Below are positions 1 to 64,000 of a DNA stretch of 64,000 bases, one piece after another (the stretch's first letter is position 1; every line of letters begins with the position of its first letter). A model generated the notes under the pieces. It worked only from the letters and a program-made list of their open reading frames with translations. It was not told the DNA's origin and searched no databases. The translations under genes were made by a program, and so were the position numbers. The stretch spans positions 1 through 64,000 of the IMG/VR virus record IMGVR_UViG_3300032245_001170; one strand, 5' to 3'. This stretch comes from a virus.

Positions 1-27
1 GACCGAGGCAAGGGAATCTTCGGGTAA
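1..27 (+). CDS. 3' end of an upstream gene (partial)
   Basis: The first eight codons of the window read DRGKGIFG followed by TAA. This is the C-terminal tail of a gene that starts before the window. Its place just upstream of the capsid gene would suit a scaffold, protease or other head-assembly protein, but eight residues cannot identify it. Confidence 0.4.
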   Translation, partial: DRGKGIFG

Positions 28-72
28 GAAGTTACCTAACCAATTAAAAACTAACTAAGGAGTAACACCGAC

Positions 73-1149
73 ATGGCATCAGCCGTAACAGGTACCGGCA
101 ATTTAGCCGCAGCACCTACCGCGTACTCTGGCTCCAACAGCCAGCTTACACAAGCAATTCAGACCATCTGGTCAAAGGAAATCCTTTTCCAGTCAATGCC
201 TATTCTTCGCTTCGAACAGTTCGCTGTTAAGAAGACAGAACTAGGAGTTGCACCAGGTCTTCAGATCAACTTTATGCGTTACAACAACCTCGGCTTCGCG
301 GGTTCACTCGTTGAAGGCGTTCGTATGCAGACAAACGCACTAACAGCACAGCAGTTCTCAATCACAGTTGCAGAGCATGGCTACGCAATTGCTGTATCAG
401 AACTACTACTAAACGCATCCTTTGATGACGTAATGGCTTCTGCCTCACGTCTTCTAGGCCGCAACATGGCTCTCTACCTAGATGGCCAGGCACGCGACAC
501 ACTCATGGCTGCATCTTCTGTGATCTACGGTTATGACCGCACATCACTTAACGCAGTTAACAACTGGTATGACTACGGTACAAAGGGCACATCACGTGCA
601 TCTCTTACCGGAGCATTCGACCTAACAACAGCTGTTGTTAAGGACGCAGTTGAAACACTAGCAACCAAGAACATCCCTCGCCTAGGTGAGACATATGTTG
701 CTTTCGTTCACCCACACCAGAGCCGTAAGCTTCGTGACAACCCAGAGTTCATCGAAGTAACAAAGTACGCAGCTCCAGGTAACTTCATGCTAGGTGAAAT
801 CGGCCGTCTATATGACACAGTATTCATTGAGACCACTCAAATTGAGAAGGTAACAAATGGAGCTGGTTCAGGATACTCAGCTGACACAGCAGTAGCAGCA
901 GGATCAATCGTTTACCCAACTGGTGGAGGATACACATCACCAGTAACAAAGACAGGTAACGGTAACAAGGATCGTTATACAGCTATCTTCATTGGAGATA
1001 ACGCATTCGGTCACGCAATCTCACTTCCAGTAGAACTCCGCGATGGTGGTATTCTAGACTTCGGTCGTGAGCACGCACTTGCTTGGTACGCAATCTACGG
1101 TCTAGGTCTGATCACAGATCAGTCTGTAGTTCTAGCAGAAACCAACTAA
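73..1149 (+). CDS. Major capsid protein, N4-gp56-like
   Basis: Main shell protein of the phage head, 358 residues. The N-terminal third has the layout of the N4-gp56 major capsid family: an Ala/Thr-rich start, then ILRFEQFAVKKTELG, a Gly-rich strand with SLVEGVRMQTNAL, and TVAEHGYAIAVSELLL. The mid region has FVHPHQSRKLRDNPEF and a C-terminal domain rich in beta strands. A ribosome site (aaggagtaa) lies about 12 bases before the ATG. The gene uses highly favoured codons, as expected for the most abundant virion protein, and is followed by a GC-rich hairpin at 1162-1187. The family call rests on motif resemblance; the role as capsid protein is well supported by composition and position. Confidence 0.85.
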   Translation: MASAVTGTGNLAAAPTAYSGSNSQLTQAIQTIWSKEILFQSMPILRFEQFAVKKTELGVAPGLQINFMRYNNLGFAGSLVEGVRMQTNALTAQQFSITVAEHGYAIAVSELLLNASFDDVMASASRLLGRNMALYLDGQARDTLMAASSVIYGYDRTSLNAVNNWYDYGTKGTSRASLTGAFDLTTAVVKDAVETLATKNIPRLGETYVAFVHPHQSRKLRDNPEFIEVTKYAAPGNFMLGEIGRLYDTVFIETTQIEKVTNGAGSGYSADTAVAAGSIVYPTGGGYTSPVTKTGNGNKDRYTAIFIGDNAFGHAISLPVELRDGGILDFGREHALAWYAIYGLGLITDQSVVLAETN

Positions 1150-1161
1150 TTCAATCAGTCT

Positions 1162-1187
1162 GGGGGCGGGCCTTAAAATCCGCCCCC
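1162..1187 (+). terminator. GC-rich hairpin after the capsid gene
   Basis: An 8-bp perfect stem (gggggcgg with ccgccccc) encloses a 10-base loop containing ttaaaa. No T-run follows, so it may be a weak terminator or a 3'-end stabiliser for the capsid mRNA rather than a full intrinsic terminator. Confidence 0.5.
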
Positions 1188-1215
1188 AACACAAACTTAC
1201 AGGAGAATAATAATC

Positions 1216-1581
1216 GTGGCAAAAGCAAAAGTAACAGACGTCACTGGACGTCAACGCGAAGAGCAAATTAAAGCTCACGCAGAAGAGCTTGCACAACGTG
1301 CAGGCGAAATGTCAATGGCTACTGCAAATGCTGCAGCTAAGCTAGAGACAGAAGTTGTGGATCTTACAGTTCCAAGCAATCCAACAGTTATTGACGAAGT
1401 CGAAACCGTAGGCGTAAGTCTTGCAGATGACTCACAAGTAATTCGTGTCGCTGAAGACCTAGATTTTGTAACAATTGGCGCAGGGAATCACTATTCCTTT
1501 AAAGCCGGACAGAAGTACAAAGTAGCAAAGCATGTTGCTCAGCACTTGCAAGAAAAGGGCTATTTGTACGATCGTCTCTAA
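1216..1581 (+). CDS. Small head-associated protein
   Basis: 121 residues, GTG start preceded by aggagaataata. The first half is Ala/Glu-rich and probably helical (about residues 8-45). The second half, beginning near VIRVAEDLDFVTIGAG, looks like a compact beta domain ending in a basic AKHVAQHLQEKGYLYDRL. Proteins of this size directly behind the capsid gene are often decoration or head-completion proteins; that role is inferred from position only. It is flanked on both sides by hairpins, so it may be expressed at its own level. Confidence 0.6.
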   Translation: MAKAKVTDVTGRQREEQIKAHAEELAQRAGEMSMATANAAAKLETEVVDLTVPSNPTVIDEVETVGVSLADDSQVIRVAEDLDFVTIGAGNHYSFKAGQKYKVAKHVAQHLQEKGYLYDRL

Positions 1582-1600
1582 GAGAGACACAATCTAGAAC

Positions 1601-1636
1601 GCCCTCATGGACAAGCCGCCCTTCGTCCATGAGGGC
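1601..1636 (+). terminator. 12-bp inverted repeat, probable terminator or attenuator
   Basis: gccctcatggac (1601-1612) pairs perfectly with gtccatgagggc (1625-1636) around a 12-base loop. It is followed by cccttaacg rather than a T-run. Together with the 1162 hairpin it isolates the small head gene, and it likely reduces read-through from the capsid gene into the fibre region. Confidence 0.5.
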
Positions 1637-1638
1637 CC

Positions 1639-1668
1639 TTAACGTTTGCGCTGACTTATGGAGATAAT
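1639..1668 (+). promoter_or_regulatory. Possible sigma70-type promoter
   Basis: TTAACG (1639-1644) and GATAAT (1663-1668) are separated by 18 bases. They lie directly after a terminator-like hairpin and 40 bases before the next gene. The -10 box matches the consensus at 5 of 6 positions and the -35 at 4 of 6. Short matches like this arise by chance, hence the low score. Confidence 0.25.
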
Positions 1669-1707
1669 CACGGGATTATTTGAACATTAACTTCATCGGA
1701 GGAATCA

Positions 1708-2781
1708 GTGGCAACACTTGCAGCACTATCTGAACGTCTTCGCTTTGAACTTGGTGATCAGGGCAAGTCCTTTGTTGAAACCTTTAAGGGCGATGGGGTT
1801 ACTACCCGCTTTAATCTGACGACCTCTCCAGTAGACGGCGCAACTATGACCGTACGAGTAGGGTCAACTAACGTCTCAGGAACTACATCTGTAGAAGAAC
1901 GAACAGGCTTGATTGTATTAGCCTCCCCACCCAATGACGGGGTGATAGTTACCGTCTCAGGAACAACCTTTAAGTATTTTACTACCGCAGAAATTAACCA
2001 GTACATTACTACTGCTTTTGCCGAACATGCTAATGCCGCTACCGACACTAATGGTAGTAGAGCAACAATGCTTACGCTTCCAGTTATTGACGAATACCCA
2101 TTAGTTCTTTTAGCAACTACTATGGCTTTATACACACTAGCCACAGATGCTTCATTTGATATTGATATTATTTCTCCTGACGGGGTATCTATCCCACGTA
2201 CAGAGCGTTTCCGTCAGCTAACTGACATTATTAATCAACGTAAAGAACAGTATCGAGAACTATGTAATCTTCTTGGTATTGGTCTATACAAGATTGATGT
2301 ATTTAGTCTACGACGTATCAGCCGTATGACTAATAAACTTGTACCAATCTACAGACCACAGGAGATAGACGATGCTTCTCTTCCACAACGAGTACGGTTG
2401 TCACTCCCTGATTATGGAGATGTCACTCCCGAGGGTGACGTTATTAACAGGGACCTCTCTATGTATGCGGGAGACGACTTTGCTGTTAAGCTCAAATTCT
2501 CAATGGATCTCGCTACCTACACGCCTAAATCTCAACTACGCCTATTCCACACTGGGGGCCGTGCACAAGTAGGTCCAGTAATTGTTGGTGAGTTTGTAAT
2601 TACTAAACTTCAATCAACTGTTGGCGGTATCTATGACACTATTCAACTTGCACTTCCAGGATCAGTTACAAAAGAACTTCCATACGCCTGTTACTACGAT
2701 GTACAACTAACTGGTACAGATGGAAAGACCAGAACATTTATGACTGGAAAAGTCTTTACTGAGAAGCAGGTAACTCTGTAA
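1708..2781 (+). CDS. Neck/adaptor-like virion protein with a C-terminal beta domain
   Basis: 357 residues, GTG start with atcggaggaatca upstream. Residues about 1-90 form a beta-rich segment ([33 protein letters not shown]). Residues about 95-215 are helical ([33 protein letters not shown]), like the helical adaptors that join portal and tail. Residues about 240-357 look like the N-terminal domain of baseplate upper proteins ([17 protein letters not shown], then [19 protein letters not shown]). The last A of its stop codon is the first base of the next ATG, so it is coupled to the collagen-like gene. It could be a head-tail adaptor or a fibre-anchoring protein; the sequence does not decide. 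Confidence 0.55.
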
Positions 2782-3893
2782 TGGCCGATCCAGAGATCAT
2801 TGAGATAATTGAGCAACCTACAACAGTAATTACTATTGGTTCTGATCAAGCAGGTGCCACAGGTCCACAAGGTCCGATTGGACCTACGGGTCCGCAAGGT
2901 TTAACTGGTGCGACAGGACCTACTGGAGCAACAGGTGCACAAGGTGCAACAGGAGCTACTGGTGCAACTGGAGCTGCTTCTACAGTAACTGGTCCACAAG
3001 GACCGCAAGGAATTCAAGGACCAACTGGTCCAACAGGATCAACGGGACCTCAAGGTGCTGCATCAACTGTAACGGGACCTATTGGACATACTGGTCCTGC
3101 TGGACCAATGGGACCAACAGGTGCTCGTGGTGATGTTGGTGCAACAGGTGCAACAGGATCTACTGGCCCTACAGGAGCAGTCGGTGCTGTAGGACCTACT
3201 GGCGCACAAGGATTAACTGGAACTGCTGGAGCAACTGGTCCAACTGGACCAACTGGTGCTCGCGGTCAACAAGGCGTATCAATTAATTTTCGTGGATCAA
3301 CATCCACATTTAGTTCTTTACCTTCAGTCGGTAATGCAGTAAATGATGCATACCTAGTAAATGATGAGGGTGATCTTTATGTTTGGGACGGTGCTGCTTG
3401 GGATAACGTAGGACAGATTGTAGGCCCGCAAGGCGCTACTGGTCCTCGAGGATTTGAAGGACCTACTGGTCCTACTGGAGCAACTGGATCTGTTGGACCA
3501 ACTGGTGCCACGGGTGCAGCTAGCACAGTAACTGGACCTACAGGTCCAACTGGTGGTCTTGGACCAAGAGGTTTGCAAGGAGAAGTAGGACCTACTGGTT
3601 CTACAGGTCCTACAGGTTCTACTGGACCAACGGGTTCTCAAGGCGTAACTGGACCTACTGGAACACAAGGACCTACAGGTCCACTTGGTCCAACAGGTGC
3701 ACAAGGAATTATTGGTCCTACAGGATCTACTGGTCCAACTGGATCACAAGGTGTAACAGGACCAACAGGTCCGCAAGGTTTGCAAGGATTAACTGGTGCA
3801 GCAGGAAGTACAATACTTAACGTAGATGCAGGCGCTCCCAACACAAACTATGGCGGAGTAGATACTATTGATTGCGGAGGAGTTAACGGCTAA
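2781..3893 (+). CDS. Collagen-like fibre protein 1
   Basis: 370 residues, mostly Gly-X-Y triplets with many GPT and GAT units, interrupted by ASTV spacers. The first triplet block runs from about residue 25 to 165. A folded insert of about 50 residues follows ([10 protein letters not shown] to [20 protein letters not shown]), then triplets to about residue 342. The C-terminus ([15 protein letters not shown] and IDCGG) is a short capping motif seen in aquatic phage fibres. The protein should trimerise into a triple-helical rod projecting from the virion. It overlaps its neighbours at both ends. GPT triplets with Thr in the Y position can be O-glycosylated in bacterial collagens such as Bacillus BclA; whether that happens here is inference. 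Confidence 0.8.
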
Positions 3894-5194
3894 TGGCAGT
3901 TAAAGTACAGTTTAGACGTGGCACCGCAGCAGAATGGTCTGCAGCAAATCCCGTTCTTGCACAGGGTGAAGCCGGGTATGAATATGACACCGGTAAATTT
4001 AAAATTGGTAATGGCACACTTGCGTGGAGTTCATTATCTTATTCTTCTGGAGTTCAAGGACCTACTGGTCCATCAGGTCCATCAGGACCAACAGGTCCCG
4101 CATCAACAGTAACCGGCCCTACTGGCTCCACTGGTCCTACAGGACCCACCGGTCCGCAAGGAACTAGCATCAATGTTCGTGGAACAGTAGCCGCAGTAGT
4201 AAATCTTCCTGCTTCAGGAAACGCAGTTAATGATGCCTACATTGTTACTGCAAACGGTAACTTATATGTTTGGAATGGATCAACTTGGTCTAACGTTGGT
4301 GCAATTGTTGGGCCTGCAGGTGCAACAGGAGCAACGGGCCCTACTGGATTAACTGGACCTACTGGACCTACTGGACCAGTACCTTTTAGCTATGCAGGAA
4401 TTTATAATAGCGGTACTGCGTACGCTTTAAATCAAATTGTTTACTACTCAGGTTCAACTTGGATAAGAAAAAATGTACCGCTTGTAATTAGTGGCCTAAT
4501 GAACTTTGCGGGTCAAACATCAGTTCAACTAAACTCTGCAAATGCTGGGTTAGGTAACCCTGCTTGGGGCCCTGCAATTCAAGCAAACCCTACAAACTAT
4601 CAAATTACTTTTAACGGTGGGCTAACAGCTACTATTACTGGGGCTAGCGGAACCGCATCTCCAGGTGCTCAATGGACCTTTACAGGTGTCTGGCCAGCAA
4701 ATGCTACCGGCGCTCCATTTACAATTACTCAAATTGGTTTTACTGCTTACGCAGCTGGTCAAGCACCCGAGTCTTCAAGTAACTATTGGGAATTATTTGT
4801 TGCCGGAGGAACCGGCCCTACAGGCGCTACAGGAGCAGCGTCTACAGTTACTGGTCCTACAGGCCCATTAGGTCCAACAGGTCCTCAAGGATTACAAGGT
4901 CAGCTTGGACCAACAGGTCCTACTGGAGCTGCGTCTCAGGTAACAGGTCCAACAGGCCCAACTGGACCTACCGGTAATACTGGCCCTGCAGGTAAGTTTA
5001 CAGCTAGCTCAACAGCACCTAGCATTTCAACAGCTGCTGCTGGAGATGGCTGGTTTAACACTGAAACAGCAAAAACATACGTCTTCTTCAACAATGTCTG
5101 GACAGAAGTAGGTTCAGGAACAGTAGGTCCAACAGGCCCTGCAGGTGTTCCAGGAAATCTACAAATAGGCACAATGTGGTGGTTTGGAATTTAA
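3893..5194 (+). CDS. Collagen-like fibre protein 2 with tail-fibre N-terminal domain
   Basis: 433 residues. Residues 1-53 are the N-terminal motif seen in many phage fibres ([20 protein letters not shown], then [13 protein letters not shown] and AWSSL), which probably attaches the fibre to the virion. Next comes a GPT tract, a 50-residue insert related to that of the preceding protein ([10 protein letters not shown] to [17 protein letters not shown]), and a segment with [20 protein letters not shown] that resembles a small carbohydrate-binding fold. A beta-rich domain, more GPT triplets with ASTV and ASQV spacers, and a short C-terminal domain complete it. A receptor-binding or decorative fibre is likely. 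Confidence 0.8.
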
Positions 5195-5269
5195 AGGTAA
5201 GTATACCCCGTAAAAAAATGCAATAACAAGTATCTTGTACTAGGTGCAGGTAAAGAGAGGTAAAAATCA

Positions 5270-8071
5270 ATGCCAGGTTTTCTAGGCGGTAGTTCAGGCA
5301 GTGGCACAGGCGGAGAAATCCGTTTCCCAGCCGAATTAATTGATCCGGTTACCAAGCTCCGTGTCTCCGAACCGCAGACACTTATTGATACCGACTTTGA
5401 GTATGGTCTACAGCCTACCAAGTGGGAAACAGTTGAGCTTATTAACAACACTCCATCGTTCTTTTCTAAGAGCGGTGATACAACCATCCCTAATATTGAG
5501 GCAATCACTACAACTGCAACCTCTCGTGAAATCAAAGTAACAACTGCTTTAGCTCACGGACTTGCTGTTGGTATCCCAATCAACGTAAGCGGTACTAAAT
5601 CTCTTACTGCTGATGGTTCTTATATTATTAACTCTGTTCCTACACCAACTACTTTTACATACCTATGTAAGCAAAATCAAGCGGATGCGTCTTCTATTGA
5701 AGACTTGTATACATCTATTATTACTGGTGAGTTCTTTCAAGGATCACAGATTAAGATTGCTGATTCTGACGGTATTGTTACTGACGCTCAAGGAGCATCT
5801 ACTCTAACCGTAAAGACTGAGTCTCCACACGGTTTTGGTCTTGCTACCCCATTCTATTTCCTAAACCTTAACTCAACAGTTTCTCAAGAGTTTGACTCTT
5901 CTAATACAAGCTCTAAAGCATTTGATGCTTCTAACTCTGCTACTGCTCAAGTATTTGACGGCTCTAACACTCTTACTTCATATCGACTTGACTTAGATAA
6001 CAATGCAGTGTCTACAGGAACTGTTAGCTCAATCTCAACTTACAACCCAACCCTTAATACAATTACTGTATCTCATACAACAGAGAACTTCTTAGGTTCT
6101 TCCGTAGGAACTCCCCTATACCATAACGTAACAACTGCTGGTGGGTACTTTGCTTCTAATCCTAGAGGCGTTGTATTTTTAAAGTCATTAAACACTGCAA
6201 CAACAAATGGTTCTATCTTTACCGTAAGTCAAGTTCCTAATGGACCAGAAATAGCTATTACAAATGCTTTAACTGGAACATTTCAGTTAGCAAATGAAGC
6301 TCGTTTATTTGCAGGTAACAATATTAACACTGCGACAGAAACATCTATTACTTTAATTGAAGAATCAGAAAAAACTTTTAATGGTACAAATACTGGAGGG
6401 CAGTTTTTAAATAACTGCTCGTTTAGCGGATCTAACGTTACTGGAGCTAGCGGATCTGGAATTGCAAATTTAGATTTATACCAAGGTTTAATGGTTAAGT
6501 ATGAAACTACAGGTACGCCACCAACAATTAACGCTGGTGGAGATACTGTTAATGGCGGATCAACAACTTCCCTAGTAAACGGTCGTACATACTTTATTGA
6601 AAGTTTTTTCCAAATAGGAACCTCTATTAACTACGTAGTTGTTCTTAAAGAGTTTCCTACTAGCGCCTCTAATATTAACTTTACATCTACTGGTACTGGT
6701 ACACATAAGTTTACTGCTATTGGAGTTGCTACAGATAAAGACGTATTTCACGTAAAAAATCATGGCTACTCTGTGGGAGATATGCTTAGATACACTTATC
6801 CTAGTGGGGCGAGATTTTCTGTAAACACTCCAGTTACTGAAGAAAAAGACTATTATTTTGTTGAAAGACTTTATGGTACCCATAACTTCAACCTTAACTT
6901 TACTATCGGAGAGTTAACTCCAAAGTTACAAGAATTTATTGGACTTACTGCAAGCAGTTCTTCTGTTAATATTTCCTTTACAGCAAGTGGGTTCACTTCT
7001 CCGCTTACTTTTAGCGTAACTAGCGGTACTTTACCTGCAGGATTAACTTTAAATCCGTCTACGGGAAACATTACCGGAACCCCTACTTCAGCCTATTCCC
7101 AAGCAACCGTTAGAATTACTGTTGTAGATGCTGCAGCCTCTACTGATTTTGCTGACGTTACTTTTCAAATCAATCCCCCACCATTCTTGTACGATCAAGT
7201 ATCTGTTACCTTTACTCCGGGAGGAGCAACTGGGGCTAATGGACCGTCAGATGCACAGGCCAGGTCTGGTGCGGGAAGCCCTTCTTGGGGAAACACGTAC
7301 ATTAGTACATCCGCCGGAATTATTCTGTGGACAGTCGGAAGAACTGGCACATACAACTTTACTTTGGCTGGTGCACGAGGAGGTACTAACTCAGGTGGCG
7401 GCCAACAAGGCGGTCAAGGAGCAGTTGGTTTTATAAACGGAGTTTCTCTTACTCAAGGAGAAGTTCTTAGAATTGTAGTTGGTCAAGTAGGTAGCAATGG
7501 CCCTGGTTCTACCGGAGAAGAATCCGGTGGAGGTGGAGGAGCTACGTTTGTACAAAGAAACGGAAATGCATCTCCAATTGCAGTAGCTGGTGGCGGTGGC
7601 GGTGGTTCTGCAAACCAAACAGGTATGAGCACAACTTCCGATAACAGAGGTTTGGCAGCTCGTCTTTCTAACTCTGGATCTACTAGCGGCGGTACAGGAG
7701 CATACGCACAGTTTGTTAACGGTACTCACGAAGGTGGTGGAGGTGGAGGCTGGGCTTCTAATGGAACCTGGTGGGTTGGTGGAATTACAACTAACCGTTT
7801 AGGAAAAGCTCTTAACTCTAGCGCTCAAGGAGGAGTTGCTGGTGACGGCGGAGGTCAAGGCGGATTTGGCGGCGGAGGTCAAGGCGGAAGAAATAACGGA
7901 GCAGCCGGTGGTGGTGGAGGCTATCAAGGTGGCTGGGGTGGAGTTTATCAAGATCCCGGACAAGGTTCCTCAGGTACTGGTGGACAGTCTGGTTCTGGTG
8001 GTTGGGGATTTGGTCTTTCATACACAGGTTACAACAACGGTAACGGATACGTAACCGTTACGAGGGTATAA
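5270..8071 (+). CDS. Large adhesin-like virion protein: Ig-like plus glycine-rich domain
   Basis: 933 residues, ATG after agagaggtaaaaatca. The N-terminal part starts with a Gly/Ser stretch and has several beta modules, including HGLAVGIPINVSGTKSL and short FDSSNT/FDASNS/FDGSNT repeats near residue 205. Residues about 570-640 form a putative Ig (He_PIG-type) domain: FTASGFTSPLTFSVTSGTLP then GLTLNPSTGNITGTPTS. Residues about 655-933 are glycine-rich (YNFTLAGARGG, GGGGGATFVQ, AGGGGGGSANQ), like the C-terminal adhesive domains of some phage fibres. It probably acts in host attachment. The exact position in the virion is unknown; the genes next to it encode fibres. Confidence 0.7.
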   Translation: MPGFLGGSSGSGTGGEIRFPAELIDPVTKLRVSEPQTLIDTDFEYGLQPTKWETVELINNTPSFFSKSGDTTIPNIEAITTTATSREIKVTTALAHGLAVGIPINVSGTKSLTADGSYIINSVPTPTTFTYLCKQNQADASSIEDLYTSIITGEFFQGSQIKIADSDGIVTDAQGASTLTVKTESPHGFGLATPFYFLNLNSTVSQEFDSSNTSSKAFDASNSATAQVFDGSNTLTSYRLDLDNNAVSTGTVSSISTYNPTLNTITVSHTTENFLGSSVGTPLYHNVTTAGGYFASNPRGVVFLKSLNTATTNGSIFTVSQVPNGPEIAITNALTGTFQLANEARLFAGNNINTATETSITLIEESEKTFNGTNTGGQFLNNCSFSGSNVTGASGSGIANLDLYQGLMVKYETTGTPPTINAGGDTVNGGSTTSLVNGRTYFIESFFQIGTSINYVVVLKEFPTSASNINFTSTGTGTHKFTAIGVATDKDVFHVKNHGYSVGDMLRYTYPSGARFSVNTPVTEEKDYYFVERLYGTHNFNLNFTIGELTPKLQEFIGLTASSSSVNISFTASGFTSPLTFSVTSGTLPAGLTLNPSTGNITGTPTSAYSQATVRITVVDAAASTDFADVTFQINPPPFLYDQVSVTFTPGGATGANGPSDAQARSGAGSPSWGNTYISTSAGIILWTVGRTGTYNFTLAGARGGTNSGGGQQGGQGAVGFINGVSLTQGEVLRIVVGQVGSNGPGSTGEESGGGGGATFVQRNGNASPIAVAGGGGGGSANQTGMSTTSDNRGLAARLSNSGSTSGGTGAYAQFVNGTHEGGGGGGWASNGTWWVGGITTNRLGKALNSSAQGGVAGDGGGQGGFGGGGQGGRNNGAAGGGGGYQGGWGGVYQDPGQGSSGTGGQSGSGGWGFGLSYTGYNNGNGYVTVTRV

Positions 8072-8081
8072 GGAGATATAC
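8066..8081 (+). promoter_or_regulatory. Small hairpin presenting the ribosome site
   Basis: GTATA (8066-8070) and TATAC (8077-8081) can pair around the loop aggaga, which is the Shine-Dalgarno sequence of the gene starting one base later at 8083. The same aaggagatatac context occurs upstream of T7 gene 10. With only 5 AT-rich pairs it more likely exposes the site than hides it. Confidence 0.3.
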
Positions 8082-8082
8082 A

Positions 8083-11000
8083 GTGCCAATTAATATTACC
8101 GCAGCTGGTGGAGAAGGTACTCACTCTTTTGCCAAAACAAATGTAAACGTTGCTGAAGACTACATTTATTATAAGAATACTGGTGCGGATATTATCCCTG
8201 CCAACATGTCTTTAGGTAAAACCTTTATTTATACTCCTGGAGTAGGATCTCTTTCAGGAATTTCTTCTGGAGACCTGCTTTATGTCGTAACCTCTAACCC
8301 TAAACAACTCAAATTTAGTGCTAGCTCAGGTGGAGCAGCTGTAAATATTACTGCTGAGACCGCGGGATCAATTAAATTTAATACTCCAATTGTGTACGCT
8401 AATAAACTTAATATTGACGGACAAACAGCTAATCGTCAAGCAGTTAAGTACTTTACAGATAGCACTCCACTTACAGGGCTTGTTAGCGGCAGTACATACT
8501 TCTTGCGTAACGTTTCTATTTCTGACTTTGCTGGAGCTCAAGCTCTATATACCTTAACAAGCAACACCCATACATTTACAAGTGGAGGCGTAACAGGGGC
8601 TAATCCACCAACTATTGCACAACTTCGTGCAGCTTATACAACCGCCACTGCTTGGAGAGATACTTATCTTCGTCAAGGCGACTATCAAGGTTACCAAGAT
8701 TGGACAGTCCCTGTATCAGGTACTTACTCATTTAACGTAAAGGGTGCTTCGGGTTACGAAGGTTCTGGTGGTGGTGCTGCGGGACGAGGAGCAATTGTCG
8801 AAGGTCGTATACAGCTTACTAAAGGCGAAATTATTACAGTTGTTGTTGGACAAAGAGGTGCTGCACCATCCTCAGGAACTATTTGGGGAGGTTCTGGCGG
8901 TGGAACATTCGTTGTTCGTAAAACAGGTAAACAACCACTATTTATTGCTGGTGGAGGATCTGCAGATGCAAATGGTGCTGCAGGTAGAGACGGTCATTTA
9001 GGAAATATTGCCGCAACATCTACTTCAGGAATTGCTTCGGGCGGTAACACAGGTTTTGGTGGTCTTTCTACTCCGGGATATTCTGCTGGTGGAGGAGGGT
9101 TCCTGGGTGTTGGAGAAAATGCAACTACAGGTGAACTTGGAGGTGGAAGTTTCCAAAATGGTTTAGGAATTACCTCGTCTAACCTCAGAGTTGGAGGTTA
9201 CGGTGGCTTTGGTGGTGGAGGTCAATCAGACGGCCAACAACAGGGTCAGTCCGGAGGAGCCGGTGGCTATTCTGGTGGCGGTGGAGCTAGAAATACACTT
9301 CCACAACAAGCTGGTGGCGGTGGAGGTTCATTCATTACCACCCTTGCAACTAACGTAGCTACTTCTACAGGTCTTTGGGAAGGCTCTGCAACATTTGGCG
9401 CTGCGGGTGCTATTACTAACCTTAACGCCTATAACACAGGCGACGGAAACGTTGTAGTTTCTCTTGTAAACTCCTTTACAACTGGACACACTGTTCACCC
9501 AACAGCGGCAGATGCTGATGCAGGAACTAACGCAATTGCAATTGCTCCTGCTGGATCGTCTTTCCATGCATTTGTTCCTATCACGGTAGATCTTGGAAGT
9601 AACACTTTCCATTTTCCAGACGCACACAACCTTATTACTAACGATGCAATTACCTATACATCTAGTGGAACACTAGTTGGGGGTATGGCATTAAATACAA
9701 TCTACTATGTAGAAAAAATTAATAACTTTAGCTATCAAATTAGCGCATCTCCTACATTAACCCCTAAGGTAGATTTAACTACTCCAAGCTTTAGTACAGA
9801 CGATACCTTTGCTAAGGTAATCGTAAACATTGCCACAAATACTCTTACTATCCCATCCCACGGTTTCTTGGCTAATCAGCCAATTAGATACCAGACAAAT
9901 GGTGGAACACCTATTGCTCCACTACAAAACAACGCTACTTACTATGTAAAGCAAGTAGTAGACAATAACAACATTACTCTTAGCCAATCTCTAAACGGCC
10001 CAGTTATTGATCTAACTGCTGCTGGAACTGGCGTTGGTCACTCTTTCGTATACGTTGTTGTAAACATCGTAGAAGACAGTATTTACATTCCAGGTCACGA
10101 TTTAGTTACCGGACAAAGAGTTGTTTACTCTAACGGTGGAGGAACAGGAATTGGCGGACTAACTAACGGAGCCCAGTACTTTATTTTCAAGGTAGATAAC
10201 AACATTGTTAAACTATCTACAAATAAGGCTGGAACTGCAATTGTTAACCTAACCTCTGTAGGAACCGGTAACCATACCCTAACTACAGCCTCTGTAGACT
10301 TTGCAACAGAAACAATCTCTATCCCATCACACGGCTTTAGCCAAGGTGAATTGGTCCAGTATGACGCAGTAGGTCAGACAGCTATCGGAGGCTTAACCTC
10401 AGGTAACCCTTACTACATCATCCTGATTGACGGAGATAACATCAAGCTTGCTACCTCTCTTGAAAACGCTACATCTGGAACAGCGGTTAACTTAACCACT
10501 GCTGGTGTTGGACGTCACAGAATTTTATCTCTATCTAAATCCCCAGACGGAACTTACACAATTGCGTCTATTCCATCTCCAACTACCTTTACGGTATCCG
10601 CAGGAGGTTTTGTACCTGCAATTGTAAAAACCTTTACACCTCGTACAGTTATTGATACTCAACAAAATAACTTAAAGTTAGTTTCACACGGTTTCTTGAC
10701 TACTACAAAAGTTCGGTATAACAATAACGGTGGAACAAGTATTGGTGGCTTAACCCACAATACTGACTACTACGTAGTTGTTATCAACAAAGACTATGTT
10801 CGACTTGCAACAACTGCAGAAAACGCAGCATCTGGTGTTGTTATTTCCTTTACTGACTTTGGTGCTGGAGTAGACCATTCACTCACTAGCTTCCAAATTA
10901 ACGGAAACGTTACCGGTTCAGGTACAGTGTCCACTGCTTCTGGAGGAACTCTAGTTACAGGCTTTAATACAGCTTTCTCTAAGATTCTTAAGGTTGGAGA

Positions 11001-13671
11001 TCGTTTACGTATCTTCCCACCAAATACAACTAATACAAAGACATTTGCCGCAGCTAACGTAAATACCGGTGCGGATACAATTACTATTACTTCCCACGGT
11101 TACGTAACTACAGACGTTGTTCAGTTCCTTCAAGGAACTGGTGTTGCCCCTGGTGGTACTACAACTGCACAGTACTACTACATTGGTCGCGTAGATGCTA
11201 ATACCGTAAAACTGTATAACAGCGCTGCAGATGCGAACTCTGGTACTGGCGCGGTAGACTTAACAACTACAGGTACTGGAACAGACTTTACTTTAACTAA
11301 GACTACTCCTTCAGCACCAATCATTCGTCGTATTACAGCTATTGGTTCTGATACACAGGTAACTGTTGACCGAGCTTATGCAACTACTTACACAGCAGTT
11401 TCTTACGCTTACTCAACCTTTATTTACACACGACCTCAAGGATATAACCTACACCGCCCATTTGATGGTGGAGTTGAGATGTCCGTAGGTATTGGTAGCT
11501 CTTGGGCTCAAATTATTCGACAAACACGTAAGTACTTCCGTTACCAGTCAGGTAAGGGTTTACAAACTTCGTTTGGTATCAACTTCAAACCAACTATTGA
11601 CCTTGAAGATCTAAAGCGTATTAGCTCAACTACATTTCAAGCTACTACTCGTAGACCTCACGGTTTAATTAACGGTTTGTATATCGAGATCTCTCAGGCT
11701 GAAACTTCTACCGGTGAGACAAGCACCCTATACAACGGTATTTTCCAAGTAACGGTTCTTGATCCAACAAACTTTACATGCCTTGCAACTAGTACTCTAC
11801 CTACAGGAGCTGAGTCTAAAGCTTACGGATTCCCACAATTCTATGTACGTTATTGGACAAACGGAGCTGTACGTGCAGGTATGTTTGATTTCCAGAACGG
11901 CATGTTCTTCGAATACGACGGTCAAAAGATTTGGGCTGTTCGTAGATCTTCTACTCAACAGATTGCCGGAACAGTGGCCGCTTTACAGGGAACTGAGTTC
12001 GTATTTGGTAGTGGAACTACTTTTACTACCCAACTAGATGTTGGTGACTATATTGTTATGCGTGGACAGTCCTATAAGATTTCTAGCATTATCAGCGATA
12101 CTCGCCTAACTATTAAGCCAGAGTACAAGGGTTCTACTGGAACTGAAAAAGAATTTGATCCAGGTAATGGAACTACCGGCGTTGTAAGAGTTGCTACCGA
12201 TACTTTTAATATCATTGGTCACGGTTTTAGCAATAACTTACCTGTAACCTACAACTCTATTGATGGAACTCCTATCGGAGGTCTTATCAACGGCCGTACA
12301 TATTACATTGATTTAATTGATAACAATAACTTTGCTCTGAAGGCAACTCCAGACTCAGTAACAGACGTAGCTATTGCGGATGCCGGTGCGGGAACACCTC
12401 ACTCATTTACTCCAGCAAAGTCTGGAATCATTGTTACTAAGACAGTGGATACACGTACCCCTCAAGAAGAGTGGAGCCTAGACAAGTGCGATGGCACCGG
12501 AGTCACAGGCTACAACCTTAACCTAGGTACTATTCAGATGGCCTACATGGACTACTCTTGGTACGGTGCGGGTAAGATCCGTTACGGCTTTAAGACAAAA
12601 GAGGGTGAAGTTCAATATGTACATGAGTACATTCACAACAACTTCCAGCTTGAGTCTTACTTCCGTTCAGGTAACTTGCCTACTCGCTATGAGGTAGTGA
12701 CCTTTGATAACCCAACTTACATTCCGTTCCTATTCCACTGGGGTACCTCAGTTATTATGGACGGTAAATTTGATGATGACAAGGCCTACTTGTTCTCTCA
12801 GAACAGTAACACACTTGCTATCTCAGGAACAACAACCAAAACCTTTGGTTCTACGGCAGTTATAACAGCCACAGATAGAATTAACATTCCGTCTCACGGT
12901 TTTGCTACTGGTGATGCAGTTGTGTTTGAAGGACGTACTCGTACAGGCTTGATTGGTACAAACATCAACAACCCTCAAACTGCAAACACTGTGTTCCATC
13001 CCTATACGAATCTTCAAAATGCCCTTACATACTATGTAAGAAGTATCGATGCAAACAATATTGCCTTGCATGGATCTGCTGCGGACGCTACGTTTAGTTC
13101 GGGTACTGGTCAAAACACAATTGACCTACAGACTCAAGGTAACAGTCAGTTTACCTTCTACATCTACCCAGCTGGTGCGTACAACAATGCCTCCGGAGCT
13201 GCTTATCAACCACTCATCTCAGTTCGTTTGTCACCATCAGTATCAAGCGGTTTAACAGGTAAGCTTGGTGATCGAGATGTTATTAACCGAATGCAGCTAC
13301 GTATGAAAGAAGTTGCGGTATCCACTACTCAGCTTGTAGACGTTAAGCTCCTTATCAACCCTCGTCTAAATAACCTTAACTTTACTGGAGTTGTTTCTCC
13401 ATCACTTACTCAGATCATCCAGCACACTGGTAACGATACTGTTTCGGGTGGAACTCAGATTTACAACTTCCGTGCTTCAGGTGGTGCTAGCGGTGCGGAT
13501 CAAGCAACCAGCGTAACTATTGACGATTTGTTTGAACTTTCGAACTCTATCTTAGGTGGAGACTCTGTGTTCCCAGACGGACCGGATATTCTAACTGTTG
13601 CGGTTTCTCGTTTAACAGGTAGTACAACACAAACATCTGCTAAGTTAACGTGGACTGAAGCACAGGCATAG
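8083..13671 (+). CDS. Giant repeat-containing virion protein (1862 aa)
   Basis: GTG start behind aaggagatatacag; the largest gene in the window. A first beta module is followed by a glycine-rich region at about residues 160-460, like that of the preceding gene. About eight repeats of roughly 75-85 residues come next. The repeat pattern is IPSHGF, a valine/tyrosine strand, IGGLT, YYV, VDNNNIKL, and an end in GTGxHSF. A segment around residues 1120-1330 (MSVGIGSSWAQIIRQTRKYF, YFRYQSGKG) interrupts the repeats and resembles a conserved structural domain of aquatic myoviruses. The C-terminal part contains LGDRDVINRMQLRMKEVAVS. It is likely a long fibre or capsid/tail-surface protein. It is read without frameshift and belongs to the same plus-strand operon as its neighbours. 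Confidence 0.7.
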   Translation: MPINITAAGGEGTHSFAKTNVNVAEDYIYYKNTGADIIPANMSLGKTFIYTPGVGSLSGISSGDLLYVVTSNPKQLKFSASSGGAAVNITAETAGSIKFNTPIVYANKLNIDGQTANRQAVKYFTDSTPLTGLVSGSTYFLRNVSISDFAGAQALYTLTSNTHTFTSGGVTGANPPTIAQLRAAYTTATAWRDTYLRQGDYQGYQDWTVPVSGTYSFNVKGASGYEGSGGGAAGRGAIVEGRIQLTKGEIITVVVGQRGAAPSSGTIWGGSGGGTFVVRKTGKQPLFIAGGGSADANGAAGRDGHLGNIAATSTSGIASGGNTGFGGLSTPGYSAGGGGFLGVGENATTGELGGGSFQNGLGITSSNLRVGGYGGFGGGGQSDGQQQGQSGGAGGYSGGGGARNTLPQQAGGGGGSFITTLATNVATSTGLWEGSATFGAAGAITNLNAYNTGDGNVVVSLVNSFTTGHTVHPTAADADAGTNAIAIAPAGSSFHAFVPITVDLGSNTFHFPDAHNLITNDAITYTSSGTLVGGMALNTIYYVEKINNFSYQISASPTLTPKVDLTTPSFSTDDTFAKVIVNIATNTLTIPSHGFLANQPIRYQTNGGTPIAPLQNNATYYVKQVVDNNNITLSQSLNGPVIDLTAAGTGVGHSFVYVVVNIVEDSIYIPGHDLVTGQRVVYSNGGGTGIGGLTNGAQYFIFKVDNNIVKLSTNKAGTAIVNLTSVGTGNHTLTTASVDFATETISIPSHGFSQGELVQYDAVGQTAIGGLTSGNPYYIILIDGDNIKLATSLENATSGTAVNLTTAGVGRHRILSLSKSPDGTYTIASIPSPTTFTVSAGGFVPAIVKTFTPRTVIDTQQNNLKLVSHGFLTTTKVRYNNNGGTSIGGLTHNTDYYVVVINKDYVRLATTAENAASGVVISFTDFGAGVDHSLTSFQINGNVTGSGTVSTASGGTLVTGFNTAFSKILKVGDRLRIFPPNTTNTKTFAAANVNTGADTITITSHGYVTTDVVQFLQGTGVAPGGTTTAQYYYIGRVDANTVKLYNSAADANSGTGAVDLTTTGTGTDFTLTKTTPSAPIIRRITAIGSDTQVTVDRAYATTYTAVSYAYSTFIYTRPQGYNLHRPFDGGVEMSVGIGSSWAQIIRQTRKYFRYQSGKGLQTSFGINFKPTIDLEDLKRISSTTFQATTRRPHGLINGLYIEISQAETSTGETSTLYNGIFQVTVLDPTNFTCLATSTLPTGAESKAYGFPQFYVRYWTNGAVRAGMFDFQNGMFFEYDGQKIWAVRRSSTQQIAGTVAALQGTEFVFGSGTTFTTQLDVGDYIVMRGQSYKISSIISDTRLTIKPEYKGSTGTEKEFDPGNGTTGVVRVATDTFNIIGHGFSNNLPVTYNSIDGTPIGGLINGRTYYIDLIDNNNFALKATPDSVTDVAIADAGAGTPHSFTPAKSGIIVTKTVDTRTPQEEWSLDKCDGTGVTGYNLNLGTIQMAYMDYSWYGAGKIRYGFKTKEGEVQYVHEYIHNNFQLESYFRSGNLPTRYEVVTFDNPTYIPFLFHWGTSVIMDGKFDDDKAYLFSQNSNTLAISGTTTKTFGSTAVITATDRINIPSHGFATGDAVVFEGRTRTGLIGTNINNPQTANTVFHPYTNLQNALTYYVRSIDANNIALHGSAADATFSSGTGQNTIDLQTQGNSQFTFYIYPAGAYNNASGAAYQPLISVRLSPSVSSGLTGKLGDRDVINRMQLRMKEVAVSTTQLVDVKLLINPRLNNLNFTGVVSPSLTQIIQHTGNDTVSGGTQIYNFRASGGASGADQATSVTIDDLFELSNSILGGDSVFPDGPDILTVAVSRLTGSTTQTSAKLTWTEAQA

Positions 13672-13680
13672 GGGGAGACC

Positions 13681-14856
13681 ATGGCGATTGTTCGACTTGG
13701 GGCTTACACACCTGCCGCCAATACTTCATATGCACTTTATAATGTTACTACTTCGCACCTTGTATCTGTAATAGCTGCTAATACTTTAACCTCTAGCACA
13801 ACAGCTACTAAGGTAGATATTTGGGTTGTTCCTCAAGGAGTGTCTACTACTAGTGGGTACGCGTATGTTACTTCTAACTTAGAAGTCGGTTTGGGTCAGG
13901 CTTTTGAAACCTTTAAGTTTGGCGTAGTTGCTGGAGATACTTTATTTGTTAAGTCTACGACTGCCGGAACTTCTTTTTTAGTTCAAGGAATGTCTCAAGA
14001 TTCTGAATACAGCATTAATGATGTGCCAATTACTTTCACTAATAAAATCATTAGGGGAAATAATAATACTGTATACCCGGAAATAGGAACGACCTCAGAA
14101 AGACCAAGTGCTGCTGAAGTAGGCTATTGGCGGTATAACACTGATTTAAATTACATTGAATTTAAAACACCTACAGGTTGGGCAGCAGCTGCTGGACCTA
14201 CCGGGCCTGCTGGATCAACGGGTAGTTCTGGACAAGGTTTATCTTTAAAAGGAACTTACGCAAGTCTTGCAGCATTGCAGGCTGCAGTTCCTACCGGAAC
14301 TATCGGTGATGGGTACTTAGTTGGACAAAACCTATACGTATGGTCTGCAACAAATAATGCTTGGGTAGACACGGGACAAATTGTGGGGCCAACTGGTCCT
14401 ACTGGCCCTTCAGGAGGCCCTACAGGCCCTACAGGTCCACAAGGACTTCAAGGATCCACTGGACCTACAGGTCCTGCGGGAGCAGACGGTAGTCCAGGAA
14501 GCGTAGGACCAACAGGCCCTACAGGTTCAAGTGGATTAAGTATTGTTGATAATTTTCAAGTAACAAATGCTGGAACAGGTTCCTACACTATAGACGGAGT
14601 TACTAGTAACCCCACTTTAACTTTAGTAAGAAATCAAACTTACTTTTTTACGGTAAATGCATCTGGCCATCCATTTTGGTTTCAAACAACCTCTGGAGCT
14701 TACAATTCAGCAAATACTTACAGTACTGGGGTAACAAACGGCGGAGATGATGTGGGCGGTATTACATTTACTGTTCCTGCCGAAGCTCCCAATACGTTAT
14801 ACTACATATGTCAATTCCATTCATCTATGAATGGCACGATTAACGTGATTGGTTAG
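13681..14856 (+). CDS. Collagen-like protein 3 with C-terminal cupredoxin-like domain
   Basis: 391 residues, ATG after aggggga. Residues 1-115 form a beta-rich N-terminal domain that also starts the next gene and makes up the whole 17727 gene. A short GPT tract, a 50-residue insert ([21 protein letters not shown]) and a second GPT tract follow. Residues about 283-391 resemble a small cupredoxin: [20 protein letters not shown], a Gly/Asp loop, [20 protein letters not shown] and MNGTINV. His330, Cys377, His380 and Met383 match the ligand set of a type-1 copper site. Copper binding is inferred, not shown. The domain would sit at the tip of a collagen-like rod. Confidence 0.75.
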
Positions 14857-14866
14857 GGGTAAATAA

Positions 14867-16348
14867 ATGCCAGTAGTACGTTTAGGAAGCTCTAACCCTC
14901 TAAAAGATGTACAAACTACCCTAGTTACTGCTACTCGGGGATATGTTGTTTCGGTTATTGCTGCTAATAAAGGTGAGGTAAGCGCTACCTGCAGTGTTGC
15001 TGTGATACCTTCTGGTGGAACTTTAAATTCTAATGGAGTCTATATTATTAGAAACATTAGTGTTGGGGCCGGGCAGTCTTTTGAAACTTTTAGGTTTGCA
15101 ATAAATATTGGAGATGTTGTTACAGTAATAGGAAGCAGCGATAATTTTTCTTATTATGTAAACGGCGCTTATGAAAATATTGGAAATCAGTACGTAACCT
15201 ATAACGCAGGGCCACCACCGTTTCCGTCTATTGGAGATATTTGGATTAGCTCTATAACAAACGCTACCTCATTTTGGAATGGTTCTGAGTGGAACGTGGC
15301 TATATCTCAAGGACCAACCGGACCTACAGGTTCTTTTGGTGCTACAGGTCCACAAGGCTTAACTGGATTAACTGGTCAAACTGGAGCTACCGGCCCAACA
15401 GGTCCAATAGGCGCTGGACTTAATATCCTCGGATCTTTTTCTACATATGCAGCTTTGATCGCAGCGTACCCTACAGGAAGTATCGGAGATGCTTACTTAA
15501 TCTCTGGAGATCTTTGGGTATGGTCTGGAACTCAATGGCTTAACACTGGAAACATCCTTGGCCCAACTGGTCCTACCGGCCCTACTGGAGCTGCTTCACA
15601 GGTAACTGGGCCTACTGGGCCTACCGGACCAGTTTCCACAGTTCCATCTACAGTAACGGGCCCTACAGGCCCTACTGGATCTACAGGGCCGACTGGACCT
15701 CTTGGACCCACGGGACCAACTGGACCTCAAGGAGTTATTGCCGGAACTTCTCCTATTGTTTATAACGCGGGTACCTCTACAGTATCGTTTGATACAGATG
15801 CTTATGAGACTACGTTAGTTGGGTCTACTAATCAAGGGGCTACCACAGTAGATGTGTTCCCACGCATTGGAAACTTTACTGGCACGCCTTCTAGCGAAAC
15901 AACTTACTTTACTTTCTTTACGCCACGCATAACTACCTCTGTAACTTCTATCTCTGTAGCATCAGCCTCAACACAAACAACTGGGCAAAGCCTAGTTAGG
16001 TTTGGTCTATACACAGTAGATGGTTCTGGCAATGCAACATTGGTAGCTAGAACATCCTCAGACAGTACGATCTTTAGTGCCCTAAATACCGTTTATACCA
16101 GAACCTTTAATACAACTGGTGGGTATCCAGCAAGTTATACGTTGACTGCTGGCACTAGGTATGCAATTGGCGTAGTAGTTGTAGCCTCCACTGTCGGAAC
16201 TGTGTACACCGCCTTTAATGCTATTCCTGCTCCATTAAGCACCTTATCACCACGAGTTACAGGATTAGTAGCTTCAACTAGCGATCTACCTACCAGCGCT
16301 ACTAGCTACTCAACAAGCACGGTAGGAATTTGGGCGAGGTTATCATGA
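14867..16348 (+). CDS. Collagen-like fibre protein 4 with beta-rich head
   Basis: 493 residues. It has the same N-terminal domain as the preceding gene ([32 protein letters not shown]). Two GPT tracts flank a 50-residue insert ([30 protein letters not shown]). Residues about 310-493 form a folded beta-rich head domain ([52 protein letters not shown]), resembling jelly-roll heads that cap phage fibres and bind glycans. The stop overlaps the next ATG (ATGA). It is probably a virion-surface fibre. Confidence 0.75.
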
Positions 16349-16464
16349 GTGTAACTAAGGTAAGCTTAGGAACTGATCCGGAGACCGGAGCAGAAAAGTT
16401 TGAAGTAAAAGATGAAACCGGAGCTGTTATTGGCTACGATCTAGTTTACCCAACAGAGGAGTAA
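16345..16464 (+). CDS. Small acidic protein (39 aa)
   Basis: The ATG overlaps the stop of collagen-like protein 4 by four bases. The protein has 39 residues: [15 protein letters not shown], a charged middle, and YDLVYPTEE. Short proteins with this SLGTDPETGAEKFEV pattern occur downstream of fibre genes in other phages. The function is unknown; its tight coupling suggests a partner of the fibre above. Confidence 0.55.
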   Translation: MSVTKVSLGTDPETGAEKFEVKDETGAVIGYDLVYPTEE

Positions 16465-16466
16465 TA

Positions 16467-16643
16467 ATGAGCGAAGAAACAACCCCAAAGGTTAGCGCAG
16501 CAACATACGAAGAAGGTATCGTATTACTAGAGTCTGAACTAGAGCGTATTAAGACAATGCCTGCTCTAGACACTCGTGCAAAAGACCGTATTGAAGCAGC
16601 ACTAGAAGATTTGAAAAAGAAGGCCGCAGCAGCAGCTGAGTAA
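16467..16643 (+). CDS. Small helical protein (58 aa)
   Basis: The ATG lies three bases after the previous stop, with gaggag as ribosome site. After an acidic start, residues 13-58 are strongly helical and end in an Ala/Lys tail (LKKKAAAAAE). It resembles a small coiled-coil or chaperone-type protein. It sits between a fibre gene and the glycosyltransferase, so a fibre-assembly role is possible but unproven. Confidence 0.55.
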   Translation: MSEETTPKVSAATYEEGIVLLESELERIKTMPALDTRAKDRIEAALEDLKKKAAAAAE

Positions 16644-16666
16644 TCCCTACAAAATCGGAGCATAAT

Positions 16667-17743
16667 ATGAAGGTAGCTGTATACACGATTGCATTAAACG
16701 AAGTTCAGTTTGTAAAGAAATGGTACGAGTCTGCAAAAGAAGCGGATTATCTTTTAATTGCTGATACCGGCTCTACAGATGACACAGTAGCGTTAGCTAA
16801 GGGACTGGGAATAAACGTAATAAGCATTGGTGTAAAGCCTTGGAGATTTGATGACGCTAGAAATGCATCTTTAGCCGCCCTACCTTTAGATATAGATTAC
16901 TGCATCGCTTTGGATATGGATGAAGTTCTTATTGAGGGCTGGAGACCAGAGTTAGAAAAAGCCTTAAAAGAAGGTTGGACTCGCCCTAGGTATCAATATA
17001 CGTGGAATTGGAAAGAGGATGGCACCCCTGGATTGCAGTACGGTGGGGATAAGATCCATACTCGTAAGGGGTATCGTTGGAAACATCCAGTACACGAAGT
17101 TCTAACTACCAATCAAAGTAATGAAATACAGGGTTGGATAGGATTACAGATACACCATCATGCCGATAATAGTAAGTCTCGTGCTCAATACATGGACCTA
17201 CTTCAACAATCTGTAATAGAAGATCCTCATGATGATAGAAATGCTTTTTACTTTGCTAGAGAACTATTCTTTCATAATCAAAGTGAGAGGGCTATACAAG
17301 AGTTTGAACGTCACCTTTCCCTTCCTAAAGCTAAATGGCCACCAGAAAGAGCAGCCTCTATGCGCTACCTGGCTCGTCTAGTAATAGACACCCGGGAAAA
17401 AGAAGAGTGGTTAAAGAAAGCAGTTCGTGAAGCCCCCAATAGACGAGAGGCGTTTGTAGAGCTAGCTGAGTTCTACCACGACCACAGACGTTGGGAAGAA
17501 TGCCTTACTGCTGCTGAAAATGCAATATCTATAACAGAAAAGCCTATGGAGTACCTGTGCGAAGAGTTTGCTTGGGGACACATGCCTTATGATTTTGCTG
17601 CTTTAGCTGCCCATAATCTAGGAAATTCAGAGAAAGCCCTGACTTACGGCACTAAAGCTGTAGAATTAAATCCAGACGAACTCAGGCTTCAGTCTAACTT
17701 AGCCTTTTATTCACGGGAGACCCTAGATGCCAACAATTTATAA
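16667..17743 (+). CDS. GT2-family glycosyltransferase with TPR-like C-terminus
   Basis: 358 residues. The start MKVAVYTIALNE, then LLIADTGSTDDT (Asp33, residues 33-40) and CIALDMDEVL (Asp83 and Asp85) are the sugar-nucleotide and metal sites of GT-A fold family 2 enzymes. Residues about 190-350 are helical repeats of TPR type (DRNAFYFARELFFHNQSERA, AAHNLGNSEKALTYGTKAVE), a common acceptor-binding addition. The enzyme sits inside the fibre cluster rather than among nucleotide genes. It most likely glycosylates virion proteins, with Thr of the GPT collagen repeats an obvious candidate; this substrate is inference. Host surface glycan modification is the alternative. Confidence 0.8.
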   Translation: MKVAVYTIALNEVQFVKKWYESAKEADYLLIADTGSTDDTVALAKGLGINVISIGVKPWRFDDARNASLAALPLDIDYCIALDMDEVLIEGWRPELEKALKEGWTRPRYQYTWNWKEDGTPGLQYGGDKIHTRKGYRWKHPVHEVLTTNQSNEIQGWIGLQIHHHADNSKSRAQYMDLLQQSVIEDPHDDRNAFYFARELFFHNQSERAIQEFERHLSLPKAKWPPERAASMRYLARLVIDTREKEEWLKKAVREAPNRREAFVELAEFYHDHRRWEECLTAAENAISITEKPMEYLCEEFAWGHMPYDFAALAAHNLGNSEKALTYGTKAVELNPDELRLQSNLAFYSRETLDANNL

Positions 17744-18062
17744 GATACTAGCTCAATCATCTCCAATTGCAAATACCCCCACCTTGCTTTATGGCCCTGT
17801 AGGTGCAGGTATTAATACTGTAGTTTCTACACTTGCAATTTGTAATAGGGGAAATAGTTCTTCTACATTTAGAGTTTCAATCCGTGAAAACGGAGCCGCT
17901 GACAACCCAAAACAGTATATTGCTTTTGATACTACAGTTCCAGCAACATCTACTATTACCTATACCCTAGGCATCACTTTAAAAACAGGAGATGCCGTGT
18001 ACGTGTATAGCTCTACTAACAATGTTTCATATAATGCCTTTGGATCGGAGATATCAGACTAA
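17727..18062 (+). CDS. Small beta-rich virion protein
   Basis: 111 residues. Its ATG lies 17 bases inside the end of the glycosyltransferase gene. The whole protein matches the N-terminal domain of the two collagen-like proteins at 13681 and 14867 in pattern: a short strand, VVSTLAICNRGNSSSTFRVS, a proline-containing turn, and a late strand with GDAVYVYSS. It may be a free copy of a virion-attachment module. Function unknown. Confidence 0.6.
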   Translation: MPTIYKILAQSSPIANTPTLLYGPVGAGINTVVSTLAICNRGNSSSTFRVSIRENGAADNPKQYIAFDTTVPATSTITYTLGITLKTGDAVYVYSSTNNVSYNAFGSEISD

Positions 18063-18655
18063 TGGCAATCAGAATAAATGGACAAGAAGCAGGTCCAATT
18101 AGATTTACTGATGATCGCCCAGGAACAACAATTCATATTGGGCCGTATCTTCCAACTACTGCCGCAGACGGCGATGTTTGGATAGACTCTGATACTCAAA
18201 ATAATGCTGGAAAAAATCTCTTACAAACTCTAAACTTAGCTACAATTGTTGGAAGAACTGTAAGTTTATCAGTAAATGCAAACTACAAAGATTTATATAT
18301 AGTTATACGAGGATTAGTTTTATCAACAGACGCTGATTTATTAGTGCGATGCAATAACGACGTAACAAGCTATATAGATAGTAGTGGTGTATCTTCAACA
18401 GAAATTGTAAAACTTGCGGGAATTAAAGGCGGAATTACAACTAACAAATACTCCCTTACTTTTGAAGACACGCAAGATAGTCAAGGTTTCTCAACTTGTC
18501 TTGCTCAAGGCGTATACAGAGCAGTGAATAACTCAATTGTGCCAGTACTTAGAGCTGGGGTATGGTTGCAAGTTCAACCAATTTCTTCTATTCAACTAAC
18601 AATTACTGCCGGCGGTTTTACCGCAGGTACGGTACTAGTGTTTGGAGTTAATTAA
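18062..18655 (+). CDS. Predicted virion surface protein
   Basis: 197 residues, ATG overlapping the previous stop by one base (TAATG). It carries the DGDVWIDSDT motif of phage fibre and baseplate proteins near residue 38, then a beta-rich domain of about 145 residues (LSVNANYKDLYIVIRGLVL, YSLTFEDTQDSQGFST) like receptor-binding heads. No enzymatic motif was seen. Position and fold pattern suggest a fibre tip or decoration. Confidence 0.55.
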   Translation: MAIRINGQEAGPIRFTDDRPGTTIHIGPYLPTTAADGDVWIDSDTQNNAGKNLLQTLNLATIVGRTVSLSVNANYKDLYIVIRGLVLSTDADLLVRCNNDVTSYIDSSGVSSTEIVKLAGIKGGITTNKYSLTFEDTQDSQGFSTCLAQGVYRAVNNSIVPVLRAGVWLQVQPISSIQLTITAGGFTAGTVLVFGVN

Positions 18656-18936
18656 TGGGACTAAGGCGTTGGAATCAAGTAGCAAACACTTGGGAATCTT
18701 TTGGAACCGCTCAAGCTGATCCCGCATCTATTGGAGCAGCGGCATCTTTGCACGCCACTCAACACGCTCAAGGTGGCTTAGACCCAGTCCTACCAACAGC
18801 TATTGGAGCAGTAAGCGTAACTAATGGATCAGTAACAACTGCTAGTACTAGCTCTGGCGTTGTAAGAAACATTTTTACCTCTACTGGAACTCCTGTTGGC
18901 GGTAACGATGGGGACATCTGGCTGAAGTACGTGTAA
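18655..18936 (+). CDS. Small virion protein with DGDIWL motif
   Basis: 93 residues, TAATG overlap with the previous gene. It has the segment LHATQHAQGGLDPVLPTAIG (HAxxHxxGGxDP), a known tail-fibre motif, and ends in GNDGDIWLKYV. It is probably a short fibre or fibre-adaptor protein coupled to its neighbours. Confidence 0.6.
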   Translation: MGLRRWNQVANTWESFGTAQADPASIGAAASLHATQHAQGGLDPVLPTAIGAVSVTNGSVTTASTSSGVVRNIFTSTGTPVGGNDGDIWLKYV

Positions 18937-18939
18937 GCC

Positions 18940-21162
18940 ATGGCAACATACGCTAAAGTTGCCGGGACTTGGAGAACAGTTACTACTGACTCTCCTACCA
19001 ATGGTGTTTGTGGTTATGTAAAAGTAAACGGAACTTGGCGTACAGTAAATCAATCTTATGTAAGAATAAGCGGTGTCTGGAGATCAACCTGTACAGCTCC
19101 GGGTCAACAACCGGCAGCAATACCTGAGAGCATTTGTTATCGCCCAAATTATTGTTTAAATGGCACTAACGGCGTTATTCTTCCTACCACAGAGCCTTGC
19201 TATTTAGCTGACGGAGTTACCTTAGGAACAAGAACTGCTCCGTACACTTGTCAAACAGATCCTGGGTGCATAACGTACACAGTACCCGCAGGAGTGTGTT
19301 CTTCTCCAGATCCAATTATTTCAGTAGTGTCTGAAGAAATTGGAGACTGTGAGTTTTGGGGAGGTTTGTCAGGCTGTACTAGTGGTTATGCAAAACGCAT
19401 AACAAGACGTATGAGTGATTCATCTTTAAAGGTTTCATACAGCTGCTGTAATCCTTTAGACCCTAACTTAAAATATTACTGCACACTACGTCCATTTTCA
19501 ACAGGACAATGTTTGAATGAATTAAAAAGTACTGATTTTACAGGAGTTGTTGTCGCTGGTCAGGGAGAGTGGGTTTGTGAAGAGTTAGGCATAACTTCAT
19601 ATCCTTCTTGCTCTACTGCTGAAAACTGCAACGTTCCAAAAACAACTTCATCTACTTATGAAAGTTGCGGCTATTTAAACACAGGTCAACGCCTTGTAAC
19701 TACCAATACTTACCAAAGCTGGTGTGTAAAAACTTTAGAAACTGTTATTGGTGATTGTGTTGGAGCAGACGACCCTTGTGGTGGAAAATATTGTGGTGAT
19801 GGTAGTGGAGAAGAAGAGTATGCCATTAGCACCTCTACGTGTCCATCGGGAAGTGCTATTAGATACAAATGTCTAACTCCTGAAGGTTGTGCAGTCAAAT
19901 ATACTTTTAGACGATGCACTGCGTACACTCCACCTGTAGTTATTGGAGACGTGTTTCAACAAATCTACTACATTACTGAGGTTTGTAGGAATGCTTTAGG
20001 ATCTGCAATAAGCTGTAATCAATATTCTTCGTATACTGTTCCTGCCTCTACAAGCAGTTGTACAGTAACTTCAAGTACAAGTTCTTATTCTCCTTGTCCA
20101 CAAATAACAACAAATCCTACTGGACCTACAGCGCCAACTGGACCTACAGGACCTTCTGGTTGCGGTTGTATAGATGATGATGCAGGTTATTGCAACAATG
20201 GGGTTTGGTATCAATATCAATATGATCCAAACCCAGCATGTCCAAACTGTCCTGCAAGAAATACTGGTGGTAGCTGTATATCAGAGAGTTTACCAGCTCA
20301 ATGTAACGGCACCTGTGTTTACGGAAGCGGAACACAAAGTTGTGGTATAGGTGGTACACAAACATACTGTATTACAGCAGTAGGATGTCCTGACATCTAC
20401 GGACCTTGTATTGTTCCAGGATCAGGAGCAACAACTCCTACAGAACCTCCACCAAGTAACCCAACAGGCCCTACCTTTACGGTAGTTCCAGGAACTACAG
20501 TAACTAGTCCTGGACCAACTGGAGACACCGGAGGTACAACTACTTGGACAACAACTCAAACAACTGATGGTGGATCCGTATTAAATTTAATAGATGACAC
20601 TACTGGGCAAACTATTAACACAGAGCCTATTGTATTCCCACCTCCAAATGAGTTCTTTAATATTGGCGGGGGTGGTACAGGTAAGAGTATTAACATCAAT
20701 ACTTTAGTACGAACTCGTGATGGATTAGTTCCTGCTTTTGATCTAAAAGTTGGAGATAAGCTGCTGTCTGCAGATATTGATACTTTCCCATACGACAACT
20801 TACTTACTACAGATATGGAGCTTATTGAGTGGACTGCTCAAAACCCTCACATTAACCTTGTAGAAACTGAAATTGTCAATCTTCGTACCCGCATATCTAA
20901 GTGGGCAATCATTGTTGACTCAGACATATTCTCAGACACCCACTACATCCTAGTTAACCGTAATGATGTGACTAAGTTTGTAAAGGCTATAGATCTTGAA
21001 AGCACTGACCTTATCTGGTCAAATACTTACCATAACTGGGTAGCTATTGGGGTGTTGAGGAAGGTAGACGTAGACCACGAAGTGGTTTCTATTGACTGCG
21101 AACCTTATGATATATTCTTCACTGAAAGGATGTTGACCCACGACTCAAATACGGTTGACTAA
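18940..21162 (+). CDS. Cys-rich virion protein with C-terminal Hint-like domain
   Basis: 740 residues. It begins with three copies of a Val-x-Gly-Thr-Trp-Arg motif (residues 5-45). A long Cys-rich region follows (residues about 65-500, dozens of cysteines), broken by a short GPT collagen stretch near residue 395, and a Pro/Thr/Gly linker. From about residue 582 the pattern fits a Hedgehog/intein (Hint) fold: INTLVRTRDGLVPAFDLKVG and DKLLSAD, then DTHYILV (block B His), FVKAIDLESTDLIW, and VVSIDCEPYDIFFTERMLTH. The nucleophile position is Ser or Asn rather than Cys, and the usual His-Asn end is displaced to HDSN. Splicing or self-cleavage is therefore uncertain. The many cysteines suggest disulphides formed outside the cytoplasm or metal binding. 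Confidence 0.65.
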   Translation: MATYAKVAGTWRTVTTDSPTNGVCGYVKVNGTWRTVNQSYVRISGVWRSTCTAPGQQPAAIPESICYRPNYCLNGTNGVILPTTEPCYLADGVTLGTRTAPYTCQTDPGCITYTVPAGVCSSPDPIISVVSEEIGDCEFWGGLSGCTSGYAKRITRRMSDSSLKVSYSCCNPLDPNLKYYCTLRPFSTGQCLNELKSTDFTGVVVAGQGEWVCEELGITSYPSCSTAENCNVPKTTSSTYESCGYLNTGQRLVTTNTYQSWCVKTLETVIGDCVGADDPCGGKYCGDGSGEEEYAISTSTCPSGSAIRYKCLTPEGCAVKYTFRRCTAYTPPVVIGDVFQQIYYITEVCRNALGSAISCNQYSSYTVPASTSSCTVTSSTSSYSPCPQITTNPTGPTAPTGPTGPSGCGCIDDDAGYCNNGVWYQYQYDPNPACPNCPARNTGGSCISESLPAQCNGTCVYGSGTQSCGIGGTQTYCITAVGCPDIYGPCIVPGSGATTPTEPPPSNPTGPTFTVVPGTTVTSPGPTGDTGGTTTWTTTQTTDGGSVLNLIDDTTGQTINTEPIVFPPPNEFFNIGGGGTGKSININTLVRTRDGLVPAFDLKVGDKLLSADIDTFPYDNLLTTDMELIEWTAQNPHINLVETEIVNLRTRISKWAIIVDSDIFSDTHYILVNRNDVTKFVKAIDLESTDLIWSNTYHNWVAIGVLRKVDVDHEVVSIDCEPYDIFFTERMLTHDSNTVD

Positions 21163-21164
21163 AT

Positions 21165-21680
21165 ATGACTACAGACGGCGCACAATATCTACAGTTTGAG
21201 TTTCCCGAGAAATTAACGGGGTTTTGGGTACATGTTTGTGTTGGGTTAGAAAGTTCTTCGTTTACCTATATTGTCTCAATATATAAGAACGATGACTACC
21301 CTACAGGTACCGTAATAATATCTAAACACCTGCCCTATGCCTATCCGGATATGTATGGCTGTTTTGATAATGGGTACCAAGTTCAAAGGATGTATACAAA
21401 CCCTATACACAGACGTAATGGGTACTGGGTTCCTTTTGGAGTGTTTTTAAAGAAGTTCTTTGCAGATCAGTTTGGCGTAAATGTAGATGGCACTGGAGAC
21501 CGCAGTAAGCAGACCGATAGAATCTACGCTAGAACTAGAGCTGTGTTGGGAGAGTCTTCTTATGTGCCCCCTATCAAAGGTGGACGGATTGAGTATGATG
21601 AGGCGGAGCCTCCTAGGGATCCAGCGTTTCCCTTGATATGGTTTGGTCAAAGAATTGGGGGTTTTAATGAGCAAGGGTGA
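21165..21680 (+). CDS. Protein of unknown function, aromatic-rich
   Basis: 171 residues, ATG three bases after the previous stop. It is rich in Phe, Tyr and Trp. It starts with a probable beta-sheet domain (FPEKLTGFWVHVCVGL, FTYIVSIYKNDDYPTGTVII), has a YTNPIHRRNGYWVPFGVFLK segment, and ends with a proline-rich tail. The HRRNGYW stretch recalls acyltransferase-type acceptor sites, but the match is too weak for a call. It leads a short run of non-fibre genes inside the structural region. Confidence 0.5.
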   Translation: MTTDGAQYLQFEFPEKLTGFWVHVCVGLESSSFTYIVSIYKNDDYPTGTVIISKHLPYAYPDMYGCFDNGYQVQRMYTNPIHRRNGYWVPFGVFLKKFFADQFGVNVDGTGDRSKQTDRIYARTRAVLGESSYVPPIKGGRIEYDEAEPPRDPAFPLIWFGQRIGGFNEQG

Positions 21681-22128
21681 AGAGCATATTCTTTTAAGCG
21701 TATTGACTAAGCCGGTAAAAGTATTTTCCTCAAATGTACCTATTGGTACAGAGCCGTCAATTAACTATGCTCATAAAGAAATTAAAAAGTTGCTAGACGA
21801 TTCCTGCAGCTACTACGAATTGAGTCGAACCCACTCAACTTTCTATCTATCATCCGAGTTAATTAAGGGCGTTCGAACAGATGTTTGGTATGACACCGGA
21901 GGGGTTAGGATTCCCTGTTTCTCGGGAGTGTATGTGCTCGAGGCTGAAGAAGGTAGCTTTATTACCGTAGGTGGGGTTTCTAATTTGCTAGCTTCTGGTG
22001 ATATATACCTTTGGGAAGCAGGAAAAAAGATTACCTATAGTCATGAAAATACAGTTATGCTAGGATTCAATATTGCACCGAAATCAATGCTTAAAAATCA
22101 AGACCTCAGTATGTGGTCAGAAATCTAG
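21667..22128 (+). CDS. Cupin/2OG-oxygenase-like fold protein, probably degenerate
   Basis: 153 residues from the ATG at 21667, chosen because ggggg lies seven bases upstream and it overlaps the previous stop slightly. A longer start at 21643 has no clear ribosome site. The end (CFSGVYVLEAEEGSFITVGG, DIYLWEAGKKITYSHEN, VMLGFNIAP) follows the strand order of the phage 2-oxoglutarate/Fe(II) oxygenase family in which SGVYYL and a final FN strand are typical. The HxHP/HxD iron ligands expected before SGVY are missing (RIPCFSGVY). It may be a non-catalytic binding protein. Confidence 0.45.
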   Translation: MSKGEEHILLSVLTKPVKVFSSNVPIGTEPSINYAHKEIKKLLDDSCSYYELSRTHSTFYLSSELIKGVRTDVWYDTGGVRIPCFSGVYVLEAEEGSFITVGGVSNLLASGDIYLWEAGKKITYSHENTVMLGFNIAPKSMLKNQDLSMWSEI

Positions 22129-22137
22129 GAGAATAAT

Positions 22138-22416
22138 ATGTCTGAAGATAACCTATCCTTATGGCAAAAATATAAGAAAAACTTAGGCGACACTCGTCCA
22201 TGGGACCTCTTAGATAAGAACGTACCTCGTACTACAGATGCGGTTGCCAAGAAACGTTTAGAAATATGTAATGGTTGCGCCCACCTAACTAAGGTAACTC
22301 AGCAATGTAAGAAGTGTGGATGTTTCATGCACCTTAAAGTTAAGATTTCGGCTGCTGAATGTCCTATTGGTAAGTGGAGTAAAGTAGAGGAAGTTAAGGG
22401 GCCGGAGAGTGAATAG
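22138..22416 (+). CDS. Zinc-ribbon protein, DUF6171-like
   Basis: 92 residues, aggagaataat before the ATG. Six cysteines lie at 44, 47, 57, 60, 62 and 75 in the pattern RLEICNGCAHL, CKKCGCFM, and AAECPIGKW. This matches a small zinc-binding family common in T4-like and other myoviruses. Its role is unknown; it is usually found near structural or glycan-related genes, as here. Confidence 0.65.
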   Translation: MSEDNLSLWQKYKKNLGDTRPWDLLDKNVPRTTDAVAKKRLEICNGCAHLTKVTQQCKKCGCFMHLKVKISAAECPIGKWSKVEEVKGPESE

Positions 22417-22885
22417 GGTTATACAGGACCTTTTTTCAGAAAGAGACTTTGAGTATCTTCAGAAGTATGCCCTAGAACATCACGAGGCTTTAAAAAAAAT
22501 CAAGCCGGAGCATGAGTCTGGCTATGGAGTTTTACAACTAAAGGATACCCCAGAATTACGCATGCTTCATGAAAAGCTTTTGCCTGTAGCTAGGCAAATG
22601 TTTGGTAGCGAGTCCCTTATACCTAATTGGCAGCACTTAGATATCTATGCTGGGCCTCAGCCAACACAAACCCCCAAGAAGTTTAGTGAAGATGCAGATT
22701 ATGTAATAAGCCTTGTTGCTTACCAGCACCTGGGGTGGGAAACCACGGTAGGTGGGGAGCTGTTTGAATTAGTAGAAAATGAGGGGCTTTTCTTTAGTGC
22801 TGACCAAGAGTTTATACGTTCAGCCTTTCCAGAACCGTTTAATAACGTGGTGGCTAACGCTTTCTTTTTCTTTATTCAGCCTTAA
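22409..22885 (+). CDS. Prolyl-hydroxylase-like fold protein, catalytic residues not evident
   Basis: 158 residues. It starts at GTG 22409 (gtgaataggg), overlapping the zinc-ribbon gene by 8 bases. The helical N-terminal third and the strand series HLDIYAGPQP, DADYVISLVAYQHLGWETTV, GGELFELVENEGLFFSAD, and VVANAFFFFIQP follow the layout of phage 2OG-Fe(II) prolyl-hydroxylase-like proteins. The HxD and distal His are not found at the expected places (FSED replaces the first, ADQEFIR the second). The fold call is tentative and catalysis doubtful. Confidence 0.4.
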   Translation: MNRVIQDLFSERDFEYLQKYALEHHEALKKIKPEHESGYGVLQLKDTPELRMLHEKLLPVARQMFGSESLIPNWQHLDIYAGPQPTQTPKKFSEDADYVISLVAYQHLGWETTVGGELFELVENEGLFFSADQEFIRSAFPEPFNNVVANAFFFFIQP

Positions 22886-22894
22886 AATGTAAGC

Positions 22895-23461
22895 ATGCGT
22901 GGAGACCAAGTACAAGGTAGATTTACTGTAGCCTCTGAAAAAGAGTCTATTAAACTAGGCGTAACCAAAGATATGGTGCGTACCGTTGGTATGTCCGTAG
23001 ATTGGTGGGCTTGGGATCCCGTAGCTAGTCAGGTAGACCCAATCTATGATGTGGGTTCCTCTAGCGTAGGTCGTAGGTGGAAGAAAGAAACAACCCTGCC
23101 GGTAATCTCAGCTAAGCTTGAACAAGGCGTAATGATGAGAAATGATCGCGGTCTTTATACCGTTGACCAGTTACGTTTGACCTTTAACGTAGACGTTATC
23201 AGGAACAACGTATCCAAACTTCGGGGAACAACAACCACAGATGATGATTACTTTAGTCAAGATCCAGACCGTTACTTAAGAGATCGTATAGTCTTTAGAA
23301 GTACTGTTTGGTCTCCATCTAAATTCTTACCTAGAGGTCTTATGGGTAATGACTACACACTTGTCAGCCTAGATCTCAACCAGGTAAACGCGGAAGAGTT
23401 GGTCAACGACCCACAATTCCTACAATATGCAAACTACAACCCATTTATCCCAGGAGTCTAA
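22895..23461 (+). CDS. Predicted structural protein
   Basis: 188 residues, no membrane segment and no recognised motif. There is no strong ribosome site; the upstream bases are aaaatgtaagc. It has a WWAWDPVASQVDPIYDVGSS region, an RRWKKETTLPVISAKLEQG segment, and a C-terminal VSLDLNQVNAEELVNDPQFL. Proteins with the VDPIYDVGSS-RRWK pattern occur among neck genes of actinobacterial phages; a neck or head-completion role fits the position before the tail genes. Confidence 0.5.
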   Translation: MRGDQVQGRFTVASEKESIKLGVTKDMVRTVGMSVDWWAWDPVASQVDPIYDVGSSSVGRRWKKETTLPVISAKLEQGVMMRNDRGLYTVDQLRLTFNVDVIRNNVSKLRGTTTTDDDYFSQDPDRYLRDRIVFRSTVWSPSKFLPRGLMGNDYTLVSLDLNQVNAEELVNDPQFLQYANYNPFIPGV

Positions 23462-23463
23462 CT

Positions 23464-23748
23464 ATGCCTATTGAACATCAAGCTTTTACAGTTGGTACTA
23501 CCGCAACTTTAATCGCACAAATTCCTGAAGGAAACCCAAAGACATCTGTGTTTATTTATAATAATGATAACAGTCAAATATACATTGGAGACTCTGCAGT
23601 GACTGTTAGCGGAGTTGAGACCGGCCTTCATATTGCTAAACAAACTGTTTTTGAAATTGAATTAAACGCTGAAGATAAGCTATACGCTGTATCTGCGGCA
23701 GGTACCTCAGCTAACGCTGTAGTAACCCTATTTTCACGGGTGATCTGA
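23464..23748 (+). CDS. Small beta-rich decoration-like protein
   Basis: 94 residues starting two bases after the previous stop. The pattern is a single beta sandwich: FTVGTTATLIAQI, TSVFIYNNDNSQIYIGDSAV, and a late strand KLYAVSAAGTSANAVVTLF. This is typical of small head-decoration or fibre-attachment proteins. Its stop TGA overlaps the next ATG. Confidence 0.55.
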   Translation: MPIEHQAFTVGTTATLIAQIPEGNPKTSVFIYNNDNSQIYIGDSAVTVSGVETGLHIAKQTVFEIELNAEDKLYAVSAAGTSANAVVTLFSRVI

Positions 23749-23879
23749 TGCCTTTTAAGTCTCAAGCTCAACGTAAGTGGATGTACTCCAACGATCCTAA
23801 GATGGCTGAAAAGTGGGAGAAAGAAACCCCCAAAGGTAAGCTGCCTACAAAGGTAAAGAAGAAAGCGAAGAAAAAATAA
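23748..23879 (+). CDS. Tiny basic protein, PFKSQAQRKWM family (43 aa)
   Basis: 43 residues: MPFKSQAQRKWMYSNDPKMA, then EKWEKETPKGKLP and a Lys-rich tail. The PFKSxAQRRWM...P..A..W...TP...LP pattern is widespread as a tiny phage protein of unknown role. It is the first of seven tiny genes joined almost without gaps. The positive charge would suit nucleic acid binding. Confidence 0.65.
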   Translation: MPFKSQAQRKWMYSNDPKMAEKWEKETPKGKLPTKVKKKAKKK

Positions 23880-24085
23880 TGCCTAAAATCAAAGCTGGTG
23901 GAGCTGACCACGTTGTAAAAAAGAACAAAAAAGGTGAAATTATTGTGGATCACGCTGCCAGCGCCAAGGCGGGAAAGTACGATAAGATTAACCTCACCAA
24001 AAAAGCTGGGGCTAAGACAGTCAAGGAAGGCATAAAAGCCACCAAAGACTGGCACAAAAAGAACCCCCACAAGAAGGGTAAGTAA
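23879..24085 (+). CDS. Lys-rich small protein (68 aa)
   Basis: 68 residues with about one-third lysine, TAATG start overlap. It has VVKKNKKGEIIVDH in the middle and ends with WHKKNPHKKGK. It is likely DNA or RNA binding because of its charge; packaging with the genome is possible but unshown. Confidence 0.6.
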   Translation: MPKIKAGGADHVVKKNKKGEIIVDHAASAKAGKYDKINLTKKAGAKTVKEGIKATKDWHKKNPHKKGK

Positions 24086-24219
24086 TGGCTAAGAATCCAT
24101 GCTGGGACGGCTATGTCCAAGTTGGTATGAAGACTCAAAATGGTAAAAAGGTGCCAAACTGTGTACCTGAAGGCAAAGGCAAGGACAAAGTCCCTGCCCC
24201 TAAGAAAGGTAAAAAATAA
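24085..24219 (+). CDS. Tiny protein with CWDGYVQVGMK...VPNCVP motif (44 aa)
   Basis: 44 residues, coupled by TAATG to both neighbours. It carries NPCWDGYVQVGMKTQNGKK followed by VPNCVP, a motif shared by tiny proteins (DUF6321-like) of many phages and giant viruses. The tail is Lys-rich. Function unknown. Confidence 0.65.
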   Translation: MAKNPCWDGYVQVGMKTQNGKKVPNCVPEGKGKDKVPAPKKGKK

Positions 24220-24344
24220 TGTGCGCTGTATGTGGTTGTGGACAGAAAGATAAGAGCCATCCAAAGTATGGTTCAGGCCCAAAGAAGGGCAAGATGATTA
24301 AGAAGGCTGTTAAGAAGGCTGCGCCAAAGAAGGAGAAAAAGTAA
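24219..24344 (+). CDS. Tiny Cys/Lys protein (41 aa)
   Basis: 41 residues beginning MCAVCGCGQKDKSHPKYG, then a Lys/Pro tail. The CxxCxC cluster with a nearby His could bind zinc; the rest is basic. Coupled by TAATG to both neighbours. Function unknown. Confidence 0.6.
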   Translation: MCAVCGCGQKDKSHPKYGSGPKKGKMIKKAVKKAAPKKEKK

Positions 24345-24505
24345 TGGCAATGTCAGATAAGCAAAAGAAGCTGGCCAAGACAGCTGGCAATCCTAATAAG
24401 ATTGACTCAGCAGACTTTAAGATGCTTCGTAACAAAAAGAAGGCGGACCCAAATGCTCGTCCAATGACTAAGAAGAAGTCAATGGTACGAAAGAAGGGCA
24501 TGTAA
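24344..24505 (+). CDS. Tiny Lys-rich protein (53 aa)
   Basis: 53 residues: MAMSDKQKKLAKTAGNPNKI, a helical DSADFKMLRNKKK middle, and a tail ending MVRKKGM. No cysteines. The composition suggests a nucleic-acid-associated or virion-internal protein. Coupled to its upstream neighbour by TAATG. Confidence 0.55.
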   Translation: MAMSDKQKKLAKTAGNPNKIDSADFKMLRNKKKADPNARPMTKKKSMVRKKGM

Positions 24506-24506
24506 C

Positions 24507-24593
24507 ATGTGCGTAGAGTGCTGTGCAGCCTGGGTAGAGCCGGCAGACCTTACCTGCGAAAAGTGTAGTTGTCGTGATAAGAAGGAGGACTAA
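24507..24593 (+). CDS. Tiny Cys-rich protein (28 aa)
   Basis: 28 residues: MCVECCAAWVEPADLTCEKC, then SCRDKKED. Six cysteines in paired positions suggest a metal-binding knuckle. It shares stop-start overlap with the next gene (TAATG), and the ribosome site of that gene (aaggagga) lies within its last codons. Confidence 0.5.
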   Translation: MCVECCAAWVEPADLTCEKCSCRDKKED

Positions 24594-24847
24594 TGTCTAA
24601 GTACACAAAGTCTTCAGATAAGAAGCAAGATGCTAAGACCACAAAGGGTCTTGACAAGGAACAAAAAGAGAAGTTTGAAAAGATGGACAAGAAGCACCGT
24701 AAGCCTAAGTCTCAGGAAGACGACCGTGCTATGGACGTCAAAAACGTTAAGAAGATTAAGTCTATGGAAAAGCGCCACGAAGCCAAGGAAGGCAAGAAGG
24801 GCGAAAAGGCCGAGGACAAGCGAGAGAAAAAGTCCAAAAAGAAGTAA
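24593..24847 (+). CDS. Highly charged Lys/Glu helical protein (84 aa)
   Basis: 84 residues, nearly all charged (Lys, Glu, Asp, Arg), with no hydrophobic core, ending in a run of Lys. It is probably a single long helix or disordered. It is the last gene before a strong intrinsic terminator and closes the tiny-gene operon. Histone-like genome condensation is one idea; there is no direct evidence. Confidence 0.6.
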   Translation: MSKYTKSSDKKQDAKTTKGLDKEQKEKFEKMDKKHRKPKSQEDDRAMDVKNVKKIKSMEKRHEAKEGKKGEKAEDKREKKSKKK

Positions 24848-24852
24848 ATGAT

Positions 24853-24876
24853 TAGCCCCCGAAAGGGGGCTTTTTC
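24853..24876 (+). terminator. Strong intrinsic terminator
   Basis: gccccc (24855-24860) and gggggc (24865-24870) form a GC stem closed by a stable gaaa tetraloop, followed by ttttt. Classic Rho-independent terminator, ending the fibre/small-protein transcription unit. Confidence 0.9.
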
Positions 24877-24951
24877 ATTTACTCTTGTTCTTGACGCCGG
24901 AGTAATCCGGACCCTGCAGCTTTACCCCGCATCTTCTTTTGGAGGATTCTG

Positions 24952-25113
24952 ATGATTTACTTACTTGACCGTTTGGCACGTGAAGAAAGCGATGCTGATC
25001 GAGAACAATTCGTACGCGGTGTACTTGGCTTAGACAAATTTCACGCTGGCTCTATGGTAGCTGGCTGGATTGCAGGGAGTCTAACGGCTAAAGTAATCGC
25101 GGGTCGTAAGTGA
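24952..25113 (+). CDS. Small protein with Gly/Ala hydrophobic C-terminus (53 aa)
   Basis: 53 residues, ATG after a good ribosome site (ttggaggattctg). The N-terminal half is charged (LDRLAREESDADREQFVRG). Residues 30-50 (FHAGSMVAGWIAGSLTAKVI) could be a short membrane or glycine-zipper helix. It is the first gene after the terminator and overlaps the next start (GTGA). Confidence 0.5.
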   Translation: MIYLLDRLAREESDADREQFVRGVLGLDKFHAGSMVAGWIAGSLTAKVIAGRK

Positions 25114-25433
25114 AGCTATCAGAACTCATACTTAATGCGATTCCTGTAGGCGAACAAGAGGACTCTTTCTCTACTACCCAACGCCTTAGAGCTTGGTGCC
25201 GTTGGAACAACTGGCCTGAAGATATTGTTTCTCAGGTTTACTGGGTACAAAAAAATGGTGAGGGCACTGTTTTTTATCCCCCACACATCTCAGCTCGAGT
25301 ACTCTTTTTAGAGTATGGAGATCAAGATACTCCCCCATCTGCTGTGCTCAGAAACTTTATGACCAACTTAAAAGACGACGAAGCTTTTATTTCGGGGTTC
25401 TCTCGAGGCCTAAAGAGACTGGGAGTTAAGTAA
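25110..25433 (+). CDS. Neck protein, HK97 gp10-like
   Basis: 107 residues, GTG start overlapping the previous stop. The central GTVFYPPHISARVLFLEYGD, a TPPSAVLRNFM segment, and a basic C-terminal helix follow the pattern of gp10-type tail-completion proteins, in which a strand ending in E-[FY]-G is followed by Pro and a helix. It should sit at the head-tail joint. The family match is by pattern only. Confidence 0.5.
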   Translation: MKLSELILNAIPVGEQEDSFSTTQRLRAWCRWNNWPEDIVSQVYWVQKNGEGTVFYPPHISARVLFLEYGDQDTPPSAVLRNFMTNLKDDEAFISGFSRGLKRLGVK

Positions 25434-26062
25434 TGCCTATTATTCTTAATGAAGATAAAGCCTTAAAGACAGCTCTACAAGGAATCAAGGTTTCCGACAG
25501 TGCAAACGCTGAGCGTCCTGTGGGTGTCTGGTACGGACAACCTGATATGGAAATCAGAGATCAGGTATATCCATATATTACTATTGACTTTATTGGTTAC
25601 TCTGAAGACTTTGAACGAGCTCATCGCGGAGAGATTAGTATGCGCTACTATCCAGAAGGTGTTGACACTGGAACAGTAGGTGTAGACGGATCTGGGTCAA
25701 AGCAGTATCAAACTGAAGTACCTATCCCAATAAATCTTGATTATCAAATTACAACCTATGCACGTCAACCTAGACATGATCGTGCAATTATGGCTGCAAT
25801 GCTATCTGGTCATCGCATTCCAATGCGCTTTGGCCGCCTTATTGTTCCAGAAGACAAAACGCTTAGGCGTGTTGAATTTCTGGGAATGTCTAAAAAAGAT
25901 ACTACCGATCAAAACGGTAAAAGATTATTCTCTAATGTGTACAACATACGCATTAGTGCTGAAGTCTTGCCTACCGCCATTGCTCAGCAGTACCCAGTAC
26001 AAACACCTCCTCTAATATCGTTTAATAGTCAGCCTACCCCGTTTGAAACAATACAGATATAA
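25433..26062 (+). CDS. Tail terminator / sheath-completion-like protein
   Basis: 209 residues, TAATG overlap with the neck gene. Beta-alpha layout: VGVWYGQPDMEIRDQVYPYI, TIDFIGYSEDFERAHRG, then INLDYQITTYARQPRHDRAI, MAAMLSGHRIPMRFGRL, and a strand KRLFSNVYNIRISAEVL. This resembles the tail-tube or sheath terminators encoded just before the sheath in myoviruses. Confidence 0.6.
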   Translation: MPIILNEDKALKTALQGIKVSDSANAERPVGVWYGQPDMEIRDQVYPYITIDFIGYSEDFERAHRGEISMRYYPEGVDTGTVGVDGSGSKQYQTEVPIPINLDYQITTYARQPRHDRAIMAAMLSGHRIPMRFGRLIVPEDKTLRRVEFLGMSKKDTTDQNGKRLFSNVYNIRISAEVLPTAIAQQYPVQTPPLISFNSQPTPFETIQI

Positions 26063-26106
26063 CTAGGAACCCAGAGAAAATAACTCAACCCTAAGGAGTA
26101 ACAAGA

Positions 26107-27633
26107 ATGACAACTTACAGCAGACCGGGAGTCTTCATCAATGAAGTGCCCCTGCCTCAACAAGTTGAACTAGCGAACAATGGACAGGCTCGTGGAGCGT
26201 TCCTTGGTGCATTTGCACAAGGACCTACAGACGCACCAGTTCTAATTCAAAGCTGGTACGACTTTGGAAAAACTTTTGGAAGCCTATCAGATAGCTACCC
26301 AGCTACTTGGTCAGTCTATTCGTTTTTCGCAAACGGTGGGCGTAGTGCATATATTAAGCGTGTTACGGGTGCAGGTGCTACAGCAGCATCAGTAGTACTA
26401 CGTGACCGTGCAGCTACACCTCTTAGCACACTTCGAGTAACAGCAAAAAGCGCTGGTGCTTGGGGTAACGGATTAAAGGCAGAAGTTAGATCCTCATCTA
26501 CAACAACCTTTAACTTAATCATTTCAGATGCAAATGGAATCCTAGAACAGTTTACTGATCTAAGCATGTCCACAACAAACAGCCGCTATTGCGTAGCATA
26601 CGTAAACTCAGCTTCATATTACGTAACACTTACTAACCTAGCAGCTGGTACAGCAGCACCAGACAACCAACCAGAAATTGCTGGACAAAAGGCATTTACA
26701 TCTGGAGCAGATGGTTCAGCACCTACACGTGCTAACTACCAAACTGCACTTACCACATTTGATGCAATTACTAATCCAATGCTTCTAATTAACGCAGACG
26801 CATCTTATGCTTTCGCATCAGGCGGAGAAACTAACGCCCGTGCAGCTAAGGTTCTTCTAGATAACGACGTGACTGCTTATGCAGATGCTCGTGGAGATGT
26901 ATTTGCCCTAATTGATCCACCAGCTGGAAGCACAGCTGCGGAAGCAATTACTTACGCAATTGATGGCTGTGGAGCAGTAGACGGCGGAAACGCAGCAACC
27001 TACTTCCCATGGGTAGTAATTCCAGACCTACTAAAGTCTGCACCTGGTGCAACTCGTGTAGTTGGTCCTGCAGCAATTGCAGCAGGTAAGTACCTAGAAA
27101 CAGATGCTTCTCGTGGCGTATTCAAGACCCCAGCTGGTTTTGGAACAAAAATTGGAAGCGCAGTTGCTTTAGAGCGTTCACTTACAAATGCTGAACTAGA
27201 CTCTCTAAACTCAGCTTCTAAGCCAGTAAACGCTATTCGTAACGTTCCTGGTGCAGGAATTGTAATTATGGGTGGTCGCACTCTAAATAACTCAACTGGA
27301 GAACGCTACATTAACGTACGTCGTTCATTGATTTTCTTGAAGAAAGAACTCACTGATCGCAGTAATTTTGCAGTGTTTGAGAACAACAGCGAAGTGCTTT
27401 GGTCTCAACTTCGTAACGCACTAGGCAATTTCCTTCGGGAATACTGGTCTCAAGGTGGGCTACGTGGATCAACTCCAAGTGAAGCATTTTACGTAAGATG
27501 TGATGCTTCAAACAACACAGCTACAGATATTTTAAACGGTCGAGTAAACATCGAAATTGGTGTAGCTGTTGAATATCCTGCAGAATTCATTGTGATCAGC
27601 ATTGGGCAGATCACCGGAAGCGCTTCGGCGTAG
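26107..27633 (+). CDS. Tail sheath protein
   Basis: 508 residues; the contractile sheath that drives DNA injection. It starts with YSRPGVFINEVPLPQQVELA, the typical sheath N-terminus, then GAFLGAFAQGPTDAPVLI. The C-terminal domain has ERYINVRRSLIFLKKEL, a tryptophan-containing SEVLWSQLRNALGNFLREYW segment, and a last strand VNIEIGVAVEYPAEFIVISI. A good ribosome site (aaggagtaaca) precedes the ATG. The adjacent tube gene confirms the myovirus tail. Confidence 0.92.
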   Translation: MTTYSRPGVFINEVPLPQQVELANNGQARGAFLGAFAQGPTDAPVLIQSWYDFGKTFGSLSDSYPATWSVYSFFANGGRSAYIKRVTGAGATAASVVLRDRAATPLSTLRVTAKSAGAWGNGLKAEVRSSSTTTFNLIISDANGILEQFTDLSMSTTNSRYCVAYVNSASYYVTLTNLAAGTAAPDNQPEIAGQKAFTSGADGSAPTRANYQTALTTFDAITNPMLLINADASYAFASGGETNARAAKVLLDNDVTAYADARGDVFALIDPPAGSTAAEAITYAIDGCGAVDGGNAATYFPWVVIPDLLKSAPGATRVVGPAAIAAGKYLETDASRGVFKTPAGFGTKIGSAVALERSLTNAELDSLNSASKPVNAIRNVPGAGIVIMGGRTLNNSTGERYINVRRSLIFLKKELTDRSNFAVFENNSEVLWSQLRNALGNFLREYWSQGGLRGSTPSEAFYVRCDASNNTATDILNGRVNIEIGVAVEYPAEFIVISIGQITGSASA

Positions 27634-27653
27634 TAAGGAAAGGATAATAGACT

Positions 27654-28301
27654 ATGGCAACAGCAGCAAAAAAGACCGCGTTTACTAACGTGTTAAGTTC
27701 GCTTGCTACAGATCCCGTTCGTAATTTTCGGTTTCTTGTAGACTTCCTACCTAACTCCCAAACGCCGGCCTATGGTTTCGACACTAAAATGGGTTTCACC
27801 TCAGTATCAGGCTTAACAGTCTCTACTGAAGCAATCCAATACCGTGAGGGTGGGTACAACACCACTGTTCACCAATTACCTGGACAAACTTCTTTTAGTC
27901 CAATCACACTTAGCAAGGGCGTAATGTTGGGGGATTCCTCACAGGTCGCTTGGATGAAGCGTTTATTCTCTGTAATTAGCTCAGGCGCTAAAGGTGGAGT
28001 AGGAGCAGATTTCCGATGCAATTTGGATATTCGTGTTCTTAGTCATCCAAACCCTGCAGGAATTAATGGAAGTGCGGCTAACGCAACACTTTCAGCAGCA
28101 GGAACTACAAACTCAGATGCGCCACACGTAGCTATTCGCTTTAAAGTGTACAATGCTTGGATCACAAACCTTTCATACAGCAACCTAGATGCTGGTGGAA
28201 ATAGTTTGATGGTAGAAGAAATGACCCTAGTTCATGAAGGTTGGGAAGCATCCTATGCTTCAGACCTAACAGTTGCTGGGTCAGCAGCAGATATCTCATA
28301 A
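27654..28301 (+). CDS. Tail tube protein
   Basis: 215 residues forming the rigid inner tail tube. The pattern DPVRNFRFLVDF, MGFTSVSGLTVSTEAIQYRE, GGYNTTVHQLPGQTSFSPIT, LSKGVML, and WMKRLFSVI is characteristic of the gp19-like tube family. VYNAWITNLSYSNLDAGGNS and the strand VEEMTLVHEGWE close the domain. It follows the sheath gene by 20 bases, as in nearly all myoviruses. Confidence 0.92.
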   Translation: MATAAKKTAFTNVLSSLATDPVRNFRFLVDFLPNSQTPAYGFDTKMGFTSVSGLTVSTEAIQYREGGYNTTVHQLPGQTSFSPITLSKGVMLGDSSQVAWMKRLFSVISSGAKGGVGADFRCNLDIRVLSHPNPAGINGSAANATLSAAGTTNSDAPHVAIRFKVYNAWITNLSYSNLDAGGNSLMVEEMTLVHEGWEASYASDLTVAGSAADIS

Positions 28302-28325
28302 CTAGACTAAGAAAAGGAACATAAA

Positions 28326-29153
28326 ATGTCTACAACTATTAATGCCTCAGAAAATCCGGCATTGGCAAACAAACTGTTAGAAGATGTAAACAAGCTTGTT
28401 AATGAGGAAGTGGTGGGATCTTTACCACAAGTAGTGCTCCCATCACTCCCTCAAACAGCGGTTATTCTTCCAGCGGGTTTTATTGACCCGCTTGAAGGAA
28501 CCGTGTACAGAGATGCTGAGGTCAGGGAACTTAACGGCGCAGATGAAGAGGCGATCGTAAAGATTTCAGACCCGGGCAAAGCACTGTTAGCTATCCTAGA
28601 GAGAGCAACAGTTTCTGTGGGAGGACAACCAGCTGACAAGGCAATTCTAAATTCCTTGCTTGCTGGAGATAGAGAAGCGTTGCTTTTAGCAATTAGAAAA
28701 GCAACTTTTGGTGCTGAAGTAGAGGTTTCTAACGTATGCGATAAGTGCCCTGAACTTCAAGTGTTCAAGGTGGATTTAGACGAAGACGTAGAAACTAAAG
28801 AATTAGCTGATCCTATCAATGACCGTAGATTTACAGTCGACCTAAAAGCTGGCCTTGCAAAGGTTAGCCTTCCAACAGGAGATGTTCAAACAAAGATCAT
28901 TAATGCTACGGACAAAAACTCTGCGGAATTAGACACTTTGCTTTTAACATCTTGTGTGCTTGAGATTGCGGATCAACCAATCCTAAACTCTACTCGAATT
29001 AGAAATCTAGGAATCAATGATCGTAGAACACTTCTAGAAGAGCTAGCAAAACGTAACCCTGGACCACAACTAAGCGAAATTAAAAAGGCTTGCAAAAACT
29101 GCGGCCAGGAGGTAAGCCTGCCACTAACCCTGGCAGAGTTGTTTCGTCAATGA
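28326..29153 (+). CDS. Tail/baseplate assembly chaperone-like protein (0-frame product)
   Basis: 275 residues between the tube gene and the tape measure gene, where tail assembly chaperones and T4-type baseplate hub assembly proteins are encoded. The N-terminal third is Pro/Val-rich. The central domain holds IVKISDPGKALLAILERATV, and two CxxC pairs (Cys138/141 and Cys256/259) suggest a zinc site. The last codons are TTG TTT CGT CAA TGA. A second open frame in the +1 register continues for 51 codons without any start codon (29146-29301), so a +1 frameshift at Phe273 is likely and would give a longer 324-residue product. Confidence 0.7.
   Translation: MSTTINASENPALANKLLEDVNKLVNEEVVGSLPQVVLPSLPQTAVILPAGFIDPLEGTVYRDAEVRELNGADEEAIVKISDPGKALLAILERATVSVGGQPADKAILNSLLAGDREALLLAIRKATFGAEVEVSNVCDKCPELQVFKVDLDEDVETKELADPINDRRFTVDLKAGLAKVSLPTGDVQTKIINATDKNSAELDTLLLTSCVLEIADQPILNSTRIRNLGINDRRTLLEELAKRNPGPQLSEIKKACKNCGQEVSLPLTLAELFRQ
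29142..29153 (+). promoter_or_regulatory. Candidate +1 programmed frameshift site (TTT CGT CAA TGA)
   Basis: The Phe codon TTT can slip one base to TTC without losing pairing with tRNA-Phe. The following CGT and a TGA stop two codons later give time for slipping. UUU-CGU is the same core used by influenza PA-X for +1 shifting. A Shine-Dalgarno-like aggaggt lies about 30 bases upstream. The +1 frame is open from 29128, so the overlap available for shifting is only 29128-29153. Confidence 0.55.
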
Positions 29154-29301
29154 AATAACTTATCAAGACACTATTGATTCTTATGATCTTCTAGCCCAGT
29201 TCTATCCGGGCTGGTCATTACAGGAGTTAAGAAGCCTTACAGTAAGAGAAAGATTAGTTTTTTTATCTAAAGCAGTAACCAGACCTAAGGTGGTGAGATA
29301 A
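29146..29301 (+). CDS. Frameshift extension of the tail assembly chaperone
   Basis: 51 codons in the +1 frame relative to the gene at 28326. The peptide includes VNEITYQDTIDSYDLLAQFY, PGWSLQELRSLTVRER and LVFLSKAVTRP. No ATG, GTG or TTG occurs before the last few codons, and an in-frame TAA lies at 29125, so independent initiation is unlikely. The helical composition with WSLQELRSL is typical of the second part of tail assembly chaperones, which are made by frameshifting just before the tape measure gene in many phages. It ends one base before the tape measure start. Confidence 0.6.
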   Translation, partial: VNEITYQDTIDSYDLLAQFYPGWSLQELRSLTVRERLVFLSKAVTRPKVVR

Positions 29302-29302
29302 C

Positions 29303-32248
29303 TTGGCAAATGCGTATGAGAACCTAGGCATTGACGACGAAGCGTTTACTGGGCAAAAAAGCGCTAACAAGTTCTTTGGAACCATCAACAAAGAGATTAA
29401 AAGTTTCCATAAAGAAATGGAAGCTATTGAAAAGCGTGCAGAAGCCTTCCGTGAACACATGGAGGCTGCAAGTAAGCTAGACCTTGACGGTACCGGTAAA
29501 TCTGGTAACACTATGGGTCGAAGTCTTGCAGACATGCCTGGAGGTGCTAAAAGAAGTACCGCTGCAAACGTTGGTTTAGGTGTAGCAGCCTTAGGTGCGG
29601 GTGCTATGGGCATCATGCCTAACACTATGACAGCAGTAACCCAAAGACTAACCGCTGAGGGTGTTGCAATGTACAGCTCTGGAGGAATGGGCTCCAAAGG
29701 AGTAATTGCTTCTGCCAACTCTACGATTGGTCGCGGTAATGCAACCAGTGCCATGGGACCAACTATGGCTATGGGGCAAATCCTGTCTCAAGGTGGTTAC
29801 GGTTCTCAATCAGTAAGCACACAGAGAATCATGAGCCAACTTGGTGGCATGAGCGCCATCAGTGGTATGAGCAATGAACAAGCCGCGGGAGCATACGCTG
29901 GACAAAACGGCATGAATATGCTGCGCCTAGGAATAAGACTTCGTGATCGAGAAGGAAATCTTAGAGCTCCTAATGAGATTATTAATGAGCTTTATTCAAA
30001 GATATATCGGGGTAAGACACCTAAGAATCCCGAGGTAATGTTTAGCCCTAACAGCATTGAATATCAGACAATCATGAACATTGCTGGTGGCGATCCAAAC
30101 CTCTTTAACGTATATACCAGCGGACTTATGGCTCGGTTTAAAAACAATAAGCCTCTTACAGCAAAGCAAATGTCCAGTGCTAAGGGCATGCTTGGAACTA
30201 TGGGCGTAGGCGGCGGAGTTCAAGCAAGTAACTTTAATTTTCAAAGCTCACAAAATAGAGCTTTAGGAGCAACAGAAGAAGGATTAGTTGGCGGGTATCA
30301 AGGTGCGCTTAGCGCAGCCGCTGCAGTCAACAACGGGTTCTCAGCCATGGCAGAGACACTACCAGGTGTTGTAAACGGCTTAGCAGCCCTTAAGGGAGTG
30401 CTACAGACCCTTCCTATGGCAGGCGGTGCAGGTGCCACAATGTCTGGCGCAGCAGGCATGCTTTCAAATGCATTAATGATGAAAATGATGTTTGGTCGGG
30501 GAGCAACAAGCCTCATACCTACAGTAGGGGCTGGAGCTGCAACAGGTGCGGGTGCAGGTGCGGCCGCTACCGCAGCAGGAGCAGGCGCCGCTGCAAGTAA
30601 GTTTGGTAAGTTTGCTGGAATGGGCAAAGCAGTACCAATTTTAGGTTCAGCTCTTTCTGCTTTTGGTGGATATCAAACTGCAAAAACAAAAAAGAAATTT
30701 GATTGGGGATCTGTACTATCTAGCGCAGCAATCGGAGGAGGTACGGGAGCTCTTATGGGCTCCGCAACTGGCCCTGGAGCACTAGTGACAGGACTAATTG
30801 GTGCGCTAATTGGTGGAGGATCAAACGCAGCAGGACAACTTCTAGGTGGTATGGGTGGTGGAGAGAGTACTGGACCATCCTCTAATTCTCCAGGAACCAC
30901 GCCTATGGCTATCAATCCTGCGCCAAACTATCAAAGAATTTCTTCTCAATATGGAATGAGAAACGATCCAAACAATCCTAAAGAAAGACATCACCACGGC
31001 GGTATTGATTACGCTATGCCTGTAGGAAGTCCCGTACTTGCTGCAGCAGATGGCATTGTAGATCAAGTAACTACTCAACCTAACTCTTCAAGAAGTTTTG
31101 GACACTATGTAGTTATTAAGCACGAAGGTTTTTTTACATACTACGCTCACTTAAGCAAGTCCGTAGTCAAGGTTGGACAAGAGGTTCGTCAGGGGCAGCT
31201 CATTGCTTATTCTGGTGGTAAGAAAGGTGCTTGGGGATCTGGAAGCTCTACAGGACCACACTTGCACTTTGAAGTTAGATTAAGTAAGGGAAGTAAGCAG
31301 TCTGTAGATCCTCAAAGTATCTTTGGAAAAATTAAATCAAAAGTATCTAGTATCTTTACTGGCAAAAGTTCTAAAGACGAAATAAGCGAAGAAGATCTCT
31401 CACAGTTTGTGTTGGGCGGTAATACGCCAAAAAGCACTCAATTTGCTGGTGGTCAACTACTTGCTGCAATTCAACGCGGAGGTCCGCTTAGCTACGGAGA
31501 TATATCTAAAGATGGTGCTTTAGATTACGCTAAAAAAGTCGGAGAAAGCTCTAGCGTATTAGACGGTCTTATGGGAGACAGTCAAATGACCGCTGCAAGC
31601 GGAGACAGCGGTGGCATGGCTTTTGGTTCTCGTAAAGGACTAGTAAATGCACTGTACAAAGAAGGCTTTCGTGGGAAGTCTTTGCAAACAGCTTTTGCGG
31701 TTGCTTTAGCTGAGTCTGGTGGCAGAGCTAAGGCGGTAGGGGACGAAAACTTAGTAAACAAAAAATATGGCCCAAGTTTAGGCCTATTCCAGATTAGAAG
31801 TTTAAAGGACCCTAAAAAGTATGGTGGAGGGGAATGGAGAGACGGAAAACGTTTAACTGACCCTTCGTTTAACGTTAAGGCCGCCTGGAACATTTCTAAT
31901 CAGGGTCAAAATTGGAAAGCTTGGTCTGCATATAATAACGGATCTTTTTCTAAGTTTTTAGATGATGCAGAATCTGCTTCAAAAGCAGCTGGAATTCCTG
32001 GTTACTTTTATGGCACTGACCGTACTAAAGAAGGTTTGGCTTACCTTCACCCAGACGAGATGGTTCTTAATAAAGGTCAAGCAGACCTTGTTAGAAACAA
32101 CCGCGGTAATGGTGGGGCAACGAGCATTAATGTTAGTATGACCGTTAATATTGCTAAAGCAGGAGATCAAGAAGTACTGGTTATGCTAGACAAATTTAAG
32201 AAAGCTATAGCTTCAGATCGAGATCTTGAACAGTTAGGTAAATACTAA
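29303..32248 (+). CDS. Tape measure protein with M23 peptidase and lytic transglycosylase domains
   Basis: 981 residues, TTG start with aaggtggtgag upstream. N-terminal coiled coil (about residues 15-60), then a Gly/Ala/Met-rich body with hydrophobic segments (about 360-520). Residues about 545-672 are an M23 (lysostaphin-like) zinc peptidase: HHHGGIDYAMPVGSPVLAA (HxxxD), HYVVIKHEGFFTYYAHL, and GPHLHFEVRL (HxH). Residues about 783-886 form a lysozyme-like domain: FAVALAESGGRAKAVG with catalytic Glu, and YGPSLGLFQIRSL. The C-terminus has the AYLHPDEMVLNKGQADLV motif common in tape measures. It sets tail length and digests peptidoglycan during DNA entry. Confidence 0.9.
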   Translation: MANAYENLGIDDEAFTGQKSANKFFGTINKEIKSFHKEMEAIEKRAEAFREHMEAASKLDLDGTGKSGNTMGRSLADMPGGAKRSTAANVGLGVAALGAGAMGIMPNTMTAVTQRLTAEGVAMYSSGGMGSKGVIASANSTIGRGNATSAMGPTMAMGQILSQGGYGSQSVSTQRIMSQLGGMSAISGMSNEQAAGAYAGQNGMNMLRLGIRLRDREGNLRAPNEIINELYSKIYRGKTPKNPEVMFSPNSIEYQTIMNIAGGDPNLFNVYTSGLMARFKNNKPLTAKQMSSAKGMLGTMGVGGGVQASNFNFQSSQNRALGATEEGLVGGYQGALSAAAAVNNGFSAMAETLPGVVNGLAALKGVLQTLPMAGGAGATMSGAAGMLSNALMMKMMFGRGATSLIPTVGAGAATGAGAGAAATAAGAGAAASKFGKFAGMGKAVPILGSALSAFGGYQTAKTKKKFDWGSVLSSAAIGGGTGALMGSATGPGALVTGLIGALIGGGSNAAGQLLGGMGGGESTGPSSNSPGTTPMAINPAPNYQRISSQYGMRNDPNNPKERHHHGGIDYAMPVGSPVLAAADGIVDQVTTQPNSSRSFGHYVVIKHEGFFTYYAHLSKSVVKVGQEVRQGQLIAYSGGKKGAWGSGSSTGPHLHFEVRLSKGSKQSVDPQSIFGKIKSKVSSIFTGKSSKDEISEEDLSQFVLGGNTPKSTQFAGGQLLAAIQRGGPLSYGDISKDGALDYAKKVGESSSVLDGLMGDSQMTAASGDSGGMAFGSRKGLVNALYKEGFRGKSLQTAFAVALAESGGRAKAVGDENLVNKKYGPSLGLFQIRSLKDPKKYGGGEWRDGKRLTDPSFNVKAAWNISNQGQNWKAWSAYNNGSFSKFLDDAESASKAAGIPGYFYGTDRTKEGLAYLHPDEMVLNKGQADLVRNNRGNGGATSINVSMTVNIAKAGDQEVLVMLDKFKKAIASDRDLEQLGKY

Positions 32249-34158
32249 TGGCAGTTAAATATTGGGCTGAAATTGTTCGTGAGACACCTGCTACCAAAAA
32301 TCTTTGTGGGGAGCAGGTATTTTACGCTGTACGAGTATTTAAGGGTGATACAACTGACCCATCAATTGAGTATCAACTTGAATCTTTTAACCGAATAGAA
32401 TTATCCGGCGACGATTCTCGTAGAGCTGTAGTAACTACTAAGGACGTTAAAGATCTTTCAGAGGGTGCCGTAATAAAGACTGGGGACCCGTTTAGAAAAC
32501 CTTTAGATAGGGATTATTTTAGGGTTTCATTTACTGCAAGTAAACCAGGTACTTACACGCCTAAGTTTACAATTAGAGTTTACCAACCATTTCAGTCTAT
32601 TATTCCGGGTTTTTCTAACGCTTCAACTAGCCAATTAAGAGCAAGCACTGAGCAAGCAGACATAAACACCGGAGTTCCGGAAATACAAATAATTGCTCCT
32701 AGACAAAATAGTACTTTTAACTGGGGTCAAATTGGTTACAACCCCACAAAATGGCAAACAGTTACTATCCCTACAATTACATTTACAAAAGCAGCTGTAA
32801 CTCCAGATAGAGATTCCGTACTAGCAGAAGCTACTACAGTTGATGGTTGGACTTGGGATGAATGTACAGGAAAACGTTGGGTAGCCGTATTTGCAACATA
32901 CCGCTATGTTTTAACTAAGAGTCCATATACTGTAGCGTCAAATTTAACCGCAACTGGTTCTAGTCCAAACGTAGACGGTGCGTATTCAAAACAAATTAAA
33001 TACACAGTTAGAGCCCTTTCTCAAACAGATTTAAAAGCCTATCCAAACGCTTCTTTTGCAGAACATAAGGAAGCTGGACGTGTAAAAGTTATTTGGACTG
33101 CTTCTGGTTGGGATTGGGCAGCTACAGGTAAGGCGTTTGTTGATCCAAAAACTCCTAAACCAAGCATTACTGCCCAGTCTTATAAAAATGAAGCTATCGC
33201 TACACGTAAAAAGTTTTCTGTAGCTATTTGCGGTGGTGGTGGTGGTGGCGGTAATAATACGCCTCCTGCCACAGTAACTCCTACTCCAGAAACAGTAAAA
33301 GCAGCAAGCAACTTTAATCCGTATCCACACATAACTACTAGACATTTTGCTGGTCGTATTTGGAAAGACGCCCCACAAGGTAGCGGAGACAACCAATACG
33401 ATCAATTAGCTTCTTTTTATATAGACCCTGAAATTGTTAATTTACCAGATAAAAAATTAGATCTTTTGCCTGGAGGACAATCTGCTAATTTAAATCGTTT
33501 CTGGGGATTTAGGTTCTTATACAACCCTCAGTATATTAGTTATAACATGAGTTCCAATAACAAGGTGGACTGGACACGTCCAAATGAAAACGACGCAGTT
33601 TTAGTAGCCTCTGGCATTGGAGGAAGTATTACTGTAAATATTTTGTTAGACCGAGTAGCAGACATGGTTACTATGCGTCAATGGAAAGAGTCTGGAAAAA
33701 CACTTGATCTTCAGCCATACTACCCAACGGGTATGACAGCTGAACAGTGCGCCGGCATTCTCCATAGAGGTACAGAATACGACCTTGAATATTTATTTAG
33801 AGTTATAAATGGAAATCCTCAAGCAGTTACTCTTATGGGTTCAGACCCTAAGGATGGGCTTGAGTTACTTAGTGCTAACATGGGCTACTTAACCCAACTT
33901 CCGTTTATATTTAAAGTTTCTGAGAGAATGCGATACAAAGTTATTATGCAAAGCATAAGCGTAGAGCATAGTATGTTTACTCGAGAAATGATCCCTATTA
34001 GGTCTGTTGTACAGATTAATCTTGAGCGTATCCCAGATCTTGCGAGTTCATTTGATGTATTTAAAAATGCTGAGGAACTTAATAGGGTTACTCCGGTTGT
34101 TAAGATGAGTTCTTCAGACATTGTCGCTTCTAGACGAGCAAGGGATGGGTTCTTATAA
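32248..34158 (+). CDS. Baseplate/tail structural protein
   Basis: 636 residues, TAATG overlap with the tape measure gene. The N-terminal half holds beta modules (YWAEIVRETPATKNLCGEQV, RDYFRVSFTASKPGTYTPKF). A Gly-run linker is followed by residues about 350-600 with FWGFRFLYNPQYISYNMSSN, LLDRVADMVTMRQW, and LPFIFKVSERMRYKVIMQSI. This C-terminal part resembles the proteins that link tube to hub in actinobacterial and Bacillus myoviruses. The name is kept general because the fold cannot be fixed by eye. Confidence 0.6.
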   Translation: MAVKYWAEIVRETPATKNLCGEQVFYAVRVFKGDTTDPSIEYQLESFNRIELSGDDSRRAVVTTKDVKDLSEGAVIKTGDPFRKPLDRDYFRVSFTASKPGTYTPKFTIRVYQPFQSIIPGFSNASTSQLRASTEQADINTGVPEIQIIAPRQNSTFNWGQIGYNPTKWQTVTIPTITFTKAAVTPDRDSVLAEATTVDGWTWDECTGKRWVAVFATYRYVLTKSPYTVASNLTATGSSPNVDGAYSKQIKYTVRALSQTDLKAYPNASFAEHKEAGRVKVIWTASGWDWAATGKAFVDPKTPKPSITAQSYKNEAIATRKKFSVAICGGGGGGGNNTPPATVTPTPETVKAASNFNPYPHITTRHFAGRIWKDAPQGSGDNQYDQLASFYIDPEIVNLPDKKLDLLPGGQSANLNRFWGFRFLYNPQYISYNMSSNNKVDWTRPNENDAVLVASGIGGSITVNILLDRVADMVTMRQWKESGKTLDLQPYYPTGMTAEQCAGILHRGTEYDLEYLFRVINGNPQAVTLMGSDPKDGLELLSANMGYLTQLPFIFKVSERMRYKVIMQSISVEHSMFTREMIPIRSVVQINLERIPDLASSFDVFKNAEELNRVTPVVKMSSSDIVASRRARDGFL

Positions 34159-34439
34159 TGGCTGTATATAGAAACTCTCGTTATGACGACGGAGACGCAC
34201 AACAAATTAAAAATAAGACTACGGGAGCTTACGCTTGGACTGTTTACCGTACTTTCCCAGGAGCCAGCTTTATTTCTTATATTGACTACACTTGGGTAGA
34301 CGGAGATAGGTTAGATTATCTAGCTGCAACCTACCTTAGAGACTCTACCTTATGGTGGCAAATATTAGACATAAATCCAGGACTACCAGACGCTTTAGAA
34401 ATATCTCCTGGAACTATTATAAGAATTCCACGGGTGTAA
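34158..34439 (+). CDS. LysM-like baseplate protein (gp53/tail X type)
   Basis: 93 residues, overlap TAATG. DRLDYLAATYLRDSTLWWQI, then LDINPGLPDALEISPGTIIR and IPRV match the LysM-like fold of tail protein X and T4 gp53: a helix after RLD, WWxIxxIN, and a final pGtxIrIP strand. It joins tube, hub and wedge during baseplate assembly. Confidence 0.75.
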   Translation: MAVYRNSRYDDGDAQQIKNKTTGAYAWTVYRTFPGASFISYIDYTWVDGDRLDYLAATYLRDSTLWWQILDINPGLPDALEISPGTIIRIPRV

Positions 34440-34440
34440 T

Positions 34441-35277
34441 ATGGCCACTCCTTTATACAAAAGAAACGCTGTTAAAACACCTATTGAAAGGTTTCCTGAA
34501 AGAAAAGTCAGTTTTCCTTTAAGCCCTTCTTTTAATTTAGTGCTTTTAAACGCACAATTAGAGCAAGAGTTTGATTCTCACGACAAACTAGTATTAAAGT
34601 TTGCTGGAAAAATTGAAAACGTAAATGGTTTTGTTAGCTCTGGAGACCCAGTTCAATTTGATTATTCTGGTTCTGGAAGCTCATCAAGTTGGGTGGGGTA
34701 TGTTCACAAAATTATACCTTCTACGGTAAGAGACAACATGACCACAGTTATTTGCATATCTCCAACCTATTTATTAAAAACAACTAAACAAAAAATCTAT
34801 AAAAATGTAACTGCGGATCAAGTTGTTCAAAAAATTTGTAAACAGTACGGGTTGAAAGCAGTAACTCAACGACATCCAAGAGTATTTGCTACTATTGGTC
34901 AAGCAGGGCAGAGTGATTGGCAATTGCTTCGAAGACTAGCTAAGCAAACAGGTTTTGGATTAAAAATTACGGGTACAACCGTGTATTTTATGTCAAAAAA
35001 CAAATTAAGTTCTGCTAGTACTGCCAGATCTCCGTATTTCTTTAGAGAAACGGCAGCTCCAAGCGTACGAGGCATTATTGCAATGGGTACAATCCTTGAC
35101 TTCATACCTCAAATTTCTGATGAAGCCCCAGATATGATTGGCGCCACTGTAGACCGAGTAGTTAGCGGATTACACTCTACAAATAACAAGGCCATCACTA
35201 CTAAGCATAAAATTGCCCCTGCTAAAAAGAAAACAAACGGTACAGTAACCCCTAACAAGAAATTTCTTAAAAAATGA
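34441..35277 (+). CDS. gpD-like baseplate hub protein, N-terminal part
   Basis: 278 residues. Strands at FNLVLLNAQLEQEFDSHDKL and SSWVGYVHKIIPSTVRDNMT are followed by VTADQVVQKICKQYGLKAV, QSDWQLLRRLAKQTGFGLKI and TVYFMSKNKL, the core of phage late control gene D / T4 gp27-type hubs. The end is Lys-rich. The usual last domain of this family is encoded in the next gene, which starts on the last A of a six-A run overlapping this stop. Confidence 0.75.
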   Translation: MATPLYKRNAVKTPIERFPERKVSFPLSPSFNLVLLNAQLEQEFDSHDKLVLKFAGKIENVNGFVSSGDPVQFDYSGSGSSSSWVGYVHKIIPSTVRDNMTTVICISPTYLLKTTKQKIYKNVTADQVVQKICKQYGLKAVTQRHPRVFATIGQAGQSDWQLLRRLAKQTGFGLKITGTTVYFMSKNKLSSASTARSPYFFRETAAPSVRGIIAMGTILDFIPQISDEAPDMIGATVDRVVSGLHSTNNKAITTKHKIAPAKKKTNGTVTPNKKFLKK

Positions 35278-35867
35278 CAAAAAACGTACATAGTAAAACC
35301 TCTAAAAAAGCAAAATTTGTAAAACATTTACCTTTTGAGGTTGCAAAAACCATTTCTGAAGCAAAATTTATTGCAGAGGATTTAGCAGAAGCTAATAGAT
35401 ACAACTATAGAGCTGTTGCCACCCTTAACGGTAACTCTGACGTCAGAGTTGGAGAAACAATCTATTTAGACAAGTTAGCACAAAATATGTCGGGGTATTG
35501 GACTGTGCTTTCAATTAGTCATCGTTTTGGTACAGGAAACACCACCTACCAGATGGACGTTTTGCTTGGAGCAGATTCCATAGGAAACGCAGATAACAAA
35601 AATGTCAGCAAAATTTCTGGAAAAAGAGATTTTGAGGCAGAGCTTTCAAACCAATCTTTAAAACCAAAGGGACCTAAGTTAAACAACTATACTATTGGTG
35701 TGAACAACGGAAGAACAGACTTAGGGGTTAAGGCTACTAAGTCATCTAAAAACATACCTGGTCCTAATACCAAACCCTTAGCTACAAAGTACACTCCAAA
35801 TATCTACAAAAATGAAGTTCCTGACTTTTCACAAGTTGGCAGACAAGTTACTTGGACGGCAAGATGA
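35274..35867 (+). CDS. gpD-like baseplate hub protein, C-terminal part
   Basis: 197 residues, ATG overlapping the previous stop by four bases (ATGA). Residues about 24-105 have the pattern of the last hub domain: ANRYNYRAVATLNGNSDVRV, GETIYLDKLAQNMSGYWTVL, and SISHRFGTGNTTYQMDVLLG. Residues beyond 110 are a Lys/Asn-rich tail. Together with the preceding gene it would make one complete hub subunit. It could be a separate chain or be joined by frameshifting. Confidence 0.65.
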   Translation: MTKNVHSKTSKKAKFVKHLPFEVAKTISEAKFIAEDLAEANRYNYRAVATLNGNSDVRVGETIYLDKLAQNMSGYWTVLSISHRFGTGNTTYQMDVLLGADSIGNADNKNVSKISGKRDFEAELSNQSLKPKGPKLNNYTIGVNNGRTDLGVKATKSSKNIPGPNTKPLATKYTPNIYKNEVPDFSQVGRQVTWTAR

Positions 35868-36397
35868 CTACAGGTATGGATTCAGAGTACATGCAAGACC
35901 CGCAGGGTCGAGTTAGGTTTTACGGAATCTATGAAGGCATTGTCAAAGAAATAAACGACCCCTTAAAAAAGGGAAGAATAAAAGTTCAGGTTACGGTTAC
36001 TGGACAAGAAGTGACCGACTGGGCTCGAGCAGTGCTGCCCATTACCTATAACGCAAATCACCCTGACCACCAAGAGCATACCGCCGCCCAAATAGCAGCG
36101 CTCCTAACAACCACCCCCGTTTCTGTAACAGACTCTAGGGGCGATACCGAGACTGTCCCTGCGTTAACCGTGGTGGCAAAAGCGGGGGCTGGTACCCTTA
36201 AACATCCACATAAAACTGCGGTAAACGCCGCAAAAGGGTGGAACGGGTCGGATCCTAAAACAAGTATGTTTAACGATGCGACTAATACGGACGAACACAC
36301 ACCACACCGTTTTGTTCCAAATAAGGGGCAAAGAGTGTGGATTATGTTTGTTGCAGGATTACTTGAAGAACCAGTTTGGATAGGAGTGCAGGCATGA
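35864..36397 (+). CDS. Baseplate spike protein with OB-fold (gp5/gpV-like)
   Basis: 177 residues from the ATG at 35864, chosen because it overlaps the previous stop as ATGA; a TTG at 35852 is less likely. GIYEGIVKEINDPLKKGRIK, VQVTVTGQEVTDWARAVLPI and the end RFVPNKGQRVWIMFVAGLLE, EPVWIGV are the two halves of the OB-fold domain found in gp5/gpV spike proteins. A variable loop between them is rich in His and Thr. It sits at the tip of the tail tube under the hub. Confidence 0.8.
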   Translation: MTTGMDSEYMQDPQGRVRFYGIYEGIVKEINDPLKKGRIKVQVTVTGQEVTDWARAVLPITYNANHPDHQEHTAAQIAALLTTTPVSVTDSRGDTETVPALTVVAKAGAGTLKHPHKTAVNAAKGWNGSDPKTSMFNDATNTDEHTPHRFVPNKGQRVWIMFVAGLLEEPVWIGVQA

Positions 36398-36780
36398 AGT
36401 CAATCTCTTTTCCGTTTACCTTAGATGATTTTGGCAAAGTAACTAGCACTACTGATCAAAAAAAGATATATCAAGATAAGCTTTTAACTTTGTTATCTAC
36501 AGCCGTGGGTGAGCGCCCTATGAGACCTACTTACGGAACCAACATTGCTTCCGCGATGTTTGAAAATCAAGGTAAAGTAGAAGCAGCAATCAATCAGGCA
36601 ATACGTACAGCTATTGGTAACTGGATTCCAGACGTAACAGTTGAACGAATAAACGTTAAAGGATTTTTAGACACGGGTGCAGTAACCGTGGAGTTAAATG
36701 TAACTTTACCTGATTTTGAAGAACTTAGCATTACGGTTGTAAGTACAACTTTAAATCCAGACGCGACTACTACGAGGTGA
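36394..36780 (+). CDS. Baseplate wedge protein gp25-like
   Basis: 128 residues from ATG 36394 (ATGA overlap with the spike gene). ISFPFTLDDFGKVTSTTDQK, LLTLLSTAVGERPMRPTYGT, and VTVERINVKGFLDTGAVTVE with a final LSITVV strand are the gp25/W (GPW) family pattern, including the ERPMRPxYG signature. It is the sheath-initiating wedge subunit, encoded just before the J-like gene as usual. Confidence 0.88.
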   Translation: MKSISFPFTLDDFGKVTSTTDQKKIYQDKLLTLLSTAVGERPMRPTYGTNIASAMFENQGKVEAAINQAIRTAIGNWIPDVTVERINVKGFLDTGAVTVELNVTLPDFEELSITVVSTTLNPDATTTR

Positions 36781-36786
36781 TGAAAA

Positions 36787-38343
36787 ATGGCTAATGACGT
36801 ACCTTCCCAGATAGATTACACTTCTAGAGACTATCAAGCTTTGGTAGAGGATTTAACAAGTCTAGTCAATGTTAGAACAAACTATGCCTGGGCAGCAGAT
36901 GATCCCAACGATCTTGGGTCTATTCTACTAGAATCATTTGCTTATATGGGGGACATTATGTCCTACTATATTGACAGAGTAGCTAATGAGCTAAGTATTG
37001 ATACTGCTGCACGTAGAAAAACAATCATTGATATTGGAAAACTTTACGGGTACCGTGTTTCTGGACCTACTCCTGCACGTGTTAATGTGCTATTTGAAAA
37101 CATCAGTGATCAAGCAATTGACATTCCAGTAGGAACTCAAGTGCTTGCAACTCTTTTATACGGAGATTTTACAGAAATTTATTTTGAAACAACTGCTAGC
37201 GCTACTCAATTAGCAGCTGGAGATACTGTGACTCTTGCCTGTCAAGAAGGAAAGACAGTAAATACAGACCGTCCAGACTTAATCAGCCCAACTACAAACA
37301 AACCTCTTCCAGTAAACCTTGGAATATCTGACGGAACTGCTGCTCAAACTCTAGAGCTTATCGATAGTAATATCGTAGATAACTCTGTAATTGTTTATGT
37401 TGGGCAAGGAGTAGCGTTTACCCCATGGAGTTATGTAGAGTCTTTAACTGAGGCGGGTCCTAATCAATTGGTATTTACTACCAGTGTTGATGATGAAGGC
37501 ACTACCTCAATTGAGTTTGGTGACGGCATTAACGGAGCTATTCCACCATCTAATCAAGTTATCAGTGCTCTTTACAGAATTAGCGCAGGAGCGGCTGGAA
37601 ACCTAAACTCAGGAACAATTGAAGAAGTAACTTTTATTCCTGGAAACATTGTTCCAGAGGCTATTGGTTACCTTGCAGTTTCTAACCCTTCTGCCTCCTT
37701 TGGAGGAGCTGATGGTGATGATAATGATCAGATACGGTCAAAGGTTAAGAAAGCAATCAGCACTCGTCGTAGAGCAATAACTATTGCAGACTATGCGGCA
37801 TTAGCTTCACAAGTACCTGGGGTGGGACGAACAAAAACTGTAGCTGCTGTATACAGCGCCGTAACCCTATATCTACAGTCTCAAAATGATGATTCAGTAA
37901 CTCCTGGAATTGTTAGCGGATCCCCTACGTTAAATTGGACAGAGCTATCTGCGGCGGTTTCCTCATACCTTTCAGATAAAATACCTGTAGGAACCACAGT
38001 TACTATTCAACCACCTACATACGTAGATTTTTATGTAACGCTAACTGTTACTGCAAATTCGTCATACAACAATGCAGATGTTGAGCAGGATATTAGAGAT
38101 GTATTCTTAAACCCTGGCGGTTTGTTTGCTTATGAAAGCGTTAGTTTTGGTCAACTAGTTGCTTATTCAGCAGTCATGGCTAAAGCTGCGGGAGTAGAAG
38201 GCGTGGAGTCCATCGTAATTGCAAAGCTAAACACAGACAACACAAGTACGGCTCCTACCTCTGGAGTCCAATTAACCAATGGTCAGATACCGGTATTGCA
38301 AACTACAAACCTAATCATTAACGTAACTGGTGGTTTGTCATGA
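36787..38343 (+). CDS. Baseplate J-like wedge protein
   Basis: 518 residues. IDYTSRDYQALVEDL, DPNDLGSILLESFAYMGDIM, SYYIDRVANELSIDTA, and RKTIIDIGKLYGYRVSGPTP are typical of the J/gp6 family. The C-terminal half has IEFGDGINGAIPPSNQVISA, GGADGDDNDQIRSKVKKAI, and RAITIADYAALASQVPGVGR, which mark Baseplate_J. It forms the iris of the baseplate that opens on contraction. Confidence 0.92.
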   Translation: MANDVPSQIDYTSRDYQALVEDLTSLVNVRTNYAWAADDPNDLGSILLESFAYMGDIMSYYIDRVANELSIDTAARRKTIIDIGKLYGYRVSGPTPARVNVLFENISDQAIDIPVGTQVLATLLYGDFTEIYFETTASATQLAAGDTVTLACQEGKTVNTDRPDLISPTTNKPLPVNLGISDGTAAQTLELIDSNIVDNSVIVYVGQGVAFTPWSYVESLTEAGPNQLVFTTSVDDEGTTSIEFGDGINGAIPPSNQVISALYRISAGAAGNLNSGTIEEVTFIPGNIVPEAIGYLAVSNPSASFGGADGDDNDQIRSKVKKAISTRRRAITIADYAALASQVPGVGRTKTVAAVYSAVTLYLQSQNDDSVTPGIVSGSPTLNWTELSAAVSSYLSDKIPVGTTVTIQPPTYVDFYVTLTVTANSSYNNADVEQDIRDVFLNPGGLFAYESVSFGQLVAYSAVMAKAAGVEGVESIVIAKLNTDNTSTAPTSGVQLTNGQIPVLQTTNLIINVTGGLS

Positions 38344-38395
38344 CAGCAGAACTAAAGTCTTAGAGAATAACCCAAGAGAATAGAATAGGTGAGAA

Positions 38396-38917
38396 ATGGC
38401 TGCTCAGTACCCGTCGTCAATTAGGTCTTTTACCCCAAAGGTAGACCTTGTAGATACAGTATTTGCTGATCACGTAAACGTCTTACAGGACGAGACACGT
38501 GCCCTGCAGGTATCCCTTGGAACTAGCCTACTATCGTCTAACTACTCAGGTACTCATGCCCCTACAACTACCTGGTCATCTTTATCTGCTCGATTAGCTA
38601 ACATTGAGTTTGGCTTAGCTACAGGAGTAGCCACTGCCCCTTACTTTAAGAAAACCGGAGATACCGTTTCTCCAGCTTCTGGAATAGTAGGGCTTACAGC
38701 AAAAACAACCGCTGGAACTGCAAACCTCATTGAAACAAGGAACGCAGCAAATACTCTTAGATTTAATGTTGACTTTGATGGCCTACCAAAAGTAGGTACC
38801 GCAGAAGTTCTTTATGTAGGTGGAACTGCTTATACAAGTCTTACTACCGTAGTAAATGCTATCGAAACAATCGCAAAAGGAAATAGATTTAATCCATTTT
38901 TACTAGCTGGTATGTAA
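38396..38917 (+). CDS. Tail fibre/baseplate-associated protein
   Basis: 173 residues. It starts with YPSSIRSFTPKVDLVDTVFA, then DHVNVLQDETRALQVSLGT, a motif common at the N-terminus of actinobacterial phage fibre proteins that anchors them to the baseplate. It continues with a beta-rich domain (FKKTGDTVSPASGIVGLTAK, LRFNVDFDGLPKVGTAEVLY) resembling a small trimeric fibre shaft. It is likely a short fibre between wedge and receptor-binding protein. Confidence 0.65.
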   Translation: MAAQYPSSIRSFTPKVDLVDTVFADHVNVLQDETRALQVSLGTSLLSSNYSGTHAPTTTWSSLSARLANIEFGLATGVATAPYFKKTGDTVSPASGIVGLTAKTTAGTANLIETRNAANTLRFNVDFDGLPKVGTAEVLYVGGTAYTSLTTVVNAIETIAKGNRFNPFLLAGM

Positions 38918-38934
38918 ACTAATAGGGGCAAAAC

Positions 38935-41900
38935 ATGGCAAAATATGCATTTGGGATTTATGGCGATCCTAGTTTTAAGTACGGTCAAAGCGATGCTGAC
39001 CGCCTGTACTACTCCTCCCAAATTACTGCATGGGCATACGACTACGGAGTTATTTCCCTTCGTTGGAAAGCGGTTACCGCAAACCCTGCATCTATTGCCT
39101 TAGGAGAACAGTTAACTCACTGGAGATTAACAAAAACTTTTACTGGTACTCCAGACGGTGCTTATGTTGGAGACGTTGTTCTATCTGGCAGCACTGGATC
39201 ATATTTAACTAGCTATATAGATACTGCTTCAGACCTGTCTCAAGAAAACAGAGAAGTTACCTATACTCTATGGATTTTCAGTACTTTAAATGGTTGGATT
39301 AATTGTGGCACCTCTAAAGTAAACACAATTATTGAAAATAAAACTCAACGTTATTTTAAAAATTGGCTTCCAGCTGCTTGGCTAAACGAAGTTGAAGGTG
39401 TTGGGGATGCCGTTGGAGAGTACGAAGAAAATGAATTTACTGCTGTTCTGGATGCGTATGGTTTTGAGTATGACAAGATAAAAGCTCAGGCAGAACTTCT
39501 ATATAACTCTTTTGACGCTTATAAAATTCCATCTAACCTGTTAAAAAACAAAATTACAGATTTAGGGTTTATTTACGAACCCGCTCTTGGAGACACTTAC
39601 CATAGATCCCTGTATAAAACAGGAAACTTCATAAACTCAGCTAAAGGAACTAGTGCTGGCATTACAACCTACACCACTGCTTTAACTCACTGGGATAGTG
39701 GCATTGCCTATGGAAATAATTTATTTTTAGACTACAACGATTCTTCTTTTGAAGAGTCCGTAGGTCGTTGGGCGGCAACTAACGGCACTGTGGGCATCTG
39801 TACATATGCAAACACCTTATCTACTTTAGGGGTTGGTTTAACACCTCCAAAGCCAACTTTGGTAAATAAAGACTACCCTCTACGTCAAATATCTTTAGGA
39901 GTAGTGACAGCTTCAAGTACTAGTGATATTACCTTACGCTGCCCATCAAGCTCTGCAAGTGCAATTCTTTACGGAATTCCAGTAGAAGCCAACTCTAGGT
40001 ATATGTTTAAAGGATTTATTAGAGCAATAACTAATTCTTTTACCGCAGTAGCTAAAATTCAATGGTTTGATAGCGCCGGTAATTCTATATCTACAAGTAC
40101 TTCAGGACCAACTCTTTCGGCTACTACCGGTTACTGGTCTGAGTTTAGATCAGCATCTTCTGGTGTAGAAGACGGCTTAGTAGCCCCAAGTAATGCTGTA
40201 TATGCTAAACCTACTTTAGTTATTACTCCTACAGCTGGGTCAGATAAGTTTGTATTAGATATGCTTCAGTTTAGAAAACTTCCAGTTAGTGAAATTACAA
40301 TTAGTGGTAAATTGCCAGCTTTAGTATACGAAGACCCTAGACTTGTTAAGTTAAACATTAAAACAGACTTAGAAAACTTAATCCCTAATCCAGGTTTTGA
40401 TTTAGGAACTACTGGTTGGGAACCATTTAATGCTGAGTTAATACAGGTAACGCCTGCCCCAGCAAACTCTGCTATTTTTGGTAACGCTGTAGCAAAGCTC
40501 ACTGCTCTATCTAACGGAAGAGTAGCGCTTGTATCTGATTGGATTCCAGTAACCCCGGGAGCTCCGCATAATTTTGCTATTTACGCAAGTGGAGCAGCAA
40601 AAGTAGCAAAAGCAAGAATTGAATTTTCTGCACCGCAAACACAAGAAGAGCAGACTACCGTTCTTATTGATGGGGATGGGCGATACTTCAAATCAGAACC
40701 TTATTACGTCGATGGAGACCCACTAACACTTACAAACAGCGCAACACGTTTGTATGTGCAGGCAGTATCGGCTGTTTCTACACCGGATTACGGCAACCCC
40801 CTATGTAAAGTATCTATTTACATAGATAATGCTGTGGCAGGTGACGTATTTTATTTTGATGGCGCTATTTTAGCAGAAGCAACTAAAGTTGTTGATTATT
40901 TCCAAGGTAACGGTGCTCCAGTGCCTAATGACCCAAACGTTAATTATTATTACAAAACTAGTGATTGTTTTTGGGAGCGTAGGAATCAAGTAAACCTAGT
41001 GTCTATTTCCTCTTTAGAAAATGCAAGTAAATGGACGGCAGCTTCCGGAACTACCTTGACTATAAGTACTTCCGAATTTAAGTACGGAACCAGTTCTTTA
41101 AGCGTATCTGCCTCAGGAGGTGGCTCTGCATCTACGGTAGTAAAACTTCCTATGGGGGCAGCGTTGGGCGGGGAAGACTTAATCATCTCTACCTACGTAA
41201 AGGGAGTAGCTGGTCTTTACTCGATCAGCACTAACGGTCAAATGTCAGGTAATTTTAGAATTACTGTTCCAAACGTTTGGACCCGTATTGAAACTAAAAG
41301 AGTTTCTGTAGCAGGAGAAACGCAGTTTACTATTACAGTTTCTTTAACAGAAGCTGGTACCGGAACTAAAGTATTTTTCTTAGACGGCATTCAAGCAGAA
41401 TATGGAAGAGTAGCAACTCCTTACATCGACCCCGCTGATCCAGAAACATCTGTGTTTACAAATCCATCTGATGCACTAGAGACTTTGTCTGTAGCTAATA
41501 GTCTTATGGTAGGTAGTGGTACAAGTTATTATGCAAATCGCTATATACAAAAGACAGCTAGATTAAAATCAACACTAGGAAGCTTTATGCCCGCAGGATC
41601 CACGTGGTCTATTGAACCTTCTTCAGAATTACTTGGTTTTCCGGATGTTGAAGACAATCTTGCTCCTTCAGGATCATTTGAAAACAGTACCTATGGATGG
41701 TCTGGTGTTTCTGCAACCCTTACTAGAACTACTGCTAGAGGAAGCATCTTTGATGAGACCCTTGTTCAAGGTGCCGCTTACGCAAAAGTAAAAGCTTCTG
41801 GCTCAGGAACTTTTGGTGCTATAACAAATCTAATCTCAGTAATACCTGGAAAGGGATACTACGGATCTGTAGCAATCCGCCCAGAAAACGAAGATGCATA

Positions 41901-42363
41901 TGGAACTTATGTTATGACCCTTAAATGGTACGACTTAGCGCAAAACTTCTTAAGAGAAAAGACAGACACTGTAGTATTGAATCGTGGAGATCGCTGGGCA
42001 TACTTAAACATTGTTGCTCCCGGATCTAAGACGGTTACTTTATCTTCTCTTTCCGTAGCATCTAACGTAGTTACTGTAACTACTGTAGGAAATCACGGAT
42101 TCTCAATAGGTGAAGAACTATACGTAGGTATTGGTGAGTCGGCCTATGCCGCCCTTAACGGCAGTGTTACTATTACGGCAGTAACCCCCAATACCTTTTC
42201 ATATAGCCAGACTTTTGCTAATACGGCGTCTACTGAAATAACCGGAAGAGCAACATTTGCTAATACCAGCATTGGTTTTGCAAAAATTCAGGTTACCTGC
42301 ACCCCTTCAGTTTCAGGAACAGGCCGAGTCTTCCACCTTGACAAGGTTTTGTTTAGAAGGTAG
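38935..42363 (+). CDS. P2 gpI-like tail protein fused to carbohydrate-binding-like modules
   Basis: 1142 residues. Residues about 10-125 look like a fibronectin-type domain. Residues about 138-245 have the gpI-like pattern RYFKNWLPAAWLNEVEG, YGFEYDKIKAQAELLYNSFD, and GDTYHRSLYKTGNFINSAKG. Four jelly-roll modules of the CBM4/9 type follow, marked by DYNDSSFEESVGRWAATNG (near 265), NLIPNPGFDLGTTGWEPF (near 483), SSLENASKWTAASGTTLT (near 694), and NLAPSGSFENSTYGWSG (near 908). A last beta module contains NHGFSIGEELYVG. Baseplate attachment and glycan binding in one chain suggest the main receptor-binding protein. Confidence 0.75.
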   Translation: MAKYAFGIYGDPSFKYGQSDADRLYYSSQITAWAYDYGVISLRWKAVTANPASIALGEQLTHWRLTKTFTGTPDGAYVGDVVLSGSTGSYLTSYIDTASDLSQENREVTYTLWIFSTLNGWINCGTSKVNTIIENKTQRYFKNWLPAAWLNEVEGVGDAVGEYEENEFTAVLDAYGFEYDKIKAQAELLYNSFDAYKIPSNLLKNKITDLGFIYEPALGDTYHRSLYKTGNFINSAKGTSAGITTYTTALTHWDSGIAYGNNLFLDYNDSSFEESVGRWAATNGTVGICTYANTLSTLGVGLTPPKPTLVNKDYPLRQISLGVVTASSTSDITLRCPSSSASAILYGIPVEANSRYMFKGFIRAITNSFTAVAKIQWFDSAGNSISTSTSGPTLSATTGYWSEFRSASSGVEDGLVAPSNAVYAKPTLVITPTAGSDKFVLDMLQFRKLPVSEITISGKLPALVYEDPRLVKLNIKTDLENLIPNPGFDLGTTGWEPFNAELIQVTPAPANSAIFGNAVAKLTALSNGRVALVSDWIPVTPGAPHNFAIYASGAAKVAKARIEFSAPQTQEEQTTVLIDGDGRYFKSEPYYVDGDPLTLTNSATRLYVQAVSAVSTPDYGNPLCKVSIYIDNAVAGDVFYFDGAILAEATKVVDYFQGNGAPVPNDPNVNYYYKTSDCFWERRNQVNLVSISSLENASKWTAASGTTLTISTSEFKYGTSSLSVSASGGGSASTVVKLPMGAALGGEDLIISTYVKGVAGLYSISTNGQMSGNFRITVPNVWTRIETKRVSVAGETQFTITVSLTEAGTGTKVFFLDGIQAEYGRVATPYIDPADPETSVFTNPSDALETLSVANSLMVGSGTSYYANRYIQKTARLKSTLGSFMPAGSTWSIEPSSELLGFPDVEDNLAPSGSFENSTYGWSGVSATLTRTTARGSIFDETLVQGAAYAKVKASGSGTFGAITNLISVIPGKGYYGSVAIRPENEDAYGTYVMTLKWYDLAQNFLREKTDTVVLNRGDRWAYLNIVAPGSKTVTLSSLSVASNVVTVTTVGNHGFSIGEELYVGIGESAYAALNGSVTITAVTPNTFSYSQTFANTASTEITGRATFANTSIGFAKIQVTCTPSVSGTGRVFHLDKVLFRR

Positions 42364-42373
42364 GTTTCTGGCT

Positions 42374-42649
42374 ATGACAGAACTTCTAGTGGCAGCTTGG
42401 GCAACAGCCTGTCTATTAACAGCCATAGAAGAACTATTAATATCCTTAGGAAAATGGAGGGGCCTACTTGCCCTCTCTATGAGCACAGTAGCGTGCTTAG
42501 TTCTTATGCCGATAGGGTGGAATTTAATTTTCTACGTCCTCGCCTCCGCTTTTGTGGGGCTAACCTCTTCTGTGGTTATTGAAAATCTTGTAACGGGAAC
42601 CCCAGAAAGAATTCAACGCGGCTTGCCAAGAAGGGTACCTCCCCTATAG
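42374..42649 (+). CDS. Small membrane protein
   Basis: 91 residues from the ATG at 42374. A longer frame from 42257 lies inside the previous gene and is not needed. It has three hydrophobic segments: TELLVAAWATACLLTAI (about 2-18), GLLALSMSTVACLVLMPIGW (about 30-49), and LIFYVLASAFVGLTSSVVI (about 51-69), then a basic tail (RIQRGLPRRVPPL). It resembles a small holin or membrane-anchored accessory protein at the end of the tail operon. The true holin may instead lie beside the endolysin at 62 kb. The promoter of the replication operon lies in its last codons. Confidence 0.55.
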   Translation: MTELLVAAWATACLLTAIEELLISLGKWRGLLALSMSTVACLVLMPIGWNLIFYVLASAFVGLTSSVVIENLVTGTPERIQRGLPRRVPPL

Positions 42650-42650
42650 A
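42623..42650 (+). promoter_or_regulatory. Promoter of the replication operon
   Basis: TTGCCA (42623-42628) and TATAGA (42645-42650) with a 16-base spacer give 5/6 and 4/6 matches to sigma70 boxes. It sits exactly at the border between tail and replication genes. Transcription would start near 42656-42658, inside the 5' arm of the hairpin at 42650-42674. Confidence 0.55.
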
Positions 42651-42674
42651 GTCTGCTCCGACAAGGAGGAGACT
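42650..42674 (+). promoter_or_regulatory. Hairpin burying the ribosome site of the replication operon
   Basis: agtctgctcc (42650-42659) pairs with ggaggagact (42665-42674) around the loop gacaa, with one G-G mismatch in the middle. The Shine-Dalgarno sequence ggaggag is within the 3' arm and the stem ends directly before the ATG at 42675. In RNA reading through from the tail operon this should block initiation; RNA started at the adjacent promoter would lack most of the 5' arm. Confidence 0.6.
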
Positions 42675-43577
42675 ATGAAGTCACCATATTCAGACCCAAA
42701 CCTTTCGCTACGTGCTAGAGGTTTATTTGCCTATTACGTTGAAGTTGGACGTGTGTTATCTGCCGACGAAATGTCTGCATCTGTACCAGAAGGTCGAGAT
42801 GCAATTAGAAATGCTATGGCAGAATTAAAACTGCATCGATATATAAAAGCCGTAAGGCATCAAGATAATTCTGGTCAATGGAGAACAAATCTCAAATTCA
42901 CCGACGACGGATTATCAGGCGTTCTATACATTGACAGAGGTACAATGACTAATACTAATACTAGTGATATGTCTACTAGAGTTAAGAGTATAGATACAGT
43001 TACTAACGTAACTGTATCTATAGAGGCTGCGCCTCAAACAGAGAAAGGAACTGAGATGGCATGGGATATGTTCGAAGACAGCACAGACCCGAAACCTAAG
43101 AAGAAGGTTTTGGATACTGAAGATGATTCTGGTGCTATAGGAAAAGTTAATACTTTGAAGGTGGGCGGTGCTCGCCGTAAAAAAACTAGGGTTGAGGTAG
43201 AGGCCCGTAATAGAATCAATGTTCCGGAAGAAGACTGGTCAACTAATGATCTTGTTGCAGAATTCTACGACCTGTACATGGCTACCTGCGGTGGCAGTGG
43301 CGCAGTAAATCAAATCTCTGGAAAACAACTTGCTACTTGGATTAACAAACGAGTTGGTGAAGGTGTTGAACGCATTCACATTCTCAAGGGCATGCGGATG
43401 TTCTTTGGAGATACCCGAGTTATCGCAGACCCCGGTTTTGGACTTCCGATGTATCAAAGATTTATGAAGTACTACGGAATGATTCACGGAATGGTAAGTC
43501 GAGTTGACGAACCGATTGGTTTGGACGAAGATACGTTAGCGCATCAGGAAAAGATGCTGAAACTATTGGAGAGCTAA
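42675..43577 (+). CDS. Helix-turn-helix replication protein, probable initiator or helicase-loader partner
   Basis: 300 residues, first gene of the replication operon. The N-terminal 85 residues form a winged helix: LSLRARGLFAYYVEVG, LSADEMSASVPEGRDAIRNA, MAELKLHRYIKAVRHQDNSG. This is the arrangement of phage replication initiators of the DnaD/O-protein type. A charged linker (about 90-175) is followed by a helical C-terminal domain (LVAEFYDLYMATCGGSGAVN, QLATWINKRVGEGVERIHIL). The next gene is a DnaC-like loader, so the pair probably recruits DnaB to the phage origin. Start fixed by the flush ribosome-site hairpin. Confidence 0.6.
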   Translation: MKSPYSDPNLSLRARGLFAYYVEVGRVLSADEMSASVPEGRDAIRNAMAELKLHRYIKAVRHQDNSGQWRTNLKFTDDGLSGVLYIDRGTMTNTNTSDMSTRVKSIDTVTNVTVSIEAAPQTEKGTEMAWDMFEDSTDPKPKKKVLDTEDDSGAIGKVNTLKVGGARRKKTRVEVEARNRINVPEEDWSTNDLVAEFYDLYMATCGGSGAVNQISGKQLATWINKRVGEGVERIHILKGMRMFFGDTRVIADPGFGLPMYQRFMKYYGMIHGMVSRVDEPIGLDEDTLAHQEKMLKLLES

Positions 43578-44251
43578 TGTACAAACTTGAAGACGTGGCT
43601 CCTAGCCTTAGAGCACAGATCAGGGCAGCCAACCTCCCAATGAAAACCGTTGGGTTGGAGTTCTCTGATTTGACTCCAAACAGCTCCTTTGAAAAGGTTC
43701 AAAAATGGATCGATTCAGTTAAGGCTGGCAAAGTCGTACAAGCGGCTGGAAGCCCTAATTGCGGTAAGGGTCTACTGCTCCTAGGTAAACCTGGTCACGG
43801 CAAGACTACTATCGCCTCTGTGGCCCTCCAGGAGCTTATTAGGGGTATGTCAGCCGAGACCTGGGGCTCCCCAAATACGACCCTTAGGCGTCCAGGGCTT
43901 TTTATGGACTATCCAAGGCTTCTTCGAATCGAGAAGTCTCAATGGGATGACTTTGATGATGCGACTGAAACTATGATCAATGGGATCTATGGAGACGGTC
44001 CCAAGGAAAACGTCATTCGAACATTTGTTCTAGACGATATCGGTAAAGAGCACAAAACCGCATCCGGTTGGGCAGAAGACAAGTTTGACGAATTGCTTCG
44101 TTCACGCTTTAATTCGGGATTACCAACTATCGTTACAAGTAATACACCGCTTAGTAGGTGGGAAGAGCAATACGGCGCACCAATGGCTAGCTTTGCCTAT
44201 GAAGCATTCATCATACTTGAGGTAAACTCTGGAAAGGATCTACGAAAATGA
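43577..44251 (+). CDS. DnaC-like helicase loader ATPase
   Basis: 224 residues, TAATG overlap with the initiator-like gene. Walker A is GKPGHGKT (residues 70-77), Walker B TFVLDDIGKEH, followed by DKFDELLRSRFNSGLPTIVT and SNTPLSRW, which holds sensor-1 (TSN). This is the DnaC/IstB AAA+ pattern. It should load the DnaB-like helicase encoded at 44948. Confidence 0.85.
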   Translation: MYKLEDVAPSLRAQIRAANLPMKTVGLEFSDLTPNSSFEKVQKWIDSVKAGKVVQAAGSPNCGKGLLLLGKPGHGKTTIASVALQELIRGMSAETWGSPNTTLRRPGLFMDYPRLLRIEKSQWDDFDDATETMINGIYGDGPKENVIRTFVLDDIGKEHKTASGWAEDKFDELLRSRFNSGLPTIVTSNTPLSRWEEQYGAPMASFAYEAFIILEVNSGKDLRK

Positions 44252-44544
44252 GGTTTGCAGTGAAGAACTGGCAAGTGTCACAATTGTTTTTATCTGACAC
44301 TGGCGTGCACGAAGTTGATATCGAAACTAGCTCTTTAAAGTTACGTTGCAACTGCCCTGGGTTTAAAAATAGAAGTTCCTGTAAGCACGTTCGTTTTGTT
44401 CGTGAACGCATGTCTGAAAACGACGGAGTCTACCCAACACAAATCTCTACGAAAGCCCCAGTGCTTGAGGCCAACCTCGCTGTCGGCTCTCCAGAAGCTT
44501 TTAGAAAACTATTAATTAATTACGGCAAGATCGAAGTAATTTAG
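44248..44544 (+). CDS. SWIM zinc-finger protein
   Basis: 98 residues, ATGA overlap with the loader gene. LRCNCPGFKNRSSCKHVRFV has Cys34, Cys36, Cys45 and His47 in the SWIM arrangement CxCx(n)CxH, which binds DNA or proteins in recombination and replication factors. It sits between loader and helicase, so a replication accessory role is likely. Confidence 0.75.
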   Translation: MRFAVKNWQVSQLFLSDTGVHEVDIETSSLKLRCNCPGFKNRSSCKHVRFVRERMSENDGVYPTQISTKAPVLEANLAVGSPEAFRKLLINYGKIEVI

Positions 44545-44948
44545 TGAAGGGCGGGGACATCTCAAATGAGGTCCCTCTTCGAGTAGTAGTAACACTGGAT
44601 TGCGTTCTTGATAGAAAACCAACTGTTAAGAAAGTTTTAGGTGTCCCTGTATTCGGAGAAGAGTCTCAGTATAACCGGCAGTCTCTTTCTCTATTTTGGC
44701 GTTTTGCAGAAAAGTACGGGTATGCACTAGAGCTAGTAGGGTTTGGTTATACAAAAAAAGAAATGGAAGAAGTCTTTGAAGATTTAAACAATCTCGGGAC
44801 TAACCCATTCAACTATGTACAAAGGTATGAGTCAGTAGCAGATTTGGTTGGAGAACTTCCCTATCGTCCAGAACTCAAAGGAGTTGTGGATATCCCCTCT
44901 AGGGGGCTAAGGTATGGCAGTAAATATTTAGACATGGGGAGGTTGTAA
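44544..44948 (+). CDS. Unknown protein, faintly HAD-like start
   Basis: 134 residues, GTG start overlapping the previous stop by one base. LRVVVTLDCVLDRK recalls the DxD-type first motif of HAD phosphatases, but the other HAD motifs are not evident. The middle is helical (SLSLFWRFAEKYGYALELVG, TKKEMEEVFEDLNNLG). Coupled by TAATG to the helicase gene. Best treated as an unknown replication-operon protein. Confidence 0.5.
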   Translation: MKGGDISNEVPLRVVVTLDCVLDRKPTVKKVLGVPVFGEESQYNRQSLSLFWRFAEKYGYALELVGFGYTKKEMEEVFEDLNNLGTNPFNYVQRYESVADLVGELPYRPELKGVVDIPSRGLRYGSKYLDMGRL

Positions 44949-46189
44949 TGGCAGCAGATAACGAAGTGCGACTCCTGTCCCGTGCAATACGTACCAGAGA
45001 CATTTCAGTTCTACTTGAAGCCGGAGTACAAGACGACTGGTTTTTTGTTGAAGAGAATAAAGCTGTTTGGAAGTTTATTCGTCAACACTGGACCAGGTAT
45101 CAAGAAGTGCCTACCGGAGTTACTGTATTAGATAACTTCCCTATGTATCGTTTACTTGCAGTAGACGACAACATTGATTATTTATTAGATCAGTTAATTG
45201 AATACCGCAAACGTCAAAGCACTATCTCAGTAGTTCAAGATGCATCAGAGGCAATTGCTTCGGGTGATCACAACACTGCTATTGCAGTACTTGGACAAGG
45301 CGTAGCAAAGTTACTTGATGAAGGTTCTCGGGAGAGCACTGACATTGATTTAACTAACAATGCCACTAAACGATTTGAAGAGTATCTAAATGTTAAGACT
45401 CGTCCAAATGGTTTACTAGGAATCGCTACCGGTTTTAAAACTATTGATCAAGCAACTGCGGGTTTACAGCCAGGTCAGTTAATTACAATTATCGCTCCAC
45501 CTAAGACAGGTAAGTCAGTACTTGCTTTGCAGGTAGCGGTTAATGTTCACAAAGATGGTTTCGTTCCTTTGTTCCAGTCTTTCGAGATGAACAACATTGA
45601 GCAACAACATCGACACGATGCAATGCGTTCCCATATTGCTCACTCTCGGTTGATTCGCGGGGGCCTGACTAAAGAAGAAGAAGCTCGATATCAAAAGGTT
45701 CTTGAAGAGATGGAGAGCATGCACAAGTTCTACTTAACAGATGCAGTATCTGCAATGACTGTTACAGGACTTGCTGCAAAGATCGACAAGCTTCGTCCAG
45801 ACATCGTATTTGTAGATGGTGTGTATTTGATGGTTGATGAGATTACTGGGGAGCAGAACAGCCCTCAGGCGTTAACTAATATAACTCGTGGCCTAAAGCA
45901 ACTTGCTATGGCTAAGAAAATTCCTATTGTTATTTCTACTCAGGTTCTATTGTGGAAGATGAAGAAGCGCCAGGTATCAGCAGATGCAATTGGTTACTCA
46001 TCATCTTTCTATCAAGACTCTGATGTAATTCTTGGATTGCAAAAGCAAGATGAAGAAGACGATACTTCCCGTGAACTACGTATCGTAGCAAGTCGTAATT
46101 GTGGGCCAGCATCAAGTGACCTGTTATGGGACTGGGAAGAAGGGAAGTTTGAAGAGTATGGATCTCTATTCGGAATCAGCACCATTTGA
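44948..46189 (+). CDS. DnaB-like replicative helicase
   Basis: 413 residues. The N-terminal domain begins EVRLLSRAIRTRDISVLLEA, and the RecA-type motor has GLLGIATGFKTIDQATAGLQ, Walker A APPKTGKS (183-190), FQSFEMNNIEQQHR, Walker B DIVFVDGVYLM, and a QxxY-like IVISTQVLLWKMKKRQVSAD with YSSSFYQDSDVILGL. Hexameric helicase for fork unwinding, shorter than bacterial DnaB (about 470) because of a reduced N-terminal domain. Confidence 0.9.
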   Translation: MAADNEVRLLSRAIRTRDISVLLEAGVQDDWFFVEENKAVWKFIRQHWTRYQEVPTGVTVLDNFPMYRLLAVDDNIDYLLDQLIEYRKRQSTISVVQDASEAIASGDHNTAIAVLGQGVAKLLDEGSRESTDIDLTNNATKRFEEYLNVKTRPNGLLGIATGFKTIDQATAGLQPGQLITIIAPPKTGKSVLALQVAVNVHKDGFVPLFQSFEMNNIEQQHRHDAMRSHIAHSRLIRGGLTKEEEARYQKVLEEMESMHKFYLTDAVSAMTVTGLAAKIDKLRPDIVFVDGVYLMVDEITGEQNSPQALTNITRGLKQLAMAKKIPIVISTQVLLWKMKKRQVSADAIGYSSSFYQDSDVILGLQKQDEEDDTSRELRIVASRNCGPASSDLLWDWEEGKFEEYGSLFGISTI

Positions 46190-46412
46190 TGGGACTCAAC
46201 TTTGCAAGTCTGTTGATCCAGATTTGTTTTTTCCTGAGGACTACACAGACCGTTTGAGCGTGATGAGCGCCAAAGCTGTGTGCCAGGGCTGTCCGCTAAC
46301 CATTGCTTGTTTAGAGTATGCTATGTCAGATAGCAGTCTTGATGGTGTTTGGGGCGGAACTACCCCCCAAGAAAGAAAGAACCTAAGAAGACGGAAACGA
46401 GCCCTAGTATGA
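46158..46412 (+). CDS. WhiB-like transcription factor 1
   Basis: 84 residues from the ATG at 46158, which lies within the end of the helicase gene in another frame. Cys16, Cys42, Cys45 and Cys51 give the C-x(n)-C-x2-C-x5-C cluster site of WhiB proteins. GVWGGTTPQERKNLRRRK is the tryptophan turn and basic DNA-binding tail. Phage WhiB proteins bind a 4Fe-4S cluster and the host sigma factor and can repress or redirect host transcription. This family occurs only in Actinobacteria and their phages. Confidence 0.9.
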   Translation: MDLYSESAPFDGTQLCKSVDPDLFFPEDYTDRLSVMSAKAVCQGCPLTIACLEYAMSDSSLDGVWGGTTPQERKNLRRRKRALV

Positions 46413-46597
46413 GTTTAGATCTACGAGATAAGGATGCTCCACTTCACGTTTGCGTGTGCGGTTCTACTTTATGGAACGTAAAAGCAATGTTTGAAGATGG
46501 CGAAATTTCTTTATATATGTTAGACATGGAATGTGCGTTATGTGACGCACTTGCAACAGCACCGACACCAATTGATGGGATGGATTACAGTGGCTAA
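46409..46597 (+). CDS. Small zinc-knuckle protein (62 aa)
   Basis: 62 residues, ATGA overlap with the WhiB gene. HVCVCGSTLWNVKAMFEDGE and MECALCDALATAP provide CxC and CxxC pairs that could form one zinc site. Acidic overall. Function unknown; such proteins are frequent beside WhiB and primase genes in actinobacterial phages. Confidence 0.55.
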   Translation: MSLDLRDKDAPLHVCVCGSTLWNVKAMFEDGEISLYMLDMECALCDALATAPTPIDGMDYSG

Positions 46598-46805
46598 ACT
46601 TAGAATGCCTACCGACGAACAGCTTATGGAACGTGGGTACATGACCGTTGATGAGTTTGTAGATAAGTTTGCTGAAAGCTTGCGTGGTTACATGCACTCT
46701 AACTGGCCAAGCACAGCTGAAGAGTTGCATCACCCAGAAGACCTGGCAGCTAATGCTGCTATTTACACTGAGGTTATGTACCGAGTTATTGGGGACTTTT
46801 CTTAG
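46590..46805 (+). CDS. Small acidic helical protein (71 aa)
   Basis: 71 residues from the GTG at 46590, overlapping the previous stop by 8 bases. Starts at ATG 46575 or 46605 are also possible; a gggatgg stretch upstream of the GTG favours it. The protein is helical (MTVDEFVDKFAESLRGYM, AANAAIYTEVMYRVIGDF). No motif recognised. It directly precedes the primase ATG. Confidence 0.5.
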   Translation: MAKLRMPTDEQLMERGYMTVDEFVDKFAESLRGYMHSNWPSTAEELHHPEDLAANAAIYTEVMYRVIGDFS

Positions 46806-47789
46806 ATGTACCGCGACGGGGATATTGAGAAGGTACTCCTTCGTCTAGGCGTAGATGGAACCCAACGTAATCGTGAGATTACCGGTTTATGCCCAATGCA
46901 TTTAGAACGTGTTGGTCGTCAAGATAATAATCCGTCTTGGTCAATCAATGCTGAAACTGGTGTCCACCACTGCTTCTCCTGTGGATACAAAGGTATTTTG
47001 CTTGGTCTTATAGCGGATGTACTTGAACTTAAAACTAAGTTTGATCGTCCTGACTATGAGGCTGCAAAGGCATGGCTACAGCAAGAGATCGAAGTTGACT
47101 TTGAAGAGCTCGCTAAACAGCTTGAAGAGATGCGTAACGCTTATGTTGGTCCATCACCGCGTCCAATTGAAATGAGCGAGGCTCGTTTGGCTGTATTTGA
47201 TGAGGTTCCGGATTGGGCTTTGCAAGCACGTCAGTTAACCCAGAGTGCTGCTTGGAATCACGGACTTAAGTGGGATACAAAACAAGAGGCTTGGATTATT
47301 CCAATTAGGAATGCTGAGAGTTCTAAACTTATGGGTTGGCAAGAAAAGGGCCAGACAAATCGGACATTTCGTAACAGACCCGCTGGAGTTCAGAAGTCAT
47401 TAACTCTTTTTGGAATTGACTCGTTACTCAACACATCTATGATGGTAGTTGAGTCTCCATTGGATGTTGTAAAGCTCAGCTCATCTAAGCTTCAGGTAGG
47501 CGGAGTAGCGACCTACGGAGCATCAGTAAGTCAGGCCCAGTTTGATTTGTTCAGACGAGCTGAGAAGTTGATTTTTGCTTTTGATAACCCTAGGATTGAT
47601 GCAGCGGGAGAAAAAGCATCTAAAGAAATGTTTGCTAAGTGTAAAGAAGCCGGCATGGAGTGTTGGTTTTTTAATTACGCTGGCACTGATATAAAAGATA
47701 TAGGAGACATGTCTCGTGAGCAGATCGAGTACGGCATTGAAAAAGCTAAACACTTCGTATTTGGTGAGCAAGCAATTTACGGAGACTGA
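46806..47789 (+). CDS. DnaG-type DNA primase with zinc finger and TOPRIM
   Basis: 327 residues. CHC2 zinc finger: ITGLCPMHLERVGRQDNNPS and HHCFSCGYKG with Cys29, His32, Cys56, Cys59. The TOPRIM region has SMMVVESPLDVVKLSSSKLQ (catalytic Glu), GVATYGASVSQAQFDLF and LIFAFDNPRIDAAGEKASKE (Asp pair). It makes RNA primers with the DnaB-like helicase encoded just upstream. The spacing in the Asp motif is longer than in bacterial DnaG (FDNPRIDAAG against FDnDxAG), as seen in some phage primases. Confidence 0.88.
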   Translation: MYRDGDIEKVLLRLGVDGTQRNREITGLCPMHLERVGRQDNNPSWSINAETGVHHCFSCGYKGILLGLIADVLELKTKFDRPDYEAAKAWLQQEIEVDFEELAKQLEEMRNAYVGPSPRPIEMSEARLAVFDEVPDWALQARQLTQSAAWNHGLKWDTKQEAWIIPIRNAESSKLMGWQEKGQTNRTFRNRPAGVQKSLTLFGIDSLLNTSMMVVESPLDVVKLSSSKLQVGGVATYGASVSQAQFDLFRRAEKLIFAFDNPRIDAAGEKASKEMFAKCKEAGMECWFFNYAGTDIKDIGDMSREQIEYGIEKAKHFVFGEQAIYGD

Positions 47790-47913
47790 GGCTGCTTTAC
47801 GAGAAAAGATCATTAAAGAGATTGCTCACGTAAACGAGTACTACCGGAACGGTTCGCCCAAGTCCGCTACTGCTATACTTGTAGAGGTAATGGCAATCAT
47901 TCGGGGGAACTAA
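47764..47913 (+). CDS. Small helical protein (start uncertain)
   Basis: A 49-residue frame from the GTG at 47764, overlapping the end of the primase gene by 26 bases. An ATG at 47716 would need a longer overlap. The conserved-looking part is TETEAALREKIIKEIAHVNE and YYRNGSPKSATAILVEVMAI, a helical hairpin. Its stop overlaps the next ATG (TAATG), which supports translation. Function unknown. Confidence 0.5.
   Translation: MSKQFTETEAALREKIIKEIAHVNEYYRNGSPKSATAILVEVMAIIRGN
47871..47879 (+). promoter_or_regulatory. Possible extended -10 promoter
   Basis: tgcTATACT matches an extended -10 element (TGn plus 5/6 of TATAAT). No good -35 is present, but extended -10 promoters can do without. It would start RNA about 25 bases before the SNF2-helicase ATG. 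Confidence 0.25.
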
Positions 47914-49475
47914 TGACGTTTACGGGCACCCTGCTTCCCTATCAACCGGAGGCTGTAGATGCCATGTGCGATCGTGGCAAGATGTTAGTTGCTTACGACC
48001 TTGGTTTGGGTAAAACTGTTCTTACTATCGCTGCAGTAGAGCGTCTTATGGACGAACAAAAGATTACAGAGCCGGGTATAGTTATCTGCCTGTCCAGTTT
48101 AAAATATCAGTGGGCAGAACAGATTAGGAAATTTACAGATGGAACTTCAACACCTTTGGTCATTGATGGAACGCCAAAACAAAGAGAAGCCCAGTACCAA
48201 GAGGCGTTCGACTGGGGGCATACACTCGTTGATTACGTTATTCTCAACTACGAGCAAGTTGTTAACGACTGGGAGTATGTACGACAGCTCCCTACAGGAT
48301 TCATTATCTGTGACGAAGCAACCGCAATCAAAAGTTTTAGATCCAAACGCTCCAAGTACGTAAAGAAACTAAAGAGCGATTACAAGTTTGCTCTTACTGG
48401 TACACCGGTAGAAAACGGAAAACCAGAAGAGCTCTACTCAATCATGCAGTTTGTAGACAATAGTCTATTAGGTCGTTTTGATTTATTTGATCAAACCTTT
48501 ATTGTTAGAAACAGATTTGGCGGAGTAGACCGTTACCGTAATCTTCCTTTATTAAATACGACCTTGTCTGCTGCTTGCGTAAGAAAGCGTCAATCAGATC
48601 CAGATGTCGCTCCATATTTGCCTGAAACTATTTTTGCTGAGCCCATCTTAATTCAATTTGATTCAGCTGGTTCTAAACTCTATAAGAGCATAGCGAACGA
48701 AATACTTACAGATTTAGAAGAAGCTATGGAATCTTATGGAACTAACTTTGACATTTTTTCTCATTACGGTCAAGCAAACTCCTTTGATGGCGCTGACGCA
48801 TTACGTGGAAAGATCATGTCTAAACTAACGTCATTAAGAATGTTATGTGATCACCCTGAATTGCTTCAGGTATCTGCAAAATCATCAGGTTATGTAGCTG
48901 ACTTAAAAGAGACGGGTCGCCTAGATGCCGTTACAAAAGCACCTAAACTCTCTGCATTAAAAGAGTACGTAGACAACTTCTTAAGCCAGTATGAAGGAAA
49001 TAAGGTTGTTATATTTACTAGTTATGTCCATATGGTGGACATTATTAGGAACACTTTACTTGTAGACTGGGGTAGTACGCCCTACACCGGAGAAATGAAT
49101 GCAAAGGACAAAGAAGAGTCTAAGCTTCTGTTTCAGACTGATCCTAATGTTAGGATCCTTGTTAGCTCTGACGCTGGTGGCTACGGCGTGGACTTGCCTC
49201 AAGCTAACCTACTTATTAATTATGACTTGCCGTGGAATGCTGGCTTGGCTGTACAACGTAACGGAAGAATTCGTAGGGCGTCATCTACCTGGACGTCGAT
49301 AGTTATTCAAGATTTCCTTATGGAGGGGTCTATTGAAGAGCGTCAACACGCTATGTTGCAACAAAAAATAGCTGTAGCTGCTGCTGTATTAGACGGTGAG
49401 GGCATAGATGATAAGGGCGGAGTTGCTTTAACTGCAGGATCACTTAAGGCTTTTTTGCAGAATATAACGGTTTAA
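47913..49475 (+). CDS. SNF2-family DNA helicase/translocase
   Basis: 520 residues. Motif I YDLGLGKTVLTIAAVERL, motif Ia VICLSSLKYQWAEQI, motif II FIICDEATAIKSFRSKRSK (DEAT in place of DEAH), motif III LTGTPVENGKPEELYSIM, motif V LVSSDAGGYGVDLPQANLLI, and motif VI VQRNGRIRRASS. Typical phage SNF2-like ATPase acting in replication or recombination. The single polypeptide has both RecA lobes and no accessory domain. Confidence 0.88.
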   Translation: MTFTGTLLPYQPEAVDAMCDRGKMLVAYDLGLGKTVLTIAAVERLMDEQKITEPGIVICLSSLKYQWAEQIRKFTDGTSTPLVIDGTPKQREAQYQEAFDWGHTLVDYVILNYEQVVNDWEYVRQLPTGFIICDEATAIKSFRSKRSKYVKKLKSDYKFALTGTPVENGKPEELYSIMQFVDNSLLGRFDLFDQTFIVRNRFGGVDRYRNLPLLNTTLSAACVRKRQSDPDVAPYLPETIFAEPILIQFDSAGSKLYKSIANEILTDLEEAMESYGTNFDIFSHYGQANSFDGADALRGKIMSKLTSLRMLCDHPELLQVSAKSSGYVADLKETGRLDAVTKAPKLSALKEYVDNFLSQYEGNKVVIFTSYVHMVDIIRNTLLVDWGSTPYTGEMNAKDKEESKLLFQTDPNVRILVSSDAGGYGVDLPQANLLINYDLPWNAGLAVQRNGRIRRASSTWTSIVIQDFLMEGSIEERQHAMLQQKIAVAAAVLDGEGIDDKGGVALTAGSLKAFLQNITV

Positions 49476-49484
49476 ACTTATTCA

Positions 49485-49628
49485 ATGCCTAACGCACCTA
49501 AGACACCAACACGGACTATTCGTGTAGCCAGCGACCTTTGGGCTGCTGTAAAAGACAAAGCCGCCATCGAGGGTCGCACAGTGACCGACGTAATCGTTGA
49601 GGCATTAAAGAAGTACGTCTCGGAATAA
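49485..49628 (+). CDS. Ribbon-helix-helix DNA-binding protein (47 aa)
   Basis: 47 residues: a strand TRTIRVASDLWAAVKDKAA, then IEGRTVTDVIVEALKKYVSE. This is the strand-helix-helix of CopG/Arc repressors, acting as a dimer. It is a candidate phage regulator located between the SNF2 and Hsp20 genes. Start: ATG 9 bases after the helicase stop, without a strong ribosome site. Confidence 0.75.
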   Translation: MPNAPKTPTRTIRVASDLWAAVKDKAAIEGRTVTDVIVEALKKYVSE

Positions 49629-49685
49629 ATTCCGTAGTACTATTGTTACACCCTAAGACCTGCTCACAATGAGGGGTCTATTACT

Positions 49686-49708
49686 AGTTATCGTCTAAGG
49701 AGATAATT
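49686..49708 (+). promoter_or_regulatory. Leader hairpin of the Hsp20 gene
   Basis: agttatc (49686-49692) can pair with gataatt (49702-49708), with one G-T pair, leaving the loop gtctaagga that contains the Shine-Dalgarno sequence. The stem ends directly before the ATG at 49709. AT-rich stems of this kind act as RNA thermometers for some small heat-shock genes; that is only a possibility here. Confidence 0.35.
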
Positions 49709-50218
49709 ATGGCTCTTATACCTATGCCTGGAAAAGGCTATCCAGATCACGATTGGCACAAAAAGCAAGTAGCTGTGCCGCCAAAATCAATAACAATCAA
49801 TTCCCTATTCCCAAACTTTGATCGTTGGGCTATTGGGTTTGGACCTATGTTAACTACCTTTAACGAGGTATCAGCTTCGGCTAAACAGGCTTCCTACCCT
49901 CCGTACAATATTCGGCAAATTAACAAAGATCTTTATTACATTGAGATGGCTTTGGCAGGCTTTAACAAAGAAGGCCTAAGCGTGACAGTCCAAGAAAACA
50001 TCTTAACTATTTCTGGCGAGGGAATCAATAGTTTCCTAGGAAATAGTGAGTTTGACTATGTACACCAAGGCTTGGCTAGACGGGACTTTGACCAAGAGTT
50101 CACCCTTGCTGAGCACGTAGAAGTTACCTCCGCTGAATTTAAGGATGGGCTTCTAACTATTACCCTAGAACGAATCCTCCCTAAAGAAAAGCAAGCTAAA
50201 GCTATTACCATCCAGTAA
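49709..50218 (+). CDS. Small heat-shock protein, Hsp20 family
   Basis: 169 residues. The alpha-crystallin domain spans about residues 65-165: YNIRQINKDLYYIEMALAGF, NKEGLSVTVQENILTISGEG, DFDQEFTLAEHVEVTSAEFK, and DGLLTITLERILPKEKQAKA, with the ITIQ tail. Holdase chaperone preventing aggregation; several T4-like and cyanobacterial myoviruses carry one. It may aid folding of the very large fibre proteins of this phage; that link is inference. Confidence 0.9.
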   Translation: MALIPMPGKGYPDHDWHKKQVAVPPKSITINSLFPNFDRWAIGFGPMLTTFNEVSASAKQASYPPYNIRQINKDLYYIEMALAGFNKEGLSVTVQENILTISGEGINSFLGNSEFDYVHQGLARRDFDQEFTLAEHVEVTSAEFKDGLLTITLERILPKEKQAKAITIQ

Positions 50219-50219
50219 C

Positions 50220-50249
50220 TTGCACTTTGTCGGTGGGGTGGTATAGGAT
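50220..50249 (+). promoter_or_regulatory. Probable promoter with extended -10
   Basis: TTGCAC (50220-50225) is followed after 16 bases by tgg-TATAGGAT (TATAGG at 50242-50247, with TG at 50239-50240). -35 match 5/6. The only gap between genes in this area is here, and the gene at 50268 has a strong ribosome site, so an internal start of transcription is plausible. Confidence 0.45.
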
Positions 50250-50267
50250 GTTTCTAAAGGAGGCAAC

Positions 50268-50702
50268 ATGCCAAATATCATCCCACCGGACAAAAAGCCG
50301 GTAAGTTCAGTACTAAGTAAGGTTCAACAATTTATTGCTATTAAGCGTCAATTAGACGACTTAACTAAAGAGCAGACACAGCTTAAAAATTATCTTTCTG
50401 ATCTAGTAGATAAAGAGGGTGAGCCTGACGATAAGGGTCATCTCTGGTATCCACTAGAAGAAGAAGTAGATGGCTATCGTTCATTACAGCGTCAACGTAA
50501 AGTCTCTCAAAGCCTTGATGCAGATGCTGCTACTCGTATCCTTGCTGAACGAGGATTAGCAGATCGCTGTTACTCTATGCAACCAGTATTAAATGAGGAC
50601 GAGGTTATGGCCTGTCTTTATGAAGGAAAGTTGTCAGAAGAGGATATCGATACGATGTTCCCTAAGAAAATTATTTGGGCCTTTATTCCTTCTAAATCTT
50701 AA
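50268..50702 (+). CDS. Conserved-type phage protein with coiled coil, unknown function
   Basis: 144 residues, strong ribosome site aaaggagg. Residues 14-50 form a coiled coil (VLSKVQQFIAIKRQLDDLTK, EQTQLKNYLSDLVDKEG). The rest has HLWYPLEEEVDGYRSLQRQR and a helical LDADAATRILAERGLADRCY. Proteins of this architecture recur near RecA and polymerase genes in actinobacterial phages; no activity is known to me. Confidence 0.6.
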   Translation: MPNIIPPDKKPVSSVLSKVQQFIAIKRQLDDLTKEQTQLKNYLSDLVDKEGEPDDKGHLWYPLEEEVDGYRSLQRQRKVSQSLDADAATRILAERGLADRCYSMQPVLNEDEVMACLYEGKLSEEDIDTMFPKKIIWAFIPSKS

Positions 50703-50709
50703 GGTAGAT

Positions 50710-51177
50710 ATGAACGACGAAGTTGACAAACTGTTTGAAGGCCTGGATGATTACTACCCTGGCTCAAAACGTAAACGTCGTAAACCAGATCCAAATGTAA
50801 AACCACGCAAAGTTTCTGCACCAAATGCTTGGAATGCTGACCCTCAAGTCAAAGCATTACCAAACGGAAAGGTGATAGAATTGTTTAGTGCCGGAGCTAT
50901 GGCTCTTGCATTAGGCAGACCGTTAGTTACTTTGAGACTTTGGGAACGAAAAGGTTATATACCACGTGCACCCTATCGCCTGAAGTCAATGATTGTGAAT
51001 GGTGTAAAGAAGCCCGGATGGCGGATGTACAGCAAAGCAATTGTCGAAGCAACTATTGAGAGCTTTCAATCTAGAGGACTTCTTGAAGCACCTCGGGTTG
51101 ATTGGAATCGGCATCATGATCTATCAATTGAATTGATGGAGAAATGGACTAAGATTCATACTCAAGAAACAACTTAA
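50710..51177 (+). CDS. MerR-like helix-turn-helix protein
   Basis: 155 residues from ATG 50710. After a Lys/Pro-rich lead, residues about 57-110 read VIELFSAGAMALALGRPLVT, LRLWERKGYIPRAPYR and a final WRMYSKAIVEATIESF. This is the MerR/excisionase winged helix: helix-turn-helix, then a wing with WERKGxIP. It is probably a regulator or replication accessory protein. The ribosome site aaggt lies in a small 4-bp hairpin (50696-50709). Confidence 0.7.
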   Translation: MNDEVDKLFEGLDDYYPGSKRKRRKPDPNVKPRKVSAPNAWNADPQVKALPNGKVIELFSAGAMALALGRPLVTLRLWERKGYIPRAPYRLKSMIVNGVKKPGWRMYSKAIVEATIESFQSRGLLEAPRVDWNRHHDLSIELMEKWTKIHTQETT

Positions 51178-51223
51178 TATGACCATCAACCAATGATCCA
51201 CTGACTATGAAAGGAATATCCAA

Positions 51224-51925
51224 ATGGGTATCCGCATTGAAAGCCAAGCAACACCAAACGTCGATTCTTATGTAGTCGACACCCCTACTACCGAAGTTCT
51301 CGAAGAGATCTTCCAAGCTGAAGACGAATCAGAAGTTCCTGAGCGTTCTTCAGTAATTCAAACAGGTTGGGCAGCAGCTAAGAAAGCTGTAGCAAAGTCC
51401 AACAAAACATTCGCAACTGACTTCCGCTTTGACGAGGATGTCCAACTAATTAAATTCATTGGTAATGAACCAATGTCCTTTATGCAGCACTGGGTAAACC
51501 GTCCTGGAAAGAAGTCCTTTATTAGCATTGGTGAGGGTGACCCGCTAGTTGCTGTAGGAAGTAAGCCAGATCAAAAGTTTGCGTTTACTGTACTTAACCT
51601 ATCTGACGAAGATCCACAACTACAACTAATGATTGTTGGAGTTCGTCTCTGCGGACAACTTGAGAAGCTTGATTCTGATAAGAAGACAGGTCCACTTAAT
51701 CGTCCTGACATTTACTGGGCAGTCAGCAAGTCTGGCACCGGTACAAAAACATCATACTCAGTTACACCTGTAAAAGAGCGTGACCTTGCTGAGGATTGGG
51801 GTATTGACCCTGTTGCAGCCTCAGAGCTAATCAAAACAATGAAGCCACTAGGACCAGATGCGTTACATACATCTACCAAGGCTGAACTTGCTGAGATTGC
51901 TCGTGAAATTGCATCCGGTAACTAA
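51224..51925 (+). CDS. Probable ssDNA-binding or related DNA-associated protein
   Basis: 233 residues, aaaggaat before the ATG. FRFDEDVQLIKFIGNEPMSF and MQHWVNRPGKKSFISIGEGD, DPLVAVGSKPDQKFAFTVLN and LSDEDPQLQLMIVGVRLCGQ follow the layout of T4 gp32-like/actinobacterial phage ssDNA-binding proteins, including a segment where others carry a zinc site, although the cysteines are absent here. Codon use is favourable, as for an abundant protein. It sits directly before DNA polymerase. The call is from pattern and context. Confidence 0.5.
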   Translation: MGIRIESQATPNVDSYVVDTPTTEVLEEIFQAEDESEVPERSSVIQTGWAAAKKAVAKSNKTFATDFRFDEDVQLIKFIGNEPMSFMQHWVNRPGKKSFISIGEGDPLVAVGSKPDQKFAFTVLNLSDEDPQLQLMIVGVRLCGQLEKLDSDKKTGPLNRPDIYWAVSKSGTGTKTSYSVTPVKERDLAEDWGIDPVAASELIKTMKPLGPDALHTSTKAELAEIAREIASGN

Positions 51926-51939
51926 TCCCAAATAATCGT

Positions 51940-51985
51940 GCTGGGGGCTCAGTCTCTTGTCTCCTTTCTCTAATGAGCCCCCAGC
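51940..51985 (+). terminator. 12-bp GC-rich inverted repeat before DNA polymerase
   Basis: gctgggggctca (51940-51951) pairs with tgagcccccagc (51974-51985) around a pyrimidine-rich 22-base loop. It lacks a downstream T-run, so it is either an attenuator or an mRNA-processing/stabilising element. Its last three bases are shared with the hairpin at 51983-52005, so the two cannot fully form together. Confidence 0.5.
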
Positions 51986-52005
51986 GCACCTAATCAAGGA
52001 GCGCT
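51983..52005 (+). promoter_or_regulatory. Hairpin burying the ribosome site of DNA polymerase
   Basis: agcgc-a-cct (51983-51991) pairs with agg-a-gcgct (51997-52005) around the loop aatca, with one A-A mismatch. The Shine-Dalgarno aagga is in the 3' arm, and the stem ends directly before the ATG at 52006. The layout is nearly the same as the hairpin at 42650. A translational operator is likely. Confidence 0.55.
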
Positions 52006-53982
52006 ATGAATATTATTACTACAGAAAAACAACTTAAAGATCTTGTTGCTGCCTACGATAAAGTAGATGCGTTTTGTTTCGACGTAGAAACAGTTGGCAA
52101 CCATAGAGGAGACCCACGTCAAAATATTGTTACGTGGATTGCGTTAGCTACTCATGATCGGGTAGATGTTATTCCAATGGGACACCCAAATGGTGAGTAT
52201 TTGCGTACCGAATACCCTTTGCTTCCTTCTGCCGTAGTCAGAGTATCTAAAGGCATGGAGTTAAGAGATTCTGATTACAGTAAGGATGAGCGCAAAGCAA
52301 CTCGTATCTTTGGCCCAGCACCTGAGCAGTTAACTGCGGGAGAAGTGTTTAAGGCTTTAAAGCCCCTATTACATAGTGACAAGGTAAAGATTGGTCACAA
52401 CCTTAAGTTTGATTTACAAAGCGTTACTAAATACATTGGGCAATTGCCTACACCAAATTACTTCTGCACATTGAATGCTGCGTTTATCTTAGATAACCAG
52501 AACCGCAACGATCTTGGATTAGATGATTGTTTAAAGCGCGAGTTCGGTTATCACATGGTCAAAGGAGTAGGTAAAGAAGTAGAGAAGCACAGTTTTGACG
52601 AGGTTGCTACATACGCTGCGTTAGATGCTGAGTGGACTTGGAAGTTGTACCTCCTTTACTCTATTAATCTTGAGAAGGACGGTCTCCGTGGCATTTTTAA
52701 CTTAGAGATGGATGTTCTAGAAGTTATCTGCCGTATGGAATTACGCGGTGCGGATATAGATGTTGCAGAGCTAGAAAACTTGAAGGCCAACCTTGAAGTT
52801 CAGCTTGAGACTTGTAAGGCTACTATCTATCGTCTTGCAGGAAAAGCTTTTAACATCAACAGTGTTCCTGAAAAACAAAAGATGCTGTATTCACCTAAAA
52901 AAGATGGTGGCAGAGGGTTGCGTCCAAAGGTACTTACTCCTGCTGGACAGAAGCGGGCAGAGGAAGGTCAGCCCTCCTCGGTAGCTGACTACTCAGTAGC
53001 AGAGCCTGCGTTACAGGCCTTTGCAGGAAAGGATCCATTAGTTGATGCTCTTATTGAGTATTCAGATTTAAACAAATTATTAACTACTTATGTAATTCCG
53101 TATATGGGTGGGGATATAACTAGAACTTTGGCGGGTAAATCTAAAGTTACCGCTAAGAAGAGCATCATGTTCAAGGGCAGAATCCACACAGACTTTGTTC
53201 AGTATGGCGCAGAGACTGGTCGTTTTTCTAGTCGTAATCCAAATCTTCAAAATGTACCTGCTCCACACACATTTAACGGAAAAGCCATTCGTAATCTTTT
53301 TGTTGCTCCGGAGGGGCACTCTTTAGTAGTTGCCGACTACAGTCAGATCGAACCTAGAGTTATTGCTTCATTTAGCCAAGATCGAATTATGTGTGGGGCT
53401 TATCTAAATGGAGAGGATATCTATACCACTATCGGTAACACTATGGGTGTAGATAGAAAAGCGGGTAAGGTCTTAGTTTTATCCTTAGCTTACGGTGTGG
53501 GTCCAGATAAAATTTCTGATTCAATTGGTTGTTCTTTACCTGAAGCTAGAGAGCTATTGGATGAGTTCGTCCGCAAATTCCCATCTGTTGCTAGGTACAA
53601 GAAACAGGTTATCAGCGATAGCCGTAGGCAAGCTCCAATCCCCTTTGCTAGTACTTTGTTAAAACGTCGCCGGTATCTACCTGACCTGAGATCCCCAGAG
53701 GTTTGGAAGCGTTCTAGGGCTGAACGTCAGGCTTTTAACACGGTTATTCAAGGGTCGGCAGCCGACCTCATTAAACTTGCTATGATTAGGGCTAACAAAA
53801 TGATCCCAGAAAGGGCTTCTCTAATTTTAACTGTGCATGATGAGTTAGTTACTGTTACCCCTAATGAGATTGCAGAAGAAACGGCTGAACAGATTCGTAA
53901 AGCTATGGAAGAAATTAAAGCATTGAATGTTCCGATGCTCGCAGACATCACGATTGTAAAGCGATGGGGAGAGGCTAAATGA
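52006..53982 (+). CDS. DNA polymerase, family A, with 3'-5' exonuclease domain
   Basis: 658 residues. Exonuclease motifs: FCFDVETVGNHRGDPR (Exo I, DxE) and IGHNLKFDLQSVTKYIG (Exo II), FDEVATYAALDAEWTWKLYL (Exo III). Polymerase motifs: GRFSSRNPNLQNVPA, motif A VVADYSQIEPRVIASFSQD, motif B DRKAGKVLVLSLAYGVGPD, and motif C LILTVHDELVT. No 5'-nuclease domain. Main replicative polymerase. The next gene starts within its stop (ATGA). Confidence 0.95.
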   Translation: MNIITTEKQLKDLVAAYDKVDAFCFDVETVGNHRGDPRQNIVTWIALATHDRVDVIPMGHPNGEYLRTEYPLLPSAVVRVSKGMELRDSDYSKDERKATRIFGPAPEQLTAGEVFKALKPLLHSDKVKIGHNLKFDLQSVTKYIGQLPTPNYFCTLNAAFILDNQNRNDLGLDDCLKREFGYHMVKGVGKEVEKHSFDEVATYAALDAEWTWKLYLLYSINLEKDGLRGIFNLEMDVLEVICRMELRGADIDVAELENLKANLEVQLETCKATIYRLAGKAFNINSVPEKQKMLYSPKKDGGRGLRPKVLTPAGQKRAEEGQPSSVADYSVAEPALQAFAGKDPLVDALIEYSDLNKLLTTYVIPYMGGDITRTLAGKSKVTAKKSIMFKGRIHTDFVQYGAETGRFSSRNPNLQNVPAPHTFNGKAIRNLFVAPEGHSLVVADYSQIEPRVIASFSQDRIMCGAYLNGEDIYTTIGNTMGVDRKAGKVLVLSLAYGVGPDKISDSIGCSLPEARELLDEFVRKFPSVARYKKQVISDSRRQAPIPFASTLLKRRRYLPDLRSPEVWKRSRAERQAFNTVIQGSAADLIKLAMIRANKMIPERASLILTVHDELVTVTPNEIAEETAEQIRKAMEEIKALNVPMLADITIVKRWGEAK

Positions 53983-54398
53983 GGTTCTGGAGATCAAAGA
54001 AACGTAAGGTAAATGTTACTCAAGTGCCCTTAAGTGTTTTGATGCGTCAAATTGTTTATGATGCAATGCTAACACCTACAGAGGGCATAGCAGAAATGAT
54101 GGGGCTCCCACCTATTTCTGATGAGGTAGCGGATATGGAACAAGAAGCTCATGAAACTCGTTTAGGAAAGATTGCAGGCTTACTTCCCTTTATCGATGCT
54201 CACGCAGAAATACTGGCAAAGATTGCAACTGCTGCGTATACGCTAGACCATGACTTTGATGAAAGAATACCTGAGGAAGGTTTAGATCAATTAAGTGAGT
54301 TGTTTAAGATGGTTGCCTTGGCTTCTTCAGTCTCTTGTGTATCAACACTAAATAATATTGGGTTAATTCATTCGAAAGTGAGTATGGACGATGAGTAA
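53979..54398 (+). CDS. Unknown helical protein downstream of polymerase
   Basis: 139 residues, ATGA overlap with the polymerase gene. Basic start (MRFWRSKKRKVNV), then helical segments (LGKIAGLLPFIDAHAEILAK, IATAAYTLDHDFDERIPEEG). No motif recognised. Similar-sized proteins follow polymerase genes in actinobacterial phages. Confidence 0.55.
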   Translation: MRFWRSKKRKVNVTQVPLSVLMRQIVYDAMLTPTEGIAEMMGLPPISDEVADMEQEAHETRLGKIAGLLPFIDAHAEILAKIATAAYTLDHDFDERIPEEGLDQLSELFKMVALASSVSCVSTLNNIGLIHSKVSMDDE

Positions 54399-54513
54399 GT
54401 TTATTTGTAAAATTTTTGGTCATAAGATGTATAACATCTCTTGGGGTGAGTCTGAGTTTACAGTGCTCTGCACTCGTTGCGAAAATCAATGGGGAACTAG
54501 AAATGTCAAATAA
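54391..54513 (+). CDS. Tiny DUF1660-like zinc protein (40 aa)
   Basis: 40 residues. FICKIFGHKMYNISWGE and TVLCTRCENQWG give the pattern CxxxGHK...CxRC of a tiny phage/prophage family (DUF1660-like) that probably binds one zinc. It overlaps both neighbours (8 and 11 bases). Function unknown. Confidence 0.65.
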   Translation: MSKFICKIFGHKMYNISWGESEFTVLCTRCENQWGTRNVK

Positions 54514-54892
54514 TTGGTGGGCAAATAAGCTAGGCACCCCTGTACAGCCTTCTTCTACTCCAAATACAAACCTTCCATCAGGAACTGTTTATCGTCCCCC
54601 ACAACAAACTCCTAACGTACAGGTTTCTTATGATCCAAACCAAGATCAATTAGTTACCAGAGCGCAGAGCGCCAGGGATTCAGAACGTTGTCCTGGCTGT
54701 ATGTCTGGCAACTATATGGCCCCAGTTGGCACTCAACGTAAACGTTGTTATGATTGCGGCTATCCAATTGTTCAGGCAGGTACTGGAGCAGGCGGTACAG
54801 GTGCGTCTAGTAGCGGTCCAACGATTGCAGCTAAACAACCAAATCAAAGCGGTGGATTTAATCCAACAACAATCGTAGGGAGACTTGAATAA
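54503..54892 (+). CDS. Zinc-finger protein next to RecA
   Basis: 129 residues from the ATG at 54503. A Pro/Thr/Asn-rich disordered start (about 1-55) is followed by ERCPGCMSGN and RKRCYDCGYP with Cys63, Cys66, Cys82 and Cys85, then a Gly/Ser-rich tail. A zinc ribbon with flexible arms suggests a DNA- or protein-binding adaptor. It is joined to recA by TAATG, so it probably acts with RecA. Confidence 0.65.
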   Translation: MSNNWWANKLGTPVQPSSTPNTNLPSGTVYRPPQQTPNVQVSYDPNQDQLVTRAQSARDSERCPGCMSGNYMAPVGTQRKRCYDCGYPIVQAGTGAGGTGASSSGPTIAAKQPNQSGGFNPTTIVGRLE

Positions 54893-55941
54893 TGGCATTA
54901 AGTACAGAAGCATTAAAGATCGCAGCAGGAATTAATAAGAAGCTTGGTGCTAACACAGTTATTCTTGCTGGAGAGGCACAGTTGTCTCAACGCATTACGT
55001 CTGGCTCTTTGACTCTAGATGTTGTTCTTGGTGGTGGTTGGCCTATGAATCGTTGGGTTGAACTAGTTGGTGAGGCTTCTCATGGAAAGACTGCAATTGC
55101 TCTAAGAACTATTGCAGCTAACCAAAAACTTAATCCAGACTTTACTGCTGTATGGATTGCCGCAGAAGACTTTGACGCTAAGTATGCAGAGCTTTGCGGA
55201 GTAGATAACAGTCGTGTATTACTTGTAGAAACTAATAGTATGGAGGATGCTTTTGATTCGGTTATTCAATTCATGGAGAGCAAGGCTGTTGACATGGTTG
55301 TTGTGGATTCCCTTCCAGCCCTTGTTCCTGGCGCAGAAGATGAAAAGCATATGGAAGAATTTACTGTGGGTCGTGGCGCACTTATTACCAATAAGTTCTT
55401 TAGAAAAGTGGCGTCAGCTACCAAACGAGACCTCATCGAATCAGAACGACCAGTCCTAGGAATTATGATTAACCAGTATCGTATGAAGATTGGCGTTATG
55501 CACGGAGATCCTAGAACCACTCCTGGAGGTTTGGGCAAGGATTATGCGTATAGCGTACGTTGCGAAGTAAAGCGTGATGACTGGGTAGAAGTAGGGACCG
55601 GAGAAAGCAAGCGTCGAGTAGGTCAAACTATTCGTGTTCGTACAATTAAGAACAAGACTTTTCCTCCACAACAGACTGCTTACCTAGACTTTTACTTTGC
55701 AGACGGCGGTGCAATTGATGCCGGTGGATATGACACTGGTAAAGAGATTGTTGCTCTATCTATTCTTAACGGGATTGTTGAGCGACGCGGTGGATGGATG
55801 TACTACGGAGACCGCAAATGGCAGGGAGCACAGGCTCTTATTGATTCTCTTAGAGAAGAGATTGAGCTACGTGAAGAGTTAAGTAAGGCGGTAATGAGCA
55901 CTATTAAGGCTCAACCGATTTTGGCTATTGATGAAGAGTAA
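54892..55941 (+). CDS. RecA-like recombinase
   Basis: 349 residues. The core begins SGSLTLDVVLGGGWPMNRWV, Walker A GEASHGKT (60-67), AVWIAAEDFDAKYAELCGVD, Walker B DMVVVDSLPALVPGAEDE, and LGIMINQYRMKIGVMHGDPR, TTPGGLGKDYAYSVRCEVKR (L2 region). This is the RecA/UvsX-type strand-exchange ATPase; the lack of the RecA C-terminal acidic tail is usual for phages. Recombination-dependent repair and replication. Confidence 0.92.
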   Translation: MALSTEALKIAAGINKKLGANTVILAGEAQLSQRITSGSLTLDVVLGGGWPMNRWVELVGEASHGKTAIALRTIAANQKLNPDFTAVWIAAEDFDAKYAELCGVDNSRVLLVETNSMEDAFDSVIQFMESKAVDMVVVDSLPALVPGAEDEKHMEEFTVGRGALITNKFFRKVASATKRDLIESERPVLGIMINQYRMKIGVMHGDPRTTPGGLGKDYAYSVRCEVKRDDWVEVGTGESKRRVGQTIRVRTIKNKTFPPQQTAYLDFYFADGGAIDAGGYDTGKEIVALSILNGIVERRGGWMYYGDRKWQGAQALIDSLREEIELREELSKAVMSTIKAQPILAIDEE

Positions 55942-56248
55942 GGGACAAAAAGAATCTCTAAAGCATGAGAAGCGTTTAGAGAAGTTGGTGGATGGTCAGC
56001 GTTCTGCAGCGTCAGGCGCTTTCTGGTCACGTAAAGGGGATGTACGGAGTGATGATCTTTTGATTGAGCACAAATGGACTGGCAAAAAGTCAGTAACCAT
56101 TAAATCAGAAGTTCTTAAGAAGATTACTACCGAAGCTATCCTTGATAGTCGTATTCCGGTTTTAGGTCTTCACCTTGATGGCGAGAACTATGTAGTTTTA
56201 GGAGAGGAGGATTTCTTTGAACTTCGTAACGCACTCAGGGGTGACTAA
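55931..56248 (+). CDS. PD-(D/E)XK nuclease 1 (resolvase-like)
   Basis: 105 residues from ATG 55931. SGAFWSRKGDVRSDDLLIEH and KWTGKKSVTIKSEVLKKITT give Asp37 and Glu46-x-Lys48 of the PD-(D/E)XK core. This small endonuclease type is common in actinobacterial phages near recA and likely cleaves recombination intermediates. The start overlaps the recA end by 11 bases. Confidence 0.75.
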   Translation: MKSKGQKESLKHEKRLEKLVDGQRSAASGAFWSRKGDVRSDDLLIEHKWTGKKSVTIKSEVLKKITTEAILDSRIPVLGLHLDGENYVVLGEEDFFELRNALRGD

Positions 56249-56578
56249 ATGGAACATGACAATGAGCCTAGTTGGGCTTGGAGATACGACGCTAAATGTC
56301 GAGGAGAAGATACAGAGATATTCTTTCCTCCGAGAGATAAGGCGTTATACAAACCTATAGCTAACAAAGCGAAAGCTATTTGTTGGGGGAAAGACGGTAG
56401 ACCCGCTTGCCCGGTTAGGAAAAATTGCCTTAAAGAGGCTATCATTAACGATGAGTTGCATGGCATCTTTGGTGGAATGTCTCACCGAGAAAGAAATGCA
56501 GCAAAGCGTAAGTATGAAAAACAAGGTTTAACACTAGACGAATGGATAGAACAAGATGGCAAATACGGGCAAACCTAA
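56249..56578 (+). CDS. WhiB-like transcription factor 2 with expanded cysteine spacing
   Basis: 109 residues. Cys17, Cys45, Cys54 and Cys60: between the second and third cysteine there are eight residues (CWGKDGRPAC) instead of two. FGGMSHRERNAAKRKYEKQG has the GG turn (GIFGG) and the basic region. A C-terminal tail of about 20 residues (LDEWIEQDGKYGQT) is extra. It is the second WhiB-like gene of this phage and may recognise a different partner or cluster state. Confidence 0.82.
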   Translation: MEHDNEPSWAWRYDAKCRGEDTEIFFPPRDKALYKPIANKAKAICWGKDGRPACPVRKNCLKEAIINDELHGIFGGMSHRERNAAKRKYEKQGLTLDEWIEQDGKYGQT

Positions 56579-57452
56579 GACGGTTTCTTTAAAGGCATAT
56601 CTAGACGCTAATAAACGAGATACTCGTTTGGTAGGTGCTGTTGAGCGCCACTTGTTAGCAAAGCCTTTTGATAATCGTAAGATGGATATCATTCACCCAT
56701 CTGACATGATTAAGCCCGAATGGTGCCACCTTGCTCAGTATCATGCAATTAAAGGTAATTACAAAGAGGTTCGTGAAAAGCCTACCCTTCGCCTGCAGTC
56801 TATATTTGACGAAGGCCACACTATCCACGCTAAGTGGCAGAAGTGGTTAACAGAGATGGGCGTTCTATTTGGTAAATGGGATTGCTCAGAATGTGGCCCA
56901 TCCGATTGGGAGTTGGCTTCTGACTTAAACTTTAATGATCCAGACTGCGGAGTATTTGAATATCGAGAAGTACCTTTGTGGAGCAATAAGCACCGGATCG
57001 GTGGTCACTCTGATGGTTGGGTAAAGGGTTTGGGAGATGACTTCCTTATAGAGATTAAGTCTATTGGCGCAGGCACTCTTCGCTTTGAAGCACCAGCTTT
57101 ACTGGCTCAAGCAGATGGAGACTTAGAAAAAGCATGGCGCAATATTCGTGCTCCTTTTCGTTCGCATCAGTTGCAAGGTCAGGTATACCTGCATCTAACT
57201 CATTTGATGGTTGAGAGCGGAGACCTACCTTCTGCACCAAATGAGATCGTATATATCTATGAGCTTAAAGCCAACCAAGATTACAAAGAGTTTACGGTCC
57301 AGTACAACCCGGACTTTACAAAAGAGCTCTTTGATCAAGCATTGGATATTGCGTGGGCAGTTGACAACGACCGTCCACCTGTGTGTAGTATTGACCCTAT
57401 CAAGGGCTGTAAACGTTGCGAACCCTTTAGGAGTCAAGATGCCAAACTATGA
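56556..57452 (+). CDS. Cas4/RecB-like Fe-S exonuclease
   Basis: 298 residues. PD-(D/E)XK core: RIGGHSDGWVKGLGDDFLIE and IKSIGAGTLRFE with Asp153, Glu167 and Lys169, then HQLQGQVYLHLTHLMVES (Q-motif). Cys57 (PEWCHLAQY) and Cys277, Cys285, Cys288 (PVCSIDPIKGCKRCEPF) reproduce the one-plus-three cysteine pattern of Cas4/AddB iron-sulphur nucleases. It probably produces single-stranded tails for RecA. No CRISPR array or other cas gene is present, so this is a replication/repair nuclease. Confidence 0.82.
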   Translation: MANTGKPKTVSLKAYLDANKRDTRLVGAVERHLLAKPFDNRKMDIIHPSDMIKPEWCHLAQYHAIKGNYKEVREKPTLRLQSIFDEGHTIHAKWQKWLTEMGVLFGKWDCSECGPSDWELASDLNFNDPDCGVFEYREVPLWSNKHRIGGHSDGWVKGLGDDFLIEIKSIGAGTLRFEAPALLAQADGDLEKAWRNIRAPFRSHQLQGQVYLHLTHLMVESGDLPSAPNEIVYIYELKANQDYKEFTVQYNPDFTKELFDQALDIAWAVDNDRPPVCSIDPIKGCKRCEPFRSQDAKL

Positions 57453-57609
57453 ATACAAGTGTGTTAAGTGTCAGTCTAGTTTTGAAAGTTTTTTCCCAAT
57501 TGCAGAAGGTCCAGCACCTGCTGTAGTGTGTGAGTGTGGGGGAGAGGCGTTTCGCCAGTACTCAACATTTGGTATTCAACTTAAAGGCGGAGGGTGGGGC
57601 GGTCAATGA
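57439..57609 (+). CDS. FmdB-type zinc-ribbon protein
   Basis: 56 residues from ATG 57439 (aggagtcaag upstream). MPNYEYKCVKCQSSFESFFP, then VVCECGGEAFRQYSTFG is the FmdB/CxxC regulatory zinc ribbon: Y-x-C-x2-C and C-x-C pair plus a Phe-rich end. A small regulator or assembly factor of unknown target. Confidence 0.85.
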   Translation: MPNYEYKCVKCQSSFESFFPIAEGPAPAVVCECGGEAFRQYSTFGIQLKGGGWGGQ

Positions 57610-57770
57610 TTAAGTACCCGGGGTTGTTAGAGGTTGGGCTTGATCTTCCAGTATTAGTGGGAGATGACGACTTTATAGAACATCTACACGAAAACGGTTT
57701 TACAGATACGATTGATATTAACGACTTAATGTTTGAGTGGATTGACTGGGCAAAGGAGAACGTAGCATGA
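57606..57770 (+). CDS. Small acidic protein (54 aa)
   Basis: 54 residues, ATGA overlap with the FmdB gene and with the next gene. VGLDLPVLVGDDDFIEHLHE, NGFTDTIDINDLMFEWIDWA. Strongly acidic; could mimic DNA or inhibit a partner, but nothing specific is recognised. Confidence 0.55.
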   Translation: MIKYPGLLEVGLDLPVLVGDDDFIEHLHENGFTDTIDINDLMFEWIDWAKENVA

Positions 57771-58264
57771 GTCCAATTGAGTTAAGAGTTGCAGAGGCTA
57801 GTCGTAAGACTATTGAAGCTTTACAGCTTCAGGGTATGAGTGTAAATCAGAGCTATGGCTACGACGCACCATCCCTTCCTTCAGACATTACAGATCTTAT
57901 GGAAGAACAAGTTATGGATCTCTACAGTAAGTACGTTGCTTACTTGGAGTTTATTAGCCTACAACTTTGGTGTGCAGAGGTAGACAGAGCAGAGGCAGAT
58001 AAGAACTTATCTTTTATAAAGTCACAGAAAAGGTTGGCTTTAAAGAAAGCGGGAACTTCTGTATCTATGATTGATGCAGAGATCGATGTAGATCCAGACT
58101 ACAAAGCTAAGCTAGATGCTCTACAGGAGCTATCTAACTACCGTGGCCTTATTCACATCATCTCTGAACGTCTTTCAAAAGACATTTCGTTAATCAACAG
58201 AGAGATTACACGCAGAGTTAATATTAATAAAGCAACCGTTAGAAGTTCATGGACAACGCCATGA
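57767..58264 (+). CDS. Coiled-coil protein of unknown function
   Basis: 165 residues, ATGA start overlap. Mostly helical with long amphipathic stretches (DLMEEQVMDLYSKYVAYLEF, DRAEADKNLSFIKSQKRLAL, LDALQELSNYRGLIHIISER). This size and pattern occur beside dNMP kinase and resolvase genes in related phages. No activity known. Confidence 0.55.
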   Translation: MSPIELRVAEASRKTIEALQLQGMSVNQSYGYDAPSLPSDITDLMEEQVMDLYSKYVAYLEFISLQLWCAEVDRAEADKNLSFIKSQKRLALKKAGTSVSMIDAEIDVDPDYKAKLDALQELSNYRGLIHIISERLSKDISLINREITRRVNINKATVRSSWTTP

Positions 58265-58884
58265 AGCAAGAATGGGAGCAGCTTTCTTTATTCACTGATG
58301 ATGAGTTAGGTTTACCCAAAGGCCCTACTGGTTGGCCTGGATATGAAATCATTGGCCTTACTGGTTACGCACAATCCGGTAAAGACACTGTTGCCTCTAT
58401 CTTGGTAGAGAAGTATGGCTACCGTCGCATTGCCTTTGCAGACACAATTAGAGATTTTTTGTATGGGATTAACCCTATGGTTGCATGCAGTCCTACTGGT
58501 TATCTGCAAGATCTTGTAAACCTAGTTGGTTGGGATACCGCAAAACAAGAGCCTCAAGTTCGTCGTTTATTGCAGGACTTGGGTATCTCTGCAAGAGATC
58601 TACTTGACAAAGACATTTGGATTACTAGCGCATTGAACAAAGTAAACAGTGGTGATCGTGTGGTAGTAACAGACGTTAGGTTTGAAAACGAAGCTGAAAA
58701 AGTTAAATCTTTGGGCGGTCAACTCTGGCGTATAAAGCGTGTTGGGTTTGGTCCAGTAAACGAACACGTTTCAGAATCTGAATTAGACGGATATAAAGTA
58801 GATCAAATTTTTGTAAACAACGGGTCTATTGAAGATTTAGAGGTTTTAATTACTACTAGGATGCGTAATGCCCTCCCAGAGTAG
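58249..58884 (+). CDS. Deoxynucleoside monophosphate kinase
   Basis: 211 residues. YEIIGLTGYAQSGKDTVASI carries the P-loop (GYAQSGKDT, 39-47), followed by KYGYRRIAFADTIRDFLYGI, LLQDLGISARDLLDKDIWIT, and VVVTDVRFENEAEKVKSLGG (Walker B/LID region). This is the phage gp1-type dNMP kinase that raises dNTP pools. An ATG at 58261 overlapping the previous stop is an alternative start four codons shorter. Confidence 0.85.
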   Translation: MDNAMKQEWEQLSLFTDDELGLPKGPTGWPGYEIIGLTGYAQSGKDTVASILVEKYGYRRIAFADTIRDFLYGINPMVACSPTGYLQDLVNLVGWDTAKQEPQVRRLLQDLGISARDLLDKDIWITSALNKVNSGDRVVVTDVRFENEAEKVKSLGGQLWRIKRVGFGPVNEHVSESELDGYKVDQIFVNNGSIEDLEVLITTRMRNALPE

Positions 58885-59218
58885 AAAACATCGTGGCTAC
58901 AAGTCACAAAAAATTGTGGCTAATTACCTGGTAGAACATGGCTGGCCTTATGCGGAGTCAACCGGTGCCGGTAGGTCTGGTACTGACGTTACAGGAACTA
59001 TTGGCATTGATTGGGAAGTAAAGGCTAGAAAAGATTTCAACCCATCTGCAGCTATAAAACAGCTAAAAGAACGCCATAACGGTAAAGATTTGCCGGTAGC
59101 TGTCCTTCGTCTTAATGGCCAAGGTGAGGCAAATATTGGGGAATGGCCGGTAATGCTAAGGCTAGAAGACTTTGTCAATCTGCTGAAAGAGGCTGGATAC
59201 GCTGACGGAGCCTCCTAA
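58868..59218 (+). CDS. PD-(D/E)XK nuclease 2 (Holliday junction resolvase-like)
   Basis: 116 residues, overlapping the kinase gene by 17 bases. Basic helix RKHRGYKSQKIVANYLVEHG, then TGAGRSGTDVTGTIGIDWEV and KARKDFNPSAAIKQLKERHN with Asp40, Glu50 and Lys52. This matches archaeal-Hjc/VRR-type resolvases. It would resolve branched DNA before packaging. Confidence 0.8.
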   Translation: MPSQSRKHRGYKSQKIVANYLVEHGWPYAESTGAGRSGTDVTGTIGIDWEVKARKDFNPSAAIKQLKERHNGKDLPVAVLRLNGQGEANIGEWPVMLRLEDFVNLLKEAGYADGAS

Positions 59219-59277
59219 ATCACGTACCTTTTACCTTAGAGGGCGACTCTAAATCGAAACCTAAGGACTACAAAAAC

Positions 59278-59562
59278 GTGATTGAAAAAGATTCAGGTGA
59301 GGAACAGTTCCTGCGTGTAAGCGCTGGTTCTAATGCACAGTCGGTAGGCTCGGCTATTGCTCATGCACTGTATGAGCGCCCACAAGTAAAGTTGAGGGCA
59401 GTAGGGGCTTCCGCAGTAAATCAAGCAGTAAAAGCTATTGCTATCGCCCGTGGCTATGTTGCACCTAGAGGTTTAGACCTCAGTTGTAGGCCAGGATTTA
59501 CCACAGTAGATTCTCGTGACGGACAAATTTCTGCAATAGTCTTTACTATCAATGTAAATTGA
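59278..59562 (+). CDS. SpoVS-like protein
   Basis: 94 residues, GTG start with ctaaggacta upstream. QFLRVSAGSNAQSVGSAIAH, LRAVGASAVNQAVKAIAIAR, GYVAPRGLDLSCRPGFTTVD and SAIVFTINV match the SpoVS (stage V sporulation protein S) family over nearly its whole length, including the GAxAxNQAVKAxAIARGxVAPxGxDL signature. SpoVS has an Alba-like nucleic-acid-binding fold and alters sporulation/division in Bacillus. In a phage it may bind nucleic acid or alter host cell division; no function is established here. Confidence 0.85.
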   Translation: MIEKDSGEEQFLRVSAGSNAQSVGSAIAHALYERPQVKLRAVGASAVNQAVKAIAIARGYVAPRGLDLSCRPGFTTVDSRDGQISAIVFTINVN

Positions 59563-59604
59563 TATATTCTTTATTACAAGAGATCTCTAACAGTTAGGAA
59601 CACC

Positions 59605-59973
59605 ATGGCAAAAGGCTCAATCCCAAGCCCTGACGAGGCGCTTGCAGGTATGGCAAAACAAGGTCGCAAGCCTATGATGAAAGATGGAATTAAGTTTACT
59701 TCTCCATCTGCATCACCTAAGGCAGGAACACTTGTACCAAAAAAGGGAGCACAGTCTGGAGACCCATACGGTCAAAAGGGTGCACCACGTAGCAACATTT
59801 CTGCAACAGGTCAAGACCGTGCAGGAGCAGCTTATTCAATCAAGGGCGGACCTCGATATACAAAGATGGTCGATCCATCAGCAGGAGCAACACAGGCTAA
59901 CGGAAGAATCATTAGCACTGCTGCAAAGCGTGATCGTATGAACTTTGATTCAGGTGCTGGCACTTCGTACTAA
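59605..59973 (+). CDS. Unknown Gly/Ala/Lys-rich protein
   Basis: 122 residues, ttaggaacacc before the ATG. Low complexity: KQGRKPMMKDGIKFTSPSAS, KKGAQSGDPYGQKGAPRSNI, AAYSIKGGPRYTKMVDPSAG. Likely disordered. Basic and Gly-rich composition would suit a nucleic-acid-associated or structural filler protein. Unlike its operon neighbours it resembles abundant virion-associated proteins. Confidence 0.55.
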   Translation: MAKGSIPSPDEALAGMAKQGRKPMMKDGIKFTSPSASPKAGTLVPKKGAQSGDPYGQKGAPRSNISATGQDRAGAAYSIKGGPRYTKMVDPSAGATQANGRIISTAAKRDRMNFDSGAGTSY

Positions 59974-59990
59974 TTTGATGTATGCTAGTT

Positions 59991-60029
59991 ACTAGGCCTT
60001 GGGGTTTCCTCAGGGCCTAGTACTATAAT
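59991..60029 (+). promoter_or_regulatory. Hairpin with adjacent TATAAT box
   Basis: actaggcc (59991-59998) pairs with ggcctagt (60014-60021), and the stem can extend inward with further pairs (ttgggg with cctcag) to about 14. A perfect TATAAT follows at 60024-60029, 20 bases before the next ATG. The hairpin may end the upstream transcript while the TATAAT starts the next one; no strong -35 box was found. Confidence 0.4.
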
Positions 60030-60049
60030 CGGAGCAATAGGAGGCGGAT

Positions 60050-60283
60050 ATGTCGTTGCAAGATTTGTATGCTGAAGTGAAGTCATCAGGTAACTTAAAG
60101 CTTTGCATTGTAGGGCAATGGGCAGAGTCGCTACCAGAAGAAGATAAAAAAATACTTGAAGTAGCCATTGAAGATGACGATCTAAGCACAAAAGATTTAT
60201 TTTTACTACTCCGCCGTGCCGGTGGAACATTTGGCAAAACTGCCGTTCGTGACCACCGACGAGGAGATTGTGTATGTCTTTAG
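60050..60283 (+). CDS. Small helix-turn-helix-like regulator
   Basis: 77 residues, strong ribosome site aggaggcg. LYAEVKSSGNLKLCIVGQWA, ESLPEEDKKILEVAIEDDDL, STKDLFLLLRRAGGTFGKTA, then VRDHRRGDC. The end has the layout of a winged-helix with the recognition-helix-like GGTFGKTAVRDHRRG. This type of small protein is common in actinobacterial phages. It overlaps the phosphoesterase start. Confidence 0.6.
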   Translation: MSLQDLYAEVKSSGNLKLCIVGQWAESLPEEDKKILEVAIEDDDLSTKDLFLLLRRAGGTFGKTAVRDHRRGDCVCL

Positions 60284-61452
60284 CAGATGATTACAACGAA
60301 ATTATAAAAGCTGGACAAGAAGGTTCAGATAAAGTAAGTAAAAGTATTCCGGAAGCATGGCGACCACGTTCTGAAATAGGAACAGATGGCGGCTTTATTG
60401 TTTCTACACCACGTCCAGATGGTAATACTCCTGGAGCAGAAGAAATTCTTATTGAAGCAAAGCTAGATCCAGCAGAGTGGGTTATTGTTTCTCACCGACG
60501 CTCACGTTGGCAAACATTTAACGGTGATTGGTTAGAGTCTTTTAGAGTTAACGTTGTACCTTCAGGTAAGACCAATGCACCAGATTATGACTTAGAGCAA
60601 TTATTATCTGTAATTGTTAATTGGACTCCAGGAGAAGTTTTTAGTTCTAAAGGTGATTTAACTGCTGTTTATAGTATTGGCGATACGCAATATGGTAAGG
60701 ATGATACTCCTGCAATTATAGATAGAGTTCTTACATCTCTTGATGAGGCTGTTGCACACCACAAGTATCTTGCTAGCAAGTATTCAATCGGACAGATTGC
60801 ACTACCTCAATTGGGTGACTGTATTGAGGGAATGACAAGTCAAAAGGGTAAAGTAATGGGACGCCATGACATTGGTGTTTCAGAGCAAGTCCGTGTAGGA
60901 CGCCGTATGTTACTTGCACAGATTAAGGCTTTAGCCCCATTAGCTGAAAAGATTATTGTTCCTGTGGTTCCAGGTAACCATGATGAGGTACAGCGTTTCT
61001 TAGTTGGTCGTCCAGAAGATTCTTGGCAGATCGATGTTGTAGCTCAGGTAGAGGACATTTGCAAGGAAAGCGAGTTCCTTAGGGATCGTGTTGAATTTAG
61101 ATACCCAGCAGCAGATGACAGCACGCTAACTGTAAACCTAAGCGGGGTTATGTATGGCATGGCACACGGGCATCAAGCACGTGACATGGTTAAGTGGTGG
61201 CAAGGTCAAGTTATGGGACGTTGTTCTGTAGCGGACGCAGACATTCTTAACGTAGGCCATTACCATCATTATCGTTCACAGAATGTTGGACCACGTTTGT
61301 TTATTCAAAACCCAGCAATGGATAATGGGTCAGCTTGGTTTAGAGATAAGTCTGGGCTTGAAAGCGCACCAGGAATTATTTCTTTAGTTGTTGGTGAGGG
61401 TATAGATCCTCGAAGAGAACTTATTGTACTCGGCGGTAAAAACGACCGATAA
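60274..61452 (+). CDS. Calcineurin-like metallophosphoesterase
   Basis: 392 residues from the ATG at 60274 (gaggagatt upstream); a TTG two codons earlier is unlikely. Motifs VYSIGDTQYGKDD, LPQLGDCIEGM, VVPGNHDEVQRF, YGMAHGHQARDM and NVGHYHHYRSQ give the complete two-metal site (D-x-D/Q, GD, GNHD, H, GHxHH). The N-terminal 100 residues are an extra domain (WVIVSHRRSRWQTFNGDWLE). Likely a nuclease or phosphodiesterase acting on DNA ends or host nucleotides. Last plus-strand gene before the terminator. Confidence 0.85.
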   Translation: MSLADDYNEIIKAGQEGSDKVSKSIPEAWRPRSEIGTDGGFIVSTPRPDGNTPGAEEILIEAKLDPAEWVIVSHRRSRWQTFNGDWLESFRVNVVPSGKTNAPDYDLEQLLSVIVNWTPGEVFSSKGDLTAVYSIGDTQYGKDDTPAIIDRVLTSLDEAVAHHKYLASKYSIGQIALPQLGDCIEGMTSQKGKVMGRHDIGVSEQVRVGRRMLLAQIKALAPLAEKIIVPVVPGNHDEVQRFLVGRPEDSWQIDVVAQVEDICKESEFLRDRVEFRYPAADDSTLTVNLSGVMYGMAHGHQARDMVKWWQGQVMGRCSVADADILNVGHYHHYRSQNVGPRLFIQNPAMDNGSAWFRDKSGLESAPGIISLVVGEGIDPRRELIVLGGKNDR

Positions 61453-61490
61453 TAAAAAACCCCCGGTTATTAGCCGGGGGTTCTTTATTT
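61453..61490. terminator. Bidirectional intrinsic terminator
   Basis: cccccgg (61460-61466) and ccgggggg-type arm ccggggg (61474-61480) form a perfect stem with ttattag loop. An A-run lies on the left (aataaaaaa) and a T-rich run on the right (ttctttattt), so it ends transcription from both the phosphoesterase (+) and the endolysin (-). Confidence 0.9.
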
Positions 61491-61492
61491 AA

Positions 61493-62041
61493 TTACTTAC
61501 CGCAGCAAGAACATTTCGTAGCTGCAGGGGTTGCAGGAGCTGCGCCAAACTTAGGGCGACCAAATCCTACAATAGAGATCATAACTTTCTTAGGGTTTTT
61601 CTTATAAGCACGAAGCTTCTTAGATACCTGTCCACCATTGCGTTGTGAGCCTTTATCATCTGGGCTTGTGTTTCCTTCGATACACCATACAGTTCCATCG
61701 CCATTATCTTTTACAACAATGCCTACGTGACTGATTCTATCGACACCGTCTGAGGGAAAATCAAAATAGGCGATATCACCTGGTTCTGGATCTGCAACAT
61801 CTCCATCAATCCATGATCCAGCTTTCTTAAACGCTGCTGCTCCACCTGGGGTGTAAACGGTATTAGGTACCTTTACTCCAGCTTCGTTAGCGCACCAGTT
61901 TACGAAAGATCCACACCATGGCTGGAAATTAGCCTTGGTATAGGCACCGTACTTTGTTTCATTATCCTTTGGACCTTCAATGGTTCCAAGTTCCGCTGTC
62001 GCTACTTCAATGAGTTTAGCTGCTGTTCCTTTGTCCGCCAT
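61493..62041 (-). CDS. Endolysin with CHAP domain
   Basis: 182 residues. CHAP cysteine peptidase/amidase: FQPWCGSFVNWCANEAGV with Cys43, EPGDIAYFDFPSDGVDRISH (His105) VGIVV, and WCIEGNTSP (Glu122/Asn124). No separate wall-binding domain apart from a short C-terminal tail with two Cys pairs (KCSCCGK). It cleaves host peptidoglycan at lysis. It shares its start with the stop of the preceding membrane protein gene on the same strand (TAATG). Confidence 0.88.
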   Translation of the reverse strand: MADKGTAAKLIEVATAELGTIEGPKDNETKYGAYTKANFQPWCGSFVNWCANEAGVKVPNTVYTPGGAAAFKKAGSWIDGDVADPEPGDIAYFDFPSDGVDRISHVGIVVKDNGDGTVWCIEGNTSPDDKGSQRNGGQVSKKLRAYKKNPKKVMISIVGFGRPKFGAAPATPAATKCSCCGK

Positions 62042-62424
62042 TACTTATTCCAATCTTCGTCTACAGGTTGTTCTGCGGGTACTTCTCCATCAGGCTTAGC
62101 TGCAGCTGCATAAGAAACAGCGCCTGCTGAGCTGATTACGATATCTGTACCGTTTTGCTTAGCCTCAACCTTTAGATCAGACTCAGTCTTAGCCTTAGTA
62201 TCAACTGCAGAGAAAGCTGAGTTAATTTCTTCTAAGTCAAGTTTGCCATCATTCATAAAGCCACGTGCTAGCTTCTCTACGACTGCGGCAACCGCTGTAA
62301 GACCAGCAACTGTTACTGCTGTAAGGGTGTCAACACCTGCAATGGCACCAGCACCGATTACTGACAAACCGCTAGCTGCAAATACAGCTACGATTCTCAA
62401 TAAGATATTTCCGATTGATTTCAT
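62041..62424 (-). CDS. Holin candidate / membrane protein
   Basis: 127 residues. Residues about 5-50 are hydrophobic (NILLRIVAVFAASGLSVIGA, TAVTVAGLTAVAAVVEKLAR), enough for two membrane segments. A short half EF-hand-like motif (GFMNDGKLDLEEINSAF) and a Glu/Ala-rich soluble tail follow. Its place directly upstream of the endolysin makes it a holin candidate. Coupled by TAATG on both sides. Confidence 0.65.
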   Translation of the reverse strand: MKSIGNILLRIVAVFAASGLSVIGAGAIAGVDTLTAVTVAGLTAVAAVVEKLARGFMNDGKLDLEEINSAFSAVDTKAKTESDLKVEAKQNGTDIVISSAGAVSYAAAAKPDGEVPAEQPVDEDWNK

Positions 62425-62594
62425 TATTCCTCATCCTTTGGGTTACGAAGGGGATAGGTAACGGCCCAAGCAAACAAAGTTCCAATAATTGCGTAACCAA
62501 CAACAGTCTTTGCAGATCCGTCAAGAACAACCCAGGCAATAAACATGCCTAACAATGTCCATAGTTGATCAATCATGTCTTTAATAATCTTCAA
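62424..62594 (-). CDS. Small two-segment membrane protein (holin/antiholin candidate)
   Basis: 56 residues from a TTG at 62594, chosen because aggag lies nine bases upstream and it overlaps the previous stop as TTGA. An ATG at 62576 gives 50 residues. Hydrophobic segments [15 protein letters not shown] and [20 protein letters not shown] are separated by a short polar loop; the tail is charged (LRNPKDEE). Together with the next gene it could form a holin/antiholin pair. Confidence 0.6.
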
Positions 62595-64000
62595 GGTTTA
62601 CGTCTCCTAACGCCTTTAGAATCTCCGGAAGCTCCACCGCCACCGGATCCACCACCGCTACCACCACCGGATGATGGTGCTGCGGGTCCACCTGCTGCAG
62701 ATGCAGCAATACCTACCGCATTAAGCGCAGCATTACCTGCGATAATTGCGGCAACTACCATTTGTTGTGCTTCTTCACGTTCTTGTGGGGACATATCAGC
62801 ACCTATACTTCCAAGTGCTTGTAGGGCTTCGCCCGGATCGCTAAATATTGCGCCAATTAATTCTGCAGGGTTCTCAAGTAGTACGAGGGCTGCAGCAACG
62901 TCTGCCGTAATGATAACTTTATTTCCGTTTTCATCCTGCCTAACCTCGACAGGAGTCTTTGGGGGAAGGTCCTTATACTCAAGTCCCGCTTCAGCAATTG
63001 CTTCAGCAGTTACTGCTTCGCCAGGTTTTAGGTCTTCTATAAGTGTGTTAACCTTTTCCTCTATTGATGGAGGTTCAGGTGATTCTGGTAACGGATTTTG
63101 TGGCTCTGGCTCTGGTGACACTGGTGCTGGTTCTTGTTCCAAAGGTGGTTCGACTTCCGCAGGAGGCTCCTCGGGTTCTACGGGTGGCGCTTCGGGTTCT
63201 ACCGGTGGTAGTGGCTCTTCTGTGGGTGGTAATGGCTCTTCTGTGGGAGGTTCAGTAGGCAATGGCTCAGGATCAGGAATTGCTACAGGTGGCTCCTCAG
63301 GTTCTGGAGCAGGTTCTGGAGCAGGCTCGGGTTGCGGTTCAGGTTCTGGAACAGGTTCAGGAACGGGTTCTGGTTCAGGCGCAGGCTCAGGCGCAGGTTC
63401 TGGGGTTGGCTCTGGCAAAGGCTCAGGCTGTGGTGCAGGCTCTGGTTGAGGTTCAGGAGTCGGCGCAGGTTCAGGAGCAGGTGTCGGATTGGCCGGGACC
63501 GGGTCCACTGGTGGAGTTGTAACAGCCGCTGCTGCAGCCTCTGCCGCAATACGTGCTGCCTCCGCTGCTGCGGCTAATCTTGCTGCCTCTGCAGCTGCTG
63601 CAGCTTGTCGTTCATATTCTGCTTGTACGGCCGCTGCTTCTGCCGCAACTCTAGCCGCTTCAATTGCTGCTAATCGTGCAGCTTCAACTCTTGCTGCCTC
63701 AGCTTCTGCTGCTACACGTGCCGCTTCTGCTGCCGCTGCTTGTTCTGCAGCAATTCTTGCAGCCTCTGCGGCTGCCGCTTGTTCTGCTGCAATACGTGCA
63801 GCCTCTGCTGCTGCAGCTTGTTCAGCAGCAATTCTTGCTGCTTCTGCAGCTGCTGCTGCAGCCGCTGCTGCTGCTTGTTGTGCTTCTAATTCTGCTTGAG
63901 TTAATGCGTTTGCTGCAAGCTCTACTGGAGCGTCAATCTTTGTAACGTTTGCTTGTTCAAGGGTAGATACTGTTCCGTTTTGTAAGCGAGCACCATTACG
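62591..64000 (-). CDS. Ala/Glu coiled-coil and Pro/Glu repeat protein (5' end outside window)
   Basis: The frame stays open from the window edge (64000) to the stop at 62591, 469 codons, with no ATG or TTG start until a GTG at 63508 that lies mid-gene; the true start is beyond the edge. Order: a short folded start ([20 protein letters not shown]), about 130 residues of Ala-rich coiled coil with [11 protein letters not shown] repeats, a long Pro-Glu repeat (PEPxPEP, about 140 residues), a folded segment ([38 protein letters not shown]) and a Gly/Ser then basic tail (GVRRRKP). It may be an elongated, periplasm- or virion-spanning protein. It lies upstream of the lysis genes on the same strand. 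Confidence 0.7.

Follow-up and report, generated by a model that had tools for sequence, protein, structure and literature searches.

A T4 gene e-like start-in-stem leader appears to guard the replication genes of an uncultured lake phage lineage

In bacteriophage T4, the genes e, soc, 49 and I-TevI carry a hairpin over the SD on RNA started upstream, and transcription from their own promoters yields RNA with a free SD (PMC3014915, PMC2988022). All T4 genes known to use this device are late genes carried on early and middle transcripts (PMC2988022). The leader described here resembles these cases in its predicted SD hairpin on the long RNA and in an own promoter located in or after the 5' arm; as among the relatives of T4, the structure is missing in some family members. 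The arm logic is also that by which the insertion sequences IS10 and IS50 are protected from outside transcription, where the ribosome site of the transposase gene is folded away on transcripts that come in from outside, and RNA from the own promoter lacks one arm; these elements have no sequence relation to the present locus. A stable SD hairpin directly after an upstream stop codon is likewise found in translational coupling systems (PMC7538156), in contrast to which the hairpin studied here would be cut by an internal promoter, allowing translation independent of the upstream gene. The principle is already known from T4; here it would guard replication genes that lie behind virion genes. 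Whereas the T4 cases concern late genes and T4 late promoters, here a replication gene lies behind tail genes and is preceded by a sigA-like promoter. Further differences from T4 are the fusion of the promoter to the upstream stop codon and a putatively leaderless neighbour with a promoter of its own; the present case is a prediction from sequence and comparison.

The window is the whole stretch of DNA analysed, i.e. positions 1 to 64,000 (64,000 nucleotides) of the IMG/VR record IMGVR_UViG_3300032245_001170, a 101-kb genome (101,587 bases) from an uncultured lake phage lineage. Left of the leader lie contractile-tail structural genes (sheath, baseplate hub, tape measure and baseplate wedge) on the + strand, and the final gene of this module is preceded by those for tail sheath, baseplate hub and baseplate wedge. 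To the right, also on the + strand, follow replication genes for a DNA-binding protein, a DnaC-like loader, a DnaB-like helicase, a primase, an SNF2 helicase and polymerase A (Table 1). Between promoter P1 and the replication gene no convincing terminator was found, and the tail genes are on the same strand. A stem-loop at 42480-42499 was rejected as a terminator, being located within the 91-aa gene and having no clear T tract. A search of the window against Rfam gave no match. Two further features of the modules were noted: a metallo-endopeptidase/endolysin-like domain (residues about 545-675) embedded in the tape-measure-like protein (window 29303-32248), and a gene for an Hsp20-like small heat-shock protein (window 49709-50218) within the replication module.

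Table 1 Features of the leader region and its neighbouring genes (window coordinates; promoters, start point and hairpin are predicted)
Feature	Position	Strand	Remarks
Final structural-module gene	38935..42363	+	1142 aa, tail-fibre-like position, no family match
Promoter P1	42338..42366	+	TTGACA 42338-42343, 17 nt, TAGGTT 42361-42366; predicted start at or beside ATG 42374
91-aa membrane-protein-like gene	42374..42649	+	no SD; stop TAG 42647-42649
Promoter P2	42623..42652	+	TTGCCA 42623-42628, 18 nt, TAGAGT 42647-42652; conserved in 35/35
Hairpin 5' arm	42650..42659	+	AGUCU-G-CUCC; also -10 end and discriminator of P2
Predicted P2 start	42659..42660	+	last 5'-arm base / first loop base
Hairpin loop	42660..42664	+	GACAA
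Hairpin 3' arm	42665..42674	+	GGAG-G-AGACU; holds SD GGAGGAG, flush with start codon ATG 42675
Replication-initiator-like DNA-binding protein	42675..43577	+	300 aa, opens replication module
Downstream replication genes		+	DnaC-like loader 43577, DnaB-like helicase 44948, primase 46806, polA 52006

Relatives of the locus were sought in viral contigs, the proteins encoded on either side of the leader and alignments of these serving as queries; the scans yielded 42, 52, 54 and 67 loci in partly overlapping sets. Identity of the downstream protein among these loci ranged from 99% to about 43%. A scan of viral contigs with the promoter block returned 45 contigs with a single match each, at the leader position in all those examined. 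The initiator had no match among isolated phages in a tblastn search, and a pattern search of genome contigs gave 42 pattern matches with no relative among them, hence no direct host link.

A first, sequence-only reading of the window had proposed a promoter, TTGCCA-16-TATAGA, followed by a stem that ends at the start codon of the replication gene. All elements are located as it described them (TTGCCA 42623-42628, 16 nt, TATAGA 42645-42650, the stem and ATG 42675), and the promoter is conserved in 35 of 35 compared sequences; its -10 element, however, is TAGAGT at an 18-nt spacer, two bases away from TATAGA. TATAGA was rejected as the -10 since it is absent in the most distant forms, which keep TANNNT at 18 nt. 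The pattern TTGCCA-N18-TANNNT is present in near and far relatives alike, with the -10 forms TAGAGT (window clade and L172), TAAAGT (L171, L179, L183), TAAACT (L175-L178) and TAATAT (L180-L186). The bases of the spacer drift while TA(A/G)NNT stays at 18 nt, and TA(A/G) is at the same time the stop codon of the 91-aa gene. The -35 hexamer comprises codons 84 (TTG) and 85 (CCA) of this gene, both invariant in the 35 sequences; elsewhere in the gene leucine is encoded by TTG in only 18 of 565 cases (3%) and proline by CCA in 44 of 124. By this comparison, the P2 hexamers are kept as DNA. A generic scan for E. coli-type promoters also chose TAGAGT with an 18-nt spacer at this site, but found 17 promoter-like sites in the region versus 24 in shuffles, and the assignment of P2 is therefore based on conservation and not on a consensus score.

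A start at or before 42649 was considered as well, for instance by a phage polymerase reading CTATAG, in which case the hairpin would be a 5'-terminal element of its own transcript. The sequence CACTATAGAG of some relatives resembles the core of SP6 and T7 promoters and would favour such a start. TATAG is nevertheless lost in distant relatives, where TANNNT persists at 18 nt (CGCTAAAGT, GCTAATAT, GGTAAACT), and the block has no further copies in the genome. The T7/SP6-like promoter reading of CTATAG was rejected on these two grounds, and a start at or before 42649 is hardly credible. A family search for a single-subunit RNA polymerase found none and, having been run with no positive control, is uninformative.

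Both P2 and the upstream promoter P1 fit the actinobacterial sigA pattern; the host itself we infer. The consensus in Corynebacterium glutamicum is TTGNCA, 16-19 nt and TANNNT/TANANT, followed by 3-11 nt to the start (PMC3890552), and the -10 of P. acnes is likewise TAnnnT (PMC3848588). Across the whole genome, TTGNCA-N16..19-TANNNT occurs at most 30 nt upstream of only two start codons, those at 42374 and 42675. The replication proteins are closest to those of Streptomyces phages (33-39% identity), and one structural protein is closest to that of Actinomycetia phage DSL-LC01, whose own host is a prediction. An actinobacterial host is plausible from these affiliations.

P1, which was absent from the first reading, lies 285 nt upstream of P2, overlaps the stop of the last tail gene, whose TAG is the beginning of its -10, and stops 7 nt short of the 91-aa gene's start codon. 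TTGACA-N17/18-TANNNT is found 6-8 nt from this ATG in 32 of 35 sequences, the exceptions being L179 and L183, with one -35 mismatch each, and L131. The placement of P1 and the lack of an SD in the window copy lead to the prediction that the 91-aa gene is leaderless. In mycobacteria, initiation requires an ATG or GTG at the RNA end, and such a codon suffices for it (PMC4633059). With a predicted start directly at the ATG or next to it, P1 resembles the actinobacterial sigA promoters that give leaderless mRNAs (PMC3890552, PMC3848588, PMC4633059). Some relatives have an AAGGAG whose distance to the ATG is about 13 nt or more, and leaderless use of the gene thus stays a prediction. The 91-aa protein has no match to a Pfam or PHROG family and is about 80-98% conserved, compared with 49-99% for the neighbouring replication protein in the same phages. 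Within its gene, codons 20-24 (window 42431-42445, GAACTATTAATATCC) are invariant in 35 of 35 near relatives and drift in far ones, unlike leucine codons elsewhere in the gene, which vary; this block may be constrained at the DNA level and is possibly another promoter or site.

The distance from P1 to its ATG calibrates the start of P2, which is accordingly placed 7 nt past the -10, at about 42659-42660. The start had been expected at 42656-42658, within the 5' arm; with the -10 defined by the relatives the position moves to the hairpin tip, and the start-in-stem geometry fits even better than in that reading. The proposed likeness to T4 gene e agrees with predicted energies, opening of 42663-42677 costing about 13 kcal/mol on upstream-started RNA (12.8-13.0 kcal/mol for starts at 42100, 42250 or P1) against about 5 on promoter RNA (5.2-5.4 kcal/mol for a start at 42659-42660, and 6.1-8.4 kcal/mol for one at 42656-42658). 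A host-sigA-type P2 would drive the replication operon, with its RNA beginning at the hairpin tip. This RNA would lack the 5' arm and be directly translatable, the first replication gene having its ribosome site in the 3' arm. Transcripts from P1, predicted to contain the full hairpin, or RNA reading through from the tail genes would carry the whole structure, so that de novo initiation at the replication gene would be strongly hindered. Translation of the replication initiator would thereby be tied to its own promoter. By sequence and predicted energies the locus appears to be a T4 gene e-like start-in-stem device acting on replication genes, and it probably couples their translation to P2, a reading held with moderate confidence. 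Conservation of P1, P2 and the window-clade hairpin is its comparative basis, together with predicted energies; the start point, the use of sigA, the block to translation and any timing in infection are what we infer.

The stem consists of nine pairs and one G-G mismatch (MFE -14.1 kcal/mol). The predicted sequestration of the SD, as described in the sequence-only reading, is well founded: this leader is the most stable 25-nt leader among the 129 SD-led starts of the whole genome (next -10.4), the hairpin recurs in relatives, and only 0.045% of random 25-mers from the same genome reach equal folding stability. The hairpin could also be a functionless by-product, with P2 needing a pyrimidine-rich discriminator that happens to pair with GGAGG; the 5' arm is indeed the discriminator of P2. 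When only the 5' part of the window leader was shuffled, 0.15% of the trials attained the observed energy; holding the -10 end constant raised this share to 0.6%. Likewise, for 10 of the 15 leaders in the TAGAGT clade, shuffles of the 5' part with fixed composition and -10 end attained the observed energy at a rate of only 0-1.5%, which argues against a by-product, whereas for L023 and L125 shuffled arms were equally good in about one third of trials.

Since the loop and bulge lengths differ, a MAFFT alignment of the leaders put the arms wrongly, and an arm-swap test and the shuffles were used in place of a column-wise count of covariation. Exchange of 5' arms between types cost a mean of only 0.8 kcal/mol (p = 0.03, the rows being related to one another); exchanged arms thus pair nearly as well, as a by-product would predict, and arm-specific covariation is modest because any CU-rich arm pairs with GGAGG. 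The lower stems beyond the SD are nonetheless built differently in different phages and still paired (AGUCU/AGACU in the window, UUUGU/ACAAA in L024, AUCUC/GAGAU in L034 and UAUCC/GGAUA in L179). The paired changes put forward as a check on the hairpin are therefore seen as compensating lower stems in several relatives, and the arm swap adds only the p value above. Furthermore, relatives lacking a CU-rich discriminator keep the promoter, so none is needed, and a mere by-product is quite improbable. Selection on the SD-sequestering hairpin is supported by these comparisons.

Every leader in the TAGAGT clade has the hairpin (15 types, -8.8 to -14.1 kcal/mol). An SD hairpin is shared by all relatives with a protein identity of at least about 48-49%, and the L179/L183 group has one at 43%. 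Weaker or rebuilt forms are those of L171/L172 (-7.4 kcal/mol) and L179/L183 (-10.9 kcal/mol); L041 has an indel in both arms, and little of the lower stem is left in L117 and L121/L122. The distant L175-L178 and L180-L186 keep promoter and SD and have no stable hairpin in the leader (0 to -3.3 kcal/mol), which makes the device dispensable within the family. A ribosome site kept without its pairing, which the first reading had said would count against the switch, is thus found in these distant phages, but not in the window clade. In L131, with the most distant upstream gene (46%), neither promoter nor hairpin was found. Among the relatives compared, P2 is more widespread than the hairpin.

A second leader in the window is also structured. 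The leader of the polA-type gene at 52006 (window 51925-52005) is predicted to form an extended hairpin of high GC content, with about -27 to -33 kcal/mol for the leader as a whole; this hairpin is kept in 12 of 12 distinct leaders compared, distant relatives included. Its loop reads CTCCTTTCT in most of them (ACCTCCTTTCT in the far clade) and CTCCTTTTCT in L196/L197. The loop resembles the 3' end of actinobacterial 16S rRNA, and in several leaders it is complementary to the gene's own SD (AAGGAG in the window). An SD pseudoknot or an anti-SD mimic is possible.

The 91-aa stop, located inside the P2 -10 and likewise absent from the first reading, abuts the 5' arm, and RNA started upstream is therefore possibly not blocked. 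On RNA from P1 or from the tail genes, ribosomes terminating at 42647-42649 would sit over the 5' arm or melt it and so free the SD; the footprint of a terminating ribosome spans about the whole 5' arm. In such translational coupling, the hairpin would make translation of the replication gene depend on that of the membrane gene and would not be an off-switch, a role compatible with the P2 route. The stop-to-start gap is only 24-28 nt, and in the window as in all relatives with the hairpin the stop touches the 5' arm or lies directly before it, although its position is fixed anyway as part of the P2 -10 and this contact is no separate line of evidence. For coupling in E. coli, the likely and favoured mechanism is that upstream ribosomes melt the structure (PMC7538156), and the conserved P1 would provide an upstream transcript from which the 91-aa gene should be translated in leaderless fashion. 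Coupling alone nevertheless leaves the conservation of P2 unexplained, and on tail read-through RNA the SD-less window 91-aa gene may stay untranslated. We consider coupling a serious yet unlikely explanation. Compared with the window, one relative, L003 (positions 5970-6005), carries a 93-nt deletion (window 42557-42649) and has thereby lost P2 and the 91-aa stop. Its hairpin and replication-gene start codon are intact, and the upstream frame continues through the hairpin into the replication gene, so that ribosomes would traverse the hairpin, as coupling would have it. A hairpin and gene kept after the loss of P2 speak against the start-in-stem reading. L003 may be a phage that relies on coupling; it may also be artefactual, reflecting the assembly or a population variant.

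For the start-in-stem device, silence is more plausible on tail read-through RNA, because the 91-aa gene of the window has neither a 5' end nor an SD there. This allows the tentative suggestion, somewhat doubtful at present, of a translational insulator formed by two genes where the virion and replication modules meet, with tail read-through RNA expressing neither gene. The leaderless 91-aa gene would then be read well only from P1 RNA starting at its AUG, and the replication gene only from RNA starting at P2. If true, the replication module would be kept silent on virion transcripts by two adjacent means that depend on the RNA end. The leader is conserved over dozens of natural variants, with or without the hairpin, which constitute a panel for distinguishing insulation from coupling. 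If the start-in-stem reading is right, a phage whose two modules share a strand could ignore read-through without a terminator.
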